From Pseudobdellovibrionaceae bacterium (GTDB taxonomy: Bacteria; Bdellovibrionota; Bdellovibrionia; Bdellovibrionales; Bdellovibrionaceae), in NCBI GenBank assembly GCA_013359135.1, contig JABWCN010000022.1:62001-126000 (forward strand): 64,000 bases of DNA. The letters run 5' to 3'. The translations under genes and the position numbers were made by a program. The notes under the pieces were generated by a model. It was not told the origin of the DNA and searched no databases. It saw only the letters and a program-made list of their open reading frames with translations. Shown in pieces: positions 1 through 64,000 of this stretch; position 1 is the stretch's first letter, and each line of letters begins with the position of its first letter.

Positions 1-16
1 ATATATTTTTTCATTT

Positions 17-427
17 TTAATGACGTAACTCTCTAATTGCCTCATTGATGATTAAGATTGTTTCCATGTCGCTTTTTTTGCAAACTTCAGGATGTATGCA
101 CATAGTATATGAAGATTTGATGTGATTAGATGAACTAAATATTTTGATAGTTAGTAGCGGAATTTGTTCACATTTCTTTTTATCACTGGCTAACAACAAT
201 TTATAGAGCTCATTTGTCTGATGATCAAATTCCTCTTTTTGATCGAAATAGATCCCACGAGAGGGCGATGAATGAAGAGACAAACTAGTCAGAATACTTG
301 TAATTTTATCTTCACAAAAATCACCGCCATTAAGTCGTCCTTGAGAAAACGATTTAATAGATATACAAAATCCTAGAAGAGAAAATATTAATGCTTTGTG
401 TATAAAATTCTCATGATATTTTTTCAT
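17..427 (-). CDS. small exported protein paired with TIGR02147-type regulator
   Basis: Start chosen at 427, where an SD-like GAAGGG precedes ATG; longer in-frame starts lack one. About 136 residues. A Lys-containing N-terminus and hydrophobic stretch (about residues 8-24, ALIFSLLGFCISI) form a likely Sec signal peptide ending near SFSQ. The mature protein begins with an NGGD motif followed by FCED and holds several Cys. The NGGD start recalls exported Bdellovibrio proteins with a GNGGD motif; that is recalled family knowledge, not a search. Its start overlaps the 3' end of the upstream regulator gene by 17 nt, so the two are probably translationally coupled. Function unknown. Confidence 0.6.
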   Translation of the reverse strand: MKKYHENFIHKALIFSLLGFCISIKSFSQGRLNGGDFCEDKITSILTSLSLHSSPSRGIYFDQKEEFDHQTNELYKLLLASDKKKCEQIPLLTIKIFSSSNHIKSSYTMCIHPEVCKKSDMETILIINEAIRELRH

Positions 428-1211
428 AAGCCCTTCGTTTTTTTGTTCTAGGGTATAACTGAATAGCAAGTTCATAGACCTCTGAAGTTTCAGCATTTTC
501 TACAAGCTCACGAATTTCTAAATGAAAATTGCGAATTTTTTCTTTAATCAGTTCCATTTGATTCATGTCAAAGGGAATACATATTGAGGTAAAATCTCTC
601 TCAAGAACAGGGTCTGATAAAAGAGAATTTCTAGCTTGTTTTAATGATTCACAATGAGCTCTTTGGATTGACAAATCGGTCTTATCATCAGTTGTACAAA
701 TAAAGTCTTTTATCTTTATAAGTTTTCCATCTTTTTCTTGTATAAGTTCAAGAGTTTTAAGTCTTGTGATGACCAGTTTTATTTTTTCCTCTGTCACTCC
801 AAGTTTCCCTGCGATCCATGAAATATCATTACGGAAGTATTTAGTCTGTATCAATGCTAATAAATCAAAATAAATAGCTTCAGATAAAAAATCAAAATTT
901 TTTGAAGATAAAAAGCTGACTTTACGAATTTTTATTTTGTTATCATCTTCGGTTTCATTCAGTAGGGCATTTCTTTCTGTTGGATTTAGTTTTAAGTTTT
1001 TTGATATTTTTATACATTGCTTTTTTGTTAGAGTTCTTTTTCCATTAAAAATTTCAGATAAAGCTCCAGAGCTGATTCCACACTTGATAGCAAAAGAGCG
1101 CAGAGAAAATTGAGGATTCATCAGTTTTATTTCATCATATTTATGTCTTAACAGGAGGTATGCTTTTCTATTCATACTAATAGGTTTTTGCATTTTATGG
1201 GCCAAATACAT
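411..1211 (-). CDS. TIGR02147 family putative transcriptional regulator
   Basis: About 266 residues. An N-terminal helix-turn-helix-like segment (roughly residues 35-65: SLRSFAIKCGISSGALSEIF, then NGKRTLTKK) is followed by a winged-helix-like middle part and the conserved C-terminal region typical of TIGR02147 proteins (acidic helix, then YELAIQLYPRTK). This family is abundant in Bdellovibrionota and Fibrobacteres and is presumed to bind DNA. The start is uncertain: 1211, 1193 and 1175 are all ATG codons without a clear ribosome site. The gene overlaps the small exported protein downstream. A second protein of the same family, with the same kind of partner, lies at 57433-58263. Confidence 0.8.
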   Translation of the reverse strand: MYLAHKMQKPISMNRKAYLLLRHKYDEIKLMNPQFSLRSFAIKCGISSGALSEIFNGKRTLTKKQCIKISKNLKLNPTERNALLNETEDDNKIKIRKVSFLSSKNFDFLSEAIYFDLLALIQTKYFRNDISWIAGKLGVTEEKIKLVITRLKTLELIQEKDGKLIKIKDFICTTDDKTDLSIQRAHCESLKQARNSLLSDPVLERDFTSICIPFDMNQMELIKEKIRNFHLEIRELVENAETSEVYELAIQLYPRTKKRRAYEKIS

Positions 1212-1402
1212 AAAAAAACGCAGTGACTAAGCCTTTTTTCTCAGATCTAAGTACTTGAAAAAGTAATGATTTATGTTTTTAATTTGAAGAGCGAAGATGT
1301 TTTTTGAACTTTGCTGTCAAAAGGTCATATTTGGTGTCATTAATTGAGACAGAATTTTCTTTAGATAGTAACTTCAAAATGAACTAAAAAGGATAGAATA
1401 TA

Positions 1403-2422
1403 ATGGCGAAATTATTTACCCCCTTGAGGATCCGTGATTTAGAAATAAGAAATAGAGTTTTTATGGCACCTATGTGTCAGTATTCAGCTATCGAAGGAGT
1501 TCCAAATAGTTGGCATCAAGTCCATCTTGCAAGTCGTGCTGTGGGTGGAGTTGGGCTAGTCATTGTTGAAGCCACAGGTGTTTCTCCAGAGGGAAGAATT
1601 AGTGATCATTGTCTAGGGCTTTATAACCAGCAACAAGAAGAGGCATTTAAACCCATCGTTGAGATAGTTAAGAGAAATGGTGCTAAAATTGCTGTTCAGT
1701 TAGCTCATTCAGGAAGAAAAGGTGTTGGTAGTTTTGATGTTGTCGCACCAAGTTCTATTCCTTTTGACTCAAGTTATAAAATGCCAAAAACCCTGAGTAA
1801 AAAAGAGATTGAAGAGGTGGTTGAGTCCTATTTCAAAGCGGCAAAGCGAGCATTAAATGCAGGATTTGATGTGGTAGAAATCCATATGGCCCATGGGTAT
1901 TTATTACATCAGTTTCTTTCGCCTTACTCAAATAAAAGAACCGATGATTTCGGAAGTTCCTTAATAAACAGAATGAGATTGCCCTTAATGGTTGCTAAAG
2001 TAATCCGGGATTTTTGGCCTCAAAATTTACCTGTGTTTGTCAGGTTATCAGCGACGGATTGGATTGGTAAAGAAGGGTGGGATCTTGAAGAGGTGGTATT
2101 GTTTGTTAAAGAACTAAAAAATATTGGCGTTGATTTTATTGATGTTTCTAGTGGAGGAAATGTTGCTGATGTTAAAATTCCAATAGGGCCAAATTATCAG
2201 GTTTTTTTTGCAGAGGAGATTAGAAAGAAAGCTGAAATTTTAACTGGAGCTGTTGGGCTTATTACCGAATCGATACAGGCCGAGAAAATCTTAGTAGAAG
2301 GAAAAGCAGATGCTATTTTGCTTGGACGAGTATTATTAAGAGACCCTTATTGGGCCATAAATGCAGCTCAGCAGTTGGGGAATGAAAAAATATTCCCCAA
2401 ACAATATGAAAGAGCGTATTAG
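1403..2422 (+). CDS. namA: NADH:flavin oxidoreductase, old yellow enzyme family (YqjM/NamA-like)
   Basis: A 339-residue FMN-dependent ene reductase expected to reduce activated C=C bonds with NADPH in the cytoplasm. It is full length for the YqjM class and begins with the family signature MAKLFTPL. The MAPMCQYSA segment carries Cys25 and Tyr27, matching the Cys and Tyr that define thermophilic-like old yellow enzymes. QLAHSGRKG, the HMAHGYLLHQFLSP segment and NKRTDDFGSS are the usual FMN and substrate-site blocks, and ILLGRVLLRDPYW closes the phosphate-binding region. An AAAAGGAT site precedes the ATG. It converges on tpx across a short hairpin. Its physiological substrate cannot be read from sequence. 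Confidence 0.92.
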   Translation: MAKLFTPLRIRDLEIRNRVFMAPMCQYSAIEGVPNSWHQVHLASRAVGGVGLVIVEATGVSPEGRISDHCLGLYNQQQEEAFKPIVEIVKRNGAKIAVQLAHSGRKGVGSFDVVAPSSIPFDSSYKMPKTLSKKEIEEVVESYFKAAKRALNAGFDVVEIHMAHGYLLHQFLSPYSNKRTDDFGSSLINRMRLPLMVAKVIRDFWPQNLPVFVRLSATDWIGKEGWDLEEVVLFVKELKNIGVDFIDVSSGGNVADVKIPIGPNYQVFFAEEIRKKAEILTGAVGLITESIQAEKILVEGKADAILLGRVLLRDPYWAINAAQQLGNEKIFPKQYERAY

Positions 2423-2442
2423 GCCTTAAATTATTTTAAGGC
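2423..2442. terminator. short hairpin between convergent namA and tpx
   Basis: Perfect 8-bp inverted repeat GCCTTAAA / TTTAAGGC around a 4-nt loop, placed just after the namA stop and covering the last codons of tpx. It sits where a bidirectional terminator is expected, but a clean U-tract is missing, so this is tentative. Confidence 0.4.
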
Positions 2443-2928
2443 TAAGAGTGCTGCTGTGTAGTTTGGTTCGTTTACAATGTCAGAAACTTGCTCTGTGTAA
2501 AGTACCTGATTGTCCTCGGAAAGAACAATTACACAACGAGAAAGAAGGCCTGCTAGAGGGGAGTCCAGTATAACAATTCCATAATCTTGTCCAAATCGAC
2601 TGCGAAAAGCTGAAAGAGTTTCACAGTTTTTAATTCCTTCTGCACCACAAAATCGTGTTTGAGCAAATGGTAAGTCAGCAGATATATTTAAAACCACTGT
2701 GTTGTGCAGTTGAGCCGCTTCTTGATTAAATCTTCTTACCGAGGCAGCACAGGTTCCAGTATCGATACTTGGGAAAACATTAAGTACCTTTTTTTTTCCA
2801 AAATAATTTTGTAAGCTCACCTCGGAAAGATCTGATTTTACTAGTTTAAAGTCTTTAGCGATAGTAGCTTTTTCAGGAAGAGTTCCTGAAGTGTGAACAG
2901 GATTTCCTTTGAGAGTGATATTTGCCAT
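2431..2928 (-). CDS. tpx: thiol peroxidase (atypical 2-Cys peroxiredoxin)
   Basis: 165 residues, the usual Tpx length, and very similar throughout to E. coli Tpx as I recall it. The peroxidatic Cys60 lies in FPSIDTGTCAASVRRFN and the resolving Cys94 in FAQTRFCGAEG. The enzyme reduces hydrogen peroxide and alkyl hydroperoxides using thioredoxin. A strong site (AAAGGAGA) lies 5-6 nt before the ATG. It is monocistronic and convergent with namA. An extra Cys follows the resolving Cys (KNCETL) where many homologues have Val. Function is confidently assigned. Confidence 0.96.
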   Translation of the reverse strand: MANITLKGNPVHTSGTLPEKATIAKDFKLVKSDLSEVSLQNYFGKKKVLNVFPSIDTGTCAASVRRFNQEAAQLHNTVVLNISADLPFAQTRFCGAEGIKNCETLSAFRSRFGQDYGIVILDSPLAGLLSRCVIVLSEDNQVLYTEQVSDIVNEPNYTAALLALK

Positions 2929-2985
2929 GTGTCTCCTTTGTTATGTGTATGTGAATTGAAGTTGTAGGTCACAAAAAATAAAAAA

Positions 2986-3516
2986 CTAAGACTTCTGAGC
3001 TTTAATAGTTAAACTAGAAATATAAGTTTCTGGCAGCCCGGCTTGTTTAGCTCCACTGATCAAGGCTTTTATAAAAACATCACTGACAGGCCCAGCCGTG
3101 CTTGATCTTGTAGGTGATGTTACGAAAGCCGTAGCTTCAATTTCATTTTGATTAACTTGAACTTTGATTGCCCTTTCGATCGACATTCCTGTAACCACTC
3201 CTTCTTTGTGTTGAACTACAGGCCAATCCTTAGAGGGAATCTCAAAAAGAAGTCCAAAGACAGAACTTCCTTCTTGATCAACTAGTCCTGCAACTCGACC
3301 TCCCCACCAACGAGAAGGAAAGTCAAAGACAAGATCTACGTTCCTAGCTTCGGCGACCTGTCCTTGAGGTAATTGGAAGAAGTGATAGCTATGTTCCTCT
3401 TTCCATTGTTCAAAAGCCTCACGGTCTAAAACTCCAGAATAGGCAAAGTACCATCTGGTTCCTTGATCAGTGATTGCATTTCTAGCGTCCATAACTTTAT
3501 AATAATGAGCATCCAT
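2986..3516 (-). CDS. gamma-glutamylcyclotransferase-like protein
   Basis: 176 residues. After a short lead, WYFAYSGVLDREAFEQW resembles the YFAYGSNL substrate loop of the GGCT/AIG2 fold, and the sequence then follows the expected beta-rich pattern (VDLVFDFPS, WWGGRVAGLVDQEGSSVFGLLFEI). The canonical Gly-Ser of the loop is altered to Ser-Gly, and the catalytic Glu is not obvious. It could be a degenerate cyclotransferase or a protein acting on another gamma-glutamyl compound. It stands alone between tpx and a divergent lipoprotein gene. The start at 3516 lacks a strong ribosome site. Confidence 0.65.
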   Translation of the reverse strand: MDAHYYKVMDARNAITDQGTRWYFAYSGVLDREAFEQWKEEHSYHFFQLPQGQVAEARNVDLVFDFPSRWWGGRVAGLVDQEGSSVFGLLFEIPSKDWPVVQHKEGVVTGMSIERAIKVQVNQNEIEATAFVTSPTRSSTAGPVSDVFIKALISGAKQAGLPETYISSLTIKAQKS

Positions 3517-3633
3517 GTAAACAAAGTAGCATAAGGAAATTTAAAGTTCAATGGGTCAGTCTGTCTCTGCTATAAAACAGTTACTGTGTGATATGACTTT
3601 TGAGCATGCATGGATTTATACTTTGGAGGAATC

Positions 3634-4488
3634 ATGTGCATTTATTTAAGGCAAAATAATATTAAAAAAGACAAAATTGTTGGATTTTTATTACTTCTAT
3701 TCATAATAGCTGTGATTCAAGGGTGCAGTTCGGCAGGTAAAGATATTCATTTTAGATCCCGTCTACCAACACAAGAATCACCTTTAATTAGTTTTGACAA
3801 GGAAAGTCTTTTTGGATTCGAGATGGATGCTGAAAGTTCTCGTTATACGTTTCAACCGACGAACGATTTAGTAACTAATTATAATTTAAATAATGAAACA
3901 AGCTATTTTTCCTCGGAGGGCTCTGTCAATGGATTTGATTTATCTTTAAATTATAGGAAAGCCTATGAGCCAATTTATTTTAAAGGTAATCTTGGATTAG
4001 ATTTTCTGGAGCTTCAGATAAATCCAAGTTCCATAATAGGTCTAACGGGTCCTTGGTTTGTTAATTTTAACGTGGGGGTCTATAAAACAAGTGCTTATGT
4101 TAGTACTTCCTCAAGCAGTTGCAACTTTATTTGCTTTTCAACAGACAGAGCTACAGATCAGTTAAAAGAAAATGAGATCAAAACTTCGCAATCAGGATCC
4201 GAGAAGAAAATAGGTGGATTAATTGGATATAAATTTTCTGAAAAGAATCTGCTTACAATTTCCTATCAGTGGATGGATTATGCAGTTAGCGCTTCGGTTT
4301 CAAAAAATGGAATGGCAGATTTGAGTTTAAATGAAAGGTACTACGCCTCAGGTTATGGTTTAGGAGTTTTTAATGAACTTTCTCTAAGATCAACCCTAGG
4401 GCTAACTGTCGACTATGTTCAAATGCATTTACGAAAAAAGACAGATAGACAAACTGTTTTAGGTGCAAGAATGCTGGTGGGATTTTAG
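3634..4488 (+). CDS. lipoprotein, probable outer-membrane beta-barrel
   Basis: Start chosen at the ATG at 3634, which follows GGAGGA closely; an in-frame ATG at 3610 has no such site. The N-terminus is basic, then hydrophobic (GFLLLLFIIAVIQGCSS) with a lipobox ending at Cys, so it is probably lipidated. The rest alternates polar and hydrophobic residues with many Tyr, Gly and Ser, and ends in MLVGF with a terminal Phe, a feature of BAM-inserted barrels. A Cys pair sits in a loop (SCNFICFS). No enzymatic motif seen and family not recognised. Isolated gene. Confidence 0.6.
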   Translation: MCIYLRQNNIKKDKIVGFLLLLFIIAVIQGCSSAGKDIHFRSRLPTQESPLISFDKESLFGFEMDAESSRYTFQPTNDLVTNYNLNNETSYFSSEGSVNGFDLSLNYRKAYEPIYFKGNLGLDFLELQINPSSIIGLTGPWFVNFNVGVYKTSAYVSTSSSSCNFICFSTDRATDQLKENEIKTSQSGSEKKIGGLIGYKFSEKNLLTISYQWMDYAVSASVSKNGMADLSLNERYYASGYGLGVFNELSLRSTLGLTVDYVQMHLRKKTDRQTVLGARMLVGF

Positions 4489-4832
4489 ATAATTGTTTAT
4501 GAACAAAAAATAGAAATGATCATCTTTGAGCTATTTTGTTAGGTTTACAAAACAAAAAACTCTGGCAACCCACAAGCAACAAAAGATTGGGGTCATAATT
4601 TAAGAAAGACCTATGGATAGACATTAAACTAAACCAGAGACGATTACTAAAGATGGCTTTCCGGGTTATGCAGAAATTGTTGATATGCCTTAAGTGTGAG
4701 TTATTTGAATTTTTAATTTTTTTGAGTAATATGCTATTTAATTAGTTAAAAAAAATTCACCAAACAAATCATAAGAGAATGAATTGAATGTAAAAAATAT
4801 TTAGCTTAGTATGAGTCAATGGAGGAGTTAAA
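4489..4832. other. intergenic region, no gene recognised
   Basis: About 340 bases with no convincing coding sequence. A short open stretch at 4631-4693 reads KPETITKDGFPGYAEIVDMP and then stops. Its composition looks coding-like, but it is closed upstream after one codon by an in-frame TAA. It may be the tail of a decayed gene. A GGAGGAG at 4821-4827 belongs to the next gene. Confidence 0.4.
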
Positions 4833-5768
4833 TTGTCGCTTTATAAATATGTTTATTGGTTTAAAAGAACAAAGCCGAGCTCCTATAAACCTGTTATTTT
4901 AATCACGGGTTGTTCCTCAGGGATTGGTTTTGAGCTTGCAAAAACTTTCTCAAATATTCCCAATTATAGAACTGTGATTACGGCAAGAGCTCCTTCGGTA
5001 GAAAAACTTCACTCATTGTTTCCCTCTGCAGATAATATCAGAGTTTGGGAGCTAGACATCACCAGTGAAATTTCAAGAAATCAGCTTGTTGAAAAAATTA
5101 GGAAAGAATGGGAAGGTGTTGATATTCTTATTAACAACGCGGGAATTAGTTATCGTTCCGTTATCGAGCATATGACTGACAAGGATGAACTCGCTCAAAT
5201 GACTACTAACTATTTAGGCCCCATGGCTTTGATTAGAAATGTGCTACCTAATATGCGCCGAAAAGGACGAGGAAAGATCATCAATGTTAGTTCTGTTAGT
5301 GGAATGCTTGCGATGCCTACAATGTCATCATATTCCGCTTCAAAAGCGGCTTTAGAGGGAGCTAGTGAGGCTCTTTGGTATGAGATGCGTCCTTTTGGAA
5401 TAGATGTTTCTTTAATACAACCAGGATTTATCCATTCAGATTCTTTTAAAAATGTTCGTTATACAGAACGTGGAGAAAAATCAGAGAACAATGAAGATGA
5501 ATATTCTGCTTTTTATAGAAATATGAAACCTTTTGTTTCTCGATTAATGGGAATGTCAAGGACTCCAGCCAGTAAAATAGCAGAGTTAATTCTACTAGTA
5601 GTTCAGACCGAGCGTCCACCTCTTTGGGTTCCAGCTGGCTTTGGTGCTGAGTTTTTCTATTACTTACGTCGTTTGATGCCAAGAAGACTTTTACACCCAG
5701 TCTTGTATCGTTGTCTTCCCGGTGTTGAACATTGGGGAGAAGGGTTTTCCAAAAAACGATCTCGGTAG
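4833..5768 (+). CDS. short-chain dehydrogenase/reductase (SDR) family oxidoreductase
   Basis: Translation starts at TTG (4833), supported by GGAGGAG ending 5 nt upstream. 311 residues. A Rossmann NAD(P)-binding motif TGCSSGIG lies at residues 25-32, NNAG at 101-104, the catalytic Ser in NVSSVSG near 154, and YSASK gives Tyr167 and Lys171. The C-terminal extension is basic (FYYLRRLMPRRLLHP), as in SDRs of the classical oxidoreductase group that act on lipids or retinoid-like substrates, so membrane association is possible. Substrate unknown. Monocistronic. Confidence 0.9.
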   Translation: MSLYKYVYWFKRTKPSSYKPVILITGCSSGIGFELAKTFSNIPNYRTVITARAPSVEKLHSLFPSADNIRVWELDITSEISRNQLVEKIRKEWEGVDILINNAGISYRSVIEHMTDKDELAQMTTNYLGPMALIRNVLPNMRRKGRGKIINVSSVSGMLAMPTMSSYSASKAALEGASEALWYEMRPFGIDVSLIQPGFIHSDSFKNVRYTERGEKSENNEDEYSAFYRNMKPFVSRLMGMSRTPASKIAELILLVVQTERPPLWVPAGFGAEFFYYLRRLMPRRLLHPVLYRCLPGVEHWGEGFSKKRSR

Positions 5769-5941
5769 ATTTAGAGGCTGACTCCGAATTCAGGCAGTCA
5801 ATTGCTTTATATTTTGACACTTTTAAATTAATAAAAATGGCTATAGAATCTTAATAAAGGTTGAATAGTTTTTCCAAGTCAGCGCTGAAGATTTAATCTC
5901 ATTTTAATGTCATTGGCATTAAAATTGTAAACTATATCAAT

Positions 5942-7960
5942 ATGAGAAAATTAATTGGTTGTTTTTTGTTTATTTGTCAGTGCTCGCTAGGAGTTGCAAA
6001 AAGCAATCATCTTATAACCCAATCCATGGCAGTAAATTTCAATAATCAGATTCCTCAGAGTTTTCAAAATGATCCTAAATACCTGACTCAGATATTTGTT
6101 CCAAGATCTTGGGTGAGTGTAATTAAAGATGAAGTTGTTGGAACCGATTGGGATAGATTTCTTAATGATTCTAAAAATCCTAATTTGGTAAGAGTTTTGA
6201 TACATCCTTTCGATGAGATTACTTTGAATAAAGTTAAAGTTGCTTTAAAAAAAGCGAATATTAAGTATAAACCAAGTCAATTTGAAATTCCTTTTTACTT
6301 AACAGAATCTAGGAGCTTATATCCAACAACAGTTAAAGACTTTAAAATACCAGTGTCTCCAAGGCTATCGATGTCTAGTGGTTTTGGTAAATGGAAGGGA
6401 AATGAAGAGGATGTGGACATGTTTGGAAATTTCTTTGGAATGGAATATAATAAAATGATTTCTTCAGAGCAGGCTGAATTTTCAATCGAAGCTTCAAGAA
6501 TAATTCAAAAGAAATTAAATGGTTCAACAAAGGGAGACTTTTTTGAAATTCAACCAGAACGTATGGTTATCAAGATAAACTCTCCTTATAATGAGCTAAA
6601 TCTAGGACTAACTTTTCGAGATATATCAACAATAAGTACTGAAAGTGTTGTAGGTATTCCAAGTTTTGTGCAACAAACTTTTCTAGGATCGGAGCTTTTA
6701 GCTTATGCTAATGGCTATGATTCTGCGTATGATTATCTTTATCATTTGGAAGCAAAAATTAGAGGGCGAGCCTTGGCAGAGTTTTTTGTTAGAACAGGAT
6801 TTGTCCATTCGTCACCTCATTCGCAGAATTTTGTACTTAAAGCTGATAATAATTTTCGTTTAAATGGAGTTCTTTCTATAAGAGATCTTCCTGATTTAAT
6901 ACCTACTTATGATAGCCGTTTATTAGATCCAGCGATGGCGTCATTGTTTGAAAACTTCGAGGATGCAAGAGAAGCTCTTCGCAATCAGCTTGATGGAGGA
7001 ACTGATTTTTTTGCATTTAGACATAGCTTTTTAAAAGGATCTGAAGACGAAAGAATTTTAACTTATGAGCAAAAAAGAGAAATAGAATTAGCAACGTCAA
7101 ACTCATTTATTAATACACTTTCATTTTATTCTGGAGTCTCATCTGAAGATATTAGAAAAATTGTGAGCCATAATTTTTATAATGTGGAATCCGATTATGC
7201 CATAACATTTTTTCAAAGAAATTCTCAAATATGGAATAATATTTTAACCGGGATTAAAACTAAATTAGCCGAGGGCGTAAAAGCAAGAGTCGAAGAAAAA
7301 CCTAGAAAATTTGAAATAGTTAAGGGGCAGGATGAGATAAATTCAAATTTGCTAAAAATTATTAGAAAAAGACTCTCATCGGAAAAAATAGAAGCTGCTG
7401 AACTAGCTTTTATAAAGCAGTTATGGGTTGATCAAAAAAAAATTGGATTTAGTCAAATTGAAGTTAGCAAAATTATTACAATAATGATTGCAGCAGAGGC
7501 TGTTTCCCAAGAGAGCTACCTTGAGGTCTATCTTGCTGCAAATAGCGAGCATCAGCGAGATGAGCTAATGAAGAGTTTATTAAAAGGAAGTTTTAGTGAT
7601 AAATTAGCTTTCTTACGACAAATAATAAAAAAATTCCATTCCTCAGAAAAATTTGTTGAATCAGCAGAGAAGAAAAGGTTACTTTACAGAGTTACAAATA
7701 TTTTAAATCAGAATAATATACCTCCAGAAATACTTGAGGCTTCTTATTTTGCCTTTGTTGCTTTATCTAATCCTGAATATAAAGGGACAGATATAACTAT
7801 GTTCATGAAATTGTTTCCAAAAATAGGCTTAACAAAAAGCGTTAAAGAAGATTTAGTCTTTTGGAAAAAAAATTATCCAAATAAAGATTCATGGTATGTC
7901 GATAATATACTAAAATCTTCATTGATTACTACAATTTATTCCTGTCTTAAGAACTACTAG
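5942..7960 (+). CDS. exported protein of unknown function, possible IucA/IucC-like fold
   Basis: 672 residues beginning with a signal peptide (MRKLIGCFLFICQCSLGVAKS). The middle contains GFVHSSPHSQNFVL followed about 15 residues later by GVLSIRDLPDLI. This recalls the His-x(n)-Gln-Asn catalytic block and the downstream Arg-Asp of NRPS-independent siderophore synthetases (IucA/IucC), and the earlier SPRLSMSSG and LGLTFRDI segments occupy matching positions. The resemblance is by eye only. The C-terminal third (from about residue 450) is helical, with Lys/Glu-rich segments. Exporting an ATP-dependent synthetase would be odd, so this may be a catalytically unrelated relative. Monocistronic, convergent with the next gene. 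Confidence 0.45.
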   Translation: MRKLIGCFLFICQCSLGVAKSNHLITQSMAVNFNNQIPQSFQNDPKYLTQIFVPRSWVSVIKDEVVGTDWDRFLNDSKNPNLVRVLIHPFDEITLNKVKVALKKANIKYKPSQFEIPFYLTESRSLYPTTVKDFKIPVSPRLSMSSGFGKWKGNEEDVDMFGNFFGMEYNKMISSEQAEFSIEASRIIQKKLNGSTKGDFFEIQPERMVIKINSPYNELNLGLTFRDISTISTESVVGIPSFVQQTFLGSELLAYANGYDSAYDYLYHLEAKIRGRALAEFFVRTGFVHSSPHSQNFVLKADNNFRLNGVLSIRDLPDLIPTYDSRLLDPAMASLFENFEDAREALRNQLDGGTDFFAFRHSFLKGSEDERILTYEQKREIELATSNSFINTLSFYSGVSSEDIRKIVSHNFYNVESDYAITFFQRNSQIWNNILTGIKTKLAEGVKARVEEKPRKFEIVKGQDEINSNLLKIIRKRLSSEKIEAAELAFIKQLWVDQKKIGFSQIEVSKIITIMIAAEAVSQESYLEVYLAANSEHQRDELMKSLLKGSFSDKLAFLRQIIKKFHSSEKFVESAEKKRLLYRVTNILNQNNIPPEILEASYFAFVALSNPEYKGTDITMFMKLFPKIGLTKSVKEDLVFWKKNYPNKDSWYVDNILKSSLITTIYSCLKNY

Positions 7961-8006
7961 TAAAAAATATAGTTAAATTTCTGTGTCATTATTTCAGTAA
8001 ATAAGT

Positions 8007-8456
8007 TTATTTAGAAACTTTAAAAAACAGAAAAGATTTTTGCTGTTGTAGATCTTGTAATACCAACATCACGTCGTTAGTTGAGGTGTTTGATTCTATG
8101 TGTAGACTTTGAATGTAGGTGTTAAAAGGTGAAGTCTCTGTGAACAAAAGTTTTGTGTAGATAGAATTATCTTTAATACAAGAAATATTTAAAGAAACTC
8201 CATTTTGATCTTTAGAAGTTAAAGTGGAAACTTTTCTTCCATTACTAAATAGAATTTGGCAATAAGCTGAATTTTTTTGACAATAAATATCAAAGTCAAC
8301 ATTTGATGCATATTTGTCTTTAGAGTATTTTCCATTTAAAAAGCTACACTCAGTAAGAGGTTTCAGCGTTACTGACTGAAGATAAGTAGAAAACTTGTGT
8401 GATTGAGAAAAGCTAGATAGAGAAATAAAACATACTAAAAATAATAATTTAAACAT
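8007..8456 (-). CDS. small exported hypothetical protein
   Basis: 149 residues with a clean signal peptide (MFKLLFLVCFISLSSFSQS) and an AGGAG site 7-8 nt before the ATG. The mature part is Ser/Thr- and Tyr-rich with four or five Cys (ECSFLNG, IYCQKNSAYCQIL, ISCIKD), suggesting a disulfide-stabilised periplasmic or secreted protein. No family recognised. It stands alone, convergent with the 672-residue exported protein. Confidence 0.6.
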   Translation of the reverse strand: MFKLLFLVCFISLSSFSQSHKFSTYLQSVTLKPLTECSFLNGKYSKDKYASNVDFDIYCQKNSAYCQILFSNGRKVSTLTSKDQNGVSLNISCIKDNSIYTKLLFTETSPFNTYIQSLHIESNTSTNDVMLVLQDLQQQKSFLFFKVSK

Positions 8457-8695
8457 TTGAAAACTCCTAAGGAATAATGAATAGAGGGAACATAGTTCTT
8501 AATTGGAAAAAATGGAAACCTTAAAATTCGTTAAGATAATACTTTCAAAAGTAACAATAGAATCACAGTGGCAGGTGGCTATGTCATGTATCTATAGTAG
8601 TGTTTAAGTAAAAAATTCAAAAAAAATCATATGAAGGATGATAATATTACTGTTTAATAGTTGATAGTTATCCTACTTGCGAGTTAGTTTTTAGT

Positions 8696-9780
8696 ATGAT
8701 CAAAAATAAAGAAATTGAAACTCTTACAAGTTTAATTGGAACTCCTTTAAGGTCTCCATGGCAAAAAAACTTTCTAAATGAGTCAGATGTAGAAATTTTA
8801 AAACTTAAAAAGTCTTCCTTATCTAAGAATCTAGCTATAACTACGGATATTGTTTCAGATGAAATTCATTGGGGACTTTATAAAAGTCCATTCCTAATCG
8901 GTTGGATGAGTGTGGTTGTTAGCCTTTCTGATCTGGCGGCATCAGCGACTTCTCCATTAGGTTTTGTAATGGGAACACATTGGGGTAAGGAATTTAACTT
9001 TAAGCAAAAAAAAGAATTTTATCGTGGAGTCAAAGAGGCATTAAAGGTCCATAGAACTTTTCTTTTGGGAGGAGATACTTCTAGCGGTAAAGAGACAGTT
9101 ATTTCCTCCACAGTTTTAGGTGTAGGTATGAAAAAAGTATCACCTCTGAAGAGAACTAAAATTAATGTTGGCGATGAGATCTATGCTTTGGGAAGTTTCG
9201 GAAATGGTCCAGCTTTAAGTTTAAGAGTTCTTTTGGGAGTTAAAGAAAAATTTTTTCCAGAAAAGCTATTTTTACCGATTGTTAAATTTTTAAAAAACAC
9301 AAAGCATATCAAAGCAAGCATTGACGTAAGTGATGGCCTTGCCAGTAGTTTGTGTATTTTTAGTGAGATCAATCAAGTGAGTTTTGATATTGATATACCA
9401 GAAAACTTTTTTACGCCGGAATCGGTGCAATTTTGTCATCAAGCAAGAATTCCTCAAACGGCTTTGTTTTTTGCTGAGCATGGTGACTATCAACTTTTGG
9501 TGGCGATTGATCCAAAAAAAAGACAGAAGAGCATGGTGACTATCAACTTTTGGTGGCGATTGATCCAAAAAAAAGACAGAAGTTTTTGAAGTTAAATCCA
9601 CAGGCTATAAAAATAGCGGTGGCTTCTGGTAAAAGAAAAGCTCACCGTATAAAAAATCTAAATAATGAGTGGATTGTTTTTGAGTTGGACTTTCTATATA
9701 AGGCGCCTAAAAGTACAATTTTTTTGTTAAGAAAAACTTTTAAAAGTTGGCTAAAGTTGGCACGTAAAGCTAATTTGTAG
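8696..9780 (+). pseudogene. thiL: thiamine-monophosphate kinase-like (AIR synthase family) gene, frameshifted by a tandem duplication
   Basis: The reading frame from ATG 8696 carries ThiL/PurM-type blocks: an early TTDIV segment, SLSDLAASATSPLG, LLGGDTSSGKETVISSTVLG, KINVGDEIYALGSFG and SIDVSDGLASSL, then HGDYQLL in the place of the family's EDYELL. Just after this a 53-bp tandem duplication shifts the frame and the first frame stops at 9589. The natural C-terminus (QKFLKLNPQAIKIAVASG onward to 9780) is in the -1 frame. Without the duplication the protein would be about 343 residues, normal for ThiL. The N-terminal Asp-Asp metal site of ThiL is not obvious, so the substrate is uncertain. A -1 slip on an A8 run in the first repeat copy would restore a full-length protein with 18 extra residues. 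Confidence 0.75.
9476..9582 (+). repeat. 53-bp perfect tandem duplication inside thiL-like gene
   Basis: Bases 9476-9529 recur exactly at 9529-9582 (period 53). Each copy encodes EHGDYQLLVAIDPKKRQ and contains an A8 run, the first at 9514-9521. Because 53 is not a multiple of three, the second copy and the rest of the gene are read in a different frame. Confidence 0.97.
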
Positions 9781-9855
9781 CGCAACAATAAGTTATAGTT
9801 TGGTTTAAATTAGCTTAAATAGCGATTAATTCATAAAGCAATTTTTGCATGTTGA

Positions 9856-10542
9856 TTAATAGGGAAATGAGGCATCGTAGGCTGCGCCGTTCATATAAAT
9901 GGCTTTTAAAATATCGCAGCGGTATTTGTTTGTTTCGGAATTACAGGTTTCGGCTTGAATTTTCATAAAGGTTTGACCAACACGCTGCGATTCATCAGGT
10001 CTCAGGATATTAGAAATAAATAAACTTTTTCCGGTAGTGTATGGCGATTTAGCCTCTGCAAAATGACAACTGACACAGCTAGAGTTTGTGCCTCCAGAGG
10101 AAAGGTGATTGTTGATTTGCTCGTAGGTCACACTGTTATCAATTGGAAATTGGATTTCAGCTTTGAAACTCTGTCCTGATTTAAGTTCTCCAAACTCAAG
10201 AAAAGTTCTTCCTGATCCACTTGGTACTACACTAAGAACTAAAGTGTTTTGTATGATAAAAATTCTTGGACTTGAATTTCCTTGAGCTGGTTGTGCGCTG
10301 AAAGTGCTATTAGTTGCAAACACTTTTAATGGAGGTTTTAGTGCAAGAAGAAAACAATCAAGGCCTAGCGGTTTTGGAAGAGCATTGATGAGATTTAAGG
10401 CCTCGGCAATGGTTTGGGGTTGCCTGAGAGAGCTATCAACAGTTGTACAATCATAGCTCACTTCTGAAGATGATTTTTTTTCAGAGCATGACAAAAGCCA
10501 GATAGTAAAGCCTAAACTTAAAAAGATTAAAATTTTTTTCAT
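9856..10542 (-). CDS. lipoprotein with a single CxxCH haem-c motif
   Basis: Start taken at ATG 10542 (MKKILIFLSLGFTIWLLSCSEK), which gives a compact signal peptide with a lipobox at Cys; an in-frame ATG at 10560 is also possible. 228 residues. The C-terminal third contains SSCVSCHFAEAKSP, a covalent haem-c attachment site, and later Cys residues (ETCNSE, YRCDIL). A Met for the sixth ligand could be one of those near the C-terminus (FMKIQ, IYMNG). It is probably a periplasm-facing cytochrome-like lipoprotein, perhaps related to the cytochrome-c-like part of uncharacterised Bdellovibrionota lipoproteins. No partner oxidoreductase is adjacent. Confidence 0.65.
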   Translation of the reverse strand: MKKILIFLSLGFTIWLLSCSEKKSSSEVSYDCTTVDSSLRQPQTIAEALNLINALPKPLGLDCFLLALKPPLKVFATNSTFSAQPAQGNSSPRIFIIQNTLVLSVVPSGSGRTFLEFGELKSGQSFKAEIQFPIDNSVTYEQINNHLSSGGTNSSCVSCHFAEAKSPYTTGKSLFISNILRPDESQRVGQTFMKIQAETCNSETNKYRCDILKAIYMNGAAYDASFPY

Positions 10543-10769
10543 GGTTACTGTCATCCTCATCTCTGATGCTGATGTTAACTGTTACCTTAATTCTAGCATA
10601 CTAAGTAGTACTTCTGAAATGGCATTTTTGACTTCTTTCAAGAGCTGAGTTTTTTGTTCTTACAAAAAAGAAGAACACAACGGGTCCAGTCCCAATTTAG
10701 TACATTTTGACTTAAAAGATTCCAAGTTTAAATATAATTTTATAAAAATCTAGTGGTAGTTGTCTTCTT

Positions 10770-13336
10770 TTAAAGAGAATTTTTATCTTCTTTCAAAAAA
10801 GAAAAACTCTTTTTTCTAGATTGAAACTTATGTTCATGAGAAAAGTGTCCTTCTGTTAAGCCATATTTTTCTTGGGTTTTGAGGTGAGTAAGTGTTTCTT
10901 GTAAGCCTTGTTTTCCTTGAAAAAAGTTTTCATAATGTTTCAACTTAGAAATGAGTTCTTCTCCAATTTCATTAAGCGCTTCGTACCGAAATGAACGAAG
11001 TCCTTGATCAAGCCACGGCTGGATAAAGTTAAGTGCCGTTTGGGCTTTAGAGTTGAACATAGTATTGCGACACTCAGGATCTGGTTTGATTTCATGGAGA
11101 TTGCCAAACTGATCTTTTAATTGCACTCGATGTTTTTCACAAGGTTTGCCACAATCTTTGTAGCTAGATCCTTGACTCAGAAAAGCAGCAAAAACACAAT
11201 GCTCCATATGGAAACTAGGCATAAATTGATGAAGCGTAATCTCCAACTTTGAAGCGTTAGTTTGTTGTAGTATAGATAAAGTTTGTTCTTGATTCCATTC
11301 AGACTAAAATCTCCCCAAATTTTACCACCAAATTGATTGATATTTTGAAGGTAGTAAATAGCTCCCAAATTACGTGCTAAGATAATATCTGGATTCATTA
11401 GCGAGATGTTTTTAAGGTTGGTATATTCTTGCGGTTTAAGAACGCGAGTAGTGGCAATCCCTACAATAATCTTCAGTTTTCTAAGATTTTCAATCGATGG
11501 TCTTAGGTCTCTACCAAACTCAAAATCTAGAATTACTGTCGAAAATAAATTTCTATCTAACTCTTGTCTAATGAGTGCTTCACAGAAATCATTAACTTGT
11601 TCTTTGTTTCTAAGTAGAACGGTCAAAACTGGCTCAGCTGTTTGTAAAGATTCAGTTATTGGTTTTTGTTCTTGTTTTTGCTCTTTGGTTGATTTGAGTT
11701 GTAAGTCAGAGAGTAGATCTACTTTGAGTCCACTTACTCTTTCTAATTCCCTTGCCGTTGATAGAGCATGTACTAACTTCTGGCGCAGGATTTTTACTTC
11801 TTTGGCTGATATAAAAAGAGATTCTGAGTCGATTCTATCAATTATAAACTGATCTAATTTGAAAACGGTTCCGCCAAGACTTGAAAACTCAAGACGCAGA
11901 TCTTCATCAGAGAGAGGATGTTTTGCTGCCTTTACTAATGGTGATTCCGTGTTTAAGGTAAAACTCCTCTGGCCATCGCTAATGAAAGCGATTAGTTTTT
12001 GATTCAACTCTAGAGTGATCCTTACAAACACTGGAATCTTTTTAAATAAATTCTTATCTGTGAATGATTTATTAAGATCACGTTTTAGATTTTTATCATG
12101 ATTTTTAAAGACTCGAGACCCAATAAAATTAGCGCCTACATCAAGATCGTTGGCTACGCCAATTAGAAATACATTTTTCCTAATGGGAGCAATAGAGAAA
12201 ATAAAACTTCCCCATTCTTTTTCTCCTTGAGACCAAAGAAGTCCATCACCTGGTGTCAGAGAGATTGACATACTATCGCTGAGCTCAACTAAAATATGTT
12301 CATTTTTAATAGAAATAATTTTACCAATCTCTATTCCTCGGTGGGATTTATAAGTACCTTCAACTAGTTTTTGATGATTAACACCATGAAGCCATCCTGA
12401 AAAATAACCACGAGAATAAGTCATAGCCATTCTATTTTTAGCCAACTGAATTTCTTTATCATCCCAATTTTTTTTATGATTTTGAATATAAGCATTCATG
12501 ACATGGCGGTATTCACTGGTAGTAGCGGCCACATACTCCGGAGTTTTTAAGCGACCTTCAATTTTAAAGCTGGTCACACCTATATCCATAAGTTCAGGGA
12601 GTTCTTTTATACCACAAAGATCTTGGGGGGAAACTAGATAGTTTTTATCGATTTGATTGTGTTTTTGTCCATCAACGAAAAGGTCATAACTAAAACGGCA
12701 GCTTTGAGCACACTGACCTCTGTTAGCAGATCTTCCCCCTAGATTTTCAGAGGTAAAACATTGACCTGAGTATGAAACACAAAGTGCTCCATGGACAAAA
12801 ACCTCGAGTTCTTTGTCTGTTTGTTCTTTAATAAGTTTAATTTCATTCAAAGAGTTTTCTCTGGCAAGAACAAAACGTTTGATATTAAGGTCAGATAAAA
12901 ATTTGATAGCTAGGTCATTGCTTATGGTCATTTGAGTAGAAGCATGAATAGGTTGTAGCGGTGCTAGTTGTCTTATGAGATTCACTAAACCAAGATCTTG
13001 AACAATCAAAGCATCAGGATTTAGCGGCAGAATTTTTTTTAGAGCTTCTAAGGCTCGTGATAATTCTTCCTCAAAAATGACGATATTAAAAGCGAGATTG
13101 ACTTTGACGCCATAGAGATGACAAAGTTGTATAATTTCTTTGAGTTCTTCAATTTCAAAGTCGTAGCTTCTACCACGGGCGTTAAAACCTGGAAAACCAA
13201 CATAAATTGCATCAGCCCCATTGTGGATAGCAGCTAGTGCCATTTCCTTTTGGCCAACAGGAAGAAGCAACTCAAAATCAGGTGATTGTGGTTTTTGGGA
13301 AGACAAAGGTTCAGAGATGGAAGGATTATCACTCAT
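10770..13336 (-). pseudogene. U32 family peptidase / RlhA-like protein, frameshifted
   Basis: The frame from ATG 13336 gives a U32 protein: ELLLPVGQKEMALAAIHNGA, GADAIYVG, the Cys block (ALCVSYSGQCFTSENLGGRS, then NRGQCAQSCRF) and FKIEGRLKTPEYV. U32 members include collagenase-like proteases and RlhA, the 23S rRNA C2501 hydroxylation enzyme. The family's C-terminal block ITLHQFMPSFHMEHCVFAAF, then CGKPCEKHRV and CRNTMFN, is present but in another frame, ending at 10770. The frames join near 11297: frame 1 reads GDFSLN and frame 2 continues WNQEQTLSILQQTNASKLE. Homologues as I recall them have about 25 residues between DFSLN and a later SYDLN, so a small deletion between similar sequences is likely. 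Intact length would be about 880 residues. Confidence 0.8.
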
Positions 13337-13666
13337 TTTTTGAACTCACATGGTTAAATTGCTCAGCAAGCAAAGGTTATGATTTATCAAGGTTCTACTA
13401 AATTTTTATAAAATCGCAAACAAAAGAATGAAAGAATAAAATTAAAAGGCTTGTAGTTAAAGACCAAAGAGGTAGTTAATCTTAACTTTGTAGAGCCTTC
13501 ATTACTGTCAAAAAAAATGACACATTTTGTGTTGAGGAGGTTACTAAATTCAATGGATTTATTTTAAGGTCAATTATTCAGGTACGCTTTATGCATCTTC
13601 AAAGTTTGAAGGAAAAGTGGTTTTTCCCTAGAGGCTCGTACAATCCGTATAAGGGTGGATTTTTTA
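13337..13666. other. intergenic region with an extended dyad
   Basis: About 330 AT-rich bases between the divergent U32 and mepA-like genes, which should hold both promoters. At 13446-13499 there is an interrupted inverted repeat: AAGGCT (13446-13451) pairs with AGCCTT (13494-13499), and inside it AGTTAA-TC-TTAACT forms a tight palindrome at 13474-13487. It could be a regulator site or leader hairpin. A GGAGG at about 13535 precedes only a four-codon mini-ORF. No gene recognised. Confidence 0.4.
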
Positions 13667-15688
13667 ATGAAATTGGCTCTGATTTTTATCTTAACAGCGG
13701 TTCTGTTTGGTTGTGGAAAGGGATTTTCAACAAAGAAGCAAGACTCTGTGCCAGCTCCTGACAAGAATCCTGGGCCTATTTCATCAGGGCTTCCAGATAG
13801 TTTTTATGATGAAAGTCCCTATGCAAAGCTTTCCGATCAACAGTTTGAAGAAAAAATCAAAGAAGTTAGAGAAAAACAAAAAGAAAAATGGTTACAGGAT
13901 ATCCCTGAAAAATATGACGATGTAGGAGAGTTTTATCGAGTTAAATCTATTCCTGGTATCAGTGAAAATCAAGTGATCGATTCCGTTAGTTACCCTGTGG
14001 TGACGACAAGTAGTCCTAAAGTCACAGCCACAAGTACTCAAAAGACGCTAAATTTAATTCGGGGGAAACTAAAGTTTGAAAATATAAAGCACAAATTGAG
14101 TTCAGATAAAACAATTGTGGAAATTGAAGGTCAAATGGTCTTCAAAGATAAAGAAAATAGTCAACTTAAGCCTATGCCATTTGTTCTTAAGGGAGCTTAC
14201 AAAGAAAGTGAAATGGCTTTAACTGTTGAAGATATAAAATCGCCTTTATTTCATTTACTAAAAGCCAAAGCGACATGCACAGAAACTTCGGCAGACGCTT
14301 GCATGAGTTTAACCATAGATTTTTATTATGAAGTCAAAAGTAAAGAGGGGACTAATTTTTATACAGATCAGCTGATTTCAAAGAGTTCACTAGCTTCTGA
14401 AATTCAAAATCCTTACGAAGAGTTTACGACTCCTGATATTTTTTATCAAAAAACTCCTGACGAGGATTTGACTGACTATGAGAAAAAATTAAAAAAAGGA
14501 AAACTTTATCAGAAAACTCTAACTTTAGAAGAAGTAGAGACTGTTAAAGACTTACCCTCTTATTATGTTGTGCCAACGATGGATGACGTGGCTATATTAT
14601 TTCCTGAATATAAGCCGGTGATTCAAAGTAAAAAAGAAGCCGAGATAGCTAAGAAGGTTAATAAAAAGAAAGTGACATTGCCTGAGCTTAAAGGCGAGGA
14701 AGTGATTCCGGACACTGAAGTTAAAATTGGTCCACCGCCACCACTAGATGATGGGAAAAGTCATAAAGTTAAAGGTGACACTGTGGCTAAAGAAGAGCCA
14801 AAGGCAACCGTAACGCCAAGTAAGGATGTAGCAAAAACAACTGAACCTGTTGTAGTTACAGATAAGAAAAATCAAACACCACCTAAAGTACCTGTTATTG
14901 TGAAACCCGAGCCTGTGGTTGTTCCTAAGGCAGAGCCTCCTAAAAAGCAAGCTCCAGAGAAGATCTTAGTCAAAGAGGATAGGGGTGTAATAGAAAATAA
15001 AAATCGTCCAATAAATCAAGCTATTAAATGGACGCATAATGGTTATTTAGTGAATGCTACAAGCTTACTTGAGGCTATACAAAAAATAGGTCCGAGTATT
15101 AATGTTTCTTTGTTGAATCCTGGAAAGCTTCGCCACTATGGGACCTATGATATTGTTGATCTTATTGTGAACGTTGGAGAATGGGTCAAAGAAAACACTG
15201 ATGGATTTATCCTGAAAGTCAGTGATATTTCAGCTAAAAAGGGAGGCTATATAGGCCACTCAAGCCATCGCACTGGGATGGATGCAGATATTTCTTACAT
15301 TACCAAGACTCAAAAAATGGCTTTTATGGATCTTGATAGAGTTAGGGGGCAGTTTACTCACCCTGATTTTGATGGGGCAAAACAGTGGAAACTTTTCAAA
15401 GAAGCTTTTGATATGGCTCCGATTGAGGTTATTTATGTCAACAGAAAGATTAAAAATGAAATGTGCCGTCAGGCTTTACTTGCAGGAGACTTGAAGTCTA
15501 ACACAGATTCTAAGTCTGAGGCGGCGCAGGTCTTAACTCGATTGATTGTGATAGATAGTAATCACGGAGATCACTGGCATGTGAGAATGGATTGCCTTAC
15601 TTTAAAGCGGATGGGGCTTCAAAAGCAGTGTTATCCATGGAATCAGCCATTTAGGGGGCCTGAATGTCAAAATATAAGCATTAAATAA
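13667..15688 (+). CDS. lipoprotein with C-terminal MepA-type penicillin-insensitive murein endopeptidase domain
   Basis: Start set at ATG 13667, with GGTGGA 7 nt upstream; an in-frame GTG at 13655 overlaps that site. 673 residues. The signal MKLALIFILTAVLFGCG ends in a lipobox. A long N-terminal part of unknown fold follows (to about 320), then a Lys/Pro/Val-rich linker (about 330-455) suited to spanning the periplasm. The C-terminal 210 residues carry LAS-type metallopeptidase motifs: GHSSHRTGMDADI (zinc His and Asp) and SNHGDHWHVRMDC (HxH). MepA cleaves D-Ala-mDAP cross-links. E. coli MepA is about 270 residues, so this is a much enlarged, lipid-anchored version, perhaps used in wall remodelling during growth or predation (inference). 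Confidence 0.88.
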   Translation: MKLALIFILTAVLFGCGKGFSTKKQDSVPAPDKNPGPISSGLPDSFYDESPYAKLSDQQFEEKIKEVREKQKEKWLQDIPEKYDDVGEFYRVKSIPGISENQVIDSVSYPVVTTSSPKVTATSTQKTLNLIRGKLKFENIKHKLSSDKTIVEIEGQMVFKDKENSQLKPMPFVLKGAYKESEMALTVEDIKSPLFHLLKAKATCTETSADACMSLTIDFYYEVKSKEGTNFYTDQLISKSSLASEIQNPYEEFTTPDIFYQKTPDEDLTDYEKKLKKGKLYQKTLTLEEVETVKDLPSYYVVPTMDDVAILFPEYKPVIQSKKEAEIAKKVNKKKVTLPELKGEEVIPDTEVKIGPPPPLDDGKSHKVKGDTVAKEEPKATVTPSKDVAKTTEPVVVTDKKNQTPPKVPVIVKPEPVVVPKAEPPKKQAPEKILVKEDRGVIENKNRPINQAIKWTHNGYLVNATSLLEAIQKIGPSINVSLLNPGKLRHYGTYDIVDLIVNVGEWVKENTDGFILKVSDISAKKGGYIGHSSHRTGMDADISYITKTQKMAFMDLDRVRGQFTHPDFDGAKQWKLFKEAFDMAPIEVIYVNRKIKNEMCRQALLAGDLKSNTDSKSEAAQVLTRLIVIDSNHGDHWHVRMDCLTLKRMGLQKQCYPWNQPFRGPECQNISIK

Positions 15689-15793
15689 TGCTTGCCATTA
15701 TAAATATTTTTGTTTAAATCTGGCAGAACCATTCAGGCTAAAAAGAGCTTTATAGATACCTATAAACCGCCTCGTATGAGAAAGGCATGTATT

Positions 15794-15985
15794 ATGAAAC
15801 AAAAAACCCATTCTGGTGCAAAAAAACGTATGCGTTTATTGCCAAGTGGTAAAGTGAAACGCAAACAAACAAAAATGCGTCACTTGAACTCTCACATGAA
15901 ATCAAAAACTAAAAGACATTTAGGTCAGGTTACTTATGTTAACGACGCTAACATGTATCAAACAAGCAGAACGCTTGTATTCTAA
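15794..15985 (+). CDS. rpmI: 50S ribosomal protein L35
   Basis: 63-residue basic protein (MKQKTHSGAKKRMRLLPSGK) with the L35 signature KxKTHSGAKKR and LPSGKVKR. The start is ATG 15794, with GAGAAAGG upstream; the frame is open further 5' but the family begins here. It precedes rplT by 10 bp, the universal order. Translation initiation factor IF3 (infC), usually just upstream, is not present here; the mepA-like gene is instead. Confidence 0.97.
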   Translation: MKQKTHSGAKKRMRLLPSGKVKRKQTKMRHLNSHMKSKTKRHLGQVTYVNDANMYQTSRTLVF

Positions 15986-15995
15986 GGAGTAAAAA

Positions 15996-16343
15996 ATGCC
16001 TCGCGTAAAATCTGGTAAAACAAATCGTGCCCGTCATAAAAAAGTCTTAAAAAGAGCAAAAGGTTTCTATTCAGCAAATTCTAGAGCATTTATCCATGCG
16101 ACAGAAAAAGTGGATAGAGCTATGGCCTACATGTTTAAAGGCCGTAAGATGCGTAAGAGACAGTTCCGTACTCTTTGGAATCAAAGGATCAATGCAGCGG
16201 CTCGTGCTAATGGGACTACTTATTCACGTTTGATTGGTGGTTTGATTAAAGCAGGAGTCGAAGTTAACAGAAAAAATCTTTCTGAGTTAGCTATTCACGA
16301 TCCAGCGGCATTCACTCAACTATGTGCTCACGCATTAAAATAA
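15996..16343 (+). CDS. rplT: 50S ribosomal protein L20
   Basis: 115 residues, the normal L20 length. It starts [20 protein letters not shown] and includes [18 protein letters not shown], the classic central motif, and the C-terminal globular part ending [12 protein letters not shown]. The site AAGGAG lies 6 nt before the ATG. Binds 23S rRNA early in 50S assembly, and in other bacteria represses the infC-rpmI-rplT operon. pheST, a common downstream neighbour, is replaced here by mevalonate genes. Confidence 0.98.
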
Positions 16344-16358
16344 ATTTTGTGAAATAAA

Positions 16359-17549
16359 GTGAATTCAAAAAAAACTTCAAGTTTAAAATTACAAAGGCTT
16401 TCCAAAAGAAAGCCTTTGTCTTTTGTGGACCCAAAGACTCCAACTCACGTCGCTGTAAAAAAAGAAATCAAAGAGTTTAGTTCTCGTAAAAAAGACCATC
16501 TTTTAATAACCCTTTCAGAGAGTTCGCAAAATCCCAGAGGTCATTCTCTTGACCAGGTTAGACTTAACCATCGCGCCTTTCCGGAGCTAAATTGGCAAGA
16601 TATTTCTATCAAAGCGAAGTTCTTAAAGACGGAGTTATCAGCACCATTTTTTGTTAGTTCGATGACAGCAGGAAGTGTGCATGGAAGAGCAATTAATTTG
16701 CTTTTGGCAGAGTTAAGTCAAGAGAAGAGAATTCTTATGGGAGTTGGATCCCAAAGAAGAGAATTGTTTGATAACGAAGCAAGGAAAGAGTGGAAAGAAC
16801 TGAGAAAACAATGTCCCAAGGCTTTGTTACTTTCTAACATTGGTTTGAGTCAGTTGATTAAGACGCCTGTCATTAAGATCTTTGAGCTTTGTGAAAGCCT
16901 AGAGTCTTTGGCGTTGATTATACATGTGAATCCTTTACAGGAGTGTATTCAGAAAGAAGGAACTCCTTACTTTAGTGGCGGTTTATCTGCTCTTAAGCAA
17001 CTTGTAAAACAGTCTCCTATTCCTGTGATTGTTAAAGAGGTAGGAAACGGATTCTCTAGAGAGGACCGAGAACAGTTGGCCGGAACTGGAATTTATGCTC
17101 TAGATTTGGCTGGAAAAGGTGGAACTGATTGGTCTCGAGTAGAAGCCTTGCGATTTGATCCTCTGTCTTATGAAAGAAATTCAGGTTTACTCTTTACGGA
17201 CTGGGGATATTCTTTAGTGGATATGTTATTTGAAATGTTACAAGAAAAAGTTCCTTATCAAGTGTGGGGTAGTGGTGGTATAAGAAACGGATTAGATGTC
17301 GCTAAAGTGGTAGCGTTAGGTTGTGAGTTGGTGGGACTAGCTCAGCCGTGGCTAAAGTCTATTTTTTCTCACAGTCCTCACGAAATGAAATTGAAGACTC
17401 GTTTGGATTTAGAAACTAGCCGGAAATCTTTAAGAGAGTTTTACGAAGGTTTAGAGAAAGAACTTAAGACTGCCATGTTTTGTACGGGATCAGCTAATTT
17501 AGCGCAGCTAAAAAAGGGAAAAATAAAGTGGGAAGGTCCTTATGTCTGA
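16359..17549 (+). CDS. fni: type 2 isopentenyl-diphosphate delta-isomerase (FMN)
   Basis: Interconverts IPP and DMAPP using reduced FMN. 396 residues from GTG 16359, or 374 from GTG 16425. Family blocks: SSRKKDHLLITL (N-terminal substrate loop), LNHRAFPELNW, FFVSSMTAGS, ILMGVGSQR, HVNPLQECIQKEGTPYFSG, VIVKEVGNGFSREDREQL, GTDWSRVEALR, QVWGSGGIRNGLDVAKVVALG and a C-terminal LEKELKTAMFCTGSANLAQL. Known enzymes begin only a few residues before RKxDH, so about 38 extra Lys-rich residues result from the first GTG. A strong hairpin (16391-16419) falls inside that extension, which favours the later start. It overlaps mvaA by 8 nt and heads the mevalonate operon. Confidence 0.93.
   Translation: MNSKKTSSLKLQRLSKRKPLSFVDPKTPTHVAVKKEIKEFSSRKKDHLLITLSESSQNPRGHSLDQVRLNHRAFPELNWQDISIKAKFLKTELSAPFFVSSMTAGSVHGRAINLLLAELSQEKRILMGVGSQRRELFDNEARKEWKELRKQCPKALLLSNIGLSQLIKTPVIKIFELCESLESLALIIHVNPLQECIQKEGTPYFSGGLSALKQLVKQSPIPVIVKEVGNGFSREDREQLAGTGIYALDLAGKGGTDWSRVEALRFDPLSYERNSGLLFTDWGYSLVDMLFEMLQEKVPYQVWGSGGIRNGLDVAKVVALGCELVGLAQPWLKSIFSHSPHEMKLKTRLDLETSRKSLREFYEGLEKELKTAMFCTGSANLAQLKKGKIKWEGPYV
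16391..16424 (+). terminator. strong stem-loop with short U-tract between rplT and fni
   Basis: ACAAAGGCTTTC (16391-16402) pairs perfectly with GAAAGCCTTTGT (16408-16419) across a CAAAA loop and is followed by CTTTT. A perfect 12-bp stem with a trailing U-run is what an intrinsic terminator or attenuator looks like. It lies 48 nt after the rplT stop and overlaps the longest reading of fni. Confidence 0.65.
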
Positions 17550-18831
17550 GACGTTCAATGGTATAGAATTCAAAGGCTTTTCAAAACTTAGTTTTATGCA
17601 AAGACTTAATAAGTTGTTAGAGTCTGAAAGTATTACTCAAGAGGATTATGAATTTTTAAAGTCTGGTGGTTTGAAGAGTGTACAACTAGGAGAAAAGTTT
17701 ATTGAAAATACAATTGGTTATTTTCAACTTCCCATAGGGGTCGCCACACAGTTTTGTATTGATGATAAAGAATTTTTTATTCCTATGGCAGTTGAAGAAA
17801 CTTCAATTATAGCCGCAGCTAGTAAAACAGCTAAATGGATTAAGGAGTCTGGTAGTATTACCACTGAAGTATTTGGAACCGAGATCATTGGTCAAATACA
17901 GATTGCAAAAGTTAAGAATCTGGAAAAATTAACGACGCTGTTACAAGCAAGAAAAAAAGAATATATACAACTTGTAAACAAAGAAGTTGTTCCTAATCTA
18001 GTCCTACGAGGTGGTGGTGTGAGTGATATCACCTGGCGGGTGATAGATCGTGGTGACGGTTTTCAGATGGTTGTAATTCACGTGATGATGAATCCATGTG
18101 ACGCGATGGGGGCGAACCTAATTAATCAAGTTTGTGAGTATCTAAAGAATCCTCTTCAAGAGCAAAGTGGTGAGATGATTACCATGTGCATTCTTTCAAA
18201 TCTTGTGGACACTAAAATCACTCAAGCTAAAGTGCAAATCAAAGTAGATGAAGAATTAGGTTTAAAAATTCAAGAAGCTAGTTTATTCGCTGAACTAGAT
18301 CCATATAGAGCTGCGACAAATAATAAGGGAGTTTTGAACGGTATAGATCCTATCATGATTGCTACAGGAAATGATTGGAGAGCTGTAGAAGCAGGAATAC
18401 ATGCCTACGCCTGTCGTGAGGGCCGATATTCTTCCATTACGAGATGGCGCTATCAGGATGGTACTTTAGAAGGTGTATTTCGTGCGCCACTGATTGTTGG
18501 TACTGTGGGTGGGGTGACTCAGCTTCATCCTATGGCAAAAATGTCGTTAAGAATGATGAGGGTTCAGTCAGCAAGTGATCTTTCTAGAGTTGCTGCAGCT
18601 GTAGGTTTGGTACAAAATCTTGGGGCTTTAAAAGCCTTAACAACTGTGGGTATTATTGAAGGACATATGAAACTTCATATTAAAAATCTGACATTAGGAG
18701 CTGGAGCGACAGAGGCTGAAATTCCTCTTTTAGAAACAAAACTCGAGCAATTTTTAAATGTGAAAAAGAGAATTACTCTTTCACATGCAATAGAAATGCT
18801 TCAGGAAATTAGAACCAGTCAAAGAATGTGA
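17542..18831 (+). CDS. mvaA: hydroxymethylglutaryl-CoA reductase, class II (degradative type)
   Basis: 429 residues, the usual class II length. Converts HMG-CoA to mevalonate (or the reverse) with NAD(P)H. Motifs: IENTIGYFQLPIGVA (ENVIG block with catalytic Glu), PMAVEETSIIAAAS, HVMMNPCDAMGANLINQ with the dinucleotide-binding DAMGAN, ATGNDWRAVEAGIHAYA, and a C-terminal GHMKLHIKNL containing the catalytic His. GGAAGG sits 5 nt before the ATG, inside fni. Overlaps the next kinase by 4 nt (GTGA). In this operon it most likely works in the biosynthetic direction. Confidence 0.95.
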   Translation: MSETFNGIEFKGFSKLSFMQRLNKLLESESITQEDYEFLKSGGLKSVQLGEKFIENTIGYFQLPIGVATQFCIDDKEFFIPMAVEETSIIAAASKTAKWIKESGSITTEVFGTEIIGQIQIAKVKNLEKLTTLLQARKKEYIQLVNKEVVPNLVLRGGGVSDITWRVIDRGDGFQMVVIHVMMNPCDAMGANLINQVCEYLKNPLQEQSGEMITMCILSNLVDTKITQAKVQIKVDEELGLKIQEASLFAELDPYRAATNNKGVLNGIDPIMIATGNDWRAVEAGIHAYACREGRYSSITRWRYQDGTLEGVFRAPLIVGTVGGVTQLHPMAKMSLRMMRVQSASDLSRVAAAVGLVQNLGALKALTTVGIIEGHMKLHIKNLTLGAGATEAEIPLLETKLEQFLNVKKRITLSHAIEMLQEIRTSQRM

Positions 18832-19907
18832 AAACTATTGATCCAGAAGCCGATTTTTTTTATATCGAAATTCCTGGGAAAACCTTTCTCTCTGGAGAGT
18901 ATTTAGCTCTTTATGGGGGGCCTAGTCTCACGGTCTCAACGGGACCAGGGTTTAAGATGTTTTTTGTTCGAAAGAAAAGAAATGAATCTCCAGAAAATAC
19001 GATTTTATACTCGTATTTGTATTCACAGTGGGGACCTCACTTGGATAAAGACTTTCTTCATATTAGTCAGTCACCAGCTGGATTATTTTACGCCCAAATT
19101 GAAAAAAATTTGAGCGAGTGGGAGATACTGTTTTATGATGGTTATCAAAGAAAAGGTGGTTTTGGAGCAAGTACGGCTCAATTTTTAGGTTTGTTTTTGT
19201 TTCACCAATGGTTACAAGGAAAAACAGCTGGTTCTTTAGAGTTAAAAGAGCTAATTAGAGTCTACTGGAAAAACCAAGCTTCCAAAAAAAAATTTCCTGA
19301 CAATCTAAATCAAGTATATAAATTTCCTAGTGGGCACGATCTGTTAGCACAGTGTTTTCCAGGCTTTCATTTTATTAAAAAAAATTGGACGTTTGAAAAT
19401 CAAAATAAGAAAGAAAAATTTGTTGACTCATCAATTTCCGATTTTGAAATAGATATTGGTTTATTGCCTTGGCCTTTTTCAGGGATAAATTTATTTTTGG
19501 TTTTTACAGGTAATAAAATACCAACACATATCCATCTAGAGCAGCTACAAAATTTTAATTTTGATGAATTGTTAGCTGTTCAGGAGAAAATTCAATTTAG
19601 TTTTAAGAATAAACTTGAAACTGAGTTTATTGTAAATTTAAAAAAATGGCGTGAGTTATTGAATGAAAAAAACTTTGTATGTTCTGCAACAATAGAGCTT
19701 GTGAAAAAGTTAGAAAGTCATGCTGAAATTTTATTTGCCAAGGGCTGTGGTGCGTTGGGTAGTGATGTTTTGTTTGTTTTGGGAAGTGCCACAGGAACAA
19801 GCAAGATAAAAAAAGTGATAATGGAACTTGGATTGGGGCCTGTTTTTGATCATGGTGATGTTTGGCAATGCCCTGTTGAAGTAAAAAAAATGAATTTACC
19901 ACAATGA
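18828..19907 (+). CDS. GHMP family kinase, probable phosphomevalonate kinase
   Basis: 359 residues from GTG 18828, overlapping the mvaA stop. The N-terminus EIPGKTFLSGEYLALYGGPS is the GHMP PGK-x-hydrophobic-xGEY motif, and KGGFGASTAQFLGL replaces the usual GLGSSAA phosphate loop. FPSGHDLLAQCFPG resembles the SGxD block. The C-terminus has AKGCGALGSDVLFVLG, a variant of the KPxGAGGGD motif. Mevalonate kinase and diphosphomevalonate decarboxylase are encoded beside it, so the missing step, phosphorylation of phosphomevalonate, is the best assignment. It is diverged from standard PMKs; the assignment rests partly on gene context. Confidence 0.75.
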   Translation: MKTIDPEADFFYIEIPGKTFLSGEYLALYGGPSLTVSTGPGFKMFFVRKKRNESPENTILYSYLYSQWGPHLDKDFLHISQSPAGLFYAQIEKNLSEWEILFYDGYQRKGGFGASTAQFLGLFLFHQWLQGKTAGSLELKELIRVYWKNQASKKKFPDNLNQVYKFPSGHDLLAQCFPGFHFIKKNWTFENQNKKEKFVDSSISDFEIDIGLLPWPFSGINLFLVFTGNKIPTHIHLEQLQNFNFDELLAVQEKIQFSFKNKLETEFIVNLKKWRELLNEKNFVCSATIELVKKLESHAEILFAKGCGALGSDVLFVLGSATGTSKIKKVIMELGLGPVFDHGDVWQCPVEVKKMNLPQ

Positions 19908-19920
19908 AGGAAGATTATTA

Positions 19921-20904
19921 ATGAGTATACTGAAGATTCACTCTGCCCCCTCTAATATTGCACTAATTAAATATATGGGTAAAATTAATGGTCAGAGCAA
20001 TTTACCCTCGAATGCTTCATTTTCTTATACGTTAGAGCATTTAAGGACGTTTGTGACCATTGAATCAATACAAGGTGTTACTCAAGACTTGTGGGAGCCA
20101 CTTCAACAAAATCAACTTAATGTGGCAGATGTTAAACTTTGTCCAATAGAGCTTTCCGAAAAAGGTAAAAATAAATTTTTAAATCATTTTAAAATGATCA
20201 AAGAGTTTATGGATGTTGACCCAAAGGCTTACTTTTTGATTCGTTCAGCTAATAACTTTCCATCAGATTGTGGTATAGCTAGTTCTAGTTCAAGTTTTGC
20301 TGCTTTGACTAAGGCAGCTGTTTTCGAATTGGAAAAATATGCAAAAAATCAAAAGAAAATTTCTCTAACCGAGCTATCTGCATTGTCGCGTAAAGGTTCA
20401 GGGTCGTCTTGTCGTAGTTTTTTTTCTCCGTGGTGCCAGTGGAAAAAAGAATATGGTGAAGAGCTGTCATTGCCTTATAAAAAATTACATCATTTAGTTT
20501 TGTTACTAGACACCCATAAAAAAGAAGTTTCTTCTAGTGATGCCCATTTGAGGGTAGTGACTAGTCCTATTTTTCGAAGAAGAATGGAGCTAATAGAATC
20601 ACGTTTTGAAGAACTAGTTTCTCTATTTGAAAATAAAAAGTGGCAGCAGGCAGTGGAGATTGTAAGACTTGAGTTCGAAGAGATGCATGCGCTTTTTGAA
20701 ACTTCAGTTCCAGCTTTTAGCTATAGAAACAAAGAAACTGTTGATCTAACCAAAGAGTTAGCTTTAGAAAAAGATATTCTGGTGACTATGGATGCTGGAA
20801 GTAACGTGCATTTGTTATTCAGAGATGAGGATTTTACTTTAGCTAAGAAAATGAAGAATAAGTATTCTTCATTTCAAAGTATTGCTTCGTGGTGTGAATT
20901 ATGA
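19921..20904 (+). CDS. mvaD: diphosphomevalonate decarboxylase
   Basis: 327 residues. ATP-dependent decarboxylation of mevalonate diphosphate to IPP. Family blocks: APSNIALIKYMGKINGQSNL (N-terminal APSNIALIKYWGK), LPSNASFSYTL, NFPSDCGIASSSSSFAALT (phosphate loop), SRKGSGSSCRSFFSPWCQW and MDAGSNVHLLF, matching the MDAGPNV signature with Asp as catalytic residue; Pro is changed to Ser. GGAAG precedes the ATG. Overlaps the mevalonate kinase gene by ATGA. Confidence 0.95.
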   Translation: MSILKIHSAPSNIALIKYMGKINGQSNLPSNASFSYTLEHLRTFVTIESIQGVTQDLWEPLQQNQLNVADVKLCPIELSEKGKNKFLNHFKMIKEFMDVDPKAYFLIRSANNFPSDCGIASSSSSFAALTKAAVFELEKYAKNQKKISLTELSALSRKGSGSSCRSFFSPWCQWKKEYGEELSLPYKKLHHLVLLLDTHKKEVSSSDAHLRVVTSPIFRRRMELIESRFEELVSLFENKKWQQAVEIVRLEFEEMHALFETSVPAFSYRNKETVDLTKELALEKDILVTMDAGSNVHLLFRDEDFTLAKKMKNKYSSFQSIASWCEL

Positions 20905-21842
20905 GTGCTTTAAAGCCTTTTTCAACAGTCACATATGGAAAATGGATCCTTTCTGGAGAACATAGTGTACTTCGGGGGCAAGAGGCGATAGTTTTACCAC
21001 TTTTTTCAAAAAAATTGCAGTTTAACTATACACCCAACTTTGATTCTTTAAGTGGTGTTAGTACCAAAAGAGATTTGCAAATAAAAACACAAGGATGTAA
21101 TGCTGAAGATATTGAATCTATTGTTAGAGCTCTTTTGTCTAAGGCTTTGACTCATATTAGCCAGGAAGTACCAGCTTTTTATGGAACTATAGAGATTTTT
21201 AATGAAATCCCATTAGGCTCTGGTCTAGGAGCTAGTTCCAGTTTGTGCGTAGCTTTTGGACGGTGGTTTGAGTTTATGGGGCTTATTGAAAATTCACAAG
21301 TGTATGAGTTTTCAAGGCAGCTAGAAAATCTTTTTCATGGTGAAAGTAGTGGCGTTGATATAGCAGTTGTTTTAAATGAAAAACCATTAATTTTTAAAAG
21401 ACCTAATCAAATACAGATTGTTAAGAATTATTTTAAAACGCATCTTTATTTGACATATTCAGGTCAGCGTGGAGTGACTAAGGACTGCGTAGAGAAAGTG
21501 AAAAAGATTTTTTTGACAGATAAAATAAAAGCTGAAACTTTAGATTTGAAAATGTTGAAGGCTACAGAAGATTTTAAAAAATTTTATTTATTGCAAGATG
21601 AATTCTTCAGCGATGAAAAGCGTTGGGAGGCGGTAGCTCATGCAATAAATAAAGCCAGTGAGGTTTTTAGAGATTGGGGCTTGACTCAAGGGGCTTTAGA
21701 TCAGCATATGGAGCAACTAAAAAAATTAGGAGCCAAAGCTTGTAAACCAACAGGAAGCGGTGGCGGCGGATATGTTTTAAGTCTTTGGGACAAAGAGGTT
21801 GATTTTACTTCTCCTGATTTTGAATTTATTTCTATCACCTAG
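20901..21842 (+). CDS. mvk: mevalonate kinase-like GHMP kinase
   Basis: 313 residues, last gene of the mevalonate operon. Motifs: GKWILSGEHSVLRGQEAIVLP (GHMP motif 1 with GEHSV, typical of mevalonate kinase), IPLGSGLGASSSLCVAFG (phosphate loop), FHGESSGVDIAVVL with the catalytic Asp block, and CKPTGSGGGGYVLSLW (motif 3). ATP-dependent phosphorylation of mevalonate. Starts inside the mvaD stop codon (ATGA), implying translational coupling. HMG-CoA synthase and acetoacetyl-CoA thiolase for the first steps are not in the window. Confidence 0.9.
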   Translation: MSALKPFSTVTYGKWILSGEHSVLRGQEAIVLPLFSKKLQFNYTPNFDSLSGVSTKRDLQIKTQGCNAEDIESIVRALLSKALTHISQEVPAFYGTIEIFNEIPLGSGLGASSSLCVAFGRWFEFMGLIENSQVYEFSRQLENLFHGESSGVDIAVVLNEKPLIFKRPNQIQIVKNYFKTHLYLTYSGQRGVTKDCVEKVKKIFLTDKIKAETLDLKMLKATEDFKKFYLLQDEFFSDEKRWEAVAHAINKASEVFRDWGLTQGALDQHMEQLKKLGAKACKPTGSGGGGYVLSLWDKEVDFTSPDFEFISIT

Positions 21843-21930
21843 AATAGAATTAAATCGCTGTTCTTTGAGTGTTATAAGTTTCTAGGTCTTATTTATAAGA
21901 AAAAGAATCGAATAGTTCATAGGAGTGTCT

Positions 21931-23247
21931 ATGGTGTTAAGTAAGAAATTTAAAATGCTACTAAAAGGATTAATTTTTGGTTTATTTTTATTTTTTATTT
22001 TAAGTTGTGAAGAAGTTGATGATCAGACTATTGCAACAAATAAAGAATGGCAAGCTGCAAATCCATTGCCCACAACAAGAGATTTTAAAAGAATTAATCA
22101 ACAACATAAAATTTTAGTTGCAGTGATAGATAGTGGTGTTGATTATAACCAACCTAATCTTGTTAATAATATTCACTTTGACTTGGATACTAATGGTTCT
22201 CCTAAGTCTTTTGGTTACGACTTTGTTGGCGAAGATAATTGGGCATCTCCGTATGTTGCTAGAACCTTGGATTTTAATCCACAAGCTAATAAAGAAGATA
22301 GTAATGAAAGTCGATTGACACGAAATAAAGCATGGCAGCTGATTAAAATACAACCACAGTTAGCCCCTTATCTTGATCCGTCAAGAAATGTAGAACAAGA
22401 AATAGATTCAGGTGCTTATCACGGAACTCATGTTGCTGGTCTCATATCATACGATCAACCAGAAATAGGAGTTTTGGCTTATCGAGTACTTCCAGTTAAT
22501 ATTAAGTATGAAGCAGGAAGAAGAGTAGTTAAAGGTAGTCCAACAGAAGCAATTTTTAATAATATACTAAAAGCTATGAGTTTAGCTATTAGTCAGGGAG
22601 CTAGAGTTATTAATATGTCTTTAGTGTTGAAACCTAACGACAATGTTTTGTTTGGTGGTTCAGAGTCTAATCAAAATCAATACAAAGAGTGGATTCAAAG
22701 AGTAAAAAAGTACATGGAGATGAATCCCTATGTTGTTTTTGTGGCTGCAGCTGGAAATGAAGGGAGATGGGTAGATGATGTATCAAATCTTCAATTGCCA
22801 TGTGGTATTAGCGCCAAAAACTTAGTTTGTGTTGGTGCTTTAAATGAGGATAATTCTTTGGCAGCTTTTTCAAATATAGTTTTAAGTGAAAGTGCTTTTG
22901 TGATGACTTCTGGAGTGAAAGTTAACTCTCTGTATCCGGTTAAAATGTGTGATTCAAGTCATATAGCTGGACTTAACTTAGATCTTGAAAATAAGTCTAA
23001 GTTTATTGAGGTTGCTGGAAAAATATTAACTGATTGCAAAGGGAAAATTGGTTTTTATAAATCGACGGGAACAAGTATGTCTTCACCAATTGTAGCAAGG
23101 CAGATTGCAAAAGTTTTAATTAAAAATCCAGCTTTGTCAGGCGTAGATGCTATTCAACAGTTATTAGATCAGTCAGAAGTTTTAAAAAAAGGACCTTTGA
23201 CGTTTCACAGGGTTAAATTTGAAAAGCCATCGTGGTCACTTTATTAA
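21931..23247 (+). CDS. subtilisin-like S8 serine protease, lipoprotein
   Basis: Start set at ATG 21931 after AGGAG (21921-21925); an in-frame GTG at 21925 overlaps that site. 438 residues. LIFGLFLFFILSCEE gives a lipobox at about residue 26. The catalytic triad is complete: VAVIDSGVD (Asp about 67), HGTHVAGL (first His about 164) and GTSMSSPIVAR (Ser near the end); AAAGNEG is the oxyanion Asn block. It lacks a long propeptide, so the roughly 35 residues before the catalytic domain may be only a linker. Likely faces the periplasm or cell surface. Convergent with the AsmA-like gene, 11 bp apart. Confidence 0.92.
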   Translation: MVLSKKFKMLLKGLIFGLFLFFILSCEEVDDQTIATNKEWQAANPLPTTRDFKRINQQHKILVAVIDSGVDYNQPNLVNNIHFDLDTNGSPKSFGYDFVGEDNWASPYVARTLDFNPQANKEDSNESRLTRNKAWQLIKIQPQLAPYLDPSRNVEQEIDSGAYHGTHVAGLISYDQPEIGVLAYRVLPVNIKYEAGRRVVKGSPTEAIFNNILKAMSLAISQGARVINMSLVLKPNDNVLFGGSESNQNQYKEWIQRVKKYMEMNPYVVFVAAAGNEGRWVDDVSNLQLPCGISAKNLVCVGALNEDNSLAAFSNIVLSESAFVMTSGVKVNSLYPVKMCDSSHIAGLNLDLENKSKFIEVAGKILTDCKGKIGFYKSTGTSMSSPIVARQIAKVLIKNPALSGVDAIQQLLDQSEVLKKGPLTFHRVKFEKPSWSLY

Positions 23248-23258
23248 AAGATTTAAAA

Positions 23259-26210
23259 TTATTTAAACCAGTTTTGTATTTCTTTTTTAGCATTTTCTTT
23301 CAGTTTATGAGTTTGTTTTTGAGCTTCGTTTTGAATCATCCTTTGCGCTTCTTGTTTTTTTTGTTCAAATTCTTTTTTAGCGATAAGGGTAAGATTATTT
23401 TTTTCTGCATCAATGTATTTTTGAGTCATTTTTTGAAGAATGTTTCCAGTGAAGTCCCAACTTAAATTTCTTAAATTTCCCTTTAAACTTAAAGGGAAAT
23501 TTAATCTTCCTAGTTCATCTTGATTAGCCTTGATGAAATCCCCTTTAAGAGGAACATCAGAGAGTTTAAGAGTTCCTGAAAGCTCAGACATTAATGAAGA
23601 ATCTATGTGTCCACTTAAAGTGATTTGTTCCTTTCTAGTGGTGGTGGCTTGAAACTGAATAAGATTTAACAGCTGGTGAGTTATTTCAAAATCAATATCA
23701 ATCTGACCTTCAATAGGAGATTTATCAAATTTTTTTGGTAAACTGACTTGTGGTAAAGATAAAAGCTTTTCTTTTACTAGGTTCATTATTTGAAGCGTTT
23801 CTAATCGTCCTTGGTTATATTGAAATTGTCCTTTAGCCTGAAAACTGTCTTTAAATTTTGGTGAACTTGGTAGTTTAGTTGTTCCTTCGATATTGAGTTG
23901 AGCCTGTCCTTTGATAAGGTTTTTTATGTCAGGCAAGAAAAGACTCATTAAAGGTAGGGCTTCTATTTTTTGACTATTAATTCTAAAACTAATTTCAGGG
24001 TCGTCAACAGTTAATGGTATTATCAGTCGATTTATATTTAAACCGCCATTAAAAATTTTTTCAATTTTTCCAGTAAGTTGCAGTTGGTTTTTTTGTAACA
24101 AGGAATTGAACTCGAGGTTTGAAAAAAAATCTTTGTTGTAAAATATTAGCTTTGAAATTCTTAATTGGTTGGTTATCTTGCTTTTTTCAAAAATAGAAAA
24201 TCGAGGCAAAAAAGCTTTCGCATTATTAGAAGCAAGTGTTTCAGATTTCGGAGTGGCATCTGGATTTTTAAAGCTCAAATCCCAAGGTAGAGTTAGTTCC
24301 TCTATTGATAATTTACTTTCAGCATTTATGGATAGACCTGAAGCACTTAGGTTACTTTTATTTAGCTTTCCATAAAGGGTACTTTGAACTTCTCCTGTTA
24401 AATTTTTAATCGAAGAGATGAGTTCATTTTTTGGTAGAAAATGCTTTATCCTGTTCCAATTTAAATGACTAATATCGATTTTAAATGAGAACTGGTCATC
24501 TAAGGAAAGTGGAGGTGTTCCTTTAATATTTAAATCTGCAATAAAAGAGTTTATCTTAAAAGAATCAATATTTATTTTGTTATTCAGAACTGAAGTTTTA
24601 AAGTCTAGCTTTAGTGGCTCATCTTCAACTTTTAATGAGTTTCCCTCTTTGCTTATATTTATATTCATCGCATTAATACTTCCAACAACTTCCCCTTTTT
24701 GGGCAAGCTGATTTTTGATATGAATGCTACCAAAAAGTTTTCCTGTGATAGGTCCTTCAAGGGTGACGTCGTTAATGGTATTACGTACTGTGTATTTAAA
24801 TTGGTCAATTTTTATTGGATCGAGTTTTATTTCTAAATTTTTCGGGTCTTTAATTAAACCTTTAACTTCTCCATTGGTTTGTAACTCGCCGTTTAATGGG
24901 TATTGAGGAAGGCTTGGAAAAAATTTTTCAAAGTGAGAAAAAGAAAATTTAGGGATTTCAAATTGAAATCGGGATGGATTATCAAAGCTCAGATATCCCT
25001 GCGATTGAATAAAAAAAGAATCTAATTTTAATTTAAAAAAATCAAAATAAACTCCATCTTGGTATCTACCTTTAGCCTGAGAAGTAAGGACGATGGAGCT
25101 AGGCTTTTTGAAAATGTCTTTTTTCTGAATGTACAATGGAGTTAAATCAAGATCCCAATTAAAATTATTGAAAAAAAGTTTTTGTTGGTAAGTAAAATCG
25201 GCTTTTAAATTACCAGAGAACTCTCCTTGAATAGATAATTCTGGGCTTTTCATTGTCATGTCGGCTTTAAGTTTTTTAAATTCTAAACTACCTTTTAAAT
25301 AAGGTAGTTCATTTAGGTAGCCACTAGTTTCAAATGAAGATATTAGCTCTCCTTCAAGTTTTTTGATGGGCGAGTTTTTGAATTCAGAAAAAGGAATGAG
25401 TGCTAAGTTATTTATTTTAGCTTTGGAGCTAAAGTTTAAAAATTTTTTACCTAAGTGAAACTTAAATTCATTTTTCGTATCTAAAGCAAAAACTTGTAGT
25501 TGTGTCTTCGTTGAGCTTAACCACTCATTACTGAATGTTAACTCTGAATTTAAACGTATAGGAATATCAAAACTAAAATAAGAGTTTGGAATGTTAATAG
25601 AACTTAATAATTCAATATTAATTGGAGCTTCAAGAGATGGGATAGAAACAGATATTTTTTCATTACTTGCTTTGAACAAGGTTGATTTATCTTTAGACAC
25701 ATTTACATTCCCGTTTCTTAGGTTTAATAGAAGAGCTATATTTTTAACAAATGGATTCTTAGGTAAAAAATCTTTTGTGTTTTTTATTGCATTCGAATCT
25801 GTTTCTTTTGTGTGTTCATCGCGTTTATTCTTTGCAATCTCTTTTGAAGTTTCATTAAGCATTACATCAGTATTATAATTTAAGCTTTCAATCTGTAGTT
25901 GAAGAACTTGAGTTTTGAATTGTAGAATATTAATAGTATTAAGAATTTTAATTTCTGTCCAAGGTAAGAAAATTTTGTATTCATTTTTCTTGTCAATAAC
26001 AAGATCTTCAATAGCTATTCCAAGTGGATTAATACTAATCAACTTTAAGCTTTTGATTGACAATTGAGCTTGGAATTTCTCTTGAGCTATTTGCTTGGCT
26101 TTTGTAATAAGATTCGACTCAAGATTTATCAGATACTTATAAGAAAAATATCCCGAAATCGTTGACCAGCAAAGTGATATGATAAAAAAAACCTTTTTAA
26201 AACGAGCCAC
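23259..26210 (-). CDS. large AsmA-like envelope protein (TamB/YhdP/AsmA superfamily)
   Basis: 983 residues. One N-terminal membrane anchor (FKKVFFIISLCWSTISGYFSYKYL) is followed by a very long beta-rich periplasmic region made of repeated hydrophobic-polar strands, with segments such as ISINPLGIAIEDLVID and LPLNGELQTNGEVKG that are typical of AsmA/DUF748 repeats. It ends in a charged helical tail with coiled-coil character (KKEFEQKKQEAQRMIQ). AsmA-like proteins form hydrophobic grooves bridging inner and outer membranes for phospholipid transport; that role is inferred from fold type. Monocistronic. ATG start; no strong ribosome site noticed. Confidence 0.8.
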   Translation of the reverse strand: MARFKKVFFIISLCWSTISGYFSYKYLINLESNLITKAKQIAQEKFQAQLSIKSLKLISINPLGIAIEDLVIDKKNEYKIFLPWTEIKILNTINILQFKTQVLQLQIESLNYNTDVMLNETSKEIAKNKRDEHTKETDSNAIKNTKDFLPKNPFVKNIALLLNLRNGNVNVSKDKSTLFKASNEKISVSIPSLEAPINIELLSSINIPNSYFSFDIPIRLNSELTFSNEWLSSTKTQLQVFALDTKNEFKFHLGKKFLNFSSKAKINNLALIPFSEFKNSPIKKLEGELISSFETSGYLNELPYLKGSLEFKKLKADMTMKSPELSIQGEFSGNLKADFTYQQKLFFNNFNWDLDLTPLYIQKKDIFKKPSSIVLTSQAKGRYQDGVYFDFFKLKLDSFFIQSQGYLSFDNPSRFQFEIPKFSFSHFEKFFPSLPQYPLNGELQTNGEVKGLIKDPKNLEIKLDPIKIDQFKYTVRNTINDVTLEGPITGKLFGSIHIKNQLAQKGEVVGSINAMNINISKEGNSLKVEDEPLKLDFKTSVLNNKINIDSFKINSFIADLNIKGTPPLSLDDQFSFKIDISHLNWNRIKHFLPKNELISSIKNLTGEVQSTLYGKLNKSNLSASGLSINAESKLSIEELTLPWDLSFKNPDATPKSETLASNNAKAFLPRFSIFEKSKITNQLRISKLIFYNKDFFSNLEFNSLLQKNQLQLTGKIEKIFNGGLNINRLIIPLTVDDPEISFRINSQKIEALPLMSLFLPDIKNLIKGQAQLNIEGTTKLPSSPKFKDSFQAKGQFQYNQGRLETLQIMNLVKEKLLSLPQVSLPKKFDKSPIEGQIDIDFEITHQLLNLIQFQATTTRKEQITLSGHIDSSLMSELSGTLKLSDVPLKGDFIKANQDELGRLNFPLSLKGNLRNLSWDFTGNILQKMTQKYIDAEKNNLTLIAKKEFEQKKQEAQRMIQNEAQKQTHKLKENAKKEIQNWFK

Positions 26211-26285
26211 AACGACTTATCGTGAGTGATGAAATTTAATAAATATGACAAAGGTCTTGTTAGTGTTTAATCTACAGTAAAATTA

Positions 26286-26306
26286 AGGCCTCTTTAGAGG
26301 AGGCCT
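26286..26306 (-). terminator. terminator-like hairpin after tryptophan dioxygenase operon
   Basis: AGGCCTC (26286-26292) and GAGGCCT (26300-26306) form a GC-rich 7-bp stem with a 7-nt loop. On the minus strand it is followed by TTAATTTT. It lies about 75 nt beyond the dioxygenase stop and upstream of the AsmA-like gene, so it would end the four-gene operon. Confidence 0.6.
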
Positions 26307-26382
26307 AATGCTGATTGACAATATTCATGACAGATACATCATAATTTTCATCAATTTCAGAATATAGCTAATATCTATTTTT

Positions 26383-27453
26383 TTAACGAAGGGGATAACT
26401 GATTTCAACCTTTGGTAGTTTGTGTCTAGGAATTAGGTAAGAGCTTAAGTTGAACAAATCAACAAAAACTTTATGCTTATCAGCTGTATTTTTTAAATAA
26501 TCAGTACCACTAGAGCCACCAGTCCCAATCTTTCGTCCAAGCATTCTGTGGGCCATCAAAGAATGGCGATATCTCCATGTTGTTAGAGCTTCATCAATAT
26601 CCATGAGAATCGACAAAATTTTAAATGGAATTTGAAGTACGGGTTCATCTCTGTAAAGAGAAATAAATAGGGCGGCATGAAAGGCTTTGTAGCTCAACTT
26701 AAAGCTGCCTTGCTTTAGCAGTTCGTCATATGACTTTTCATCAAAGACAAGGTCAACTTGCGCTAAAAAGTTTTGAATCATGTCTGTACTTTTTATTTTT
26801 TCAGCTTCAGATAGGCGAGGATTTGTTTTTATTACTTCAAGATCATCATTGTAGAGATCTACCAGACATTTTTTGTATTCACTCCAGAAATCAAAAGACT
26901 CTGTCTTTAAAAAAGGAGTTCTTTCTAGCCAAGATTCCAAACTTTCATAGAAGGAGGGTCCTTTTAAAAGTTCTATGACCTCAGATCTCTGTGGCTCTTT
27001 GAGATGATCATAAAAAGGGGCACTTTGAAATTGATGTCTTTGATTTTCTTTCAACCCGAGCATAGTTTCAATAATACGAAATTGAGCACTTTGAAAACCA
27101 CTTGCTGGATAAAGATAATCTCTAAAATCCAAAAAATCTAGAGGAGTCATGGTTTCAAGAATATCTAAAGGGGAAGTTAAATTTTTCATAATCAATAAGA
27201 CTCTTGCTAGACGGTGTCTTACAGTACCCATGTCTCGCTCTTGTATGTAGGTAGATTTAAAAATATCTGACAATGACTTGAGTTCTTTGATGATTTGAAA
27301 AAACCAAATTTCATAAACTTGATGAACAGTGATGAATAGCCATTCATCATGGGCTGGAGCACTAGGATTTAATTGCTCTGAACGCCTTGATTGAGTTTTA
27401 AGAAGCTGGTCGAGTTTTAAATAATCATGATAGTGAATTGGATCGTATTTCAT
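26383..27453 (-). CDS. kynA: tryptophan 2,3-dioxygenase
   Basis: 356 residues. Haem enzyme opening the indole ring of L-tryptophan to N-formylkynurenine. The hallmark HDEWLFITVHQVYEIWFFQIIKEL matches the family HEMLFIIVHQAYELWFKQ block, with substrate-site His and Phe. LDFLDFRDYLYPASGFQSAQFR is the conserved loop, WRYRHSLMAHRMLGRKIGTGGSSG contains the proximal haem His and the GTGGSSG lid, and DYLKNTADKHKVF closes the core. It is the last gene of a tight operon, 4 nt after the PLP enzyme. The usual partners (kynurenine formamidase kynB, kynureninase kynU) are absent here. Confidence 0.96.
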   Translation of the reverse strand: MKYDPIHYHDYLKLDQLLKTQSRRSEQLNPSAPAHDEWLFITVHQVYEIWFFQIIKELKSLSDIFKSTYIQERDMGTVRHRLARVLLIMKNLTSPLDILETMTPLDFLDFRDYLYPASGFQSAQFRIIETMLGLKENQRHQFQSAPFYDHLKEPQRSEVIELLKGPSFYESLESWLERTPFLKTESFDFWSEYKKCLVDLYNDDLEVIKTNPRLSEAEKIKSTDMIQNFLAQVDLVFDEKSYDELLKQGSFKLSYKAFHAALFISLYRDEPVLQIPFKILSILMDIDEALTTWRYRHSLMAHRMLGRKIGTGGSSGTDYLKNTADKHKVFVDLFNLSSYLIPRHKLPKVEISYPLR

Positions 27454-27457
27454 AAAA

Positions 27458-28492
27458 TCACTTTATTCCTAAGAGGGTTATTTTTTCAATAAATGCATCG
27501 ACATCTTTTTCCTCAGAGTCCCACGAAAGCATCAATCTGGCAGAGAAGTCATTTTCATCCCAGATATAAAAAAATTTGCATTTTCTTAGTTCTTTGATGT
27601 GCTCTCTTGGGAAAATCACAAATATGGCGTTTGACTGCACAGGAAAAAGAACTTTAATATCATTAAATTTCTTCAGTTTTTCGTGAAGATAATTTGTTAT
27701 TCTTAAAGAGTGTTTGGCAATTTCTTTGCAAAGATCATTATCAAGATAGGCTTGGAACTGAGCGGCTAAATATCTTGACTTTGAAGGAAGTTGGCCGAAT
27801 TGTTTTCTTTGAAATTTAAAATTTTTTGCTAACTGAGGATTTAAAAATATAACCATTTCGCCCATCATTAAGCCATTTTTAGTGCCACCAAAACTAAGAA
27901 CATCAATTCCAAGTTTCGTGGTCATTTCAGCAAAACTCACATCTAGATAAACACAGGCATTAACGAATCTGGCTCCATCCATGTGTACATATAATTGATT
28001 TTCTTTAGCAAAGTCTGTGATTTTTTTTATCTCATCTATGCTGTAGCAAGTTCCAAGTTCTGTTGGTTGGGTAATGCTTATGGTTTTGACTTGAGAATAG
28101 TGTTGATCACCTCTACGAATTAGGTGTTTTTTGATTTCTTCAATTTGGAGTTTACCTTGTTCGCTAAGCGTTGGGATAAGTTTGTAACCACCATGGACTT
28201 CGGGGCCACCACATTCGTCCACGTGAATATGGGCTACATCAGTACATATGACAGAGTTAAAGCTTTGGTTACAGCTTTTCAACGCTAAGATGTTAGCTGC
28301 CGTTCCATTATAAACGAAAAAACAGACAGCTTCATTGCCAAAAAGTTGCTTTACTGTTTTTTCTACATTATCAGTCCAAGGATCAAGTCCATAACTATGA
28401 GCATGTCCATGATTAGCTTCCAGAAGTGCTGCAAAAATCTTAGGATGAACGTGAGCGTGATTGTCGCTGCCAAAGCCTTTGGGAGAGAGCAT
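27458..28492 (-). CDS. PLP-dependent threonine-aldolase/beta-eliminating lyase family protein
   Basis: 344 residues, fold type I. Blocks: GFGSDNHAHVHPKIFAALLE (family SDN start), HSYGLDPWTDNVEKTVKQLF, VYNGTAANILALKS, HIHVDECGGPEVHGGYKL, the PLP Asp in LYVHMDGARFVNA, and the lysine region VLSFGGTKNGLMMGEMVIF with PLP-binding Lys in TKNG. By family it should cleave L-threonine or L-allo-threonine to glycine and acetaldehyde. Its start overlaps the stop of the arginase-family gene (TAATG), and it is followed by tryptophan dioxygenase, so a role in tryptophan or kynurenine side-chain cleavage is possible but unproven. Confidence 0.85.
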   Translation of the reverse strand: MLSPKGFGSDNHAHVHPKIFAALLEANHGHAHSYGLDPWTDNVEKTVKQLFGNEAVCFFVYNGTAANILALKSCNQSFNSVICTDVAHIHVDECGGPEVHGGYKLIPTLSEQGKLQIEEIKKHLIRRGDQHYSQVKTISITQPTELGTCYSIDEIKKITDFAKENQLYVHMDGARFVNACVYLDVSFAEMTTKLGIDVLSFGGTKNGLMMGEMVIFLNPQLAKNFKFQRKQFGQLPSKSRYLAAQFQAYLDNDLCKEIAKHSLRITNYLHEKLKKFNDIKVLFPVQSNAIFVIFPREHIKELRKCKFFYIWDENDFSARLMLSWDSEEKDVDAFIEKITLLGIK

Positions 28493-29520
28493 TAGTTGTG
28501 TCCTTTGATTCCAGCGTGTTCTAGATAGTAATGTAGATAACGGTTCAGGAACAAGGCGGCTGCTCTTTGGGTGTTACCATTAACATCTAAAGGTGGTGAA
28601 ACTTCATAAATTCCAAGATGTTTCCAGAATCGAAACTGACTTAATATATCAAATCCAGAATTGAGCTCTTGAAAACTTAAACCACTTGGCCAAGATTGTG
28701 AGCAGCCCGGTGCTTCAGCCGCAGACATAACATCTATATCTAGACTAACAAATACCGACTGATCCTGATGATGTTTGAAAATTTCTGATAAATGGTAATT
28801 TAGAGAATGTTTTCTAATATCATTTAAGGAAATAATTTTACCTTTATGATTTTCAACAAAGTGAGCATGGTAGACAGAATTGCAGTGAGTTTGAATGCCA
28901 ATTTCATAGAAGTCAATTTTTCCATGAAACTCCTTGAGAATTTTATAAAAAGGAGTTCCTGAATTAATATTGCTACTATCGTCTCTTACATCCAAATGTG
29001 CATCAAAATTGAGGATAAGTGGTTTTTGGTGAGGGTGTTTTAAAAGCTCTGAAGTTATAAAACCCCAGGCGTCAGGATAGCCGTAATCATGGCCACCACC
29101 CAAGGAAGCAACAAAACTTTTTTTATCGTGAAGATATTGGATAAGTTCTTTTAAATTTTCCTGTGTTGAAAGCAGGTCAGGTAAGCTTTCTTGTGAAAAA
29201 TTACCTAGATCTTGAAAATATGACTCCGAGTCTTGTGGAGCATAAGGATATGTTAACCTATAGAAGTAGTTTCTTATCCCTTGTGGGGCAACAGCAGCAC
29301 CTAATCTGCCGCCATTATTTTTAATGCCGCGATCATCTTGGTAACCTATAAGGGTAAAGGAATTACTTTTAAGAGCGATCCAATCAGAAACTGTTTTGAA
29401 GATATCGCCAAGCCTAGGATCTAAAGTGTCATTCTTAGAGAAGAGTAGGTCCTTGGAAATTGGTTTTATCAGTGGAAGAAGTTGATTAGATTTAAGTGAT
29501 AACTCTTTTGAAAGCATCAT
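28492..29520 (-). CDS. arginase-family metallohydrolase (formimidoylglutamase-like)
   Basis: 342 residues. Binuclear Mn motifs are intact: LGGGHDYGYPD, LNFDAHLDVRDD with the following NINSGTPFY, and SLDIDVMSAAEAPGCSQSWP. The G-C-S-x-x-P-x-G-L context after the last motif is closer to formimidoylglutamases (HutG) than to arginases or agmatinases, as far as I can judge by eye. No other histidine-degradation gene is nearby. In this operon, with tryptophan dioxygenase, a deformylase-like action on N-formylkynurenine is an attractive alternative. The start overlaps the preceding exported-protein gene by 4 nt; ATG at 29517 is equally possible. Confidence 0.85.
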   Translation of the reverse strand: MMLSKELSLKSNQLLPLIKPISKDLLFSKNDTLDPRLGDIFKTVSDWIALKSNSFTLIGYQDDRGIKNNGGRLGAAVAPQGIRNYFYRLTYPYAPQDSESYFQDLGNFSQESLPDLLSTQENLKELIQYLHDKKSFVASLGGGHDYGYPDAWGFITSELLKHPHQKPLILNFDAHLDVRDDSSNINSGTPFYKILKEFHGKIDFYEIGIQTHCNSVYHAHFVENHKGKIISLNDIRKHSLNYHLSEIFKHHQDQSVFVSLDIDVMSAAEAPGCSQSWPSGLSFQELNSGFDILSQFRFWKHLGIYEVSPPLDVNGNTQRAAALFLNRYLHYYLEHAGIKGHN

Positions 29521-30077
29521 TGGTTTAATTTATTCATGGAAATTTCACTAAGGAAAGCTCCTGTTTCAGTACTATAAAAACGGATCACTGCTTTACGTTC
29601 ATTCATGTAAAGATTTGAATAATAAATTTGCTTTTCGTCCGAAAGAAATAAGACCCAGCTATTGCCTGATCCTGGAGTGATTGAATAGTTCATATTTGCT
29701 TTGGGATTTTTTAAAGACATATCCTTTTGTGGAACATAAATTTGAAGATCAGTAAAGTTAGCAACGTTGAACAACCCCATGGGAGAAAGCCAAAGCCCTA
29801 CAAACTGACCTAAACCAATAAAATCGATACTTTGAACATTTAGAACTTGATTGGTATTGGCGATGCCAATACCTGAAATAAAATCGTTAGTTTTCAGCTT
29901 GTCAATTTGGGTCTTGATCTCTGCACTTTCCGCAGTGAGTGTGAACTTTAAATTATCCTTCTTTAGTATTTTTAAACCACCCTGATTTTGAATATATCCA
30001 GAGTAAGATTCAAAAGCGTGTGCTCCAATGCTTAAAGCTAACATTGAAAAAAAGAATAAATACTTCATAGGCACCAT
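29517..30077 (-). CDS. exported hypothetical protein, first gene of tryptophan dioxygenase operon
   Basis: 186 residues (183 if it starts at ATG 30068). The signal peptide is MKYLFFFSMLALSIGAHAFES, with a likely cut at AHA. The mature protein is beta-rich, with no Cys and no recognised motif (SYSGYIQNQGGLKILKK, NSWVLFLSDEKQIYYSN). Its stop overlaps the arginase-family start, so it is co-translated with cytoplasmic enzymes, an unusual mix. It is divergent from an outer-membrane barrel gene; the shared 97-bp gap should contain both promoters. Confidence 0.6.
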   Translation of the reverse strand: MVPMKYLFFFSMLALSIGAHAFESYSGYIQNQGGLKILKKDNLKFTLTAESAEIKTQIDKLKTNDFISGIGIANTNQVLNVQSIDFIGLGQFVGLWLSPMGLFNVANFTDLQIYVPQKDMSLKNPKANMNYSITPGSGNSWVLFLSDEKQIYYSNLYMNERKAVIRFYSTETGAFLSEISMNKLNQ

Positions 30078-30174
30078 GAATCATAAAGTACTCTTTGCAG
30101 TCAAAAAAAAAATAATGACGCTGTAAATATATTTTGTTTTAATTTGATCAAGTGACATTCCGCCAGGGAGATTT

Positions 30175-30711
30175 ATGAAAAAAGCCTTAATTTTAATCAC
30201 TCTAATGAGTTTAAAAGCGAATTCTGGGGCTTTTTTAACAAGTCTAGATGGCTTTTATTATGGGCAAAGTGTTGAGAATCAGGATAAAAGTAAAACCGAA
30301 ACAAGGCAGTCTTTGTTAAGTTTGAGTTTAAGCTATCTGACAAACAGTAAAATCATTTTCGGAGTGATGGGGTTTAGTGACTCTTTGGATACAGGAAGTA
30401 AGATCGAAAAAACAACGGGCGTAGCTCCTCAATTGGGCTTTCTGATAGGAACTTGGGGATTAGAGGCTTTTATGTTGTCACAAGTGGAATACCAGCCAGA
30501 CTCCACTCAACTTGGTAAATGGAAAGAGGGTAGTGGTTATCAAGTTAATTTAGTCTATTATAGCATTCAAAGTCAGGGGTTATTTTGGGGCTTTCAGTGG
30601 GTGTATAGAGTGATAGAGCTAAAAAAATATGATAATGGTTTCATTATTTCTGAAGATAAAAAAGCAATCTCTCAAACTTATCCACAAATAAAAGTGGGAT
30701 ATTTATTCTGA
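30175..30711 (+). CDS. putative outer-membrane barrel protein
   Basis: 178 residues. The start has AGGGAGA 3 nt before the ATG. A short signal (MKKALILITLMSLKANSGA) is followed by alternating strands rich in Gly, Ser and aromatic residues; the C-terminus IKVGYLF ends in Phe, typical of BAM substrates. Size fits a small 8-strand barrel. No family recognised. Stands between the tryptophan operon (divergent) and nadE. Confidence 0.55.
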   Translation: MKKALILITLMSLKANSGAFLTSLDGFYYGQSVENQDKSKTETRQSLLSLSLSYLTNSKIIFGVMGFSDSLDTGSKIEKTTGVAPQLGFLIGTWGLEAFMLSQVEYQPDSTQLGKWKEGSGYQVNLVYYSIQSQGLFWGFQWVYRVIELKKYDNGFIISEDKKAISQTYPQIKVGYLF

Positions 30712-30764
30712 TAGGAAGTTAATAAAAGACTCTTATTTTAAACAGAAAACAGAAAAGAAAATGC

Positions 30765-32798
30765 ATGAAGAATATAAAAGTAGGATGTGCAGTCGTAAAT
30801 CAAATTCCTTTGGATTGGGATGGTAATAAAACTAGAATTATTTCTTGTTTACAACTAGCCGAAAAAAAGTCAATTCAACTACTTTGTATGCCTGAACTTG
30901 CGATTTCTGGATATGGTTGTGAGGATGCTTTTTATTCACCTTTTGTGATTGAAAATAGTTTAAAGTCTTTGTTTGAAATTTTACCAATGACGAAAAACAT
31001 GGTGGTAGCTGTGGGGTTACCATTCTTTTTCAAAGGATCCTTGTTTAATGTCGTGGCCTTTATCGTAAATGGAAAAATTGAGGGCCTGGTTCCTAAAAAG
31101 TTTTTAGCTGGCGATGGAGTTCATTATGAACAACGTTGGTTTAAAGCATGGAAAGAGAATATTGTTGATGAAGTCGATGTCATTGATCCTTTAACTGAAG
31201 AATGTTTAAAAATTCCTATTGGGGATCTTTATTTTGATGTTCAAGGAGTTAAAATAGGACTTGAAATCTGTGAAGAAGCTTGGGTAGCGCAAAGAGTTGG
31301 AATTGGTTTGGCAAAAAAAAGTGTTGATATCGTTCTTAATCCAAGTGCTTCGCATTTTTCTTTTGGTAAACAAGAAATTAGAAAACGGTTTGTTGTGGAA
31401 GGATCAAGAGCTTTTAATGTAGCTTATTTGTTTACCAATCTTTTGGGAAATGAGGCAGGTCGAATTATTTTTGATGGAGGATCGCTTATTGCCACAGGTG
31501 GTAATTTAATTCATCAAGGAGAACGCTTTTCTTTTTTAGAAAGGGATGTGATTTCTTCAGTCGTGGATCTTGATGAGAATCGAGTTAAAAAAGTTCAGAA
31601 TGCCAGTTTCTCGCCAGATTTAAGTGAGCCTAAGGGTGAAAAAGTGGATGTGAGTTTTTCATGGAACTATTTGCCACCAGTCGGTGATGAAGATAAACTC
31701 AATTCAGAAGAATTCGATTCCTTAAAGAGCTGGGAGCAATCGAAGCACCATAAGGAAGAAGAGTTTTTTCGCGCAATGTGCCTGAGTCTTTTTGATTATC
31801 TTCGTAAAAGTAGATCTCATGGTTTTGTCATTTCCTTGAGTGGAGGAGTTGATTCTTCTGTGGTTAGCTTATTAGCAGCCTACTCTTTGAAGCAAGCCAT
31901 ACATCAGTTGGGCCCTAGTGAGTTTAAAAAGCAGTTGAGTTACTTAAAAAGGGCTGATCGACTTTTCAATTCTCAAGATTGGATTAAGAGTTTAGTGACC
32001 TGTGCTTATCAGAGCACTCAGAACTCATCTCAGGACACTTATTTAGCGGCCAAGGGATTAGCAGAAGAACTTGGTGTCACATTTTATAATTGGGATTTAG
32101 ATATGGTTCACAAGAAATATCTTGAGACCATTGAGAAAGCTTTAGCTTTAAAATTGACATGGGAACAATTTGATTTATCACTTCAAAATATTCAAGCAAG
32201 AATCAGATCACCAGGGATTTGGTTGCTAGCTAATGTAAAAAATGCTCTTTTGTTGTCAACTAGTAATCGATCAGAGGCAGCGGTTGGGTATGCGACAATG
32301 GATGGCGATACATCCGGTGGTTTGAGTCCAATTGCCGGTGTAGATAAGGCCTTTTTAAATCACTGGATTCGTTGGATGGCCCACGTCGGTCCAATAAATA
32401 TAGGGCCTTTAAAGTCTTTGTCTGCCGTTTTTAAAAATCCTCCAACAGCAGAGTTAAGGCCTTTGGATCGAGCTCAGCAGGACGAGAAGGATCTTATGCC
32501 TTATGAAATTTTAGATGACATAGAGAGAGAGTTTATCATCAAAAGAAAATCCCCAAGGGAAATTTTTTTGAGTCTATTGCCTGTTTATCAAAAAAAGTAT
32601 TCAAAAAAAGAGTTGGTACAATTTGTAGTTAAGTTTTTAAGACTATGGTCTAGAAATCAATGGAAGAGAGAACGATATGCTCCAGCATTTCATTTAGATG
32701 ATGAGTCTTTAGATCCAAAGACTTGGTGCCGTTATCCTATCCTATCCGCCGGGTTTGAAAAAGAAATTCAAAGTCTAGAAACTGAATTTGGTATTTGA
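30765..32798 (+). CDS. nadE: glutamine-dependent NAD+ synthetase
   Basis: 677 residues, the two-domain type. The N-terminal nitrilase-like glutaminase has Glu44 (MPELAISGYGCED), Lys about 111 (VPKKFLAGDG) and nucleophile Cys169 (IGLEICEEAW). The C-terminal synthetase has the pyrophosphatase loop SLSGGVDSSVVSLLAAY and STSNRSEAAVGYATMDGD. It makes NAD from deamido-NAD, ATP and glutamine-derived ammonia through an internal tunnel. ATG 30765 lies 4 nt inside another ATG in a different frame. Followed 42 nt later by a nicotinamidase-like gene, a natural pairing in NAD salvage. Confidence 0.96.
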   Translation: MKNIKVGCAVVNQIPLDWDGNKTRIISCLQLAEKKSIQLLCMPELAISGYGCEDAFYSPFVIENSLKSLFEILPMTKNMVVAVGLPFFFKGSLFNVVAFIVNGKIEGLVPKKFLAGDGVHYEQRWFKAWKENIVDEVDVIDPLTEECLKIPIGDLYFDVQGVKIGLEICEEAWVAQRVGIGLAKKSVDIVLNPSASHFSFGKQEIRKRFVVEGSRAFNVAYLFTNLLGNEAGRIIFDGGSLIATGGNLIHQGERFSFLERDVISSVVDLDENRVKKVQNASFSPDLSEPKGEKVDVSFSWNYLPPVGDEDKLNSEEFDSLKSWEQSKHHKEEEFFRAMCLSLFDYLRKSRSHGFVISLSGGVDSSVVSLLAAYSLKQAIHQLGPSEFKKQLSYLKRADRLFNSQDWIKSLVTCAYQSTQNSSQDTYLAAKGLAEELGVTFYNWDLDMVHKKYLETIEKALALKLTWEQFDLSLQNIQARIRSPGIWLLANVKNALLLSTSNRSEAAVGYATMDGDTSGGLSPIAGVDKAFLNHWIRWMAHVGPINIGPLKSLSAVFKNPPTAELRPLDRAQQDEKDLMPYEILDDIEREFIIKRKSPREIFLSLLPVYQKKYSKKELVQFVVKFLRLWSRNQWKRERYAPAFHLDDESLDPKTWCRYPILSAGFEKEIQSLETEFGI

Positions 32799-32840
32799 TT
32801 TTTTTTGTGAGTCTCTAAAAAGCCGTGCATAATTATCTTT

Positions 32841-33473
32841 GTGAAATGTTTATTATTGCATGACATTCAAAATGATTTTTTTCAATTCGGCTCTATGAAT
32901 GTTCCTAAAGAGCCTGATTATATGAATAAAATAAATCAATTAATACGGCTTATAAGTAAGAAGTTTGATGTGCTTGTATTGTCTCAGGATTACCATACGC
33001 CGCAACATCATGCTTTTGCTTCTAATAATCCGGGAAAAAAATTAGATGAAAAAATTGATTTACACAATCACAGGCAGTTTCTTTGGCCAGACCACTGTGT
33101 ACAAAATACTCCCGGTGCAGGTTTTCATCCCGCATTGGACATTCAATATGTAAATTTCGTAGTTAAAAAAGGGCTGAATCCGATGTATGATTCAGCCTCA
33201 GCGTTTTTCGATAAAAGTCGGGGAGAGAAAACACAACTTCATGACTATCTTCAATTTAAAAAAATAAATGAAATTATGATAGCTGGTTTAGCATTGGACT
33301 TGGGGATAACTCAGACAGCTCTTGATGCCAAGGAGTTAGGATATTCTGTAGAAGTAATACAAGATTTATGTCCTTCTTATAGAATTCCAAAAGACAAGGT
33401 CAAAGAGCGATGGTTCATTTTACAGACAGAAGGAATTAAGTTAATTCAACTCTCAGATCTCTTAGTAGGTTGA
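32841..33473 (+). CDS. nicotinamidase/isochorismatase-family protein lacking the catalytic cysteine
   Basis: 210 residues from GTG 32841. PncA features: Asp8 (LLLHDIQNDFF), metal ligands Asp50 and His52 (SQDYHTPQHHAF) and His85 (LWPDHCVQ), and Lys110 (VVKKGLNPMYDSASAF). In active nicotinamidases the nucleophile Cys follows in GLATDYCV; here the equivalent reads GLALDLGITQTALDA, with Gly155 (GGG codon, 33303-33305) at the Cys position. The rest of the fold is well kept and the frame is open, so it is probably expressed. It may be inactive, regulatory, or use another mechanism. Directly downstream of nadE. Confidence 0.85.
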   Translation: MKCLLLHDIQNDFFQFGSMNVPKEPDYMNKINQLIRLISKKFDVLVLSQDYHTPQHHAFASNNPGKKLDEKIDLHNHRQFLWPDHCVQNTPGAGFHPALDIQYVNFVVKKGLNPMYDSASAFFDKSRGEKTQLHDYLQFKKINEIMIAGLALDLGITQTALDAKELGYSVEVIQDLCPSYRIPKDKVKERWFILQTEGIKLIQLSDLLVG

Positions 33474-33577
33474 GTTGTTAGTACGTGCCTAAGAGGAGTT
33501 TTTATAAATCAGTTTGCCATGACGCTAATATAAGCCTAGAGTTAAAATAGTATTGTAACTACAACAAAAGGAAAAAT

Positions 33578-33787
33578 ATGAAAAGTTTAATTATGTCAGG
33601 ATTAATGGCTTTAAGTTTGATGATGTCAGCCTGTGCTCACCATAGATGTCACTGTAATCATGGTTGTAAAGATGGAGCATGCAAAGTGGAAGCAGGAAAA
33701 GCTGATGGAAAAGGTGGTTGTGAAGATTGCAAAGGACCTAAGAGTCAAGAAGCAAAACCTACTACTGAGCCTGCAAAGAAGCCTTAA
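33578..33787 (+). CDS. small His/Cys-rich lipoprotein
   Basis: 69 residues with AAAGGAAA before the ATG. The signal MKSLIMSGLMALSLMMSAC gives a lipobox Cys. It continues HHRCHCNHGCKDGACK, then GGCEDCKG, giving seven Cys after the lipid Cys-proximal site region and four His within about 40 residues, followed by a Lys/Pro/Glu tail. This density suggests metal binding (Cu, Zn or Ni) at the membrane surface; that is inference. A terminator follows at once, so it is probably monocistronic. Confidence 0.7.
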   Translation: MKSLIMSGLMALSLMMSACAHHRCHCNHGCKDGACKVEAGKADGKGGCEDCKGPKSQEAKPTTEPAKKP

Positions 33788-33809
33788 TTTAAGTTTTTAC
33801 AAATAAGTT

Positions 33810-33846
33810 TAAGGGCTTTTATAAGAATAAAAAAGCCCTTATTTTT
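33810..33846. terminator. bidirectional intrinsic terminator
   Basis: AAGGGCTTTT (33811-33820) pairs with AAAAGCCCTT (33831-33840) across a 10-nt AT-rich loop, followed by ATTTTT on the plus strand and preceded by A-rich sequence giving U's on the minus strand. It serves the lipoprotein gene and the convergent ATP-grasp gene. Confidence 0.85.
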
Positions 33847-33847
33847 A

Positions 33848-36187
33848 TCATTTGTTTTCGTCTAAAGTTTCAGTTATTAGCTGATTAATCTCTGTTTTGA
33901 TATTTGGATTAAAGGTTCCCGTTCGTAGTTTCCTTTCTAAAGAGATTACCTTTGTTTTTAAGTCGTTGTCTGAAATTTCATTTTTTTGTGCTAACTCTAT
34001 GACATCAATCATAAAAGAAAAATCAGGGCCGAGTACGCTCATAAGTGTTCTTGCTGAGTTCCAGAAATTTTGTAAAAATAGGTGTTTGTCTCCAGATAAA
34101 TAACTTTGATTTTTAATCATATTGATAGAGATTAAATAATCCTTAAGGTGAAAACTTTGGTCTGAAGTTATAAAATCAACCTGAGATTTTGGCAGAGAAC
34201 TTTTTGTGATATCAACAGGCCTTGATTTTAGCTTTGGATTGATGTCCTGAAGGGTTGAAATTAAACCATATTGCGCACCTTGCGAGGTGTTGGTGGAGAG
34301 TTTTCCTGCATCAGCAACTCTGACAAGTTTAGCTCTTGGATGTGAAATAGTATTGCCATCGAGGTCAAGATAAACGAAAATTCTACCATCATTTGCACGT
34401 GTAGCCCATTGTGTCTGATTATCAACCTTACTAGCTGCAATGATTGACATAAAGTCAGCAAGACTTTGGATGACAAATTGATTTGGATTGTTTCTTACGT
34501 TTTCAGTAACTTCTTTAACTGTTTTAGATGAGGCTGTTGGTAAAATGTAGACTCCAACGCCGCCAGATTCATCAGGAACTTTTACGATATAATTTCTTGG
34601 ATTTTTAAAAAATGAAGTTCTCTCTTCATTAGTTCGAAGCTCCTGTGGAGGGGAGACGATAGTTTTGTCTGGGTTTTGCTGCTTGTGTATAGCCTCAAGT
34701 TGAGCATCTTTGGTGACCAGTGAAAGAATCCCTTTGTGGTCAATCAACCGAGTTCCAAGGTTAGAGAGATAGACTTTGCCATGGTGAATACTTTCAATCA
34801 GCGATCTATCAGACACTTGATCGATTGGATCTGGACTGAATTGATCAAAAGAGTCGTCAAGTTTTGGTCTACCTTGGGCGTCTTTTTCAACGCCAGTGAC
34901 TGTGATTCCGTCCATAGCGTAGATGTATTTATAAGCAGTACCTGATTTTAAGTTAAGACCAAAGCGAGTGTTGAGATCTGCATTGATTTTGTGCGTTTCT
35001 GGAGTTTTGTAGCCAATGCCATCTTTGTCTTTTTGTGCTGGCGTTTGTAGAGCAAACCCCTCCTCGGCGCGAGAATAGATTGACCATACTTGTAGATAAC
35101 CTTCATAAGCTTTATCACCTACATGTTGAACTTCTTTGCCGTTAATATGGTATTTTCCATTTTTAATAGGTAGTTTTTTTGCTAATCGAACATGATAGTC
35201 TTTATCAATAAATAGATCTTTTCTGAGAGTTAAAGGCATTCCACTGAAATGGGAAATCATAGCCATATCGGGATGGGCTCCGGAATAGATTCCTACTCCT
35301 AGCTCTACAGAAATACCATCAGGGATAAAGCTTCTTCCAATATCGTCCATAACTTTTTTAAGAAGACTGAAAGCCTGATTGTCTGTGGATGACATTTTTA
35401 CTATCGCAGAATAAAGTTTTGGATCCATTCTTCTAATGGCTTCAATAATCATAGTTGTGTTTGATAGACCACTTGGAGTTCCTGCGTTGATTTCAAATAT
35501 ATGGCTAAGGTGATGTTCTAAATTACCGAATGTAGCGTCGATACCAAAGACACTTCCAAAAGGGTAGTTTTTCATTTTTGGATTATTTATAGCTTCATCA
35601 AGGTAGGGTGATGTTTTGATAGCTTCTATAATGGTATAAATTTCTTCTTGGGATAGATATTTAAGGTTATAGTCTGCGGGTTTTGCTTTGGGATTTGATG
35701 TAAAAACCTGTAAAATATGTCGCATTCGTTTGAGTACTGGTTGAATTCCTTTGATTGTAGAATTGAAATCGCTTTCTTTTATTAGAGCTGGAAGTCCATT
35801 AACTCTGACGTGAAAAGGATTTCCATCTTTTGTTTTAAAACCCATTCCCAACTCAGAACCTACTAGTCTTGTAAGTTCATTATCTATTCTAATTTGCTCG
35901 TCAGCTGTTCTTGTTGTGAGTATTTCTGATAAGGCTTCAGCTATAGGCTTTAGCGTAAGATTTCTGTCATAATATGGATTTTCTGAAGGAAGTAAGACAG
36001 ATTTATTTCCGTCGACTTTGATAGTTAAGTCATGTGGGTTTTTAACTTGGAGGAGGGATTGGGAAATACTGTAAAAAGCATGACAACTGTTTTTATTTTT
36101 GACAGAAGCATCAAGTGGGACGTTTGCCAGTAAACCCAGGAATATTGAAATGTTAAAAAAAATTATTTTAGCTTTTTTAGAGTGCAT
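33848..36187 (-). CDS. exported protein with circularly permuted ATP-grasp-like domain
   Basis: 779 residues with GAGGAG 6 nt before the ATG. The N-terminus (KKAKIIFFNISIFLGLLANVPLDAS) is a signal peptide. The body follows the circularly permuted ATP-grasp type 2 pattern: FGSVFGIDATFGN, HIFEINAGTPSGLSNTT (EiN..tPsG block), VYLSNLGTRLIDHKGILSL (Na.G..v.ddK block), NYIVKVPDESGGVGVYILP (VvK...GsGG.Gv), NQFVIQSLADF (yiaQe), and LVRVADAGKLSTNTSQGAQYG (LtRva...gs.v.NsSqGG). Such domains ligate carboxylates to amines in the cytoplasm using ATP, often beside transglutaminase-like or alpha-E proteins, which are absent here. Export to the ATP-free periplasm is hard to explain, so substrate and activity are open. 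Confidence 0.72.
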   Translation of the reverse strand: MHSKKAKIIFFNISIFLGLLANVPLDASVKNKNSCHAFYSISQSLLQVKNPHDLTIKVDGNKSVLLPSENPYYDRNLTLKPIAEALSEILTTRTADEQIRIDNELTRLVGSELGMGFKTKDGNPFHVRVNGLPALIKESDFNSTIKGIQPVLKRMRHILQVFTSNPKAKPADYNLKYLSQEEIYTIIEAIKTSPYLDEAINNPKMKNYPFGSVFGIDATFGNLEHHLSHIFEINAGTPSGLSNTTMIIEAIRRMDPKLYSAIVKMSSTDNQAFSLLKKVMDDIGRSFIPDGISVELGVGIYSGAHPDMAMISHFSGMPLTLRKDLFIDKDYHVRLAKKLPIKNGKYHINGKEVQHVGDKAYEGYLQVWSIYSRAEEGFALQTPAQKDKDGIGYKTPETHKINADLNTRFGLNLKSGTAYKYIYAMDGITVTGVEKDAQGRPKLDDSFDQFSPDPIDQVSDRSLIESIHHGKVYLSNLGTRLIDHKGILSLVTKDAQLEAIHKQQNPDKTIVSPPQELRTNEERTSFFKNPRNYIVKVPDESGGVGVYILPTASSKTVKEVTENVRNNPNQFVIQSLADFMSIIAASKVDNQTQWATRANDGRIFVYLDLDGNTISHPRAKLVRVADAGKLSTNTSQGAQYGLISTLQDINPKLKSRPVDITKSSLPKSQVDFITSDQSFHLKDYLISINMIKNQSYLSGDKHLFLQNFWNSARTLMSVLGPDFSFMIDVIELAQKNEISDNDLKTKVISLERKLRTGTFNPNIKTEINQLITETLDENK

Positions 36188-36328
36188 AGTATCTCCTCAA
36201 TAAACAGTAATGCGAAGTTCTTGCCATTCGTTTTGGGTGATAGTCTAAACCCTCTTCCTATCTTAGGTCTGTGCTAGTTTATTGTAAGAATTTAGATGAC
36301 AGACAAAAGTACTGATAGGGATGTCTCT

Positions 36329-36378
36329 AAATCAAACGTTTGTTTGAATAAAATTGACTTCAAACAAACGTTTGATTT
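36329..36378. promoter_or_regulatory. large perfect inverted repeat, likely TetR operator
   Basis: A 20-bp arm (36329-36348) and its exact reverse complement TTCAAACAAACGTTTGATTT (36359-36378) are separated by 10 nt. Each arm contains the 10-bp palindrome CAAACGTTTG, so there may be two TetR dimer sites. A TTGACT -35-like hexamer (36354-36359) lies in the spacer, so bound repressor would block the promoter of the tetR-tolC-RND operon. Confidence 0.85.
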
Positions 36379-36392
36379 AGCATGGTCATATC

Positions 36393-37025
36393 ATGACACC
36401 TAAAGAAGAACTAAGCACTCGAGAACTAATTAAAGCCAAAGCTCTAAAACTTTTTGCAGAAAAAGGAATTGACGGAGTTAGCGTCAGGGAGATTGCTAAA
36501 GAGACAGGGCAAAATATTAGTCAAATAAGTTATTATTTTGAAAGTAAAGAAGGTTTGTATCGAACTATTATTAAAGATCATTCTCAGGTCATCTCGCAAA
36601 AAATTCATGATGTGATACTTAATTTGAAAGATGAGAAGTTAACTCCCTCTCATTTTGAAGCAGAAATGAAAAAGTTTATTGCGATCTTTGTCGATATGAG
36701 ACTACAAAATCCCCATATATCAAGAATCATGCAACGAGAAACGTTAGATGGAATGCCTTTTGTAAAAGATATCCACAATGAAACTATTAAGCCTTTAGTT
36801 GGTTTAATAGAGTCTATTATGGAAAAATCTCAAAAAATGAATATTGTAAAAAAAGATGTTCCAGTGAGAGTTTTTTTTATTTTATTAACTGAATCTATCT
36901 GGGGCTTTATGGCAAAAAAAGAGTGTAAATGGGATTTGATGGCAAAGACTTGTAACTTCCCAAAAGATCGCGATTTATTTATTGAAAATGTTTATAATAT
37001 TTTTTTTAAAGGGATTTTAAAATGA
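36393..37025 (+). CDS. TetR family transcriptional repressor
   Basis: 210 residues. The N-terminal TetR DNA-binding domain is clear: TRELIKAKALKLFAEKGIDG, VSVREIAKETGQNISQISYY (HTH) and YYFESKEGLYRTII. The C-terminal ligand domain resembles the CerR/AcrR-type DUF1956 group (FVDMRLQNPHISRIMQRE). The start follows the operator palindrome by only 14 nt and has no ribosome site, so the mRNA may be nearly leaderless. It overlaps the TolC-like gene by ATGA, putting repressor and pump in one autoregulated operon. Confidence 0.92.
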   Translation: MTPKEELSTRELIKAKALKLFAEKGIDGVSVREIAKETGQNISQISYYFESKEGLYRTIIKDHSQVISQKIHDVILNLKDEKLTPSHFEAEMKKFIAIFVDMRLQNPHISRIMQRETLDGMPFVKDIHNETIKPLVGLIESIMEKSQKMNIVKKDVPVRVFFILLTESIWGFMAKKECKWDLMAKTCNFPKDRDLFIENVYNIFFKGILK

Positions 37026-38464
37026 AAACAAAAAATATATTTTTTGCTTATGTGATGACTTTAACTTCTATAAGAGTTTATGCCCAGAATGGAGAATGGA
37101 CGTTAGAGCAATTTCGCAATGAAATTCGCTCTAAGAATACCCTTTTTAAAACCTACGATAAATCTAGAGAGATTTCAGAATTAAAATTGAAGACTGGTGA
37201 TCTTGTTTTAACCCCAATTTTTTTTATGAGTGCTGGATATTTATCTGATAAAAAGCAGCCAAATCAACTCACGGCTAATGAATCATCAGCTCAGAAGTAT
37301 TCCTTGGGATTTTCAAAAAAGTTTTCGTCTGGCACTAACATTAAAATTTCAGGTGACTTGAGCGAAGCAAAAAACAATGGTATTCAAAGTCCATTATTTT
37401 CTAGTTATGAAAAGTACTCTGTTGGTTCTCTAGGGCTGAGTTTATCTCAATCCTTATTAAAAGATAGTTTTGGTGAGTTGACCTCGGTAAGAAGAGAACG
37501 AGAAGATGTACAAAAAAAACTTGAAGAGTTATCTACCGACATCCAAGAAAGGCAATTGTATTTAGAAGCTGAATTTCTTTTTTGGGATACGATCTATACG
37601 GATGCTGAAGTTAAGCAAAGAGAAGCCTCATTACAAAGAGCAACTAAAATTGAAAACTGGATTCAAAAACGTTATAGTGATGGGATTGCTGATAAGGCTG
37701 ACTTCATGAATGCTAAAGCCTTAAAAGCAACTCGGGAGTTACAGTTAATAGCAAGTCTTGATGATCAAAAAAGTCTACAACGCAAGGTAAGAGATTTTAT
37801 TGAGTCTGCAGAAAAAAATTCTATTCCACGATTTAAGGGTGATTTGAATGAAATGAGATCATTGAGTTTTTATCTCCCAAAAACAAACGATTTTACAAAA
37901 ATAGATGTGCAAGCTTCCATTTTAGAACAAGCTTTAAAGAAGACGGTTTTAAAAGAGGTGATAGCTAATCAAAAGTCAGATTTACAGCTAAGTGCCAGTT
38001 ATAATACTAATGCCTATGATGCGACAAAATCAGCAACAGCACTGGTTGGAGATTTGTCTAAGACAGATACTCCAACCGCCCAAATTGCACTTACTTGGAC
38101 GTATGTTTTAGATTCTGAAGAGAAAAAAGCTCTGACATTGCAAAATGAAAAAGAATTACAGTTAAGTCAGTTGAAGTTACAACGAAAAAAAATTGAAAGC
38201 GTCTCGTATTGGGAGGAGCTATCTCGCAGGTATAATGAACTTACAAGTAAAATATCAGCAATGACAAAAGTGACTGAGTTTCAAAGAGAGCGAGCAAAAG
38301 CAGAACAAGATAAGTTAGCAAAAGGAAGATCGATTACCTCACAAGTGATTACCTCAGAGCAAGAAGCAAGTGATTCTGAATTGACATTACTTAAACTAAA
38401 AGCAGAGCAAAGAAAACTTGAAGGACAAGGTTTGTTATTTATCCAAAATAGGGAGTCTTTATGA
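37022..38464 (+). CDS. TolC-like outer-membrane efflux protein
   Basis: 480 residues. The signal peptide (MKTKNIFFAYVMTLTSIRVYAQ) is followed by two repeated halves of long coiled-coil helices (for example VRREREDVQKKLEELSTDIQ and TEFQRERAKAEQDKLAKGRS) alternating with beta-strand segments (KYSLGFSKKFSSGTNIKISG, YSVGSLGLSLSQSLL), the TolC/OEP architecture. Expected to form a trimeric exit duct for the RND pump encoded next. ATGA overlaps at both ends show tight coupling. Confidence 0.85.
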   Translation: MKTKNIFFAYVMTLTSIRVYAQNGEWTLEQFRNEIRSKNTLFKTYDKSREISELKLKTGDLVLTPIFFMSAGYLSDKKQPNQLTANESSAQKYSLGFSKKFSSGTNIKISGDLSEAKNNGIQSPLFSSYEKYSVGSLGLSLSQSLLKDSFGELTSVRREREDVQKKLEELSTDIQERQLYLEAEFLFWDTIYTDAEVKQREASLQRATKIENWIQKRYSDGIADKADFMNAKALKATRELQLIASLDDQKSLQRKVRDFIESAEKNSIPRFKGDLNEMRSLSFYLPKTNDFTKIDVQASILEQALKKTVLKEVIANQKSDLQLSASYNTNAYDATKSATALVGDLSKTDTPTAQIALTWTYVLDSEEKKALTLQNEKELQLSQLKLQRKKIESVSYWEELSRRYNELTSKISAMTKVTEFQRERAKAEQDKLAKGRSITSQVITSEQEASDSELTLLKLKAEQRKLEGQGLLFIQNRESL

Positions 38465-41400
38465 ATTTAGCTGCATTGTCGATTAAACGTCCCATATTTA
38501 TAACGTGTATAGTTATATTGATGTTAATAATGGGATTTGTCAGTTTAAAAAAAATGCCTGTGGATTTATTTCCTGACGTTACATTTCCTACTATATTTGT
38601 ACAAATAACATACCCTGGAGCCTCTCCGATTGATGTTGAAAAGCAAGTAGCTAAGCCCATTGAAGATGAGTTAGGATCTCTTTCTGGTTTAAAAACCCTG
38701 ACTTCAAACAATTTGGACTCAGCAGCTTTTGTGATTCTTCAGTTTAAACTAGGAACCGATATTAAAGAGGTTGAACAGCAAGTTAGGAATCGAATTAATA
38801 ACGTTCGTAGAAAATTACCTAATGACATCAAAGAGCCCATTATTCGTAGGTTTGACCCCGCAGATCAGGCCGTAATGACTTTAGCTATTCTTTCAAAGTT
38901 AGATGCCGCTAAACTTTATGACATAGTCGATGAACAAATTAAGCCACAGGTAGAAAGAATTCCAGATGTTGGTCAGCTTAATATTGTTGGTGGACGTAAA
39001 CAAGAAATTCATATCTTAGTAGATAAGGATAAGTTGCAAGATCGTAATCTTTCTATGTCTCAAATTTCTAGAAGAATTGAAGACACGTCAAAAGATGTTC
39101 CAATCGGAAAAGTAGAAAATACCAAGAAAGAAACAGTCTTAAGAACATTAGGAGAATTTAATAGTCTTTCTCAGATTGAAAACATATCGGTAAACTTTTT
39201 AGGATCTGATAGATCTGTAAAACTTAAAGAAATTGCAACAGTAGAACGTTCTTTAGAAGATGTGAAGCGTGTTTCTAGTATAGATAATCAAAATGCTATT
39301 TTTTTAGATGTATTTAAACAGAGTGGTTCAAACACTGTAGCAGTTACAGATGCTGTAAAATCAACAATGGAAAAAATAAACGCATACTTGCAGCAAAAGA
39401 ACATTGATGCAAAACTGATTTTAATTCGAGATTCTTCTATTCCTATTAGATTAAATATTGCTGATGTTAAAGAGAGTATTTCTATTGGTATTTTGTTGTG
39501 TATTGTAGTCGTGTTTTTTTTCTTGGGCTCTTTCCGATCCACATTTATTACTGGGATGGCTTTGCCGAATTCGCTTTTGGGTGGATTTGTTTTGATGATG
39601 ATGATGGGGTTTTCAATTAACATCATGACTTTATTGGCATTGTCGCTAGCGGTAGGACTTTTGATTGATGATGCTATTGTTGTTCGGGAAAATATTTTTA
39701 GACATATGGAGATGGGTAAGGATCCGATTAAAGCGGCACTTGAAGGAACTGCAGAAGTATCACAAGCTGTTATTGCAACAACACTTGTGGTTATTGCTGT
39801 ATTTGGACCTATTGCTTTTGTTCAAGGAATTATAGGACAGTTTTTCAGACAGTTTGGTTTGACGATTGTATTTACTATGTTAATTTCTTTGTTTGATGCC
39901 TTTACTATGGCTCCGATGTTGTCGGCTTATCTTGCAACAAAAAATGAGCATGAAAAAGGAAATGGTCCTATCGCTTATTTGTTGAAAGCTTTTGATCGAT
40001 TACAAACTAAATTAGAAGATCTTTATGAATCGACTATTCGCATGACCTTGAAGTTTAGAAAATCAGTTTTAGTTTTTGCTATCTTTGTATTTATATTTTC
40101 TATGTTTCTAGCGAAGTATGTTCCAAAGACTTTTTTACCACCAAATGATATAGGTGAGTTTGCGATTATTATCGAAAAACCAGTAGGGACCTCTATTTAT
40201 GAGACTGAATCTTTTATGAAAACTCTTGAGGAGAAAATAAGAGAAGAAAAAAGTATTCAGCTGATCGCAAGAACTGTAGGAACTAATGAAGGAGAGGCTA
40301 ATAAAGGTAACTATTTTATCAAGTTAGTTCCTGCAAAGGAGAGAAAATACAATACGACAGAAATTAAAGACATTATGAGGACAAGGTTAAATGAATTTGC
40401 TAAAGATGCTACTATTGCGGTAACCGATATTGATATTTCAGGGGGAGGTCAAAAACCTTTGAATTTGTATCTTACGGGTGAAAATTTAGAAACATTGACT
40501 CAATTTGCAAATGACTTAAAAGTAAGGTTGTCTAAGATTCAAGGACTCGTTGATGTGGATACCAACTTCAGAAGTGGTAAACCTGAGTTTCATGTTAAGT
40601 TTGATCGTGAACGTTCGGAAGCTCTTGGTGTGTCCACCGTTGTTGTCGGCAATGAGTTAAGGGCTAGAACAGAGGGAACAGAACCAGCTATTTTTAGAGA
40701 GAATGGTATTGAGTACAAAGTACGATTGCGATTCAAGGAAGAAGACAGAGATTTGAGGGCTAACTTTGGTAGTACGCAGATTCCTAACTCTAACTTTAAT
40801 ATGATTCCTTTGAGCCGAGTTGCTAAGGGAGAAGATAGTCTAGGATATTCCCAAATTAACAGACAAAATAAAAATAGATTTATAGCTATCACCGCAAATC
40901 TTGCAAGCGGTGGAAATCTAGGGAGTGTGACTCAAGAAATTGAATCTATTCTTAAAAATGAAATTAAGCCTCCGTTGGGCGTTGAATATGCATTTGTTGG
41001 ACAGGCAGAAGATTTTAAAGATTTGATGGCCAATATGATTTTAGCTATGGGGCTTGGAATTATTTTTATTTATTTAGTTCTAGCTTCTCTGTATGAGAGT
41101 TTTATCACTCCTATCACTATTTTATTAGCATTACCATTGGCGATCAGTGGAGCTATGGGTGGATTATTTATTTTTAATAAAACAATTGATATTTTTTCCT
41201 TGATTGGGATTGTTATGTTGCTTGGGGTGGTTGCTAAAAATTCCATTTTACTTGTTGATTATACCAAGAAACTTATCGATGAAGGCCAGGAGATTAATGC
41301 TGCTTTAATCAAAGCCTGCAGAACACGTCTAAGGCCAATTTTAATGACTTCCTTCGCATTAATTGCCGGGACCTTGCCTATTGCCATAGGGTTGACAGAA

Positions 41401-41550
41401 TTAGGAGCTCAACGACAATCTATGGGGGTATCGATTATAGGTGGAGTTGTAAGTTCTACTTTGCTAACTTTGATCGTAGTACCTGCAGCTTTTGGATACA
41501 TTGAAAACTTTAGTCAGAGAATGCGAAAATTAGCAAAAAAATTAGTTTAG
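38461..41550 (+). CDS. RND family efflux transporter (AcrB/MdtB-type)
   Basis: 1029 residues, the normal length. Starts SIKRPIFITCIVILMLIMGF with the RPIF motif and first membrane helix. Contains the porter-domain TYPGASPIDVEKQVAKPIED, the TM4 proton-relay segment LAVGLLIDDAIVVREN with two Asp, and a second half repeating the pattern (ALPLAISGAMGGLF, GVVAKNSILLVDY, ACRTRLRPILMTSFALIAG). Proton-driven export of drugs or lipophilic compounds. A periplasmic adaptor (MFP/HlyD-type) normally sits with AcrB-type pumps but none is encoded here. Ends 2 bp before the convergent selO stop. Confidence 0.95.
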   Translation: MNLAALSIKRPIFITCIVILMLIMGFVSLKKMPVDLFPDVTFPTIFVQITYPGASPIDVEKQVAKPIEDELGSLSGLKTLTSNNLDSAAFVILQFKLGTDIKEVEQQVRNRINNVRRKLPNDIKEPIIRRFDPADQAVMTLAILSKLDAAKLYDIVDEQIKPQVERIPDVGQLNIVGGRKQEIHILVDKDKLQDRNLSMSQISRRIEDTSKDVPIGKVENTKKETVLRTLGEFNSLSQIENISVNFLGSDRSVKLKEIATVERSLEDVKRVSSIDNQNAIFLDVFKQSGSNTVAVTDAVKSTMEKINAYLQQKNIDAKLILIRDSSIPIRLNIADVKESISIGILLCIVVVFFFLGSFRSTFITGMALPNSLLGGFVLMMMMGFSINIMTLLALSLAVGLLIDDAIVVRENIFRHMEMGKDPIKAALEGTAEVSQAVIATTLVVIAVFGPIAFVQGIIGQFFRQFGLTIVFTMLISLFDAFTMAPMLSAYLATKNEHEKGNGPIAYLLKAFDRLQTKLEDLYESTIRMTLKFRKSVLVFAIFVFIFSMFLAKYVPKTFLPPNDIGEFAIIIEKPVGTSIYETESFMKTLEEKIREEKSIQLIARTVGTNEGEANKGNYFIKLVPAKERKYNTTEIKDIMRTRLNEFAKDATIAVTDIDISGGGQKPLNLYLTGENLETLTQFANDLKVRLSKIQGLVDVDTNFRSGKPEFHVKFDRERSEALGVSTVVVGNELRARTEGTEPAIFRENGIEYKVRLRFKEEDRDLRANFGSTQIPNSNFNMIPLSRVAKGEDSLGYSQINRQNKNRFIAITANLASGGNLGSVTQEIESILKNEIKPPLGVEYAFVGQAEDFKDLMANMILAMGLGIIFIYLVLASLYESFITPITILLALPLAISGAMGGLFIFNKTIDIFSLIGIVMLLGVVAKNSILLVDYTKKLIDEGQEINAALIKACRTRLRPILMTSFALIAGTLPIAIGLTELGAQRQSMGVSIIGGVVSSTLLTLIVVPAAFGYIENFSQRMRKLAKKLV

Positions 41551-41552
41551 GA

Positions 41553-43139
41553 TTAGGGTGCGCTTTGGAGTGAGCTCTCTTCAAGGCGCCTGATTTTTTT
41601 ATTAAATAAAGACCAGTCGTCTTCAGAATCAATTAGAGACCAAATTGTCTCAATCTCGTCAATAAGTAAAGTCTCAGGATATTCTTGAGATGTGGATCTG
41701 TAGTTTATCTGATCTGAGTTTGATAACTCAAAAAAAGTTTCAATAAATGAAATCAATCGCTGTGTTTGCTCTTCAAACGGCTTAAATGCAGTATTTAAGT
41801 GCGTTGAATTTAATAATCTAGATTTTAAGTAAAAGTAAAATTCCTCATAGGAAGGGCTTTTTTTAAAAGGGAGTGTGGTTATCTTTTCAGAGATATCACT
41901 AATCCAAGAAAAAAAATGGGTTAACAGCTCTTCAGACACTTTAAAAAGGTCAGAGTTGATGAGTTCATTTAATAATTCAGTTTGTAAAAGATCACCAAAG
42001 GCTTCTTGAGCGGAGGATGTCGTAGATGGAATCAATGGCAAATGATAAAAGCGATAGAAGGCAGAGTCAGGGGATAGGTTTTTAGGTTGTAAATTTAATT
42101 TTCTTAGGAGCCGTCTTACCATGTGAAGAGAGAAATACTTGTTAAAAAGAATTGTTAGATCTTCTTGGTTTTTATTTCTAAAATCATTAAGAAACAAATC
42201 TTGAGATTCTGTTGATGTATAAAACAAACATTTTCTAAGTTGCTCCAGATTCCATAAGAAGGCTTGTGGTTGTTGGCCAAAAGAATATAAACCCTGATTA
42301 TCAAAATAAGCAGCTGTAAAGTTGGGATCAAATGTTGGTAAAAAACGATAAGGGCCGTAGTCAAAGCTTTCGCCAGAAATATTAATATTGTCAGTATTAA
42401 GCACTCCATGTACGAACCCAGAGACCATATAAGCTGCAACTAAATCTGTAAGCCTCCAGACGGAGAAAAAAAATAAATCAAGAAAAGGGTACTGACCTTT
42501 AGACTCATGCGGGTAAAAATGTTTTAGAGAGTATTCTGTTAGAGTTTCAATATTCTCCTTGTTTTGAAAATAAAATAATCTTTGAAAAGTTCCAATGCGA
42601 ATATGTCCATGACTATATCTGGTAAGAACAGAAGATCTAGTTGGTGAGGGTTCATCATAGCGGATTAAACTCTCCGCTGTTTCAATGATTGAAAAGGTTT
42701 TCGAGGTGGGAACATTCTGAAACTCTAAATAAGCGCTGCACAGAGCTTCTCTGACGGCTCCTTTAAGAGTTAATCTTCCATCTCCTCGCCTTGAATAGGG
42801 GGTTGTACCGCTTCCTTTGGTGCCAATTTCAAAGAGATTTTGATTAGTATCACGGAATTGGGCAAAAAGGAAACCCCGCCCGTCGCCAAGTTCAGGATTG
42901 TAATTATGAAATTGATGGCCATGATAGCGCAGTGCTAAAGGTTTTACTACATTATTGGGTAATGGTTTAAACTTAAGAAAGTGATTAATAATAGTTTCTT
43001 TAGAGTTAGGATCGATTCCTAAAAGTTGAAAAATTTTTTTATTAACAAATCTAATTTCTTTAAAGTCAAAATCCCCAGCTAGAACTTCATCATAAAAATC
43101 AGGCCCTAGGCTGTAGATAGGAGGAGATAGCGTGATCAA
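41553..43139 (-). CDS. selO: SelO/YdiU family protein adenylyltransferase
   Basis: 528 residues. Pseudokinase-fold enzyme that AMPylates proteins using ATP. Blocks: ALRYHGHQFHNYNPELGDGR, GTKGSGTTPYSRRGDGRLTL (nucleotide loop), REALCSAYLEFQNVPTSKTF, and GFVHGVLNTDNINISGESFD with catalytic Asp/Asn in HGVLNTDN, then FDYGPYRFLP. Known SelO proteins often end with a redox-active Cys or Sec; this one ends in a Ser/Glu stretch without Cys, so redox control by the C-terminus seems missing. Monocistronic; a terminator lies upstream. Confidence 0.92.
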   Translation of the reverse strand: MITLSPPIYSLGPDFYDEVLAGDFDFKEIRFVNKKIFQLLGIDPNSKETIINHFLKFKPLPNNVVKPLALRYHGHQFHNYNPELGDGRGFLFAQFRDTNQNLFEIGTKGSGTTPYSRRGDGRLTLKGAVREALCSAYLEFQNVPTSKTFSIIETAESLIRYDEPSPTRSSVLTRYSHGHIRIGTFQRLFYFQNKENIETLTEYSLKHFYPHESKGQYPFLDLFFFSVWRLTDLVAAYMVSGFVHGVLNTDNINISGESFDYGPYRFLPTFDPNFTAAYFDNQGLYSFGQQPQAFLWNLEQLRKCLFYTSTESQDLFLNDFRNKNQEDLTILFNKYFSLHMVRRLLRKLNLQPKNLSPDSAFYRFYHLPLIPSTTSSAQEAFGDLLQTELLNELINSDLFKVSEELLTHFFSWISDISEKITTLPFKKSPSYEEFYFYLKSRLLNSTHLNTAFKPFEEQTQRLISFIETFFELSNSDQINYRSTSQEYPETLLIDEIETIWSLIDSEDDWSLFNKKIRRLEESSLQSAP

Positions 43140-43159
43140 AATGAAAGTCCTTTAAAAAG

Positions 43160-43189
43160 AAAAAGAGCAAGTAAACACTTGCTCTTTTT
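43160..43189. terminator. intrinsic terminator after hsp20
   Basis: AAAAAGAGCAAGT (43160-43172) pairs perfectly with ACTTGCTCTTTTT (43177-43189) over an AAAC loop. A 13-bp stem whose ends provide A- and U-tracts in both directions. It separates hsp20 from selO, both on the minus strand. Confidence 0.9.
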
Positions 43190-43218
43190 AGATGAGGGAG
43201 GGAATTGGCAGTTGGATA

Positions 43219-43728
43219 TCAATGACTTTCCTCTTTTTTACCAAGCAGTTTTTCAAACAAGTTTTTCGAGCCTGTAGCAACACTTATAGTCTTGGTTGCC
43301 TTAGATGCTTCCTTAGGTAAGTAGACTTGTAAGACCCCATCGGAGTAGCTTGCTTCAATTTTATTTTCGTCAACATTTTCCGGAAGTCTAAATGCTCTTT
43401 CGAATCTACCGTAGGTTTTCTCCGTTCTGAAGAAACCTTCTTTTTCTACTTTACTTTCAGATTTTCTTTCTCCATGAACCTTAAGGACTCGATCATTAAA
43501 CTCAACTTTAATATCACTTTCTTTTACTCCTGGAATATCGAAACTCATCAAGTAGCCTGCATCAGTTTCCTTCACTTCGGAATGTGGTTGATAATGAGTT
43601 TGGAATTCTCCAGTGATAGCAGGAGAAGCATTTGCGAAATCATTGAAGATTTCATCAAACTCCTTCATTAAGTTCCAGGTTGAAGTGTATGGCAAATTAT
43701 TGCTTGGGCTGAATAATGATCTTCTCAT
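43219..43728 (-). CDS. Hsp20/alpha-crystallin small heat-shock protein
   Basis: Start at ATG 43728 (MRRSLFSPSN), with AAGGAGA 5-6 nt upstream; a longer in-frame start lacks this. 169 residues. The alpha-crystallin domain covers about 50-145: HSEVKETDAGYLMSFDIPGV, IKVEFNDRVLKVHGERK, GRFERAFRLPENVDENKIEA and SDGVLQVYLPK, and the C-terminal KTISVA gives an IxV-like tail. ATP-independent holdase. A heat-shock-type promoter is visible upstream and a strong terminator downstream, so it is a single-gene stress unit. Confidence 0.95.
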   Translation of the reverse strand: MRRSLFSPSNNLPYTSTWNLMKEFDEIFNDFANASPAITGEFQTHYQPHSEVKETDAGYLMSFDIPGVKESDIKVEFNDRVLKVHGERKSESKVEKEGFFRTEKTYGRFERAFRLPENVDENKIEASYSDGVLQVYLPKEASKATKTISVATGSKNLFEKLLGKKEESH

Positions 43729-43800
43729 AAAATCTCCTTCCTTTATGATACTCATTTATTTGAGCTTTTTTAATCTAGGGCTTCTACCCTTTCATACAAA

Positions 43801-43828
43801 AGATGGGATTAAATTTAAAACTGTCAAG
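43801..43828 (-). promoter_or_regulatory. sigma-32-like heat-shock promoter of hsp20
   Basis: On the minus strand CTTGACA (43828-43822), a 13-nt spacer, then TCCCATCT (43808-43801). This is close to the known sigma-32 consensus CTTGAAA-N13/14-CCCCATNT. It sits about 75 nt before the hsp20 start. Confidence 0.6.
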
Positions 43829-43849
43829 TTCTTGGCTTTTTTTTTACAA

Positions 43850-44734
43850 CTATATAATGAATTTTTTTATTAGCTCAAGGGCTAGAGGGTTTGCAATTTT
43901 TCTGGATGCCGTTATTAAAAATAACTCTTCGTTAATAGAATCCACTCTGCCAATTTTAATCAGATCACCATGATTTATATGTTGATTGACATTATGACTT
44001 GCAGCAGGAATTAAACCTAGTCCTTCTTCTGCCATCATTTTTTTTAAACTCACATCTTGTGTTTCTGCTATAACATTAACATTGAGTTGATTGGTTTTAA
44101 ACCAGTGCTCAAGATCACTTCTTAGTTTACTGTGAAATGTTGGAAGAATAAAAGGCTGATTCTTAATTGACGCCGGAAAGTTTTTTCTTAAATTTTTAAA
44201 TTTTTTTGAGCCATATATGTAAACTGGAGTTTTAATCACAGATCTATAAGTTAGGCCTTTCATGTCGGATATTGTAGGTAAAGAATTGGTAACAAACAAA
44301 TCGATTTTATGAGCAACGAGTTCACGGAGTAATTCTTCAAAATTACCTTCAATAAGACTTACTGTGCATGGATTTATTTTATAGGCTGACTTTGTTAGTT
44401 CCATAATGATATGTTTTGGAATACTATCTAGAGCACCGATTTGTAGGTGCACTTTGGTAGTTTGAATGTTATCTTGGAGAACTTCTAACATTTCATTACC
44501 CATTTTAAAAATTTGTCTGGCATAATCTAATGCCATCTTACCATGTTCTGTCAGAATTAGTCTTTTATGCCTGCGTTCAAAAAGAACAATTTCCAAGTGT
44601 TCCTCAAATTGCTTGAGTTGCGCACTTAACGTGGGTTGGCCTAGGCATAATTTCTCAGCCGCTTTAGAAACGCTGCCCTCTTCAGCAATAGTTTGAAAAT
44701 AAAGTAAATGATGATAATTAAGCCACTTGTTCAT
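43850..44734 (-). CDS. LysR family transcriptional regulator, NhaR-like
   Basis: 294 residues. The N-terminal winged HTH is typical: NYHHLLYFQTIAEEGSVSKA, AEKLCLGQPTLSAQLKQFEE, LFERRHKRLILTEHGK. The opening LNYHHLLYF is characteristic of the NhaR subgroup. The remaining residues form the two-lobed effector domain. It is divergent from terC, 153 bp away, with a dyad between them, so it probably controls terC and itself. The cue could be ion or pH stress, judged from subgroup and neighbour only. Confidence 0.9.
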   Translation of the reverse strand: MNKWLNYHHLLYFQTIAEEGSVSKAAEKLCLGQPTLSAQLKQFEEHLEIVLFERRHKRLILTEHGKMALDYARQIFKMGNEMLEVLQDNIQTTKVHLQIGALDSIPKHIIMELTKSAYKINPCTVSLIEGNFEELLRELVAHKIDLFVTNSLPTISDMKGLTYRSVIKTPVYIYGSKKFKNLRKNFPASIKNQPFILPTFHSKLRSDLEHWFKTNQLNVNVIAETQDVSLKKMMAEEGLGLIPAASHNVNQHINHGDLIKIGRVDSINEELFLITASRKIANPLALELIKKFII

Positions 44735-44792
44735 GCGTTATCCTCTTCGAGTGTTAATATAAGAAAACACAAGTATTTTGTATTTAAAAAAA

Positions 44793-44816
44793 CGATAGAT
44801 ATGAGACTATATATCG
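44793..44816. promoter_or_regulatory. candidate LysR-type binding dyad between nhaR-like and terC genes
   Basis: CGATAGATA and TATATATCG form a 9-bp inverted repeat with one mismatch around a 6-nt centre, and a T-N11-A pattern fits inside. Placement in the divergent promoter gap is typical for LysR regulators. Prediction only. Confidence 0.4.
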
Positions 44817-44887
44817 ATTTGATAAAAGTAAAGTTTTCTGTAATTATAAATGAAGTACTTAAGTGTTCAATAAGGAGTGTATAGTTT

Positions 44888-45898
44888 ATGGTTCTTTTTC
44901 CATTTGCGGAGTATTGGTGGTTTTATCTAGGTTTTGTTGTCTTTGTTTTGTTTGTTCTGGCTTTAGATTTGGGAGTTTTCCATAAAAAGGCTCATGAGGT
45001 AGGGTTTAAAGAGGCTGGAGTTTGGACACTTGTTTGGATTTCTTTAGCGTTGATTTTTAATTTCTTGTTTTATAAGTATGCACAGTTCACATTTTCCAAT
45101 AGTGAGCGACTTCTAGCTATTCCTAATTTTGACCCCGATTTTTATGCTAAACAGTCGGCTTTAGAATTTTTAACTGGATTTGTAGTAGAAAAAACGCTTG
45201 CTATTGATAATATTTTTATTTTTGCCGTAGTGTTTTCTTATTTTGCTATTCCAAAAGTTTATCAACATCGTGTTTTATTTTGGGGAATTTTAGGAGCTTT
45301 GTTTTTCAGAGGAATTTTTATTGCTCTAGGTTCTGTACTTATGGAGTACAAAGCAGTTGTTATATTCTTTGGGGTTTTATTAATATTTACTGGGTTAAAA
45401 ATGTTTTTTGCAGGAACGGAGAACCCAGACCTAGAAAAGAACATTATTATCAAATTTTTGAAAAAATTCTTTAGAATTCACCCTAAAATAGAAGGCCAAA
45501 AGTTCTTTTTCAGGAAAGAAGGACTTATTTATGTGACTCCATTGTTTTTAGCGCTGATTTTTTTGGAAATGACAGATATCATCTTTGCTGTGGATTCTGT
45601 TCCAGCTATTTTTGCAATCTCTAAAGAACCATTGATAGTTTTTACAAGTAATATCTTTGCAATTTTAGGATTACGCTCAATGTATTTCATGCTTGCAGGA
45701 GTTATGGATAAATTTATTTTTATTAAGTATGGTTTGGCGGCTGTCCTCATTTTTGTAGGTGCGAAAATGGTTTACTTGAATGAGGCTTTTGATGGTAAAT
45801 TTCCAATAACTTGGTCTTTAGCTATAATTACCATTTTAATTAGTTCGTCTATCTTAGCGTCTGTTTTTTGGGGAAGTTCAAAATCTACTCAAAAATAG
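44888..45898 (+). CDS. TerC/Alx family integral membrane protein
   Basis: 336 residues with about nine hydrophobic segments. The TerC signature LEFLTGFVVEKTLAIDNIFIFAVVF with acidic residues in the membrane, and FLALIFLEMTDIIFAVDSVPAIFAISKE in the second half, are intact. Members (Alx, MeeF/MeeY, TerC) export manganese or feed metal to secreted metalloproteins. An AGGAG-type site (AATAAGGAGTG) lies about 9 nt before the ATG. No yybP-ykoY riboswitch was evident in the short leader. Probably regulated by the divergent LysR protein. Confidence 0.93.
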   Translation: MVLFPFAEYWWFYLGFVVFVLFVLALDLGVFHKKAHEVGFKEAGVWTLVWISLALIFNFLFYKYAQFTFSNSERLLAIPNFDPDFYAKQSALEFLTGFVVEKTLAIDNIFIFAVVFSYFAIPKVYQHRVLFWGILGALFFRGIFIALGSVLMEYKAVVIFFGVLLIFTGLKMFFAGTENPDLEKNIIIKFLKKFFRIHPKIEGQKFFFRKEGLIYVTPLFLALIFLEMTDIIFAVDSVPAIFAISKEPLIVFTSNIFAILGLRSMYFMLAGVMDKFIFIKYGLAAVLIFVGAKMVYLNEAFDGKFPITWSLAIITILISSSILASVFWGSSKSTQK

Positions 45899-45913
45899 TT
45901 TTAATTATGAACC

Positions 45914-46312
45914 TTAACAAGATTGAGGACCCCTTGGGGGTTCTCCTTGATTTATGAGCTGATGCATTTCTTCATCAGTAAAAACATGAGATCTAGTAAT
46001 GAACCGAATACCTTCTGGAGACTCTACTGAAAATCCAGAGCCTCGTCCTGGAACAACATCGATGACTAATTGTGTGTGTCTCCAGTATTCGAATTGGGAT
46101 CCACTAATGTAAAAAGGAGTGTCACCGAGGAGCCCTAGGAAAACATCTTGATCTCCAATTTTAAATTCATACCTTGGATAACACATAGGGGCGCTGCCAT
46201 CACAGCAGCCCCCTGATTGGTGAAACATTAAGGGTCCATGTTGAACTTTAAGTTTTTCTATCCATTCCATGGCGATAGGTGTTGAGGTAACCCTTAATAG
46301 TTTTGTAGTCAT
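45914..46312 (-). CDS. DUF779 family protein
   Basis: 132 residues from ATG 46312 (MTTKLLRVTSTPIAMEWIEK), one nt after the aldehyde dehydrogenase stop. Family features include FHQSGGCCDGSAPMCYPRYEF with a Cys cluster, GDTPFYISGSQFEYWRHTQL and VPGRGSGFSVESPEGIRF. DUF779 genes are nearly always beside AldB/ExaC-type aldehyde dehydrogenases, as here, yet the role is unknown; the Cys-rich motif could bind metal. The last codons form a GC-rich hairpin that may also act on the opposite strand after terC. Confidence 0.92.
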   Translation of the reverse strand: MTTKLLRVTSTPIAMEWIEKLKVQHGPLMFHQSGGCCDGSAPMCYPRYEFKIGDQDVFLGLLGDTPFYISGSQFEYWRHTQLVIDVVPGRGSGFSVESPEGIRFITRSHVFTDEEMHQLINQGEPPRGPQSC

Positions 46313-46313
46313 A

Positions 46314-47837
46314 TTAGAAGAATCCCATTGGTTTTTTGTCATAGCTGACAAGAAGATTTTTAGTTTGTTGGTAGTGATTGAGCATCATCAGATGGTTTTC
46401 CCTGCCAATTCCAGATTGTTTGTAACCACCGAAAGCTGCATGAGCCGGGTACAGATGGTAACAGTTAGTCCAAACTCTTCCAGCTTGAACAGCTCGCCCT
46501 ACTCTAAATGCTGTGTGTGTATTACGTGTCCATAATCCAGCACCTAAACCATATAGTGAATCATTGGCTATTTCAATAGCTTGAGCTTCATCTTTAAATT
46601 TAGTCACAGAAACAACGGGGCCAAAAATCTCTTCTTGAAACACTCGCATTTTGTTATGCCCCTCAAGAACAGTAGGTTGGAAGTAATAACCTCCCTTTAG
46701 ATTTCCGGAAAGTTCAACTCGCTCTCCGCCAAGTAAAATCTTAGCCCCTTCTTTTTTCCCAATATCTACATAAGACATGATTTTTTCTAGCTGATCTCTT
46801 GATGCTTGAGCTCCAATCATGGTTGAAGTATCTAGAGGGTTTCCTTGTTTAGTGGCTTTAGACCTAGCAACTGCCAGTGGTAAAAATTCTCCATAGATTT
46901 TTTCTTCAATCAAAGCTCTCGATGGACAAGTACATACTTCGCCTTGATTTAGAGCAAACATTGCAAAACCTTCAAGACATTTTTCAACAAAACTGTCTTT
47001 TTCACTCAGAATGTCAGCAAAAAACATATTTGGAGATTTTCCTCCTAATTCCAGAGTCACTGGAATTAAGTTCTCTGAAGCATATTGCATGATAAGTCTT
47101 CCTGTCGTAGTTTCTCCGGTGAATGCGATTTTAGAAATTCTTTTGTTCGATGCTAAAGGCTTTCCTGCCTCTATTCCGAATCCATTCACCACATTAAGAA
47201 CTCCAGCAGGAAGTAAATCTTGTATAACCTCCATAAGAACCAAAATACTCCAGGGAGTTTGTTCCGCAGGTTTTAGCACTATACAGTTACCAGCAGCAAG
47301 AGCTGGGGCCATTTTCCAGGCCGCCATAAGGATAGGAAAATTCCAAGGAATAATTTGCCCAACAACCCCGAGAGGTTCGTGAAAGTGATAAGCAACAGTG
47401 TTTTCATCAAGCTCGCTGATGCCTCCCTCTTGGGAGCGAATACACCCAGCAAAATATCTGAAGTGATCAATGGCTAAGGGAATATCCGCAGCTAGGGTTT
47501 CTCTGATTGGTTTACCATTGTCCCAGGTTTCAGTTATAGCTAGCATTTCTAAGTTGGCTTCCATGCGATCAGCAATTTTATTTAAGATATTGGCACGCTG
47601 ACCAGCAGATGTCTTTCCCCAAGAAAGCTTAGCTCGGTGAGCGGCATCTAAGGCAAGTTCAATGTCTTCAGCCGTGGAACGAGGAATTTCACAAAATTCT
47701 TCACCGGTAACAGGGGAAATGTTTTTGAAATATTGTCCTTTTAAGGGCGCTACCCATTCGCCATTGATAAAATTAGCATATCTTGGTTTGACTTTGACTT
47801 TGGAACCAGGTTGGTTCGGTTGCTCGAAAATCGACAT
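46314..47837 (-). CDS. NAD-dependent aldehyde dehydrogenase (AldB/ExaC type)
   Basis: 507 residues, the AldB/ExaC length. Oxidises acetaldehyde and related aldehydes to acids. Motifs: [23 protein letters not shown]-binding [11 protein letters not shown], the general-base Glu in [10 protein letters not shown] and the catalytic Cys in [14 protein letters not shown]. The C-terminus [20 protein letters not shown] is standard. AAGGAGA lies before the ATG. A possible promoter lies upstream, flanked by an inverted repeat. Forms an operon with DUF779. Confidence 0.95.
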
Positions 47838-48199
47838 AACAATCTCCTTTTGTTAAACGTTGATTTAAATTTCAAAATAAAGCTTATGCTCTAGATATCA
47901 AAATAGGAAACACTTTTTATAATTTCAATTTTTGTTAGTCTTTTTATATAGAGCACAAACTCATCTTAACATAAGATTTTTAGTTTTACGAATAGAGTAG
48001 ATCATTTTAAGGCAATAATTGAGTTAAGTTTTCTGAACACTTCTTGATTAGTTAACTCTTCAACTTACTTTTAAGTGCTCAAATGACTTGAAGACAGCAG
48101 TTTACCATTTCAGATAGAGAATTAGACTTGGCAGGCGCTGATTTTATAATATTTTTTTCGGTAAAAGACAGAGAGAAAAGCTTAGTGAGTTAGAGTGAT
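47838..48199. promoter_or_regulatory. aldehyde dehydrogenase upstream region with spaced inverted repeat
   Basis: About 360 bases without a gene. TGCTCTA (47887-47893) and TAGAGCA (47949-47955) are reverse complements 62 bp apart, flanking minus-strand TTGAAA and TATTTT spaced 17 nt as -35 and -10 candidates. They could be paired operator half-sites that loop. The stretch 47960-48199 holds nothing I recognise. Confidence 0.35.
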
Positions 48200-49072
48200 C
48201 TATTTAGTCATTTCTGTGGATGGCATTATTTTCTTGCCAGTTAAAGTTGGAATATCCAGATAGAATTTTAAATCTTCAGGCAGGTCATTTTCATTAATAC
48301 CAAATTGTTTCTTGTTCGCTAAAAATTTATTTTTTAAACAGTCTTGAGAGGCTTTGAATTGAGTACAAGAAACTCTCGCTGGGTGTAATTTATCAAAATA
48401 ATTTAGTTTAAATTTTTTTCCTAATGCCTCTAATTGCGCTAAGGCTTGATTGAACGTATTGGCTTTATCTTGGGAGCAGGAATGATGAATTTGTTCTAGG
48501 TTCATACAACGCTCAGATGTTGAACTGTAGGAAGTGCCAGCAAAAATAATACTGGCTATGGCAGTTGCGGCCTGATCAATAAAGTTGATCTCAGCTATTG
48601 CTGGAGTTAATGGTAACAAGTAGTGAAAAAAGAAAAAAGTGGTTGTTTTCGAAGAATTCGATTTGTTTTTTTTAGGTAAAGTTTTTTGGATATTTTCCCA
48701 AAGTTCTGTGTCAGAAATGGAGTCTGTATAGTTAATTCCAACTCTGTTACTGTAATAATTTAATTTATGAGAAGAGTTTGATTTTATTTCAAAGCCAATG
48801 GTTAGCTGTGGAATTGACAAAGTGAGTTCTTCCGTACCCGTGATTGTCGCAAGATATTTAACATTTTTTGTTATTGGAACTTTTTGTTTTAAAAAAAGCC
48901 AGTGCGACATAGGCATGGAAGATTTGGCTTTTTCGGTAAGCTGGATAATACTTGTTTCAGAGGATATGAACCCAAAAGTTTTTTGAGTTGAAGTCTGTGT
49001 AGATGCCCACAAGCGAGAGTAGAAAATAAGTGTTAAAAAAAGAGAAAGTTTAAATTTATTTAAGAGTTTCAT
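48200..49072 (-). CDS. exported hypothetical protein
   Basis: 290 residues. The signal peptide MKLLNKFKLSLFLTLIFYSRLWAS ends at a plausible AxA-like site. A second hydrophobic segment (about 145-185: FFFFHYLLPLTPAIAEINF, then AATAIASIIFAG) may be a membrane hairpin. The C-terminal part has five Cys (ERCMNLEQIHHSCSQDK, RVSCTQFKASQDCLKNKF), suggesting disulfides. No family recognised. Isolated between two long intergenic gaps. Confidence 0.5.
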   Translation of the reverse strand: MKLLNKFKLSLFLTLIFYSRLWASTQTSTQKTFGFISSETSIIQLTEKAKSSMPMSHWLFLKQKVPITKNVKYLATITGTEELTLSIPQLTIGFEIKSNSSHKLNYYSNRVGINYTDSISDTELWENIQKTLPKKNKSNSSKTTTFFFFHYLLPLTPAIAEINFIDQAATAIASIIFAGTSYSSTSERCMNLEQIHHSCSQDKANTFNQALAQLEALGKKFKLNYFDKLHPARVSCTQFKASQDCLKNKFLANKKQFGINENDLPEDLKFYLDIPTLTGKKIMPSTEMTK

Positions 49073-49494
49073 TTCGTTTGTACTTAATATCTATATTAAA
49101 TAAAAATATCTTTTGAGTTTAGCTATTTGTCCTTACCTAAGGTGTTTCTGGTCTTTTAGTTAGGGTTTATCCATCAGTCATTACATAATTTAAGCTAAAA
49201 TCACCTAATTATGATAAAACTACGTGAAGAATTTTTTGTATGTAATAAGTTTAGATTTTTTTCATTAGGAATAAGCTTTTATGTTATGAGTGTGAACATG
49301 AGAAACCCTGTAACTGATTGGAAAAACTATGGAAATTCCTTGCTGTAATTATTGTGTTTTAGATCGAGTTTAGCTTAAAGGTATATTGTCGGGAGATAAA
49401 TTTATATTTTTTCCTTTGGTGACAGTCAAAAAAAAACATATTACAACCTGCTTAGCTGTTATCGCTTTATAATAGAGAGAGCTATGGGGGAGTC
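49073..49494. other. long AT-rich intergenic region
   Basis: About 420 bases between divergent genes. A TATAAT hexamer at 49468-49473 lies 21 nt before the phosphoesterase start and is a reasonable -10 element. No ORF, tRNA or strong hairpin was seen in the rest. Confidence 0.4.
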
Positions 49495-50343
49495 ATGTTT
49501 CAGAGAAGTTATGCCATTTTCATTTTCATTTTCTTTTTTTTCCTAACTTTAAGTTCATTCGCAATTCCTCGATCTGGTAAGTATTTTGATCGAGTTATTT
49601 TTGTTGTTTTCGAAAATACAAACTATAGTGATGTTATTAAACAAGATTTCTTTGCTAAATTAGCAGTTTCAGGAGCTAACTTCACCAACTTTATGGCCAT
49701 AACTCATCCGTCTCAGGGTAATTATGTAGCACTCACTTCAGGATCGTTAAATGGAGTAAAAAATGACAATAATGTTGATCTTAATGTCTACAGCGTTGTC
49801 GATTTACTTGAATCTAAAGGATTGACCTGGAAAGTCTATGCTGAAAACTATCCCGGAAATTGCTTCATAGGTAACTACAGTAATGGGTACGTGCGAAAGC
49901 ATAATCCGTTTATAAGCTATTTGAATATACAAAAAAATCCAGCAAGATGTGCTAATATTGTTGAGGCTACGCAATTTGATAGAGATGCAGCTAATGGTAA
50001 ACTGCCTAACTATGTTTTTTATATTCCTAATCTTAAAAATGATGGGCATGACACTGGCGTTAACTATGCCAATAGATGGTATCAGCAGCGTTTTACGCCA
50101 TATCTTAGTAACGCAAACTTTATGACAAACACGATAGTAATAACAACCTTTGATGAGAGCAGTATGTCAAGCTCAACAAATCAAATCTACACCAGTATTG
50201 TTGGTATAAATATTAGACAAGGTAATTACCCTCAACCTCTTTCCACATATAGTTTGTTGCGCCTTGTAGAGGAGAATTGGAACTTAGGAAGTTTAGGAAA
50301 AGAAGATGCAAAGGCGCCAGCTGTACCTAATATCTGGAAATAA
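49495..50343 (+). CDS. exported phosphoesterase family protein (PF04185, acid phosphatase/phospholipase C-like)
   Basis: 282 residues with GGGGGAG just before the ATG. The signal MFQRSYAIFIFIFFFFLTLSSFA is followed by VIFVVFENTNYSDV (metal-site Glu/Asn), MAITHPSQGNYVALTSG (nucleophile Ser or Thr region), NDGHDTGVNYANRW and NTIVITTFDESS, the order seen in phosphoesterase-family acid phosphatases. The common ADxWL after GHDTG reads ANRWY here, so one acidic residue is replaced by Asn. Probably periplasmic or secreted, releasing phosphate from organic esters. Confidence 0.8.
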   Translation: MFQRSYAIFIFIFFFFLTLSSFAIPRSGKYFDRVIFVVFENTNYSDVIKQDFFAKLAVSGANFTNFMAITHPSQGNYVALTSGSLNGVKNDNNVDLNVYSVVDLLESKGLTWKVYAENYPGNCFIGNYSNGYVRKHNPFISYLNIQKNPARCANIVEATQFDRDAANGKLPNYVFYIPNLKNDGHDTGVNYANRWYQQRFTPYLSNANFMTNTIVITTFDESSMSSSTNQIYTSIVGINIRQGNYPQPLSTYSLLRLVEENWNLGSLGKEDAKAPAVPNIWK

Positions 50344-50425
50344 AATAGTGACTTCTATTGGCTAGTTTTAGATATTTTATTTCTCGTGACGGTCGCACAA
50401 ATGAGGACACGCCCTAAGAAAATTT

Positions 50426-52597
50426 TTAATGTCGTAATTTTGGAATATCCCAAATAAAAATTTGATTCCAGTAATTTTTGATCAAACTTCCACGGAAAAA
50501 CACCTTCTCATTAGTTATAAAGCCTAGTTCGTTTATAGTAGGGGTGTCGTTAAGAGCAGTATATACTTCTATAGGAGGAAGCTGCTCCGAGGGAATAAGA
50601 TAGATTCTTCCATTAATATTGAGTAAAATATTTTTTTCATCTTCAGAAATTGATGCTATTTGTGGTTGTACTGATAAACTAATACTTGAATTTTTTTTAA
50701 GATAAGTTACTGATTCTTGTGATAAAGCAAGTTTGTTGATGAGTTGACAAGAGTTCTCTGAGGAATCATAGAGATAGATATTGTAATTATTAACTGTTGA
50801 ATTGGCAAGGACTAGGGTTTTTTTATTACTTAAAGGTATTCTTATTAGAAGATTTTCTTCGTAAGAACAGAGTAAATTTTGTAAATTCGATAATTGGTTT
50901 TTTGCATAGTTCATATAACTCGCGTTTAAAGAGTTTTTAAAATAATTCATTGTCTCTAAAACTGAGCCTAAAGAGTTATTTTCTATATTATAAAATAAAA
51001 TAGAGGGAATCTGATCAGAAGTTCTGACCCCACTATAGACTTCAATGACTGGCAGGTCATTATTAGTAAATAATATGGCATGCTCACTTAATTTTTTTGA
51101 GAAAATAACTTTTTCAGATTCTAAATCCAAAACTATAAACAAAAACTTACTGATTTGTGGACTGTTCGTAGCGACCAAAGCTAAATATTTATCATTTTTG
51201 AATTGCCATTGACTATTCATTTTTATTCCAAAACTGAGCTTATATTCTGAGCCTAATACTTCACTTAGGTCCCACTTGTGTCTGCCTTTTCCCTGTAGAT
51301 CTGATACCCATAAATCAATTGTTACAAAACCAACGGAATAAATGACTTTATTATACTTGTAAGAAACTTCAAAATACCTAACTTCTTCATCTGCAGCAAA
51401 AATATCTTGATTGATTTGGGTAATATTACCAGTTTTTAGGTCTACCATCTTGAGCCATGACTCAATGTCACTCCCGATTTCTTGTGAACCATCCAGGTAA
51501 TAAATTTTATCACTTTGAGGGCTTATATTAAAAAAATTATCAATACTTTGAGCAAAATCGACCAACTTGCTGTTGAGGAGCCTTAAAGGTGAAGTCATAT
51601 TGCTTAGATCTTTATGGTAAAGTTGATAAGCTTTGTCCCCAGTCAATTGGGCTTTAAGGAAAATATTTTTCCTTAAACTGTCGAATTGAAATTTTGCTAC
51701 ACCATTAGCCTCAGTAACATTTTCAACTAAAATTTCTTTTGTACCATCAATAGCACTTATTCTTTCAAGACGATTTACTGCCAATGGAGCTAAACCACTT
51801 AACCCTTCGCTTAGATAAAACTTCCTGACAGATGGATCCCACTCGGCTTGTACATAGTTTTCATAATTAATGACTTTGGCTGGCCATAAACGAGCGTCAA
51901 GATATCCCCCTAAGCGGCACTGTAGTTTTTGGTCTCTACTTGAAAAACTCAGACGATTTAGTTGCCCTATGAAAGTACCAGGTTTCAAACCTTTATTGCT
52001 TTTATCAATAATTAAATCAAAAGCATTTGAAGTTAATTTTACTGATTGTACACTTGTTATCCTTGCAGGATTAGTCTCTGTTTGCTTTACACTGTTTGGA
52101 AAATAAAATTCACTTTCTGCTTTTTTGTTTTTTAAATCATAATAGCTTAGAATTTCGAGTGATGGATTTTCCCATTGATCTACGCACCAAATTTCTACTA
52201 TTTTCTGCGGTATAGTGGAAATATTTTTATTTCCTGATTCAAAAATTTTTTCTTCATAGCCAAGTACTTTGTTTTGCAAATTTCCAAAATCTAGTTTTGA
52301 GTTTGACAGTTGCTGGTCTATAGATAAACATTGGTTTTCTTGGCTTTGGTAATAAATTGAGTTTGAGCTGGGGTAATATTCAATTTTTGAAAAAGCAGAA
52401 TATTGATTTTCACATTTATAATCTGGTATGTAGTGATAAAAGGTGCCACCAATTTTTCCGCCATATCCAGTGCCATTGTCAGCAGTGCTAGACTCCGAAT
52501 TGCTTCCAGATTTTAGACCTATTTCTCCAATATCAGAACAGTTCTGAAATCCTAATATTAAAAAAGCTAATATAAAGAAAACAATAGGAAGCTTCAT
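50426..52597 (-). CDS. large lipoprotein of unknown function
   Basis: About 723 residues from ATG 52597 (52606 also possible). The signal KLPIVFFILAFLILGFQNCSD contains a lipobox with Cys, in a form (FQNCS) common in Bdellovibrionota lipoproteins. After a Ser/Gly linker the protein is a run of beta-strand segments of about 40-60 residues with Asp/Ser-rich turns (DKIYYLDGSQEIG, NNLPVIEVYSGVRTSD, DEKNILLNINGRIYLIPSEQ), compatible with a TolB/YVTN-type beta-propeller. No catalytic motif seen. Monocistronic. Confidence 0.55.
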   Translation of the reverse strand: MKLPIVFFILAFLILGFQNCSDIGEIGLKSGSNSESSTADNGTGYGGKIGGTFYHYIPDYKCENQYSAFSKIEYYPSSNSIYYQSQENQCLSIDQQLSNSKLDFGNLQNKVLGYEEKIFESGNKNISTIPQKIVEIWCVDQWENPSLEILSYYDLKNKKAESEFYFPNSVKQTETNPARITSVQSVKLTSNAFDLIIDKSNKGLKPGTFIGQLNRLSFSSRDQKLQCRLGGYLDARLWPAKVINYENYVQAEWDPSVRKFYLSEGLSGLAPLAVNRLERISAIDGTKEILVENVTEANGVAKFQFDSLRKNIFLKAQLTGDKAYQLYHKDLSNMTSPLRLLNSKLVDFAQSIDNFFNISPQSDKIYYLDGSQEIGSDIESWLKMVDLKTGNITQINQDIFAADEEVRYFEVSYKYNKVIYSVGFVTIDLWVSDLQGKGRHKWDLSEVLGSEYKLSFGIKMNSQWQFKNDKYLALVATNSPQISKFLFIVLDLESEKVIFSKKLSEHAILFTNNDLPVIEVYSGVRTSDQIPSILFYNIENNSLGSVLETMNYFKNSLNASYMNYAKNQLSNLQNLLCSYEENLLIRIPLSNKKTLVLANSTVNNYNIYLYDSSENSCQLINKLALSQESVTYLKKNSSISLSVQPQIASISEDEKNILLNINGRIYLIPSEQLPPIEVYTALNDTPTINELGFITNEKVFFRGSLIKNYWNQIFIWDIPKLRH

Positions 52598-52709
52598 TAC
52601 TCTCATATCCTCAGTCTACCACAAATTTCTTAAAGTATTTTATTTTTTTAAAGGCTAAGTAGACCTTTTTGTGTCTTAAAATAAGATTTCATTGAAAATT
52701 GTATATTTT

Positions 52710-53969
52710 TTATAAAGCTTTATTTAATTTAAAATCTGTAAGTCTAAGAGCTGATTTTTTCTCACTCGGCCCGATAAGGTGCTTGAGAACTTGATCAATT
52801 TCATAGATAGGATTTTCAGCTTTCATTTCATTGGCTAGAATATGTGAGATAGTTTTAAAATTATTATTTGATAGCATTTTTTTAACTGTTGTTACTAAGG
52901 TTTCAGATGAGATCTTATCAGATCTGATAATAGAGGCTGCTCCCAGTTTTTCAATTATATAGGAAAACTGATGTTGATCAATGTTAGAAGGAACACAAAG
53001 AAGAGGTACTCCGTTGCTTAGAGCTAAATATCCTGATCCACTGCCACCATTGAAAATAAGTAGATCAGCTGTTTTTAGGATTTCATTCATCGGGATATAA
53101 TCAAAAATAAACACATTACTTCTTGGAGAAATTGATAATTTTTTTCCACCAGTTGCAACAATTAACTCTATATTTAACGTTGATAGTGCAGTTACCATTT
53201 CCTCTAATTTATTTGAAGGACCAGAAGAGCCTAATGAAAGAATAACTCTTTTGTTTGTTTTTTTAGGTAACTTTGTCTGAGGTAAATTAATAGAATCTAG
53301 TCCATAAACAAGTGCACCAATAGAAAATTTCGAGGAGTTTGATTTTTTTAAGTCAACAAGAGATTTTAAATCAGTGTACAAAGTATAGTCTCCGGAAGTA
53401 AGTACATCATAATAAGATCCATAAGAGGATACTCCGTAATACTTAGCGGTTTCATTAAAAGGAGTTGCTAAGTTATTGAAAATTTTTGTACGTAATAAAG
53501 AAAAAATTTGTTTAGTTAATTTTACTCCGAAGTATTTAACCGCTGGAATATCAGGAATTAAAGTGGGTAACTCAATGCTAGGATCCCAAGTGCTATTTGA
53601 GATATTAATATAGGGGATATGAGTTAATTGAGATGAGATATGTAAAGATAAGCGCATATCTCCAACAATAATGTCAGGTTTTATGGAATATAATAGTCTT
53701 AAATCTTCTTCTACATACTCTTTTAAAATTTCTTTAGAGTAAGGGTGTTGACCTTTAGCAATAGCTTTTAGAAAATCAGCTTCCGAAACGCCATTTTGAA
53801 CTTGGTGAAGGGTAAAATTTGAAAAATCTTTTATAAGGAATTCTGGAATTTTTGTAGCTGCGAAATGGATATCATAATCTGCTAAAGATAAACCTTTAGC
53901 AATTGTTAAAGGACGAATGAGATGAGCCATAGTTACAGTTTCTGATATGAAGAGTATTCTTTTTTTCAT
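52710..53969 (-). CDS. GT1-type glycosyltransferase (MGT/UGT-like)
   Basis: Start at ATG 53969 (MKKRILFISETVTMAHLIRP), with AAGAGGT upstream; a longer frame has no support. 419 residues. GT-B fold: the N-terminal LFISETVTMAHLIRPLTIAK resembles the acceptor-domain start, and the C-terminal LLIFNGGSGSGYLALSNGVP, then LLCVPSNIDQHQF matches the UDP-glucosyltransferase signature HGGxGSxxEAxxxGVPxxxxPxxxDQ. The signature His is replaced by Asn. Donor and acceptor (lipid, peptide or small molecule) are unknown. Divergent from a TPR/winged-helix protein. Confidence 0.8.
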   Translation of the reverse strand: MKKRILFISETVTMAHLIRPLTIAKGLSLADYDIHFAATKIPEFLIKDFSNFTLHQVQNGVSEADFLKAIAKGQHPYSKEILKEYVEEDLRLLYSIKPDIIVGDMRLSLHISSQLTHIPYINISNSTWDPSIELPTLIPDIPAVKYFGVKLTKQIFSLLRTKIFNNLATPFNETAKYYGVSSYGSYYDVLTSGDYTLYTDLKSLVDLKKSNSSKFSIGALVYGLDSINLPQTKLPKKTNKRVILSLGSSGPSNKLEEMVTALSTLNIELIVATGGKKLSISPRSNVFIFDYIPMNEILKTADLLIFNGGSGSGYLALSNGVPLLCVPSNIDQHQFSYIIEKLGAASIIRSDKISSETLVTTVKKMLSNNNFKTISHILANEMKAENPIYEIDQVLKHLIGPSEKKSALRLTDFKLNKAL

Positions 53970-54097
53970 GCTAAACCTCTTGATATTAGAATAGAGATAT
54001 GCCGGAAAATTAAATATTCTAAAGTTTTGCACGATCAAACCGATAACTTATTAAATCGCTTGGTGAATATTAGAATTGTTTCAAAGAGAGACTTTGC

Positions 54098-55576
54098 GTG
54101 GAATTAGATAAAAATCTACTGTATCAACTTGAAGCTTATACAAAAGCTGGAGAAACAAAAAAAGTAATAGCGGTTTTAGATACGCTTAGTCCAAAAAAGA
54201 TTCCAAGAGCCTATGCTGCCTCAATTGCAAAAATCTGCTTTAGAAATAGTCTTTATTTATACTCACTGCGGGTTTTAGACTCAATCATTAATGCTGAGGT
54301 AAAGCTTAGTATAGAACCTCAGCCGGATGAAATTATAGCTTATGCAATGGCATTAGTATCATTAAACATGAATACTGAAGCTAGAAAACATTTAAAGAAA
54401 ATTGATAAAGAGTTGTTTCCTGATGCTCTATTGTTTGAATCTTTCTCTTATTTTGGTGAGTGGAATTATGAAAAAACTATTCCGTTGTTGAAAAAATTTA
54501 GTCGCAATCCAAGAGTAAGTTATTATCGTCAAATTGTAGGAAAGGTTAATTTAATAGCGGCTTACGTTCTTTGTGCAAGGTTAGTAGAGGCTGAAGAACT
54601 CTTGTTAGAGGTTCTGCAAGTTTGTAAAGAGAAAGGGTATTTATTACTGCTAGGAAATAGTTTAGAACTTTATGCGCAGTTAGAAATTCAAAATAAAAAT
54701 TATCGAAAAGCGCTTGAATATTTAGAAGAAGCAAAGAAAGTTCTGAATGATACAAATTCGATTTATTATTTTTTTATTCGTAAATGGGAGAGTATTTGTC
54801 GTTTGTTGTTATCTCCACAGGATCCAAAGTACGTCTATCAATGCCAACAACTTAAAGAGGAAGCACTTAAATGGCGGCATTGGGAAACGTCTAGGGATAT
54901 TGATTTGTACGTTGCTTTTTCAACTCATGATGATGAACTTTTACAAAAGTTATTATTTGGGACAAAAAATAATCATTTTTTAAAAAAAATGAAGAAGCTA
55001 TTTGGCAGAGAGTTTGTTCCTAATAAAAAATACCTTTTGAAAGGTAAAGGCTTTATAAACGTTAATGAATTTAAAACTATTAGTTTTCAAGAGTGTGTTA
55101 GTTTGTTAGAAGGGAAGCCATTACTTACTAAACTTTTCATAGTTTTAACTTCAGATTTTTACAAGCCTTCAAATTTTGGCCAGTTATTTTCAAAATTATT
55201 TCCTGATGAAAAATTTAATCCATATACTTCTAGAAAACGAGTGATAAATCTTATTTACTCTCTAAAAAAAGAATTAAATAAGAAAGAAATCAATTTCATA
55301 ATTAAAAAAGACAAAATGGACTTTATTTTTGAGGTTAATTATGGAATCAATCTTCTTTATGAGAGACGTGGACATAGGAGTCACTTTGCTCCATCTCTGA
55401 AAGAGAGATTAATGCAACTTAAAAGTAGGACTTTTACGTCTTTAGAACTTTCTAAAGTATTGAACTGTTCTCGAAGAAAGGCTCAGATGACGATAAAAAA
55501 ATTATCTGAGGAAAATTTTATTGTAATTTTAGGAAAAGGTTCTAAAACAAGTTATAAACTTAAAGCAGCTTGTTAA
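54098..55576 (+). CDS. TPR-like protein with C-terminal winged-helix domains, putative regulator
   Basis: 492 residues from GTG 54098. Residues 1-250 are alpha-helical with TPR-like spacing (RAYAASIAKICFRNSLYLYS, YAQLEIQNKNYRKALEYLEE, AKKVL). Residues about 330-415 look like an OmpR/SARP-type winged helix (FKTISFQECVSLLEGKPLLT, RKRVINLIYSLKKELNKKEI). The last 60 residues form another winged helix (FTSLELSKVLNCSRRKAQMT, IKKLSEENFIVILGKG). Cytoplasmic, no signal peptide. Divergent from the glycosyltransferase, with a 22-nt gap before FKBP. Likely a transcription factor but the family is not named with confidence. Confidence 0.6.
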   Translation: MELDKNLLYQLEAYTKAGETKKVIAVLDTLSPKKIPRAYAASIAKICFRNSLYLYSLRVLDSIINAEVKLSIEPQPDEIIAYAMALVSLNMNTEARKHLKKIDKELFPDALLFESFSYFGEWNYEKTIPLLKKFSRNPRVSYYRQIVGKVNLIAAYVLCARLVEAEELLLEVLQVCKEKGYLLLLGNSLELYAQLEIQNKNYRKALEYLEEAKKVLNDTNSIYYFFIRKWESICRLLLSPQDPKYVYQCQQLKEEALKWRHWETSRDIDLYVAFSTHDDELLQKLLFGTKNNHFLKKMKKLFGREFVPNKKYLLKGKGFINVNEFKTISFQECVSLLEGKPLLTKLFIVLTSDFYKPSNFGQLFSKLFPDEKFNPYTSRKRVINLIYSLKKELNKKEINFIIKKDKMDFIFEVNYGINLLYERRGHRSHFAPSLKERLMQLKSRTFTSLELSKVLNCSRRKAQMTIKKLSEENFIVILGKGSKTSYKLKAAC

Positions 55577-55598
55577 TTTTTTAAAAAGGATAGATGCT

Positions 55599-55934
55599 TT
55601 GGAGCAGGTAAAGATAGAAGATCTTGTTATTGGTACTGGAATTAGTGTTCTTAAAGGAGCACTTTGTTTTATTAATTATGAAGGTTATCTTGAAGATGGA
55701 ACTCTTTTCGATTCAACAGAAAAGCACGGGCGTCCTTTTGAATTGGTTGTTGGTTCGAAAAAAATTATTCAAGGAATGAGTCAGGGCTTGTTGGGTATGA
55801 AGGAGGGGGGAAAGAGAAAGATCTTTGTGCCGGCAACTCTGGCCTACGGGGATAGACAAATAGGATCTTTTATTCAGCCCCAATCTAACTTAATTTTCAT
55901 AATTGAACTTATAGAGGCGAGGCTTCGAGAATAA
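55599..55934 (+). CDS. FKBP-type peptidyl-prolyl cis-trans isomerase
   Basis: 111 residues from TTG 55599, with AAAGGA 9 nt upstream. Single FKBP domain, no signal peptide, so cytoplasmic. Conserved blocks: CFINYEGYLEDGTLFDST, RPFELVVGSKKIIQGMSQGL, GMKEGGKRKIFVPATLAYGD and NLIFIIELIEA. The active-site Tyr, Phe-Asp, Ile and Tyr positions are kept, and the Trp of the pocket floor is replaced by Met (QGMSQGL), as in some bacterial members. Probably co-transcribed with the TPR-like gene. Confidence 0.93.
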   Translation: MEQVKIEDLVIGTGISVLKGALCFINYEGYLEDGTLFDSTEKHGRPFELVVGSKKIIQGMSQGLLGMKEGGKRKIFVPATLAYGDRQIGSFIQPQSNLIFIIELIEARLRE

Positions 55935-55949
55935 AAAGTCGTCTGAGAA

Positions 55950-56486
55950 TTATATGCAGCTGAGCCAGGCATCAGTGGCAACTCCCGAGGGTAGTTTTCC
56001 ATTTTCTACAGCATCAAAAAGACTTGTTTTTTCATTTATATAACCGTTAATAGCCTCAGTGCTTGAGAAAATCACTGTCGAGCTAGTGCTATTTAATGAG
56101 GTGTAGATGTCTTGACTTCCACCAACTGACAAAACAGTTATATGACCTAGTGAACTTTCGCGTCGAAAATGACCTGCTAATTTTATAACTCCATTTTCAT
56201 TGAAAACGGTAAAAACAATTTTATATCCATGATTAAATTTTATAACTCCATAACTAAATCGTTTATCATTAGATGTTAGATTGGTGGTTGTAACTGGTTC
56301 TGAAAGTTCGTAAATATATTCCGCCCGTGGGTGGCCATTGGCATTTAAATGTAGTTGATTGAGAACAACTTTTTTGATTTGTCCACTGCATTTAAAAAAA
56401 TTATTTTCACTTGCTGAAGCTGAATTTACACAAACTAACCCAGTTAAAATTGTAAGCAAAAACGTACTTAAAAAAATGTTTATCAT
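55950..56486 (-). CDS. exported hypothetical protein, third gene of TIGR02147 operon
   Basis: Start at ATG 56486, overlapping the upstream stop (ATGA), with AGGAG about 9 nt before it. 178 residues. The signal MINIFLSTFLLTILTGLVCVNSASA ends in ASA. Beta-rich mature protein with two Cys near the ends (FKCSGQ, WLSCI), possibly a disulfide. No family recognised. It belongs to the operon with the regulator (57433-58263) and its exported partner. Confidence 0.6.
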   Translation of the reverse strand: MINIFLSTFLLTILTGLVCVNSASASENNFFKCSGQIKKVVLNQLHLNANGHPRAEYIYELSEPVTTTNLTSNDKRFSYGVIKFNHGYKIVFTVFNENGVIKLAGHFRRESSLGHITVLSVGGSQDIYTSLNSTSSTVIFSSTEAINGYINEKTSLFDAVENGKLPSGVATDAWLSCI

Positions 56487-57436
56487 TTGCAATTTTCTCC
56501 TAAAGTTAAAGGTTTAAGGCAGATCCCTGTTATTGCATTCCCACTGTCACCAACTGCATTACATGGGATGAAGCCAGTCGTAATTTGAGCGTCCAGTAGC
56601 TTATGGAAAGCTTCCTGAATCGTTTGTCCATAAAAAATAAGTTGTTGTGTATCCTTCTTGTAAAATTTAGAGGAACCCTTAAAAAGGGGCGTATAAGCGG
56701 TGGCTTGACAAATATATTTACGTGCAGAGAGTTTAATCTCTGCAATGAAATTTTTAATTGCCCTGTCTCTTTCGTCATTTGAAATTTTTTTCAAAAGAAT
56801 TTTTTCTAAAAATTTTCGAACCGGTTTGGAGTTAACTCCTAGTTGCCTACGAACTAAAGTATAAAAAGCTTCGTGGACTCTCAAAATTTTCTTTTGTCCA
56901 GATGAGAGTTTATTGGTATTTGAAAGGTTTTGATACATTTCTATATTATTGCCATTTCTTTCTTGTGCAGCTGCTTGTTCGAGTATGCATGCTGGCGGAA
57001 GATTATAAATTAGATTATGATCTTCAATAATTTTTAGGTCAACTCTAGTCTAGCTGGATACTTCGCCAATAGAATGAAGTGTTTGTTCAAGCCAATTTCC
57101 TATTTTAAGATTTTCAAAAAGTTCTAGGTCATCATAATCTAATTGAAAACCATTGAGTCTTTGTATTAGAATTTTTTCAAAATCATTACTTTCAGGGTCT
57201 AGAAGTAAATTCTGATGTTGAGCTCTAACCAAGGCATTATAATAATCAAGTGTTACTGACGAGTGTCCCTTGCAAGAAACGATATGCCCACCACCAACAC
57301 CTTCACTACCATGAGAAAGCAAAACGCTTTCGTTGATTCGTTGGATGAGTGTTGGATTATTTTTTTGTGTCACTAAATTTTGAGCAAGTACAAATGTAGT
57401 TCCACTGAATAAGGCAGTTATTAAAAGCATCTTCAT
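56483..57436 (-). pseudogene. exported partner of TIGR02147 regulator, interrupted by in-frame TAG
   Basis: ATG 57436 overlaps the regulator stop (ATGA). Signal MKMLLITALFSGTTFVLAQN, then EGVGGGHIVSCKG, a variant of the GNGGD-type motif. The frame reaches a TAG at 57052-57050 (codon 129) and then continues open in the same frame for 188 more codons: TRVDLKIIEDHNLIYNLPPA, CILEQAAAQ, RVHEAFYTLVRRQLGVNS and so on to 56483. The LPxxCxxEQ and HEAxY blocks after the stop are, from memory, typical of the C-terminal part of this Bdellovibrionota family, so both halves belong to one protein of about 317 residues. A 151-residue reading from ATG 56938 is only its tail. Confidence 0.75.
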
Positions 57437-58263
57437 AAATTCTCCTGTTTTTTTGAAATTGGATAAAGTTGTATTCCTAAGTTATAAACTTGAGTTTGTT
57501 CGCCATTTTCAAGAAGTGCACACATTTCACGTCGATACTTACGAGTTAGCTCCCGTGCTTTATCAAGTTTTGAGATATCAATTGCCATCGTCATAGAAGT
57601 GATATCTTTATCTTCCGCTGAGCATTCATCAACAGCTAAAAGAGCTTTTTCAATGACTTGTTTTTGAAATTCTTTGTGAGCTGTGCTTGTATTTGCATTT
57701 GAATGATTTGTAAGAAATTTGGATGATTTAACTAAGGTTCCATTTTCTTCTAATACAAGGCCCAGTCGTTTAAGTCTTTCAACAGCAGATTTGGCCTCTT
57801 CTGTAGTTATAGAAAGTTTTTTTGAAATCCATTTTGTATCAGTTTTAAACCCGGAGATATATGTGAGTTCTAAAATGGCATAGTGATACCATTCCGAAAT
57901 AACAGCAAAGTTATCTTGGGTGAGCTGTATATAATTTGGATCGGTAACTTGCTCTAGAGTCATTAATCCAAATGACTGCAAATCTTTGGGAGTTGCCAAT
58001 AGTTTTTGACAAATATTTTGTACATTTTTTTTAGAGAGTGGGCGTTTACCACTTAAAATTTGCGATAGTGATGACGGATCAATACATAAATACTTTGAAA
58101 ATGCGCGTAAAGAGTATCGAGGATTTCTTTTGCATCGTTCTGTAAATTGACGTTGAAGCCACAAACGAAAATTTAAACGTTCTTCATTGCTCTGAATTGT
58201 ATTTAATAATATTTTTCCTGTTTGCATACGGCGGATATTAGGGTATTTTATTTCGTTTATCAA
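57433..58263 (-). CDS. TIGR02147 family putative transcriptional regulator
   Basis: 276 residues from TTG 58263; ATG 58227 (MQTGKILLNTI) is an alternative, and neither has a good ribosome site. HTH-like segment RYSLRAFSKYLCIDPSSLSQ, then ILSGKRPLSKKNV; a middle winged-helix part (DTKWISKKLSITTEEAKSAV, then ERLKRLGLVLEENG); and a C-terminus with DITSMTMAIDISKLDKAREL and YNLGIQLYPISK. It is clearly paralogous to the protein at 411-1211 (shared ITSM/FTSI and xLAIQLYP blocks). It overlaps its exported partner by 4 nt, and a striking set of inverted repeats lies just upstream. Confidence 0.85.
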   Translation of the reverse strand: MINEIKYPNIRRMQTGKILLNTIQSNEERLNFRLWLQRQFTERCKRNPRYSLRAFSKYLCIDPSSLSQILSGKRPLSKKNVQNICQKLLATPKDLQSFGLMTLEQVTDPNYIQLTQDNFAVISEWYHYAILELTYISGFKTDTKWISKKLSITTEEAKSAVERLKRLGLVLEENGTLVKSSKFLTNHSNANTSTAHKEFQKQVIEKALLAVDECSAEDKDITSMTMAIDISKLDKARELTRKYRREMCALLENGEQTQVYNLGIQLYPISKKQENL

Positions 58264-58270
58264 TTTTCAT

Positions 58271-58300
58271 TGCCACAATGTGTGGCACCAGAGTGCCACA
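58271..58300. promoter_or_regulatory. triple TGCCACA palindrome upstream of TIGR02147 gene
   Basis: TGCCACA (58271-58277), its complement TGTGGCA (58281-58287) and a third TGCCACA (58294-58300) form two overlapping perfect inverted repeats: 7 bp with a 3-nt spacer and 8 bp (TGTGGCAC/GTGCCACA) with a 4-nt spacer. GC-rich in AT-rich surroundings, directly before the regulator start; a likely operator for autoregulation or an mRNA hairpin. Confidence 0.6.
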
Positions 58301-58712
58301 TGTAATTTTTAGATGACCGCCCAGAAAATCGACAGCAGTTTTTTTTATGCTGTTCACTCAAAGAGAAAGTAAATGTCACTCGACTTAAGTGTTGTGTGAT
58401 TATTATAAGGTATATACATAAAATTACGCCAAGTGTGTCACATAAAAGAAGCTGCAATGACAATCCTTTTGTAGAAAGTTTTTGAGAAAATTAAAAGAAG
58501 AAATAATAAATCGAAGAAAGTTTGCAAGCGGAGAGGTGTTTTGATTTTACCAAGATCTAATTAGTACTTTAGTCTCAATATATATAAGCTATTTATTTTG
58601 TTTGTATTTTTTAAAGAATCTTGAAGTTGATCAATAATAGTGAGAAGATTAAAAAAAATAGTTTTAAATTTTATTGATTAGGTTAAGGAAAGATTTTTCG
58701 AAAGGGTTTTTT
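58301..58712. other. AT-rich intergenic region
   Basis: About 410 bases between divergent genes. No convincing gene, tRNA or strong terminator. A 67-codon minus-strand frame (58260-58463) covers part of it but lacks coding character and contains the palindromes. Confidence 0.4.
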
Positions 58713-59420
58713 GTGAGGTTTTTCTCGAGATATATTTGTATTTATTTTCTATTTAATGCACTATTTAACGTTGCAAACTCTACCGAATTAATTAACAGAG
58801 ATGAAAAACCGAGTTTAGAATCTTCTGATAGTGCTGTTAAATCTTCTGAAAATCAAAAAAACGATTTAAAAAATAAAAAATGGAGTTTTTTGATATCTAG
58901 TATTTCTGAAAAAATGCAAATTAAGCATATTGATCAGTTTGGTTCTACAGCAGGAGATGATGTGGTTCTTTCTGAGAAGGGGATTGGATTTTCAGGAGTA
59001 ATAGATTTATTGACAAACAGGACCTTCGGGTTACGAGGAACTGTTGACTATGATTCATTTAAGGGGGCAAGTTCAGATAATTCATTATACTGTCCTTAAT
59101 TTTCTCAAAATCGATGTGATGTTAATTTGAGTTATGTCACTTTAGGCGTTTTTTCTAGAATAAACTTTAATCAAAGTTTATTTCAATATTGGGTAGCTTT
59201 GGGGATTAATTTAAAATATCCAATTTCAAAAAAGGCCACAGCTTTAGCGGAAGGTGATATTGGAACCACGTCTTCCTATTCTATCGTTTTTGGTAGTGAC
59301 TTTTCAATAAGTCAAAACTTTTTTGTTCCTATTTCAATAGAACAACAAAACTTTTTAAATTCAGATTCAGTTCGTACTGAAATGACTCTTTTAAAAATTG
59401 GTTTGGGAAAATTTTTTTAG
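58713..59420 (+). pseudogene. outer-membrane barrel-like gene interrupted by in-frame TAA
   Basis: Start chosen at GTG 58713 (MRFFSRYICIYFLFNALFNV), with GAAAGGG 6 nt upstream; TTG 58674 is in frame but unsupported. The frame meets a TAA at 59097-59099 after NSLYCP and continues unbroken in the same frame (FSQNRCDVNLSYVTLGVFSR) to 59420. Both halves look like one small beta-barrel of about 235 residues: signal peptide, a Ser/Lys-rich stretch, amphipathic strands (KYPISKKATALAEGDIGTTS) and a terminal GLGKFF. A Cys lies on each side of the stop (LYCP, NRCD), probably a loop disulfide in the intact protein. Confidence 0.65.
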
Positions 59421-59431
59421 ATAGGTAGTAA

Positions 59432-60580
59432 ATGAAAAAAAATAAATTAAAAAAAATTGCCTGTTTCATTTTGTTTTTAAATATAGCTTCTTGTTCTCGA
59501 CTTAAAACGGGTATTGTCGACAAAATGATGCCATCCCTATCATCAGGTACTTCTAATACTTGTAGTATTTCCTCGGCAGGTGAGTTGAAGTGTTGGGGGA
59601 CAAATTCTTATGGACAAATTGGCGATGGAACAACCAGCACCAGTAATGTTCCTCTCGCTGCAGACATAGGAACAAACTACAGGCAAATTGATATAACTTA
59701 TTATAGTGCTTGTGGAATTACAACGACAGATGTTCTGAAATGTTGGGGTTTCAATAGTAATGGTCAGGTTGGAAATGGCAGTTTGACATCTCAACCAACA
59801 CCAACTGTCATCGATCAGACAGAAAAGTATTCTTTTGTTGATAAAGGAACTACAACCACTTGCGGGATCACAACAACAGGAAGTTTAAAATGTTGGGGTG
59901 GAAATTCTTATGGACAAATTGGCGATGGGACAACGGTAGATCGTTCGTCTCCAACAATTGTAGATTCGGGGACCATTTATTCATCTGTTTCTAGTGGAAC
60001 TTATCATACCTGTGGGATCACCACAGCAGGTGTTTTGAAATGCTGGGGACGTAATACGTGGGGACAGTTAGGAGATGGAACAACTACAGATCTTTTATCT
60101 CCAACTGTGATAGATTCAGGAGTTTTTTATTCTCAGGTTTCTATGGGTAGGGGGTATAGCTGTGGCATTACTACAGCTGGTGTTTTAAAGTGCTGGGGGT
60201 ATAATGGTGTTGGTAATATCGGTAATGGGACAACTAGTAATCAACTTACACCTCAAGCGATTGATGAAACGATGAAATACAAGCAAATATCAACGGGCGA
60301 TGGTGGTCATACCTGTGGAATCACAACAACTGGTGTTTTGAAATGTTGGGGGTATAACAACCACGGTCAGATTGGAAATTCATCGACAACCAATCAATTA
60401 TCACCAGTGATAATTGATGAGGGTATTTCCTATTTAAGAATTTCTGGAGGCGCTTCACACACCTGTGGGATCACCGCAGCAGGTATTTTAAAATGTTGGG
60501 GTGAAAACACTTCGAGTCAGTTAGGTGATGGAAGCACGACTGAAAAAACATCACCTAACGTGGTTAATTGGAATCCTTAA
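59432..60580 (+). CDS. RCC1-repeat lipoprotein
   Basis: 382 residues. The signal KIACFILFLNIASCSRLK has a lipobox. Seven RCC1-like repeats of about 50 residues follow, each with a CxI/TCGIT element, G-x-LKCWG, N-x-x-GQ-I/L-GDGTT and SP-x-x-x-D, so it should fold as a seven-bladed propeller. Each blade keeps two Cys (TCGIT and LKCWG), which could pair as disulfides. Likely a surface or periplasmic scaffold or adhesin. It is 11 bp after the broken barrel gene and probably in its operon. A hairpin follows the stop. Confidence 0.85.
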   Translation: MKKNKLKKIACFILFLNIASCSRLKTGIVDKMMPSLSSGTSNTCSISSAGELKCWGTNSYGQIGDGTTSTSNVPLAADIGTNYRQIDITYYSACGITTTDVLKCWGFNSNGQVGNGSLTSQPTPTVIDQTEKYSFVDKGTTTTCGITTTGSLKCWGGNSYGQIGDGTTVDRSSPTIVDSGTIYSSVSSGTYHTCGITTAGVLKCWGRNTWGQLGDGTTTDLLSPTVIDSGVFYSQVSMGRGYSCGITTAGVLKCWGYNGVGNIGNGTTSNQLTPQAIDETMKYKQISTGDGGHTCGITTTGVLKCWGYNNHGQIGNSSTTNQLSPVIIDEGISYLRISGGASHTCGITAAGILKCWGENTSSQLGDGSTTEKTSPNVVNWNP

Positions 60581-60589
60581 AGAAGAGTG

Positions 60590-60625
60590 TTTGTAGTTTT
60601 TCGATGGAAATCGTATAACTACAAA
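60590..60625. terminator. two-part hairpin between convergent genes
   Basis: TTTGTAGTT (60590-60598) pairs with AACTACAAA (60617-60625), with an inner CGAT-GGAA-ATCG stem-loop (60602-60613). It lies just past the RCC1 stop, followed by TCTTTATCC, and faces the hydrolase end on the other strand. Confidence 0.55.
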
Positions 60626-60659
60626 TCTTTATCCAGATTATTTTTACAATAACTATCTC

Positions 60660-61745
60660 TTATTGGTAATTGCTCTTGCAGAGTACTCTGTTTGAAATCT
60701 GGCGCATAGTTGATATAATATTTTCTTGGAGACGATTAAATTGTGGATTGATTTCAGACTGTCTTCCATAAAGATTAGTTTCAAACATTAATCCTGAGTG
60801 ACTTATAACTAAAGGCGAATTGATAATTGTTAACTTATCTGAAGGTAGGGTAGGAGGAGTACTTTTGTCAGTTTCAGCCTTTAGCCAAAATATATGGTTG
60901 AATTCTGAATTAAAGTTTCTTGAAAAACTGGTTACAACTTTTTCCGTATTAATAACTGTATCATTCCCTGTCATCACTAAAATAGTGGGTATTTTTATAC
61001 TAGACTCCGTTTTTAAGTTGTCTCGAATATTGCTATATACTTGAAGTGGTCCATTTAGAGGCAAGGTTTTATTTTTTACGTAACCAGAACACTCAGGGCA
61101 CCAGCTACTAAATAATTCTAGACCACGAAGTTTGTCATAATATTTTTTTAAAAAATCTTGATTAGTTATGGATAACCATTTTTTTACTCCCCTGAGAGTA
61201 CTTAGAACAATCTTACTAAAGAGGGATGTCGAAATTTCTAGAGCTGGTGCAAAAAGCAAAAGCATCTTTATCTTTTTTTGTAGATCTGGAGTTTTTGCAA
61301 GTACAGTACTTAGTAGTCCACCATTGGAAAATCCCCCTAATATCAAGGGTTGTCCATCTTTAGTTAAGTCTTTAATGATAGAGTTAGCCTCTGAAATCCA
61401 TTGTTCGTATGTGATGTGACTCATTGTTTGGTGATCTTTTCCGTGACCTGACAGCAAAGGTACGTAAACATCGTAACCTTCAAAATAAAGGGATTTGGCA
61501 ATGTCTTTTAGGTAGTATGGGGAGTCAGTTAGTCCATGTAAAAGTAAAACTTTTCCTTTGCTTAAGGAGTCAGAGCTCCTGATAAGGCTAAAAGAACTAT
61601 AGGGAGTACTAGTCTTTTCTAAGAAGTCTATGGTTTCCTCTGTGTTGCAATTAGAGCATACATCAAACCGATTATTGGCACTCGCTTTAAAGCCAATAAA
61701 AAGCCATAATAAAATTACGCCCGCTGATAACTTTATTTTCTTCAT
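60660..61745 (-). CDS. exported alpha/beta hydrolase (lysophospholipase/carboxylesterase-like)
   Basis: 361 residues. The signal peptide is MKKIKLSAGVILLWLFIGFKASA. Hydrolase blocks: VLLLHGLTDSPYYLKDIAKS (oxyanion loop), YVPLLSGHGKDHQTMSHITY, EQW, the nucleophile elbow LGGFSNGGLLS (Ser), the acid in ILVMTGNDTVINTEKV and the His in VISHSGLMFE. This is the serine aminopeptidase S33/monoacylglycerol lipase type. A Cys pair near the N-terminus (DVCSNCNTEE) and another (CPECSGY) suggest disulfides. Substrate unknown, perhaps envelope or prey lipids. Confidence 0.85.
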   Translation of the reverse strand: MKKIKLSAGVILLWLFIGFKASANNRFDVCSNCNTEETIDFLEKTSTPYSSFSLIRSSDSLSKGKVLLLHGLTDSPYYLKDIAKSLYFEGYDVYVPLLSGHGKDHQTMSHITYEQWISEANSIIKDLTKDGQPLILGGFSNGGLLSTVLAKTPDLQKKIKMLLLFAPALEISTSLFSKIVLSTLRGVKKWLSITNQDFLKKYYDKLRGLELFSSWCPECSGYVKNKTLPLNGPLQVYSNIRDNLKTESSIKIPTILVMTGNDTVINTEKVVTSFSRNFNSEFNHIFWLKAETDKSTPPTLPSDKLTIINSPLVISHSGLMFETNLYGRQSEINPQFNRLQENIISTMRQISNRVLCKSNYQ

Positions 61746-61789
61746 TTAGAATTATTTTTGCAAAGCTAGTGCCAAAGGTTAGGTTCTTA

Positions 61790-63655
61790 TTATTTTTTAC
61801 AACATACTGCGTATGCTATAACTGGTACTTCACCTGACCAATCGTTTCTAAAACAATCTGCAGTCCAACCATCTAATGCGTTTGTTGGCTCGCTAAGATG
61901 AAGAAAACCATAATTAGCGTCACACTTTCCTCCGCCACTAATTACATACTCATCAGCGGCACACATAGCTGTGGAAATAGCTCCCGAGGGACCAACTACT
62001 TTTCGACAGTTCAATTGTCCTCGAATCATACCATTAGCTACATGTAATTGATCTAGTGGAGTGTTAGTTCCAATTCCAACTCGACCAGCTTGATTGATGA
62101 CCATTCTAGAAGGAGCAGCTCCAGATGTTCCATTTGCTCTTGTATAAAAAGCTAGTAAGCCTCCGCGATTACCTGCGGTAGTACCATCAGTATTTGCTGT
62201 TATAGCTGCCAACTCTGCTTTTTGATCACTGGGCCAGTTGTAACTATAACCAGCTTTAACAAAGCCGATATGACCAGTTTCTTCGGAGTTATTATCAGCT
62301 TTAGAGTCTATGATTTCAATTTTTCCCTGACGATTATTTGATCCTTTGACAGAAAGTCCAATTCCCCAATCAACAACTCCAGGTTTTATCGTATTGATAC
62401 CAGTATTTCCATCTGGTAAAATATTAAAGTAAGGGGTGTGCCAGATTGTTCCATCCCAATAGGAAATCCCAAATTTATTTGGAGAATCTCCACCGAAGGT
62501 ATAGGTACTTCCACGCGAATAGATAGCCCATCCTAAATTATTAGCTGACGATCCAAGGCTGTTACCATCATCTTTTGAATGTAAATTTATAGCCGATTGA
62601 GCCGTGTTACTACTATTAAATGTTCTTAGGCTTAATACTGGATTATCTAAGTTGGCATTGATATCTAGCTTTGAGACTGGAGTTGTTGTACCAATACCTA
62701 CGTTGCCATTGTGATCAATCCGCATACGTTCAGAGCGTGAAGTTACTCCAGCTGTGACTGGTGATCCATTTGCAATAGTTTCAAAAGATATAGCAGCACC
62801 TTGTCCCGCAGAGGAATGATTTTCAGTTGCCCAAAACTGTATAGCTGCTGAGTTATGATAAAAGCTGCCGTTGTATGGTGCTCCGATGATAGATAAAAAA
62901 CGATCGCCAGTTCTTATAGCAGTGGGTGAAGCTACTGTCCCTCGTGCTGTTGTTGCTGACAACCCATTAGCCTCAATACCAGTTCCAAAATGTCGACTTT
63001 GAAAACCTGGAGCTATAGGGAGTACTGCACCATCACTCTGAGCAGTAACAACAGCAGTGGGATTATCAAGTCCAATTCCAATGTGGCCACCTTGGTAATA
63101 AATATTATTTGAATCAACACTTGAAACTTGCCATAAAGAATCACTTAAGCCTCCAACAGCAATGCATTTAATAATATTTTTTGTGGCATCCATTTCGATT
63201 TGTGCTGAAAGAATGTGATGTGTTGTTTTGGAACCAATAACATTTCCAGTTTTATCTGCGTAAATAAAAAGTTTAACCTTTCCTTTGTTCGTATACCCAG
63301 CATCAGCAATAAAATCTTGCATTACGATCCTGTTAAAACTGAGTAAGCCACCCATGTACTTAGTTCCACTTACAAACAGGTCAGAGTTAGATTTGTCTTT
63401 TATGGTTGTTTGCGTAATCGAACCACTTATTAATGAGCTGCCAGAGAATGTATTTAGGCATGCATCTTTATCTGATAAATTAGAACGTACTTCTACTGTA
63501 AAATCTCTCATGACATCGGTGGCTCTGGCGCCACGTTGAGCGCGAAATGAATCATAAATAAATGAGACTACTCCTAATGAAACAACAGCCAAAAGTCCTG
63601 ACGCTACAATGACTTCAATAATCCCAAATCCATGATCTTTTTTTAAATTACTCAT
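61790..63655 (-). CDS. prepilin-type N-terminus fused to tail-fibre-like repeat protein
   Basis: Start set at ATG 63655 (MSNLKKDHGFGIIEVIVASG); the longer frame from 63691 lacks support. About 621 residues. A type IV prepilin signal, G|FGIIEVIVASGLLAVVSLGV with Glu at +5, shows PilD-type processing. The body has fibre-like repeats seen in phage tail fibres and in Bdellovibrio adhesive proteins: GHIGIGLDNPTAVVTAQSDG, NVGIGTTTPVSKLDIN, GNTGINTIKPG and RVGIGTNTPLDQLHVANG. The C-terminal 60 residues hold seven Cys (NCRKVVG, MCAADE, KCDANY, DCFRND, VCCKK), a likely disulfide-bonded tip. Probably an adhesin or minor pilin-like fibre on the cell surface. Confidence 0.75.
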   Translation of the reverse strand: MSNLKKDHGFGIIEVIVASGLLAVVSLGVVSFIYDSFRAQRGARATDVMRDFTVEVRSNLSDKDACLNTFSGSSLISGSITQTTIKDKSNSDLFVSGTKYMGGLLSFNRIVMQDFIADAGYTNKGKVKLFIYADKTGNVIGSKTTHHILSAQIEMDATKNIIKCIAVGGLSDSLWQVSSVDSNNIYYQGGHIGIGLDNPTAVVTAQSDGAVLPIAPGFQSRHFGTGIEANGLSATTARGTVASPTAIRTGDRFLSIIGAPYNGSFYHNSAAIQFWATENHSSAGQGAAISFETIANGSPVTAGVTSRSERMRIDHNGNVGIGTTTPVSKLDINANLDNPVLSLRTFNSSNTAQSAINLHSKDDGNSLGSSANNLGWAIYSRGSTYTFGGDSPNKFGISYWDGTIWHTPYFNILPDGNTGINTIKPGVVDWGIGLSVKGSNNRQGKIEIIDSKADNNSEETGHIGFVKAGYSYNWPSDQKAELAAITANTDGTTAGNRGGLLAFYTRANGTSGAAPSRMVINQAGRVGIGTNTPLDQLHVANGMIRGQLNCRKVVGPSGAISTAMCAADEYVISGGGKCDANYGFLHLSEPTNALDGWTADCFRNDWSGEVPVIAYAVCCKK

Positions 63656-63768
63656 AGTAAGTATTCTAAAAAAAAACTCAAGAACTTCCAATTAAATAAT
63701 AAAATCTTCTACTCTTGTCTAGAAACACTCTGAAGTTTATTAAGAGCAGTGTAGTGATGTTTTTGTGT

Positions 63769-64000
63769 TTATTCTTGTAGGCTAAATTTGACTCTTGGAT
63801 GTGTGTTTATCCGTTGAGCCCATTTTAGAGCTTCTTCTTTGTCACCTCTGAAAACATAAAAACTCCAAATATTTTTTTTCATTGGTGGATTTCTAGTTTC
63901 AAATGTCACAGTCTTCACATTTTTTTCAAGTTTAACAGCTACATGATTTGAAATATTTTCTTTTATAATATAAAACTGATTTCCAATCCCAATGAGCCCA
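63769..64000 (-). CDS. 3' end of a gene running past the window edge, unknown function
   Basis: An open minus-strand frame enters from beyond 64000 and stops at 63771-63769. The visible 76 residues include GIGNQFYIIKENISNHVAVK, RNPPMKKNIWSFYVFRGDKE, EALKWAQRINTHPRVKF. A repeat of short hydrophilic segments with no recognised family. Composition looks coding. The start is outside the window. Confidence 0.55.
   Translation of the reverse strand, partial: GLIGIGNQFYIIKENISNHVAVKLEKNVKTVTFETRNPPMKKNIWSFYVFRGDKEEALKWAQRINTHPRVKFSLQE

Follow-up and report, generated by a model that had tools for sequence, protein, structure and literature searches.

Two loci in the window (the whole 64,000 nucleotide stretch of DNA that was analysed) encode a TIGR02147 regulator whose gene overlaps that of an exported protein, a shared design that was proposed in the first-pass annotation and is confirmed here by sequence, Pfam and NCBIfam. 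The same pairing is found across Bdellovibrionota genomes, together with overlaps between the paired genes, an N-terminal motif common to partners whose bodies show no detectable homology and, ahead of many regulator genes, palindromes that resemble operators. The usual coupling of this regulator, within one operon, to an exported protein with the tag suggests a hitherto undescribed family of control modules that are self-contained; no function has been described for the regulator family or for the exported proteins. Judging from gene order and sequence, we think it probable that these operons regulate themselves and that each controls a single exported product, with an N-terminal tag tied to the regulator.

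At the first locus (A), the regulator gene (411-1211, reverse strand) encodes a Cro/CI-type helix-turn-helix (HTH) and a winged-helix-like DUF4423 region. The protein matches DUF4423 (E = 1e-33, 117 bits) and HTH_3 (E = 6e-5) in Pfam, and TIGR02147 in NCBIfam at 96 bits, passing the cut-off of 50. The gene for its exported partner (17-427, reverse strand; ATG at 427, stop at 17) overlaps it by 17 nt (411-427), and the start codon is preceded by a Shine-Dalgarno-like site, GAAGGG. The signal peptide is followed by GRLNGGDF, with the mature protein predicted to start at ...SFSQ-GRLNGGD; the codons of the Gly-Asn motif, GRLNGGD, lie at 320-340 on the reverse strand (sequence and motif model, score 11.2). 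This partner has a paralogue in locus L006 and relatives in L051 and L079. A third gene begins at window position 14 (1-14, reverse strand) and extends beyond the window; in full (G000:C43:60677-62014) it encodes a 445-aa exported protein with HHEAIPYY, and its homologue in the paralogous operon is found at L234:4760-6046. The profile of the large GNGG/HE partner family described below aligns weakly with this protein at its His-His-Glu motif, and there is no HE in the 159-aa ORF of partner A. A palindrome scan upstream of regulator A revealed none that stood out.

At the second locus (B), the regulator (57433-58263, reverse strand; start TTG at 58263 or ATG at 58227) has the same HTH_3 and DUF4423 regions and exceeds the curated cut-offs for DUF4423 (141 bits, Pfam) and TIGR02147 (121 bits, NCBIfam). 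Membership of TIGR02147, as first proposed, therefore holds for both regulators, at 96 and 121 bits. The closest homologue found for regulator B is in L053 (67% identical). The exported partner of regulator B (56483-57436, reverse strand) starts at ATG 57436 within a 4 nt overlap (ATGA) and, as for partner A, a Shine-Dalgarno-like site precedes the start; the overlaps of 17 and 4 nt are as first described. The 128-aa ORF seen in the first-pass annotation covers just the front of partner B, ending at an in-frame TAG (57050-57052, reverse strand) beyond which the frame runs on to 56483. The large partner family is matched by this frame on either side of the TAG, and the frame is recovered by a profile built from 13 relatives (E = 2.7e-4), in a match that contains one TAG; therefore either a nonsense codon breaks the gene or a base was misread. 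The family is well populated and intact relatives exist, and the TAG may be a recent nonsense mutation or an assembly error. The motif variant of partner B, EGVGGGH (57284-57304, reverse strand, score 9.1), has its GGGH about 28 residues beyond the predicted cleavage site, so that the earlier placement of the motif directly after the signal peptide is right for A and wrong for B. The partner in L053 likewise has its motif distant from the cleavage site, after a spacer even longer than in B. No HExxH zinc motif was found in partner B, which has HEAFY there, and a structure model built on two or three aligned sequences was of unusable quality (pLDDT 32). A small exported protein is encoded by the third gene (55950-56486, reverse strand; ATG at 56486), which overlaps the partner frame by 4 nt. 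The description as a two-gene module thus stands for the regulator/exported pairing and falls short in extent, as each locus has one more exported gene after the pair.

Regulator relatives were found in 109 of 119 genomes of the order, with up to 23 per genome. We surveyed the neighbours of 191 distinct regulators from Bdellovibrionota genomes, 158 of which have the next gene on the same strand. With signal peptides called by a home-made, crude rule rather than by SignalP, 137/158 of these next genes encode a signal peptide and 107/158 (68%) encode, in addition, the Gly-Asn motif close to where cleavage is predicted, against 12/243 other genes in the loci (Fisher p about 2e-43). The corresponding figures were 7/94 for the divergent upstream gene and 14/95 for the same-strand upstream gene. 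Many of the genomes are related, which inflates the counts, and these are therefore not independent events. An overlap of exactly 4 nt was found in 65/137 pairs (47%), compared with 28/419 other adjacent pairs (7%), which supports the coupling suggested by the two window loci. Counting against the reading as self-regulated operons, no motif partner was recognised in the next gene for about one third of the regulators that have such a gene on their own strand, and a few motif-bearing exported proteins with no regulator nearby were found in L298, L305 and L315.

The regulator profile used (A1) was built from six regulators of the source genome, four of them paired, a bias that was avoided in searches with TIGR02147 and with the motif itself. 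Taking the best TIGR02147 match per genome across the phylum, with neighbours ignored, pairing was seen by eye in 22/30, distant classes included. A DNA pattern for GxExGNGG, searched in 99 genomes, gave about 29 exported carriers with the motif near the start, and a regulator lies upstream in 23 of them (19 by script, 4 classified by hand); among 34 other in-frame matches, including Obg and repeat proteins, the regulator was beside none. Moreover, a search of Bdellovibrio bacteriovorus kdesi with the large-family profile returned five family genes. Each has a DUF4423 gene nearby, which it follows immediately in four cases and at a distance of about 700 bp in the fifth. Chance adjacency is excluded by the neighbour counts, the motif-first search and the overlap control. 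The first-pass annotation's idea of a repeated module is thereby strongly supported, and the neighbour statistics proposed as its check proved far above random. A Desulfobacterales match in the scan for relatives was spurious.

When compared from 35 residues past the cleavage site onward, the 158 downstream proteins fall into 64 clusters. The lack of shared homology among partners, which the first-pass annotation had named as grounds for refutation, is thus observed in an unexpected form: most bodies show no detectable homology, and yet the N-terminal motif recurs across clusters. This is approximately G-[GTQ]-[ED]-[VTI]-G-[NH]-[GPA]-[GKD], mostly 0-6 residues after cleavage. Models trained on half of the clusters recognised 38/57 and 55/80 held-out partners at a 5% background rate, and 11/57 and 46/80 at a stricter 1% rate. 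The codons of the motif vary freely, which places the constraint on the protein and makes conservation at the RNA level unlikely. Regulators that are 60-75% identical have partners about 41% identical, which makes the regulator the more conserved of the two. Since the cargo is interchangeable and yet usually keeps the motif, the motif probably has a function of its own, linked to the regulator.

The partners include peptidase-like proteins, DUF4360 proteins, lipoproteins (one of 146 aa), two HELGH proteins and very short proteins. The largest cluster is marked by GNGG, a Cys, LDLYEA, IPDxG and AALILHExIYRE; the members tested match no Pfam family, and a PDB sequence search with the partner profile gave nothing credible. 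It is conceivable that each locus simply joins an ordinary local regulator to an exported enzyme, the motif being a structural leftover of one diverged ancestral family, a reading we regard as unlikely. In its favour, the largest family keeps an invariant His-Glu and weakly matches a metallopeptidase model (PhageMetallopep, 8/37 partner sequences), and HELGH occurs in two partners, so that some of the diversity could reflect deep divergence of one fold. Against it, DUF4360 partners, the 146-aa lipoprotein and a 71-aa protein are unlikely to have that fold, and a structural role would not readily account for motif copies that repeat. Compared with zincin metallopeptidases, the large family has its His-Glu in an AALILHExIYRE context, and HELGH or HExxH is present in a small number of partners or third genes; HExxH was not found in the large family, where HE is invariant within an HExxYR-like sequence and the second zinc-binding His is replaced.

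The motif stands at the mature N-terminus of signal-peptidase I partners and lipoprotein partners alike, as would suit a sorting or surface-anchoring signal, with DUF4423 regulators controlling that class of protein in response to outside cues. We consider this possible, if somewhat doubtful. The few motif carriers without a regulator fit it as well. Against it, the motif is usually missing from the other exported gene of an operon: of 52 operons with a pair of exported genes, 37 have it on the first alone, 5 on both, 3 on the second alone and 7 on neither. It is also rare among background exported proteins, about 6% of which score above the same motif threshold, and a general sorting signal would be expected on many unlinked proteins. 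Among the 19 signal-peptide genes in the window, the motif was found in the two regulator-linked proteins and, more weakly, in a 726-aa lipoprotein. The motif tracks the regulator, not the cargo, and mostly one gene per operon bears it; for this reason we think that it has a functional link to regulation. A CASxHPG lipoprotein of about 220 aa lies between the regulator and the motif protein in L102, L108, L123, L125, L126 and L070, which span several genera.

In the 120 nt upstream, palindromes scoring at least 8 were found for 41/190 regulators, compared with 7% of other genes and 2% of shuffles. A recurring form, NNN-ACA-N3-TGT-N'N'N', was found for 17/191 regulators and in 6/642 non-overlapping control regions (p = 2e-7). 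In one group, two copies lie 28 nt apart, with arms that are the same within a locus and different between loci (CGGGACA, CGAAACA), and the WYDRGNGG group of Bdellovibrio has GGTAATTACC-like sites instead. Upstream of regulator B is TGCCACA-N3-TGTGGCA (58271-58287), the sole exact site in the 3.84-Mb genome, with none at one mismatch; a second, overlapping palindrome, TGTGGCAC-TCTG-GTGCCACA, lies at 58281-58300. The 67% identical regulator in L053 is preceded by TGCCCCA-CAT-TGGGGCA, in which both arms are changed symmetrically relative to locus B. Such a pattern is what would be expected as the trace of a local autoregulator with its own operator.

Under the self-regulated operon reading, the cytosolic HTH and DUF4423 protein, presumably a dimer, would bind palindromes upstream of its own gene and so set the transcription of its operon, and translational coupling would tie the making of one exported protein to regulator synthesis. 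The exported product would be interchangeable, with the short Gly-Asn motif usually kept near the mature start. From these features and from what is known of HTH regulators we infer autoregulation, probably repression relieved by a signal; with less confidence, that signal might be whether the partner has been exported, or a fragment processed from its tagged N-terminus. For the exported partner, a role in signalling or sensing, as first proposed, may be envisaged. Structure prediction of the regulator from two or three aligned sequences was good for the HTH and poor for the C-terminal part, and a fold search returned generic HTH matches alone.

A sharper form of this explanation, and an attractive one, is that the regulator would sense the tagged N-terminus itself. 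The mature N-terminus of the partner, either processed and re-imported or read before export, would then be the pheromone-like ligand of DUF4423; we hold this tentatively and think it rather unlikely. The motif goes with the regulator rather than with the body and is usually on one gene per operon, and its similarity rises with regulator similarity even for partners of different clusters (0-1 of 2000 permutations), although common descent can also produce that correlation. Some partners consist of little beyond the motif, and several hold more than one copy of it. In L033, for example, the 71-aa ORF after the TIGR02147 gene encodes a signal peptide and two GTEVGNGGP copies, making it, by its sequence, the most peptide-precursor-like of the partners seen. 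On the other hand, most partners are of 130-690 aa with conserved domains of their own, the motif is near-alike across paralogues, such that specificity would be low, and the operons showed no linked peptide protease or importer. Its extension to a phylum-wide class, in which DUF4423 reads the Gly-Asn tag of its own partner, export state or density controls the operon and the tag is portable, appears to us equally speculative. The RRNPP systems (Rap-Phr, PlcR-PapR, Rgg-SHP, PrgX) offer a parallel, in that a cytosolic HTH regulator is accompanied by a coupled gene for an exported product, as in the DUF4423 modules. They differ in that a Pfam scan of the window regulators gave HTH_3 and DUF4423 and no TPR domain, and in that the DUF4423 partners are mostly full proteins; peptide processing and import would be putative for the DUF4423 modules.

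The HTH also resembles that of HigA-type antitoxins and restriction-modification control proteins, which share the likely autoregulation via palindromes; here there is an extra DUF4423 region, and an exported partner takes the place of the toxin. A toxin-antitoxin or defence module is nevertheless highly improbable, as the partner is exported, no toxin family among the partners was matched in Pfam, NCBIfam, PHROGs or PADLOC, and the PADLOC defence models gave weak HTH and other low-score matches to regulators and none to partners. Both readings were rejected after the PADLOC and PHROGs searches.

No published functional account of the module was found, nor any mention of TIGR02147 or relevant occurrence of the motif strings, in the literature searched, from which subscription journals were largely excluded. 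Both window regulators pass the curated cut-offs of TIGR02147/DUF4423 (PF14394) and have the N-terminal HTH of this family without described function, whose regular pairing with motif-bearing exported proteins was likewise not met with in that literature. Its only mention of DUF4423 concerns Bd3700, a DUF4423 protein for which higher abundance is reported when the cells grow inside prey (PMC12546842). A common tag on exported proteins that are otherwise unrelated, each paired with a separate regulator and often with a separate operator-like site, yields many testable predictions about how bacteria of the Bdellovibrio order control what goes outside the cell. Moreover, tag and regulator together provide a simple annotation rule for hundreds of hypothetical exported proteins.

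The source genome contains about 16 TIGR02147 genes. L006/L234 is the paralogous three-gene operon of locus A, the regulators being 50% identical, and L002/L231 is another example, with an NNGD partner followed by an HExxH peptidase-like protein. For several other regulators the exported gene, with a Gly-rich start, is divergent instead (e.g. L008/L236, L015/L243 and L005/L233). In the last of these (G000:C8:18000-29000), the DUF4423 regulator has a flagellin gene in the same orientation 182 nt downstream and, on its other side, the divergent gene, whose product bears GNGGY. In L238 (G000:C94:1-9000), two tandem regulator genes (2653-3902), the first one shortened, face, on the opposite strand, a GNSGE exported gene that seems to be broken; the whole looks like a decaying module. 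Elsewhere in the window, a large lipoprotein with a Gly-rich start, GYGGKIGGTFYHYIPDYKCE, is encoded at 50426-52606 and was not seen beside a DUF4423 gene; a 794-aa protein from another genome (L305; LGAELGNGGEYGG...YYRFVPDFTCE) resembles it, again with no DUF4423 gene seen adjoining. The window also encodes, at 59432-60580, a lipoprotein made of CWGxNxxGQxGDGT repeats (RCC1-like).
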